Source of the DNA: Sphingobacteriales bacterium | GTDB taxonomy: Bacteria > Bacteroidota > Bacteroidia > Chitinophagales > Chitinophagaceae | NCBI GenBank assembly: GCA_024640385.1 | Contig: JAHEFC010000122.1 | Coordinates: 1-10,048 of the forward strand | DNA: 10,048 bases | Reading direction: 5' to 3' | In this document: piece after piece, positions 1 through 10,048 of the stretch | Position numbering within the stretch: position 1 is the first letter of the stretch | How the letters are laid out: each line of letters opens with the position of its first letter | The notes under the pieces: model-generated | What the model saw: only the letters and a program-made list of their open reading frames with translations | What the model was told of the DNA's origin: nothing | Databases searched by the model: none | Translations under genes and position numbers: made by a program

Positions 1-1
1 C

Positions 2-2350
2 TTTGCCCTGGTGGGAGAGAAAAGGGACGGCCATGATTTTATTGCTGAAGCACTGCAAAGGGGGATCAGATGTTTCGTGGTGAACCATATTCCTTCGGGA
101 CAGGAAACCCATGGAGCCTGTTTTGTAATGGTCAATGACACGCTTGAGGCGCTGCAGGCGCTTGCAGCATACCACCGGAGCAGGTTCCAATATCCAGTTA
201 TTGGACTAACCGGAAGCAACGGAAAAACCATTGTGAAAGAATGGATCAATTATCTGCTGCACCAGGATCTACAGATCGTCAGGAGCCCTAAAAGTTATAA
301 TTCACAGATCGGGGTACCGTTAAGCATCTGGCAAATGCATGAACATGCCGACCTGGCTATAATCGAGGCCGGAATTTCAACAACGGGCGAAATGGAAAAG
401 CTGGAAAGGATGATCCGGCCCGGTATAGGGATATTCACGAATATCGGGGAGGCGCATAGTGAAGGATTCGCCAGCAGAAGGGAAAAGATCAGGGAGAAAC
501 TGCAGCTGTTCAGGTCAAGTAAGGTGCTGATCTACTGCAGGGATTATGAAGATCTGCACGAAGAAGCAGTGGCATTCAGTGCCAGGCATGGCATTACAGG
601 TCTTAACTGGGGGAGAAAGGATGGTTCAACCATCCATGTGGCAGAGACGCGAACAGAAGGGAATTCTACGTTTATACATCTACGTTATAATGAAAGGGAT
701 ATGTCATTCACGATCCCTTTCACCGGGGCGGCCCCCGTTGAGAATGCCATAACCTGTGCGGCATTGATGATATGGATGGGAAAAACAGAAGACATCGACG
801 GAAAAATGCAGGGACTCCCTTCTATCTCGATGAGGCTGGAAATGAAGAATGGGATCAATCGCTGCACTGTGATCAATGACAGTTATAGCAACGATCTCAG
901 TTCGCTGAAACTGGCATTGGAGTTTTTACAACAGCAGCAGCAACATCAGCGGAAGACAGTCATACTGTCAGATATACCTCAGGGCAGGAACACGGAAAAT
1001 GCGCTTTATTCTGAAGTGATCGGTTTATTGAAACAGCATCAAATCAGTTCGTTCAAAGGAATAGGTCCTGTGATCAGTTCCTATGCAGATGCTTTCAGAA
1101 AAGAAGGTATACATGCGGAATTCTGGCTGACCACGGAAGAATTCATTTATCATTTTAATCCCCTGTTATTCAGGGATGAGACCATATTGATCAAGGGGGC
1201 AAGAAGTTTTGGTTTTGAACAGATCAACCGGTTGCTGGAAGTGAAAATGCACCAGACAGTGTTAACCGTTAATCTCAGTTCGATATCGGAGAATCTCACG
1301 ATGTACCGGAAAATGCTGAGGCAGGGAACGAAGATCATGGTTATGGTAAAGGCGTTTTCATATGGCAGCGGGGGGCATGAGATCGCAAGCCTGCTCCAGT
1401 TTCACAAAGTGGATCACCTGGCTGTTGCTTATGCCGATGAGGGTGTGGAATTAAGAAAAGCCGGCATCAGCATTCCCATCATGGTAATGAACCCAGAACT
1501 GTCTTCTTTTTATTCGATTGTCAATTATGATTTGCAGCCTGAGTTATATTCTTTTGAAATACTGAATGCATTCAGCAGGTATATCGGAAACGAAGGGATC
1601 TCGGAATACCCTGTTCATATCAAGTTTGATACCGGCATGCACCGGCTTGGGTTTGAACCCGGAGATGCAGAGAAGCTTGGTGAAAGTTTGTTATTGATGA
1701 ACAACCTCAGGGTTATTTCAGCATTCACGCATCTGGTTTCCAGCGAAGACCCCGCAGATGATGAATATACCAGGCAGCAGGGAAGGAAGTTTACAGAGAT
1801 CTGCGAACAGTTAAGATCAAAACTGGGCTATCCTTTCGACAGACATATTTCAAATACTGCGGCCATACTGAGGCATCCCGAACTTCAGCTGGACATGGTA
1901 AGGCTTGGGATCGGCCTTTATGGGGTTGATGTGACCCGGGAAAACCGGTTAAAATTACGTGAAGCGGCCATACTGACCACTACCATTGCGCAAATCAGGA
2001 AGGTAGGGGCCGGAGAAACGGTAGGTTATAATCGGAGGGGGAGATTGGGCAGGGATTCAACCATTGCCACCATCAGGATAGGCTACGCAGACGGCTATCC
2101 CCGCTCTCTGGGTAATGGCCGGGGTATGGTTATGATCCGGAACAAACTTTTCCCTGTGGTTGGCTCGGTATGTATGGATATGACCATGATCGATATTACT
2201 GACATGCCGGGTATTACAACAGATGATGAGGTGGTTGTATTTGGCAGGGGGCTGAGTTTGAACCAATTGGCGGAATGGGCGGATACCATCCCCTATGATA
2301 TCATGACGGGCATTTCACAAAGGGTGAAGCGCGTTTACATCGAAGATTAA
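2..2350 (+). CDS. murF-alr: Bifunctional UDP-MurNAc-tripeptide:D-Ala-D-Ala ligase / alanine racemase, 5' partial
   Basis: This cytoplasmic fusion enzyme would make D-Ala from L-Ala (racemase half) and add D-Ala-D-Ala to the UDP-MurNAc-tripeptide (MurF half), completing the peptidoglycan precursor. The reading frame is open to the left edge, and codons 2-10 (F-A-L) continue the MurF N-terminus (FAL-GEK-DGHDFI pattern). The GTG at 11 is therefore not the start, and a few tens of residues are missing. Counting residues from that GTG, the MurF half has the ATP-binding TGSNGKT at 67-73, NSQIGVPLSIW at 97-107, TNIGEAHSEGF at 143-153 and DSYSND at 290-295. A glutamine-rich patch lies at 307-313. The racemase half starts near 413. 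Its PLP lysine is K447 in VKAFSYGSG, RLGIGLYG is at 631-638, the catalytic tyrosine is Y673 in VGYNRR, GYADGYPRSLGNG is at 691-703, and a CMDM motif begins at 721. Both catalytic halves look intact. MurF-Alr fusions are typical of Bacteroidota. lspA follows 68 bases downstream. Confidence 0.96.
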   Translation, partial: FALVGEKRDGHDFIAEALQRGIRCFVVNHIPSGQETHGACFVMVNDTLEALQALAAYHRSRFQYPVIGLTGSNGKTIVKEWINYLLHQDLQIVRSPKSYNSQIGVPLSIWQMHEHADLAIIEAGISTTGEMEKLERMIRPGIGIFTNIGEAHSEGFASRREKIREKLQLFRSSKVLIYCRDYEDLHEEAVAFSARHGITGLNWGRKDGSTIHVAETRTEGNSTFIHLRYNERDMSFTIPFTGAAPVENAITCAALMIWMGKTEDIDGKMQGLPSISMRLEMKNGINRCTVINDSYSNDLSSLKLALEFLQQQQQHQRKTVILSDIPQGRNTENALYSEVIGLLKQHQISSFKGIGPVISSYADAFRKEGIHAEFWLTTEEFIYHFNPLLFRDETILIKGARSFGFEQINRLLEVKMHQTVLTVNLSSISENLTMYRKMLRQGTKIMVMVKAFSYGSGGHEIASLLQFHKVDHLAVAYADEGVELRKAGISIPIMVMNPELSSFYSIVNYDLQPELYSFEILNAFSRYIGNEGISEYPVHIKFDTGMHRLGFEPGDAEKLGESLLLMNNLRVISAFTHLVSSEDPADDEYTRQQGRKFTEICEQLRSKLGYPFDRHISNTAAILRHPELQLDMVRLGIGLYGVDVTRENRLKLREAAILTTTIAQIRKVGAGETVGYNRRGRLGRDSTIATIRIGYADGYPRSLGNGRGMVMIRNKLFPVVGSVCMDMTMIDITDMPGITTDDEVVVFGRGLSLNQLAEWADTIPYDIMTGISQRVKRVYIED

Positions 2351-2393
2351 TTTTTTTGCACAAGCTTAGGCTTTAGGGCGGGGCCTTTATTAT

Positions 2394-2401
2394 TATATTT
2401 G
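2394..2401 (+). promoter_or_regulatory. Possible -7 promoter box upstream of lspA
   Basis: TATATTTG matches the Bacteroidota primary-sigma -7 consensus TAnnTTTG exactly and lies 17 bases before the lspA GTG codon. No TTG -33 box is found at the usual 17-23 base spacing, so this may be chance in an AT-rich gap. If real, lspA could be transcribed independently of murF-alr. Confidence 0.3.
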
Positions 2402-2418
2402 TCCACTAAAATCGATTT

Positions 2419-3108
2419 GTGAAATTAAGGCATGCTTTCCTTCTCACACTGGTGATCCTTTTTCTTGATCAGTTATTGAAGGTTTATATCAAAACTCATT
2501 ATTTCCTCGGAGAGGAGCACCTCCTGATACCCGGAATGACGTGGTTCCGTCTGCATTTCATTGAAAATGAAGGGATGGCATATGGATGGAAGCTCGGAGG
2601 AAACTGGGGCAAAATGGCCCTTACGCTGTTCCGGCTGGTGGCTGTTATATTTGGAACTTTTTATATAGCGCATACCATCCGAAAAAAATACCACCCTGGT
2701 TTTGTGATCTGCGCAACCCTGATCTATGCTGGGGCGATAGGAAATCTGATCGACAGCCTGTTCTATGGCCTGATATTCGAGAACAGTGATCCTTTCACAC
2801 AGAATATAGCGCGTACCGTATTCTCCAAAGATTTTACCGCCGGTTACGCAGGCTTCCTCCATGGCAAAGTGGTGGATATGCTTTATTTCCCCCTCATCAC
2901 AGATGCAACGCTGCCGAACTGGTTACCCGTTTGGGGTGGAGAACCCTTTGAGTTTTTCCGCCCGGTGTTCAATATCGCAGATGCCTCCATTTCTGTTGGT
3001 GTTTTCATGATCCTGGTATTCCAGAAAAAATTCTTCCAGCCTGAAAAGCAGAATTTTCCAACAGTGGAAACAAGCAGTAAAGTGGATGATGAGGTACAGG
3101 TTCTTTAG
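2419..3108 (+). CDS. lspA: Lipoprotein signal peptidase (signal peptidase II)
   Basis: This inner-membrane aspartyl protease removes the signal peptide from prolipoproteins after diacylglyceryl modification of the lipobox cysteine. The 229-residue protein has an N-terminal membrane segment containing the conserved DQLLK (D17), the NEGMAYG motif (N50, equivalent to NEGAAFG), GAIGNLID (D112), GKVVDM with catalytic D153, and FNIADASISVG with catalytic D188. Three further hydrophobic segments fit the four-helix topology. The spacing D112 to D153 is about 41 residues, versus about ten in proteobacterial LspA. This insertion, including a second stretch near WGGEPFEFF (172-180) before the second aspartate, is a lineage trait of Bacteroidota LspA as I recall it. 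The start is GTG at 2419; no better ATG lies upstream and no Shine-Dalgarno is seen. The C-terminal tail (about 205-229) is polar and probably disordered. A lipoprotein gene follows after 23 bases. Confidence 0.95.
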   Translation: MKLRHAFLLTLVILFLDQLLKVYIKTHYFLGEEHLLIPGMTWFRLHFIENEGMAYGWKLGGNWGKMALTLFRLVAVIFGTFYIAHTIRKKYHPGFVICATLIYAGAIGNLIDSLFYGLIFENSDPFTQNIARTVFSKDFTAGYAGFLHGKVVDMLYFPLITDATLPNWLPVWGGEPFEFFRPVFNIADASISVGVFMILVFQKKFFQPEKQNFPTVETSSKVDDEVQVL

Positions 3109-3131
3109 TTTTTGTCGCTTTCAACTTACAA

Positions 3132-3977
3132 ATGAAGACATTCAGAATATTTATTGCGATCCTGCCACTGGTATTGTTATTTTCCTGTGCAAAGGATTAT
3201 AGTAACGAAAACGGGGGAAGTGCCGGGTCCAGTTGCAAATTGAGCAGCATAGTTGCCGTTGATGATATTACAGGACGGGGTGTATATGCATTTAATACCC
3301 GCTACGATAATACAGGCCGAAGCAATTATGTGGAATTGTACGACAGCGCGTCAAATACTGCTGATTATGAAGTTGACCTGCTCTACCAGGCCAGTGATAC
3401 TATCAAAACAAGTTCAAATGATATTTTAGTACTGGATGGTACAAAAAGGCTTAAGAAACTGATCACCCCCCTTGATCCCAATGACCCCGCAGGGGAAAAG
3501 CTGATCTACGAATACAAATACGATGGCAGCGGCCACCTGGTTGAAAAATCATTAAGCACTTCCACCATACCGCTTGCATTATTTAAATCGATCTATACCT
3601 GGACGGGGGGAAACCTGACCAGGATTGAATCAAGTTCAAGCCTGACAGGGACTAAGCAGAAATTGCTGGAAGTGAATCTGGAGTATGACCTTGGCAAGTC
3701 TCCTAAAAATTTCATCCCCATTTATCCCGAAGGTTTTGAATCTTTCCTATACGTTACATCTGTTGACATGGGTAAGCCCAGTGTCAGTCTTCTTAAAAGG
3801 ATCAGCGCGGTATATTTTGACGACCAGGGTAATCCCGGCACACCCATAGTGACCGAGATCTCAGAAGCAAAATTCTCCAGCGACGGATACCTTACCGAAT
3901 GGTATGTCAGCGGAAGCAGTTTTGATGCGCTCGGGCTGTTCACTGGCAGAAATACTTTCAATTATAAGTGCAACTGA
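3132..3977 (+). CDS. Putative lipoprotein with YD-like segments, function unknown
   Basis: The 281-residue product begins with a type II signal peptide: K2/R5, a hydrophobic stretch to residue 16, then the lipobox L-F-S-C with lipidation at C19. The residues after the cysteine (A-K-D-Y) only partly resemble the K-(D/E)2 lipoprotein export signal of Bacteroidota, so surface display is uncertain. The rest contains short Tyr-Asp segments such as NTRYDNTGR, YEYKYDGSGHLVE, YTWTGGNLTRIES and YFDDQGNPG. These recall the YD/RHS-like beta repeats of many Bacteroidota lipoproteins. No catalytic motif is apparent. The gene starts 23 bases after lspA and is probably co-transcribed with it. Placement beside the lipoprotein peptidase is suggestive but does not define a role. 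Confidence 0.85.
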   Translation: MKTFRIFIAILPLVLLFSCAKDYSNENGGSAGSSCKLSSIVAVDDITGRGVYAFNTRYDNTGRSNYVELYDSASNTADYEVDLLYQASDTIKTSSNDILVLDGTKRLKKLITPLDPNDPAGEKLIYEYKYDGSGHLVEKSLSTSTIPLALFKSIYTWTGGNLTRIESSSSLTGTKQKLLEVNLEYDLGKSPKNFIPIYPEGFESFLYVTSVDMGKPSVSLLKRISAVYFDDQGNPGTPIVTEISEAKFSSDGYLTEWYVSGSSFDALGLFTGRNTFNYKCN

Positions 3978-4070
3978 TTGTCAGGCGCTTGGATCTGTTT
4001 TGAGGTAAGCCTAAGGATAGACATATAATTTCCATTGGAATTCTTCGTTATAAACCTTTAACCGTTCCCA

Positions 4071-4280
4071 ATGGATAATCTCATTATCAGTATGCCTTTA
4101 GAACCGGCAGCCAGATTAAATTATATGTATGCGCTCGCATCCTGCGAGAATTATCATCTGCCTACAACTCCCTGTTTGAGCGTCCAGGAGATGATCAGTA
4201 ACAAGATATTCTCCTGGTATAAGGAAATGGTCAGCTACCAGACTGAAGAAGATGTGGCCTGGTATAATAACTATGAATAG
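4071..4280 (+). CDS. Small hypothetical protein, 69 residues
   Basis: The ORF opens with ATG at 4071 and ends in TAG at 4278-4280, directly before a hairpin. The product has no signal peptide or membrane segment. It carries two cysteines (C25 and C35, flanking ENYHLPTTP), and its C-terminal half is rich in Trp, Tyr and acidic residues (SWYKEM, DVAWYNNYE). I do not recognise a family. In favour of a real gene are plausible codon use, an amphipathic look to the middle (SVQEMISNKIFSWYKEM), and a terminator-like structure placed right at its stop. Against it are its size and the absence of a clear promoter or ribosome-binding site in the 93-base gap upstream. Confidence 0.55.
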   Translation: MDNLIISMPLEPAARLNYMYALASCENYHLPTTPCLSVQEMISNKIFSWYKEMVSYQTEEDVAWYNNYE

Positions 4281-4285
4281 AAAGT

Positions 4286-4345
4286 CGGAGAGTAAGAGAG
4301 GCAGAGAGTCAGTGTTTTTTGACTCTCTGCCTCTCTTACTCTCTG
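4286..4345. terminator. Long octamer-repeat hairpin, probable bidirectional terminator
   Basis: Positions 4286-4311 pair with 4320-4345 around an 8-base T-rich loop: 26 pairs with a single G-U wobble. The left arm consists of octamers GGAGAGTA, AGAGAGGC and AGAGAGTC, and the right arm of CTCTCTGC, CTCTCTTA and CTCTCTGT. It fills the junction between the small + strand gene (stop at 4280) and fumC, which ends at 4355 on the - strand. Position and stability suggest termination of both transcripts. There is no long U-tract just after either arm, so it is not a textbook intrinsic terminator. A related element lies at 6540-6620. Confidence 0.75.
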
Positions 4346-4354
4346 TCTATTTAA

Positions 4355-5749
4355 TTATAATCCTACCATCTGCTCGGGCTTAACCCATTCATCGAACTGT
4401 TCAGGAGTCACATAGCCCAGTTTAACGGCCATCTCCTTGAGTGTAGTACCTTCTTTATGGGCTTTCTGTGCGATCTCAGCGGCTTTGTAGTATCCAATTT
4501 TGGTATTGAGGGAAGTGACCAGCATCAGTGAGTTGTTCACGTGCTTCCTGATATTCTCTTCGATCGGTTCAATACCGATGGCGCATTTATCATTGAAGCT
4601 CACACAGCCGTCAGCGATCAGCCTTGCAGAATGCAGGAAGTTGTAGATCATAACGGGTTTGAACACATTGAGTTCAAAATGGCCCGTTGCGCCCCCGATA
4701 TTGATGGCCACATCATTACCCATGACCTGTGCGGCTATCATGGTCAGCGCTTCACACTGCGTTGGATTCACTTTGCCCGGCATGATCGAAGATCCGGGTT
4801 CATTATCGGGTATGAAAATTTCGCCTATACCTGAACGTGGACCTGAAGAAAGCATGCGGATATCATTGGCGATCTTCATCAGGCTTACCGCAACAGTTTT
4901 CAATGCACCATGCGCTTCCACGATGGCATCATGCGCGGCCAGTGCTTCAAATTTATTTTCTGCCGTGATGAAGGGCAGCCCGGTCAGATTTGCGATATGC
5001 CTGGCCACATTCACTGAATAGCCCGGGGGTGTATTGATGCCGGTACCAACAGCGGTTCCGCCCAGAGCAAGTTCACTGAGGTGGGCCAGGGTGTTTTTAA
5101 TGGCCCGCAGACCATGATCCAGCTGGGAAACATAACCACTGAACTCCTGACCTACTGTGAGGGGGGTGGCATCCATAAAATGGGTGCGGCCTATCTTCAC
5201 TACGCCCATGAAAGCCTTGCTTTTCTCAGCCAGCGTATTCCTCAGTTTCTCAATGCCCGGAATGGTGGATTCCACCAGGATCTTATAAGCGGCGATATGC
5301 ATCGCTGTTGGAAAAGTGTCGTTTGAAGATTGTGATTTATTTACATCGTCGTTGGGATGCAGGAATTTTTCTTTGTCTGCCAGGCTGCCTCCTTTGAGCA
5401 CATGACCCCGGTATGCCACCACTTCGTTCACATTCATGTTGCTTTGGGTGCCGCTTCCCGTTTGCCAAACCACCAGGGGGAAATAATCATCCAGCTTTCC
5501 TGCCAGTATTTCATCACATACCTGCCCGATGAGGTCGGCTTTCTCTTTCGGGAGAACGCCCGCTTCCAGGTTGGTGATGGCTGCAGCTTTCTTCAGATAA
5601 GCAAAAGCCCTGATGATCTCTTTGGGCATGCGGTTGATATCCTGTGCTATTTTGAAATTGTCGATACTTCTCTGGGTTTGGGCGCCATAATAGGCCTGGG
5701 CTGGTACGCTTACTTCACCCATGGTATCTTTTTCTATCCTGTATTCCAT
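4355..5749 (-). CDS. fumC: Class II fumarate hydratase
   Basis: This enzyme catalyses the reversible hydration of fumarate to L-malate in the TCA cycle, in the cytoplasm, as an iron-independent homotetramer. The 464-residue length is standard for the class. Visible motifs are [13 protein letters not shown] (97-109), [12 protein letters not shown] (139-150), [19 protein letters not shown] (187-205) with catalytic base H190, corresponding to E. coli H188, and the superfamily signature [11 protein letters not shown] (319-329) with S321 on the mobile active-site loop. The N-terminus [10 protein letters not shown] and the YGAQTQRS motif are typical of FumC. All key residues are present. The gene diverges from the secreted CBM9-like gene across a 96-base region, and its 3' end faces a long hairpin. 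Aspartase (AspA) shares the fold, but the motif set fits FumC better. Confidence 0.96.
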
Positions 5750-5781
5750 AACTAAAGGTTTGACTTGTTATTCGGAGACCG

Positions 5782-5789
5782 CAAAGTTA
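5782..5789 (-). promoter_or_regulatory. Probable -7 box of the fumC promoter
   Basis: On the - strand this reads TAACTTTG, an exact match to the Bacteroidota -7 consensus TAnnTTTG, 32 bases upstream of the fumC ATG. A TTG lies 25 bases further upstream (5815-5817), slightly too far for a standard -33 box. The position gives a short leader of roughly 25 bases, common in the phylum. Confidence 0.45.
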
Positions 5790-5816
5790 CTGCGGTTTGG
5801 GTTAACTTTATTTACA

Positions 5817-5849
5817 ATGACGAAACTCACCAACAAGGTAAAATTATGA
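5817..5849 (+). CDS. Possible 10-codon leader ORF overlapping the next start codon
   Basis: ATG at 5817 opens a reading frame coding MTKLTNKVKL and closing at TGA 5847-5849. That stop overlaps the ATG (5846-5848) of the downstream secreted-protein gene as ATGA, an arrangement typical of translational coupling. The peptide is basic (three Lys), but nothing else supports expression, so this may be coincidence. Confidence 0.18.
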   Translation: MTKLTNKVKL

Positions 5850-6541
5850 GAGGCCGTTTATTCTTTTTGTGCACACTATTCATTTCCACGCATGCATTCA
5901 GTTTCACAGACACCCTGGGCGTCAGGCAAACAGGGGATTTTGAAGTAGACGGAAAAGGCTCTGCTTCCAACTGGGAGAAGACGGGCTGGGTTCCGCTGAA
6001 ACAACTCGATGGGAACAAGGCTGATTACGCCACCAAATTCAAGATCCTTTATTCGACTGCTGGTGTTTATGTATTGTTTGAAGGACTGGATAATAAGATC
6101 ACTACAGAGTATAAAAATGATTTTGAAAACCTGTTCAACGCGGATGTGTTTGAAGTATTTTTTCATACAGACATATCTATTCCGCTTTATTTTGAATACG
6201 AGGTCAATGCGCTGGATAAAGAGTTGGTTTTACTGATACCGCATCTTGAAAAAGGAGTCATGGGCTGGACTCCCTGGCATTATGAAGGCGATCGGAAAGT
6301 TCGGAAAAAAGTGTTTGTCCATGAAAAGAATGGCAGGATGGAAAAATGGACCGCGGAAATGTTTTTCCCCTATAAATTACTATCTCCACTTGGGAATGTG
6401 CCTCCAATCCCGGGAACCTGCTGGAATGCCAATTTCTACAGGTTGGATTATGATGAAGGGAAGATGATCAAATTTGCATGGTCGCCGGTTGAGGCAAGCT
6501 TTCATGAGTTCAAACGATATGGAACGATCAGGTTTGAATAG
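5846..6541 (+). CDS. Secreted CBM9-like carbohydrate-binding domain protein
   Basis: The start is placed at ATG 5846. It gives a clean Sec signal peptide (MRGRLFFLC then a hydrophobic run to about HAFS, residues 1-19), whereas the frame extended upstream to a TTG at 5765 would bury the signal inside the protein and overlap the promoter region. The mature part, about 210 residues, is a single domain resembling family 9 carbohydrate-binding modules and the related DOMON-type beta sandwich. Supporting features are an early VDG--S---WEKTGWVPL strand, LYSTAGVYVLFEG, a DVFEVFFHTD acidic strand, YFEYEVNALDKE, WTAEMFFPYKLL, WNANFYRLDY and a final WSPVEASFHEFKRYGTIRF. Such proteins in Bacteroidota occur alone or attached to glycan-active enzymes. 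No catalytic residues are evident. It is probably periplasmic or extracellular; the ligand is unknown. The gene converges on the PLP-enzyme operon, so it is not part of that transcript. Confidence 0.82.
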   Translation: MRGRLFFLCTLFISTHAFSFTDTLGVRQTGDFEVDGKGSASNWEKTGWVPLKQLDGNKADYATKFKILYSTAGVYVLFEGLDNKITTEYKNDFENLFNADVFEVFFHTDISIPLYFEYEVNALDKELVLLIPHLEKGVMGWTPWHYEGDRKVRKKVFVHEKNGRMEKWTAEMFFPYKLLSPLGNVPPIPGTCWNANFYRLDYDEGKMIKFAWSPVEASFHEFKRYGTIRFE

Positions 6542-6620
6542 AGAGACAGAGAGCCAGAGAGCCAGAGAGAAAAAATATTCTTCTCTGGCTCTCCGGCTCT
6601 TTGACTCATTTACTCTCTAA
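6540..6620. terminator. Second octamer-repeat hairpin at a convergent junction
   Basis: The left array is four octamers, AGAGAGAC, AGAGAGCC, AGAGAGCC and AGAGAGAA (6540-6571). The right array is five octamers approximating CTCTCTNN (6581-6620). Positions 6550-6569 pair with 6581-6600 with one A-C mismatch and one terminal G-U. The outer right-hand octamers have no full left partner. The first repeat unit begins inside the TAG stop codon (6539-6541) of the CBM9-like gene, and the other flank lies 2 bases from the stop of the PLP-enzyme gene. It probably terminates both transcripts; an A-run in the loop reads as a U-run on the - strand. Confidence 0.72.
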
Positions 6621-6622
6621 GA

Positions 6623-7837
6623 TCAGCTTACTGCTTTCTGACACACTTCCTTCATCCGTTTGGCAACAATTTTTTCCTCTCCTTCTTTCAGGCACCATGC
6701 TGTGATGCCCAGGTTATCCTTACCGCCAACCACTTCAATGGAAGGTTTGCCGTTGCGGAGTTCCAACTTCATTTGGTCTCCATCCATCTTCACAATGCTG
6801 CTGTCCCAGGTGATCCTGAGTGTAGGGGTCACATTGGCCAGCTTGGGAGTTGATACAGATGTTTTAAATCCTTTCACACTGTCAACCGCGGCTTTGATCT
6901 GGTTGATCTTTTGCTCATATTGCTTAGCCATGGCATCATGATCGATCTTAATGAATTCTTCAAGAGCCACCAGCATGCCCAGTATTTCTTCTTTATTTAC
7001 TTTCATGCCGCGGCCAATGGTTTCACCCCTTGGCGGCATGGACAGTCTTGCGCCGGCAATTATATCTTTCTTACCCATAAGGATACCCGCAGATTGCGGA
7101 CCCCTGAGTGCCTTACCGCCGGATATGACCACCATGTCAAATCCCATGTCGTTGAATCTCCAGAGGTTTGAAACCGGGGGTACATCTGCTGCAATATCTA
7201 TGGATGTTGGTATGCCGTTCTGTTTGGCAATGGCTACCCATTCTTCGTGCATGATCTTGCCGCTGTCAGCATTGGCGTGAAGAAAATGCATGGATGCCGT
7301 ATTGCTGTTGATCGCATTTTTGAGTTCTTCAACGGTTTCGATCATGATGATCTTGCAACCAGTATTGGTCAGTGCCTGGTTATAGCCTATGGCATGGGAT
7401 TTCTGGCAGATGACTTCGCTTTTCATGCCGGTGCCTTCCAGGTGTGGAAGGGACCTGATCTTTTGTGGATCTTTCCCGGTAAGGATACCTGCAAGGCCGA
7501 GGGTAAGGCCCGCAAACGCGCCACTTGTTACCACGGCAGCTTCTGCATGTGTGATGGCCGCGATGCGCTCTCCCACTTTATCCTGCAGATCGTCAAGCAT
7601 ACAGAATTGCTGTGAAGCCGCGCGGATGGCTTCCATGGTTTCCGGTCTCATCAGGGTTGCCGTCATGGCCGTATAAGTGCCGGCGGCATTGATGAATGTT
7701 CTTACACCCAGTTCTGCGAAATAATCTCTTTTAGGAGCCTGCTTAGGTGCAGCTTCTGCATTAGTGATATCGCCCAGGAATGCTGCTCCTGCTACCGGTG
7801 TTACTGTCAGTGCCTTAATTAGATCTCTGCGTTTCAA
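6623..7837 (-). CDS. Exported SelA/DgaE-like PLP-dependent enzyme
   Basis: The 404-residue protein has a fold-type I PLP domain of the selenocysteine-synthase-like class, which also includes D-glucosaminate-6-phosphate ammonia-lyase (DgaE). After the signal come FINAAGTYTAM (48-58), EAAVVTSGAFAGLTLG (99-114), the cofactor aspartate region SIDIAADVPP (212-221), and SGGKALRGPQSAGILMGKK (239-257), with K242 as the predicted Schiff-base lysine. A small C-terminal domain ends the protein. Residues 1-30 look like a twin-arginine signal: K-R-R-D-L-I-K, a hydrophobic stretch, then an AEA cleavage site. Tat export would suit an enzyme that must fold with PLP first. True SelA is excluded by the signal and by the absence of selenocysteine genes here. 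An ammonia-lyase or related elimination on an amino acid or amino-sugar acid is the best guess. It is the last gene of the operon, 30 bases after the RidA gene. Confidence 0.85.
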   Translation of the reverse strand: MKRRDLIKALTVTPVAGAAFLGDITNAEAAPKQAPKRDYFAELGVRTFINAAGTYTAMTATLMRPETMEAIRAASQQFCMLDDLQDKVGERIAAITHAEAAVVTSGAFAGLTLGLAGILTGKDPQKIRSLPHLEGTGMKSEVICQKSHAIGYNQALTNTGCKIIMIETVEELKNAINSNTASMHFLHANADSGKIMHEEWVAIAKQNGIPTSIDIAADVPPVSNLWRFNDMGFDMVVISGGKALRGPQSAGILMGKKDIIAGARLSMPPRGETIGRGMKVNKEEILGMLVALEEFIKIDHDAMAKQYEQKINQIKAAVDSVKGFKTSVSTPKLANVTPTLRITWDSSIVKMDGDQMKLELRNGKPSIEVVGGKDNLGITAWCLKEGEEKIVAKRMKEVCQKAVS

Positions 7838-7867
7838 TGTGATCAGTTTTTTGAATTAATATTATTG

Positions 7868-8350
7868 TTAGGGTTTGGTGGTATAGGCTATGCAATCCAT
7901 CTCCACTAAAGAGTTGCCCGGTACACCGCCATAGGTGGCAACTGTTGTTCTTACGGGAGGATTTTGACCAAAACGTCCCAGGAATACTTCGTTCATTCCT
8001 TTGTAATCATTGAGATCGGCCAGGTATACATTTACTTTCAACACCCTGTCCATGGATGAACCTGCGTCTTTCAGTTCTTTTTCCAGTTCTTTCAGTACAT
8101 GATCTGTATGCGCTTTGATATCTCCTTCAAAATGCGCGCCCTTTCCGGCAATGAACACCAGGCCGCCGTAGGTGGTATGACCTGAAAAAAGAGGTACTTC
8201 CTTGTCGTAAACAATATTACCTGCTTGTTTTTCTGCCGAACCATTATTTGCCGGTTCAGCCTTTGCCAACGCAGACAGGCCCGTCATTCCAATTAATGTT
8301 CCAAATAGTTTTCTGAAAGCAGATCTTCTTCCCTGGTTTTGCATGTTCAT
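7868..8350 (-). CDS. Exported RidA-family imine/enamine deaminase
   Basis: The 160-residue protein is a RidA/YjgF/UK114 domain (about 45-160) behind an N-terminal export signal. RidA enzymes hydrolyse reactive enamines and imines such as 2-aminoacrylate to keto acids and ammonia, and act as trimers. Motifs seen are GGLVFIAGKG (62-71), the helix HTDHVLKELEKELKDAG (81-97), RVLKVNVYLADLNDY (102-116), NPPVRTTV with R134 at the position of the substrate-carboxylate arginine, and LVEMDCIAY with E150. The N-terminus has R8-R9, F12 and a hydrophobic run ending in the cleavage-like AKA (29-31). This is close to, but not a perfect, Tat motif because Phe is one residue late. The usual RidA is about 130 residues and cytosolic, so the signal is the odd feature. 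The gene begins 3 bases after the lactonase-RidA stop. A second ATG two codons in is an equally possible start. Confidence 0.9.
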   Translation of the reverse strand: MNMQNQGRRSAFRKLFGTLIGMTGLSALAKAEPANNGSAEKQAGNIVYDKEVPLFSGHTTYGGLVFIAGKGAHFEGDIKAHTDHVLKELEKELKDAGSSMDRVLKVNVYLADLNDYKGMNEVFLGRFGQNPPVRTTVATYGGVPGNSLVEMDCIAYTTKP

Positions 8351-8353
8351 TTT

Positions 8354-9916
8354 TTATTTAAGTTCAACAATCATTTCAATTTCGATGGCGATATTATTGG
8401 GCAAAGCATTTGTGCCCACTGAAGTGCGTACATGCCTGCCATTATCTCCAAACACATCTACCAGCAGGTTGGAACATCCATTCATCACCTGGGGCTGCTG
8501 GGTAAATGAAGGGTCGCAGTTCACGAGCCCCATTACTTTTACAATCCTTTTGATCTTATTCAGGTCGCCAACATAAGCTTTTAATGTGGAGATCAGCGAA
8601 ATGGCAGTAAACCTGGCAGCTTCCTGGCCCTGCTCAAGGGTGAGGTCTGAACCAACCTTTCCTATCACCTGTCCGCCGCCCGGTTTGTCAGGACCGTGGC
8701 CTGAAAGAAAAAGAAGATTACCTGATTCAACCACTTTTACATAGTTCGCAATGGGGGCCGATGGCGGGATCAGCTGGATGCCCAGGGCTTTGATCCTTTC
8801 TTCCGGGTCAGTGTTTTTAACCAGCGGTCTGAAGTCTATGCAAACCGGCATCTGTACTGAAATATCCTTCTTTGTGTCTGTAAGTTTACCGGTGGATTCA
8901 TCAAATGAGAACACCTGGATCTTATTATCTTCCTGGCTGGCTACAAATACGAATTTTCCGTTTGGCGAAAAGCTGAAATTCCTGGGCTTTTTGGCTACAG
9001 GTTGGTGGGCTGTCTTCTTTAAACTGCCATCGGGCTGTACCGAGAAAATAGTAAGATCGTTATTGGTGACCCTGTTTGAACTGATCAGCCATTTGCCGCC
9101 TGGAGATAAATGAATGTCGGCACTGCCGCGGTCAGTTTTTGCACTGGTGGTATCTGCAACAACGGTTTGTATTTTTTCGAACTGATTGTCTTTTACTTTG
9201 AACACATCCACCACGCCTTTCATTTCACTGATCAGGTAAGCATTGCTGCCGGCTTTATTGAAAATAAGATGACGGGGACCATTACCCGCAGTTATGGGAA
9301 TGGCATTATACTTCTCATCCACGGTGCCATCAGCATAGATCTTGTGCTGATAGATCCTGTCTGACCCGAGGTCAGTGACATAGAGATAATTCTGATCTGG
9401 CGACAATATTACATTATGCGCATGAGGTTTTTCCTGCCTGGATTTATTTATGCTTGATCCCTTGTAAACAATATGTTGTGCGATGGGCTGAAGTTCCCAG
9501 TTCTTTGTTTTGAATACGCTTAGGCTTCCGCCGGAATAATTTGCGGTGTATACGGTTTGTGAAGACTCACGAATGGTTACAAAACAGGGAGCGTCTCCAA
9601 TGGTGGGCTGAGTGTTCATTTTCTGGTATTCTCCTTTGCTGTCGAGTTTATAGGATGTCAGCCTTGAATTCCCGGCGCCTTCCTCAGAAACGGCATACAT
9701 GATACTGCCATCCCTGGTAGTGGCGAGGTAAGAGGCATTGGGATTTTGTTTTACATAGATCTTACTGGCAGCACCTGTATTGGCATTCACTTCATAAACT
9801 TCTATACCGGGATTTCCATTTTTAGTGTATGAGCCCACTACCATCTGGTAAACAGGGTCATTCTGGAAGGGTGAGAACATCAAAGAAATAAAACTGAACA
9901 CTAAATAAAGCATCAT
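8354..9916 (-). CDS. Exported lactonase-family beta-propeller fused to a RidA-like domain
   Basis: This 520-residue protein has three parts. Residues 1-18 form a hydrophobic Sec-type signal. Residues about 22-362 are a seven-bladed propeller of the 6-phosphogluconolactonase-like lactonase family, shown by VVGSYTKNGNPGIEVYEV (26-43), NPNASYLATTRDG (58-70), PHAHNVILSPDQNYLYVTDLGSD (164-186), GNGPRHLIF (211-219), GSADIHLSPGGKWL (264-277) and SPNGKFVFVASQEDN (317-331). Residues about 371-520 are a RidA-superfamily domain of the larger YjgF_endoribonc-like type: PEERIKALGIQL, GNLLFLSGHGP, RIVKVMGLVNCDPSFTQQP, HVRTSVG (R497) and IAIEIE. The junction (about 363-371, with no long linker) shows no frame disturbance. 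It is first in a three-gene operon with another RidA protein and a PLP enzyme. Likely roles are lactone opening plus imine hydrolysis in the periplasm. Propellers of this family can also be non-enzymatic, so lactonase activity is less certain than the fold. Confidence 0.88.
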   Translation of the reverse strand: MMLYLVFSFISLMFSPFQNDPVYQMVVGSYTKNGNPGIEVYEVNANTGAASKIYVKQNPNASYLATTRDGSIMYAVSEEGAGNSRLTSYKLDSKGEYQKMNTQPTIGDAPCFVTIRESSQTVYTANYSGGSLSVFKTKNWELQPIAQHIVYKGSSINKSRQEKPHAHNVILSPDQNYLYVTDLGSDRIYQHKIYADGTVDEKYNAIPITAGNGPRHLIFNKAGSNAYLISEMKGVVDVFKVKDNQFEKIQTVVADTTSAKTDRGSADIHLSPGGKWLISSNRVTNNDLTIFSVQPDGSLKKTAHQPVAKKPRNFSFSPNGKFVFVASQEDNKIQVFSFDESTGKLTDTKKDISVQMPVCIDFRPLVKNTDPEERIKALGIQLIPPSAPIANYVKVVESGNLLFLSGHGPDKPGGGQVIGKVGSDLTLEQGQEAARFTAISLISTLKAYVGDLNKIKRIVKVMGLVNCDPSFTQQPQVMNGCSNLLVDVFGDNGRHVRTSVGTNALPNNIAIEIEMIVELK

Positions 9917-10041
9917 GTAACCATTGAATTTTCGGTGAATAAAAATTACAATTTATTTTTCAATCAGGTCAGCAGTCAGGGAATCGTTGTAATGATCAAA
10001 AAGATGTATATTTTAACCAAATCCTGATCAAAGCAAGTAAC
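9917..10041. other. Intergenic region upstream of the lactonase-RidA operon
   Basis: This 125-base AT-rich stretch should hold the operon promoter on the - strand. A near match to the -7 box (TAATTTTT, last base off) sits close to the gene, but no convincing -33 partner was found. The octamer TGATCAAA occurs twice in direct orientation (9993-10000 and 10025-10032), 32 bases apart, and its TGATCA core is palindromic, so a regulator site is possible. No ORF of note is contained. Confidence 0.4.
9987..10014 (+). promoter_or_regulatory. Possible promoter for a divergent gene at the right edge
   Basis: TTG at 9987-9989, a 17-base spacer, then TATATTTT at 10007-10014 fits the Bacteroidota pattern TTG-N17-23-TAnnTTTG with one mismatch. 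An ATG follows at 10042, 27 bases after the box. Confidence 0.3.
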
Positions 10042-10048
10042 ATGAGAA
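10042..10048 (+). CDS. Possible first codons of a divergent gene cut by the window edge
   Basis: ATG AGA A is preceded by an A-rich leader and a candidate promoter, and sits opposite the start of the lactonase-RidA operon. Only two codons are visible, so the call rests on position alone. Confidence 0.22.

Follow-up and report, generated by a model that had tools for sequence, protein, structure and literature searches.

Rid proteins are generally described as intracellular guards of PLP enzymes, and the deamination of sugar-derived amino acids is normally described as taking place inside the cell. The operon studied here raises the question whether such a deamination could be carried out by an exported set of enzymes. 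It lies in the window (the whole stretch of 10,048 nt that was analysed) and consists of three genes on the minus strand, separated by 3 and 30 bases. The first gene (8354..9916, 520 aa) encodes a lactonase-like seven-bladed propeller (residues 25-362, 8831..9844) fused to a PF14588-type Rid domain (residues 372-520, 8357..8803). It is followed by genes for a stand-alone RidA (7868..8350, 160 aa) and for a DgaE/SelA-like fold-type I PLP enzyme (6623..7837, 404 aa, TTG start). An ORF check and the Pfam and NCBIfam profiles confirmed what the original prediction had said of the coordinates, strand, spacing and domains of these genes. Upstream, the operon leader (9917..10048) reaches the contig end. 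Downstream, a convergent gene on the plus strand (5765..6541) encodes a CBM9-like protein with a signal-like N-terminus, a family present in 28 of the 81 loci made up of the window and the best 80 of 555 related stretches. A GA-rich repeat with an inverted repeat, recognized by eye between the two convergent genes (6540..6600), is possibly their shared terminator; a terminator scan made no call on it.

Export signals had been proposed for all three proteins. We used a self-written Tat rule (not SignalP), which tries every in-frame start up to codon 70 and asks for a twin-arginine motif and an uncharged h-region. Both the PLP enzyme (MKRRDLIK...) and RidA (GRRSAFRK...) satisfy it, and the putative signals, with cleavage sites placed by eye, comprise residues 1-31 of the PLP enzyme (KRRDLIK ... 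AEA, 7745..7837, minus strand) and residues 1-32 of RidA (GRRSAFRK ... AKA, 8255..8350, minus strand). In the best 80 of 555 related loci and the window, the rule picks out 78 of 91 PLP enzyme ORFs and 69 of 71 RidA ORFs. Of the other ORFs of at least 150 aa from the same loci, which served as background, it picks out 10 of 390. The genome also encodes TatC, and the Tat system is known to export PLP-loaded enzymes, namely PvdN and PtaA (PMC6206403). The predicted Tat-type signals of the PLP enzyme and RidA are thus well supported. The fusion was called neither by the Tat rule nor by our Sec rule, and its N-terminus offers no more than a short hydrophobic stretch free of charges; in the same set of loci, 16 of the 25 members of its cluster are without an export call. 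The proposal therefore holds for two of the three proteins, while the signal of the fusion is weak and uncalled. Since our Sec rule also accepts 183 of the 390 background ORFs and 11 of 27 sigma factors, we give little weight to Sec-type signals of partner proteins.

The conservation of the gene set was followed at two scales. Among 296 Bacteroidota genomes, the PLP enzyme, RidA and an amidohydrolase/deacetylase were found in the identical seven genomes (that of the window and six others); with the limits applied, the remaining 289 had none of the three. If the genes were distributed independently, a six-of-six overlap would have a chance of 1.1e-12, which is a rough value because the genomes are related. 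The second scale was a set of related loci selected by the PLP enzyme, in which the window is joined by the 80 top-ranking of 555 confirmed stretches. These loci come partly from close relatives, in places two from one genome, and one of them (L043) yielded no PLP enzyme ORF in the clustering. Counts given below for 57 long loci leave out the 24 loci of this set that are shorter than 15 kb; RidA is missing from 6 of these 57 PLP-selected loci. A conserved neighbourhood with signal peptides, which had been set as a test of the original prediction, was indeed found: the RidA/PLP pair extends across several Bacteroidota families and an acidobacterium. In the latter, Granulicella, genes for an RraA-type aldolase, the PLP enzyme (39% identical to that of the window), RidA, a second PLP enzyme, the amidohydrolase and a PF10282 lactonase stand in one run, and Tat-like motifs were recognized by eye on both PLP enzymes, RidA and the lactonase. 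The gene set is genuine and conserved, its co-occurrence is well supported, and so is the idea that RidA and the PLP enzyme form a dedicated pair that looks exported and is accompanied by partners of a deamination type.

The amidohydrolase/deacetylase accompanies the PLP enzyme as constantly as RidA does and lies outside the window. In relatives with the fusion, its gene is divergent and occupies the position of the operon leader, and in the window genome the C-terminal part of such a gene is found at the first bases of another contig (C490). The encoded partial protein scores 261.5 bits with NF006689 over profile positions 131-372 and is 69% identical over 256 residues to the full-length copy of the related locus L048, which reaches 445.3 bits with the same profile (cut-off 371). 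The amidohydrolase matches D-aminoacylases weakly (1rjp, E 2e-4). Further frequent partners in relatives are an RraA-type aldolase, which in many of them has a signal-like N-terminus, a BASS-type importer, and sugar-dehydrogenase/cytochrome c genes; sugar-dehydrogenase-like genes are present in 40 of the 57 long loci. In the window genome, RraA and BASS genes are located on another contig. No glycan-cleaving gene was seen among the frequent partners of the related loci. The window genome has six GH20 matches and no match for an AA10 LPMO, and chitin oxidised by an LPMO is therefore not evident as a source of the substrate.

The propeller of the fusion belongs to the PF10282 family (E 2.4e-92; 310.2 bits against a gathering score of 21.7), and a lactonase activity is predicted for it. 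Its nearest solved and function-named relative is the periplasmic gluconolactonase PpgL (6igb, E 1.3e-47). The original prediction had made the lactonase a part of the pathway, and this can be maintained in part only. When an alignment of at least 180 residues to a propeller is required, a PF10282 lactonase is absent from all six other survey loci and present in 18 of the 57 long loci. An SMP-30/gluconolactonase-type gene is present in five of the six (it was not found in the stretch L126), and a lactonase of either type in only 24 of the 57.

Two kinds of Rid protein are associated with the locus. The stand-alone RidA matches Ribonuc_L-PSP (PF01042, E 3.7e-17) and does not reach the cut-off of the curated RidA subfamily TIGR00004 (60.7 bits, cut-off 106.25 bits). 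The second is the Rid domain of the fusion, which matches YjgF_endoribonc (PF14588, residues 372-511, E 7.2e-20) and the structure 3d01 (E 4.6e-32). With residues numbered according to what we take to be the sequence of E. coli RidA, and with genes that recur in overlapping loci counted each time, all 87 stand-alone RidA ORFs keep the equivalent of Arg105 and 84 keep that of Glu120 (the other three are gapped); Tyr17 is replaced by Phe in 84. In the fusion the equivalents of Tyr17, Arg105 and Glu120 are present in all 18 aligned ORFs, same-gene repeats included. The stand-alone RidA and the fused domain both have the equivalents of the substrate-binding Arg105 and Glu120 and are predicted imine deaminases. 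The fusion itself occurs in 7 of the 57 long loci. Five of the six other survey loci have a second Rid of its kind as a separate gene (it is absent in L125); these are stand-alone PF14588-like Rid genes with no propeller and, as judged by eye, with lipoprotein- or signal-like N-termini. The window genome encodes a further Rid with a lipoprotein-like N-terminus elsewhere (contig C231).

The PLP enzyme was assigned to Aminotran_5/SelA by Pfam. Its top NCBIfam match is the DgaE family TIGR01437 (E 4.2e-50, under the cut-off), and of its profile scores, 170.6 and 150.7 bits, the latter is far below the 600 of the DGL equivalog. The structure 7lc0 is the top match by sequence and also by fold (TM 0.53-0.58), followed by Cap15 (8t7j) as the second fold match. 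The AlphaFold model has a mean pLDDT of only 73 and is low near the active-site lysine; it is consistent with the fold, but its quality does not suffice to position individual residues. In the family alignment, Lys242 (codon 7112..7114 on the minus strand, SGGKALRGPQ) is invariant and pairs with the SGAK lysine of 7lc0; it is the presumed PLP lysine. Three arginines of DGL lie close to docked phosphate (R301, R332 and R346; PMC9529869). They correspond to T, V and W in the window enzyme, which appears from this alignment to be devoid of a DGL-type phosphate pocket. At the column of His163 of DGL, no His was found in 116 aligned Bacteroidota ORFs, and two of the 116 have a His at column 162 (same-gene repeats are counted and the loop is gapped). 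In a tree with 48 leaves, the enzymes of Bacteroidota and Granulicella form one clade of 35 members (support 0.999), 34 of which have RR within the first 70 residues; haloarchaeal and rhizobial enzymes fall outside this clade.

The H163A mutant of DGL releases the enamine (PMC9529869), and we considered whether the loss of His163 could be the cause of the RidA linkage. This is contradicted by loci outside the clade, which were read in 14 annotated plasmid records (13 of 237 and 1 of 238 matches). Nine of these are haloarchaeal, from 18 haloarchaeal ones among the 40 matches listed. All three RidA-holding rhizobial loci that were read (L120, L122 and L143) have kept both histidines, with RidA adjacent or near. 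Seven aligned haloarchaeal PLP enzymes are without His163, yet a Rid gene was found in only three of the nine haloarchaeal loci. In all nine, the PLP relatives are without a signal and carbohydrate genes are nearby, and two have a glucose 1-dehydrogenase, a Rid and a PIG-L deacetylase.

Based on these observations, we consider it somewhat probable that the operon is part of a periplasmic deamination module, in which N-deacylation, beta-elimination and Rid-assisted imine hydrolysis would yield a 2-oxo acid, the most likely starting compound being a 2-amino-2-deoxyaldonate. We infer the reactions, their order, the class of the substrate and the final location of the proteins as follows. The lactonase would open the lactone of an amino-sugar acid, and the amidohydrolase would remove the N-acyl group. 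The PLP enzyme, folded and loaded with its cofactor in the cytoplasm and then exported by Tat, would act on the unphosphorylated 2-amino-2-deoxyaldonate, eliminating water from C2-C3 and giving an enamine/imine. The exported RidA and a second Rid (here the fused domain) would hydrolyse this, giving a 2-keto-3-deoxy acid and releasing ammonia. The RraA-type aldolase of many relatives could split this acid, and the BASS-family carrier could take 2-oxo acids into the cytoplasm. Several observations count against this reading: the score far below that of the DGL equivalog, the different, oxygen-dependent chemistry of the solved relative Cap15, the modest share of long loci with a lactonase, the six long loci that lack RidA, the absence of glycan-cleaving genes from the frequent partners and of an AA10 match from the window genome, the weak signal of the fusion, the location of RraA and BASS on another contig, and the small number of haloarchaeal loci with a Rid gene. 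It is tempting to go further and to propose a full periplasmic catabolic segment for N-acetylated amino-sugar acids, comprising lactone opening, deacetylation, PLP-dependent beta-elimination, Rid-assisted imine hydrolysis and, in many relatives, aldol cleavage. Nitrogen and acetate would then be given off without entering the cytoplasm, and import by a BASS-type carrier would be needed for 2-oxo acids only. Of two different Rids recruited as dedicated enzymes, one would depend on Tat and the other would be a lipoprotein, a Sec protein or a lactonase fusion; the reason for their recruitment would be that the PLP clade lacks the His163 that lets DGL release an imine rather than an enamine. We put forward this extended version tentatively, and regard it as rather doubtful in its entirety.

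The same periplasmic module could act on another substrate, a small N-acyl-beta-hydroxy-D-amino acid of the Ser/Thr type, which the amidohydrolase would deacylate and the PLP enzyme dehydrate, with RidA hydrolysing the resulting aminoacrylate or iminobutyrate. The core position of the amidohydrolase with its weak D-aminoacylase match is consistent with this, as is the activity of OngC, a GlcN1A deaminase of another fold, on D-Ser and D-Thr (PMC9537276), and aminoacrylate is the classical RidA substrate (PMC5636819, PMC12172467). However, such a substrate leaves no role for the gluconolactonase-type genes of five of the six other survey loci or for the sugar-dehydrogenase-like genes of most long loci, and all nine haloarchaeal loci lie among carbohydrate genes; we regard it as unlikely.

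It is more improbable still that the PLP enzyme is an oxygen-dependent decarboxylase or oxygenase like Cap15 (or PvdN), which would make a periplasmic carboxamide or aldehyde and leave imine by-products to the Rids. Cap15 is the second-best fold match, and its substrate is a nucleoside-attached beta-hydroxy-alpha-amino acid (PMC7497351); moreover, the proton donor of DGL, His163, is missing, and the lack of a proton donor was tied to oxygen chemistry in CcbF-type enzymes (PMC11794154). However, partners such as an aldolase of the RraA type and a BASS carrier indicate 2-oxo acids, and the arginines of Cap15 that align with R301, R332 and R346 are not retained in the window enzyme. In the tree, DGL and Cap15 are divided from every other leaf by a split with support 0.986, and Cap15 is thus no nearer to the clade of the window enzyme than DGL. 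Least probable of all is a general detoxification of the cell envelope, with exported Rids clearing imines from periplasmic dehydrogenases and the PLP enzyme as a loosely coupled neighbour: the common sugar-dehydrogenase-like genes and the additional lipoprotein-like Rid would fit, but the restriction of RidA, PLP enzyme and amidohydrolase to the same few genomes argues for a catabolic cassette and not for housekeeping.

Returning to the preferred reading, a periplasmic deamination module, the conserved and exported-looking trio of PLP enzyme, RidA and deacetylase would be of use for testing if Rid proteins act as pathway enzymes or as protectors, as it would operate away from the cell's own PLP enzymes. 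If the reading is true, amino-sugar acids lose their nitrogen outside the cytoplasm in both Bacteroidota and Acidobacteriota. A literature search on exported RidA, lactonase-Rid links and RidA-RraA-PLP operons, which covered titles and the beginnings of abstracts with most subscription journals outside its coverage, revealed no exported RidA/PLP set among the papers listed.

The single parts of the set have known counterparts. PpgL (PDB 6igb) is likewise a PF10282-type propeller and is called periplasmic in its PDB molecule name; unlike the fusion it has no Rid domain, since its 364-residue chain covers the propeller part only. With the RidA/Rid family (PMC4433059) the window-type RidA shares the profile and the Arg105 and Glu120 equivalents, and it differs by the Tat-type signal and by Phe in place of Tyr17. 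Like the PLP enzyme proposed here, PvdN and PtaA of Pseudomonas are loaded with PLP in the cytoplasm and carried by Tat to the periplasm; they serve siderophore tailoring and other PLP reactions, and the available text mentions no RidA partner (PMC6206403).

As whole pathways, two systems are close. The dga system with DGL (PMC9529869) shares the fold, the wider family, the PLP lysine and the expected elimination followed by an aldolase. The window enzyme differs by the loss of the phosphate arginines and of His163, by the Tat-type signal and by its RidA and deacetylase partners, whereas the dga substrate is taken up by a PTS and the pathway is cytosolic. The ong pathway for oxidised chitin in Pseudoalteromonas prydzensis (PMC9537276) likewise comprises a deacetylase (OngB), a PLP deaminase (OngC) and a RidA (OngD). 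It converts 2-amino-2-deoxyaldonate to KDG and ammonia, uses outer-membrane transporters for oxidised sugars, and depends on OngD for growth on GlcNAc1A, the role of this RidA being stated there to be unknown. However, OngC is of fold-type III and not a DgaE-like enzyme of fold-type I, OngB is only weakly matched by the window-type amidohydrolase (9kb1, E 2.5e-4), the window genome has no LPMO match, and OngB and OngC are predicted to be cytoplasmic, while the window PLP enzyme and RidA have Tat-type signals. The window set would thus represent an exported variant of known deamination chemistry, whose close parallels dga and ong are cytosolic and for which Tat-exported PLP enzymes provide an established precedent.

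The window is one complete contig (G000:C139) of a 585-contig assembly. Its minus-strand operon consists of three ORFs, separated by 3 and 30 bases, for a PF10282 lactonase-type propeller fused to a Rid domain (9916-8354, 520 aa), a separate RidA protein (8350-7868, 160 aa) and a DgaE/SelA-like PLP enzyme (7837-6623, 404 aa). At 6540-6600, between two convergent genes, a GA-rich 8-base tandem (AGAGAGCC, 3.8 copies) is part of an inverted repeat. On the plus strand, a 779-aa ORF (11-2350) encodes Mur-ligase domains fused to alanine racemase and is followed by signal peptidase II (2419-3108). Contig C490, which is taken to adjoin the window end, starts at its first bases with the C-terminal part of an amidohydrolase/deacetylase. 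As in relatives, a sugar-dehydrogenase-like (GSDH)/cytochrome protein comes next; a BNR-repeat protein and the beginning of a SusC-like one are further along. The BNR-repeat (PF13088) gene, at 2577-3635 of locus L114, lies between the GSDH/cytochrome and SusC-like genes, by the amidohydrolase fragment. Genes for an RraA-type aldolase and a BASS-type importer are adjacent to each other on contig C30.

Genome contigs were scanned with a PLP-enzyme alignment and the best 80 of 555 loci (by record title, 77 from Bacteroidota taxa and three from "uncultured bacterium") were retained; their ORFs were called and clustered, the window was added, and partners were detected by BLAST. Among the 57 of these 81 loci with at least 15 kb, all selected by PLP-enzyme similarity and some of them close relatives, RidA was present in 51, the amidohydrolase in 53, and both together with the PLP enzyme in 50. 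GSDH-like proteins were found in 40, BASS-like in 26 and RraA-like in 23. When a match to the propeller itself was demanded, a PF10282 lactonase was present in 18/57, a gluconolactonase-type gene in 7/57 and either in 24/57. The lactonase-Rid fusion occurred in 16 of the 81 loci (7 of the 57 long ones), and the PLP gene stood directly beside a same-strand RidA gene in 50/81.

An unbiased survey covered 296 genomes sampled evenly across Bacteroidota (limits: E<=1e-60 for PLP enzyme and amidohydrolase, 1e-18 for RidA, 1e-40 for the RraA relative). PLP enzyme, RidA and amidohydrolase were each found in the identical seven genomes, all of which are among the 18 with the RraA relative. Six of the seven are genomes other than that of the window, from five genera and four families; if the genes were independent, the chance of a six-in-six overlap out of 295 would be 1.1e-12, a rough guide given shared ancestry. 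Such rarity and patchy occurrence of the set are what one would expect of an accessory catabolic cassette. In the loci of these six genomes (L124-L129) the three genes were always present, a gluconolactonase-type gene was absent only from L126, and the PF10282 propeller was found in none. A second, stand-alone Rid, sharing 58-72% identity with the fusion's Rid half, lies inside the cassette in all but L125 (L124 14516-15049; L126 7527-8108; L127 14299-14898 and 14962-15513; L128 8191-8751; L129 5540-6097), and thus the use of two Rids extends beyond loci with the fusion. Judged by eye, the N-terminus of this second Rid is lipoprotein-signal-like in L126, L128, L129 and one of the two L127 copies, and ordinary signal-like in L124.

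Export was judged by our own rules. The Tat rule was positive for 78/91 PLP ORFs (one cut ORF excluded) and 69/71 RidA ORFs, compared with 10/390 other ORFs of these loci. Our Sec rule was too lenient (183/390 background ORFs and 11/27 sigma factors positive) and was not counted as evidence. Neither rule called the fusion of the window; in Dyadobacter, lactonase relatives encoded as stand-alone genes begin, by eye, with what looks like an ordinary signal. The original observation of three linked, exported genes holds, except that the signal of the fusion is in doubt. TatC was found in the window genome. For an enzyme exported with its cofactor, Tat is the expected route, as it is for the PLP enzymes PvdN and PtaA (PMC6206403). 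Two further PF01042 proteins exist in this genome; by eye, one (C121) reads as plain cytosolic type, and the other, outside the operon (L145, C231, match 7072-7407), has a lipoprotein-like N-terminus.

In a 48-leaf tree, one clade of 35 (support 0.999) unites 28 Bacteroidota short forms, a Granulicella enzyme and six long paralogues, and 34 of its members have RR within the first 70 residues. Haloarchaeal and rhizobial enzymes, the DgaE-type lyase DGL and the oxygen-dependent enzyme Cap15 fall outside. The long paralogue, of up to about 620 aa, was seen in L010-L014 (contig-end pieces in L013 and L014), L045 (11310-12941), L065, L081, L092 and L117 (7701-9299). By our own test the RR motif is present in 5/9 Bacteroidota long copies and the Granulicella copy; a Tat-type RidA lies at most three genes away in only 2/9 Bacteroidota copies. 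A Granulicella plasmid carries, in order, genes for a carboxypeptidase-regulatory-domain protein, RraA, a PLP enzyme (39% identical to that of the window), RidA, a second PLP enzyme, an amidohydrolase/deacetylase and a lactonase; by eye, both PLP enzymes, RidA and the lactonase have Tat-like motifs and the remaining members hydrophobic N-termini.

The haloarchaeal and rhizobial relatives are without signals. Judged from product names, carbohydrate genes are close by in all nine haloarchaeal loci examined, a Rid gene in three, and glucose 1-dehydrogenase with a PIG-L deacetylase in two; in chitinotrophic haloarchaea a DGL-like enzyme was predicted to act once glucosaminate has formed, but that scheme includes phosphorylation (PMC12343721). 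Three rhizobial loci each contain a Rid gene as well as an ABC importer, and one of the three also has the amidohydrolase; in a fourth, from Sinorhizobium meliloti pSymA (L121), neither importer nor Rid is annotated within the stretch examined. There the DgaE-like enzyme lies within a phosphoenolpyruvate mutase/cytidylyltransferase/CDP-alcohol phosphatidyltransferase cluster, which suggests a different role for this branch; a propeller lactonase is at the stretch edge.

Alignment with DGL (7lc0) shows that the window enzyme keeps the PLP lysine (Lys-217 in PMC9529869, 213 by our count on 7lc0). The DGL phosphate was docked near Arg301, 332 and 346 (PMC9529869), which are replaced by T, V and W. 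Residue 163 is not His in the window enzyme; in DGL, His163 is the proton donor and H163A releases the enamine (PMC9529869). Oxygen chemistry like that of Cap15 is a live alternative for this enzyme. Stand-alone RidA ORFs have Arg105 in 87/87, Glu120 in 84/87 (three gapped) and Phe for Tyr17 in 84/87, while the fusion ORFs keep the Tyr, Arg and Glu equivalents in all 18 aligned.

The working route is probably lactone opening, deacylation, elimination by the PLP enzyme and Rid hydrolysis to ammonia and a 2-oxo acid, all of which would proceed outside the cytoplasm; where the genes are present, RraA-type cleavage and BASS uptake would follow. The deamination pathway proposed originally is right in outline, its chemistry being still putative, but it lacked its most constant partner, the amidohydrolase. 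Substrate identity is the weakest step of this proposal, and a D-Ser/D-Thr-type amino acid is a live alternative. The closest described logic, deacetylase plus PLP deaminase plus RidA, is that of the ong pathway, whose route from GlcNAc1A to KDG includes an essential RidA of unknown role (PMC9537276). However, OngB and OngC are predicted to be cytoplasmic (PMC9537276), whereas the PLP enzyme and RidA described here bear Tat-type signals. The gene set is an exported variant of an already known pathway type.
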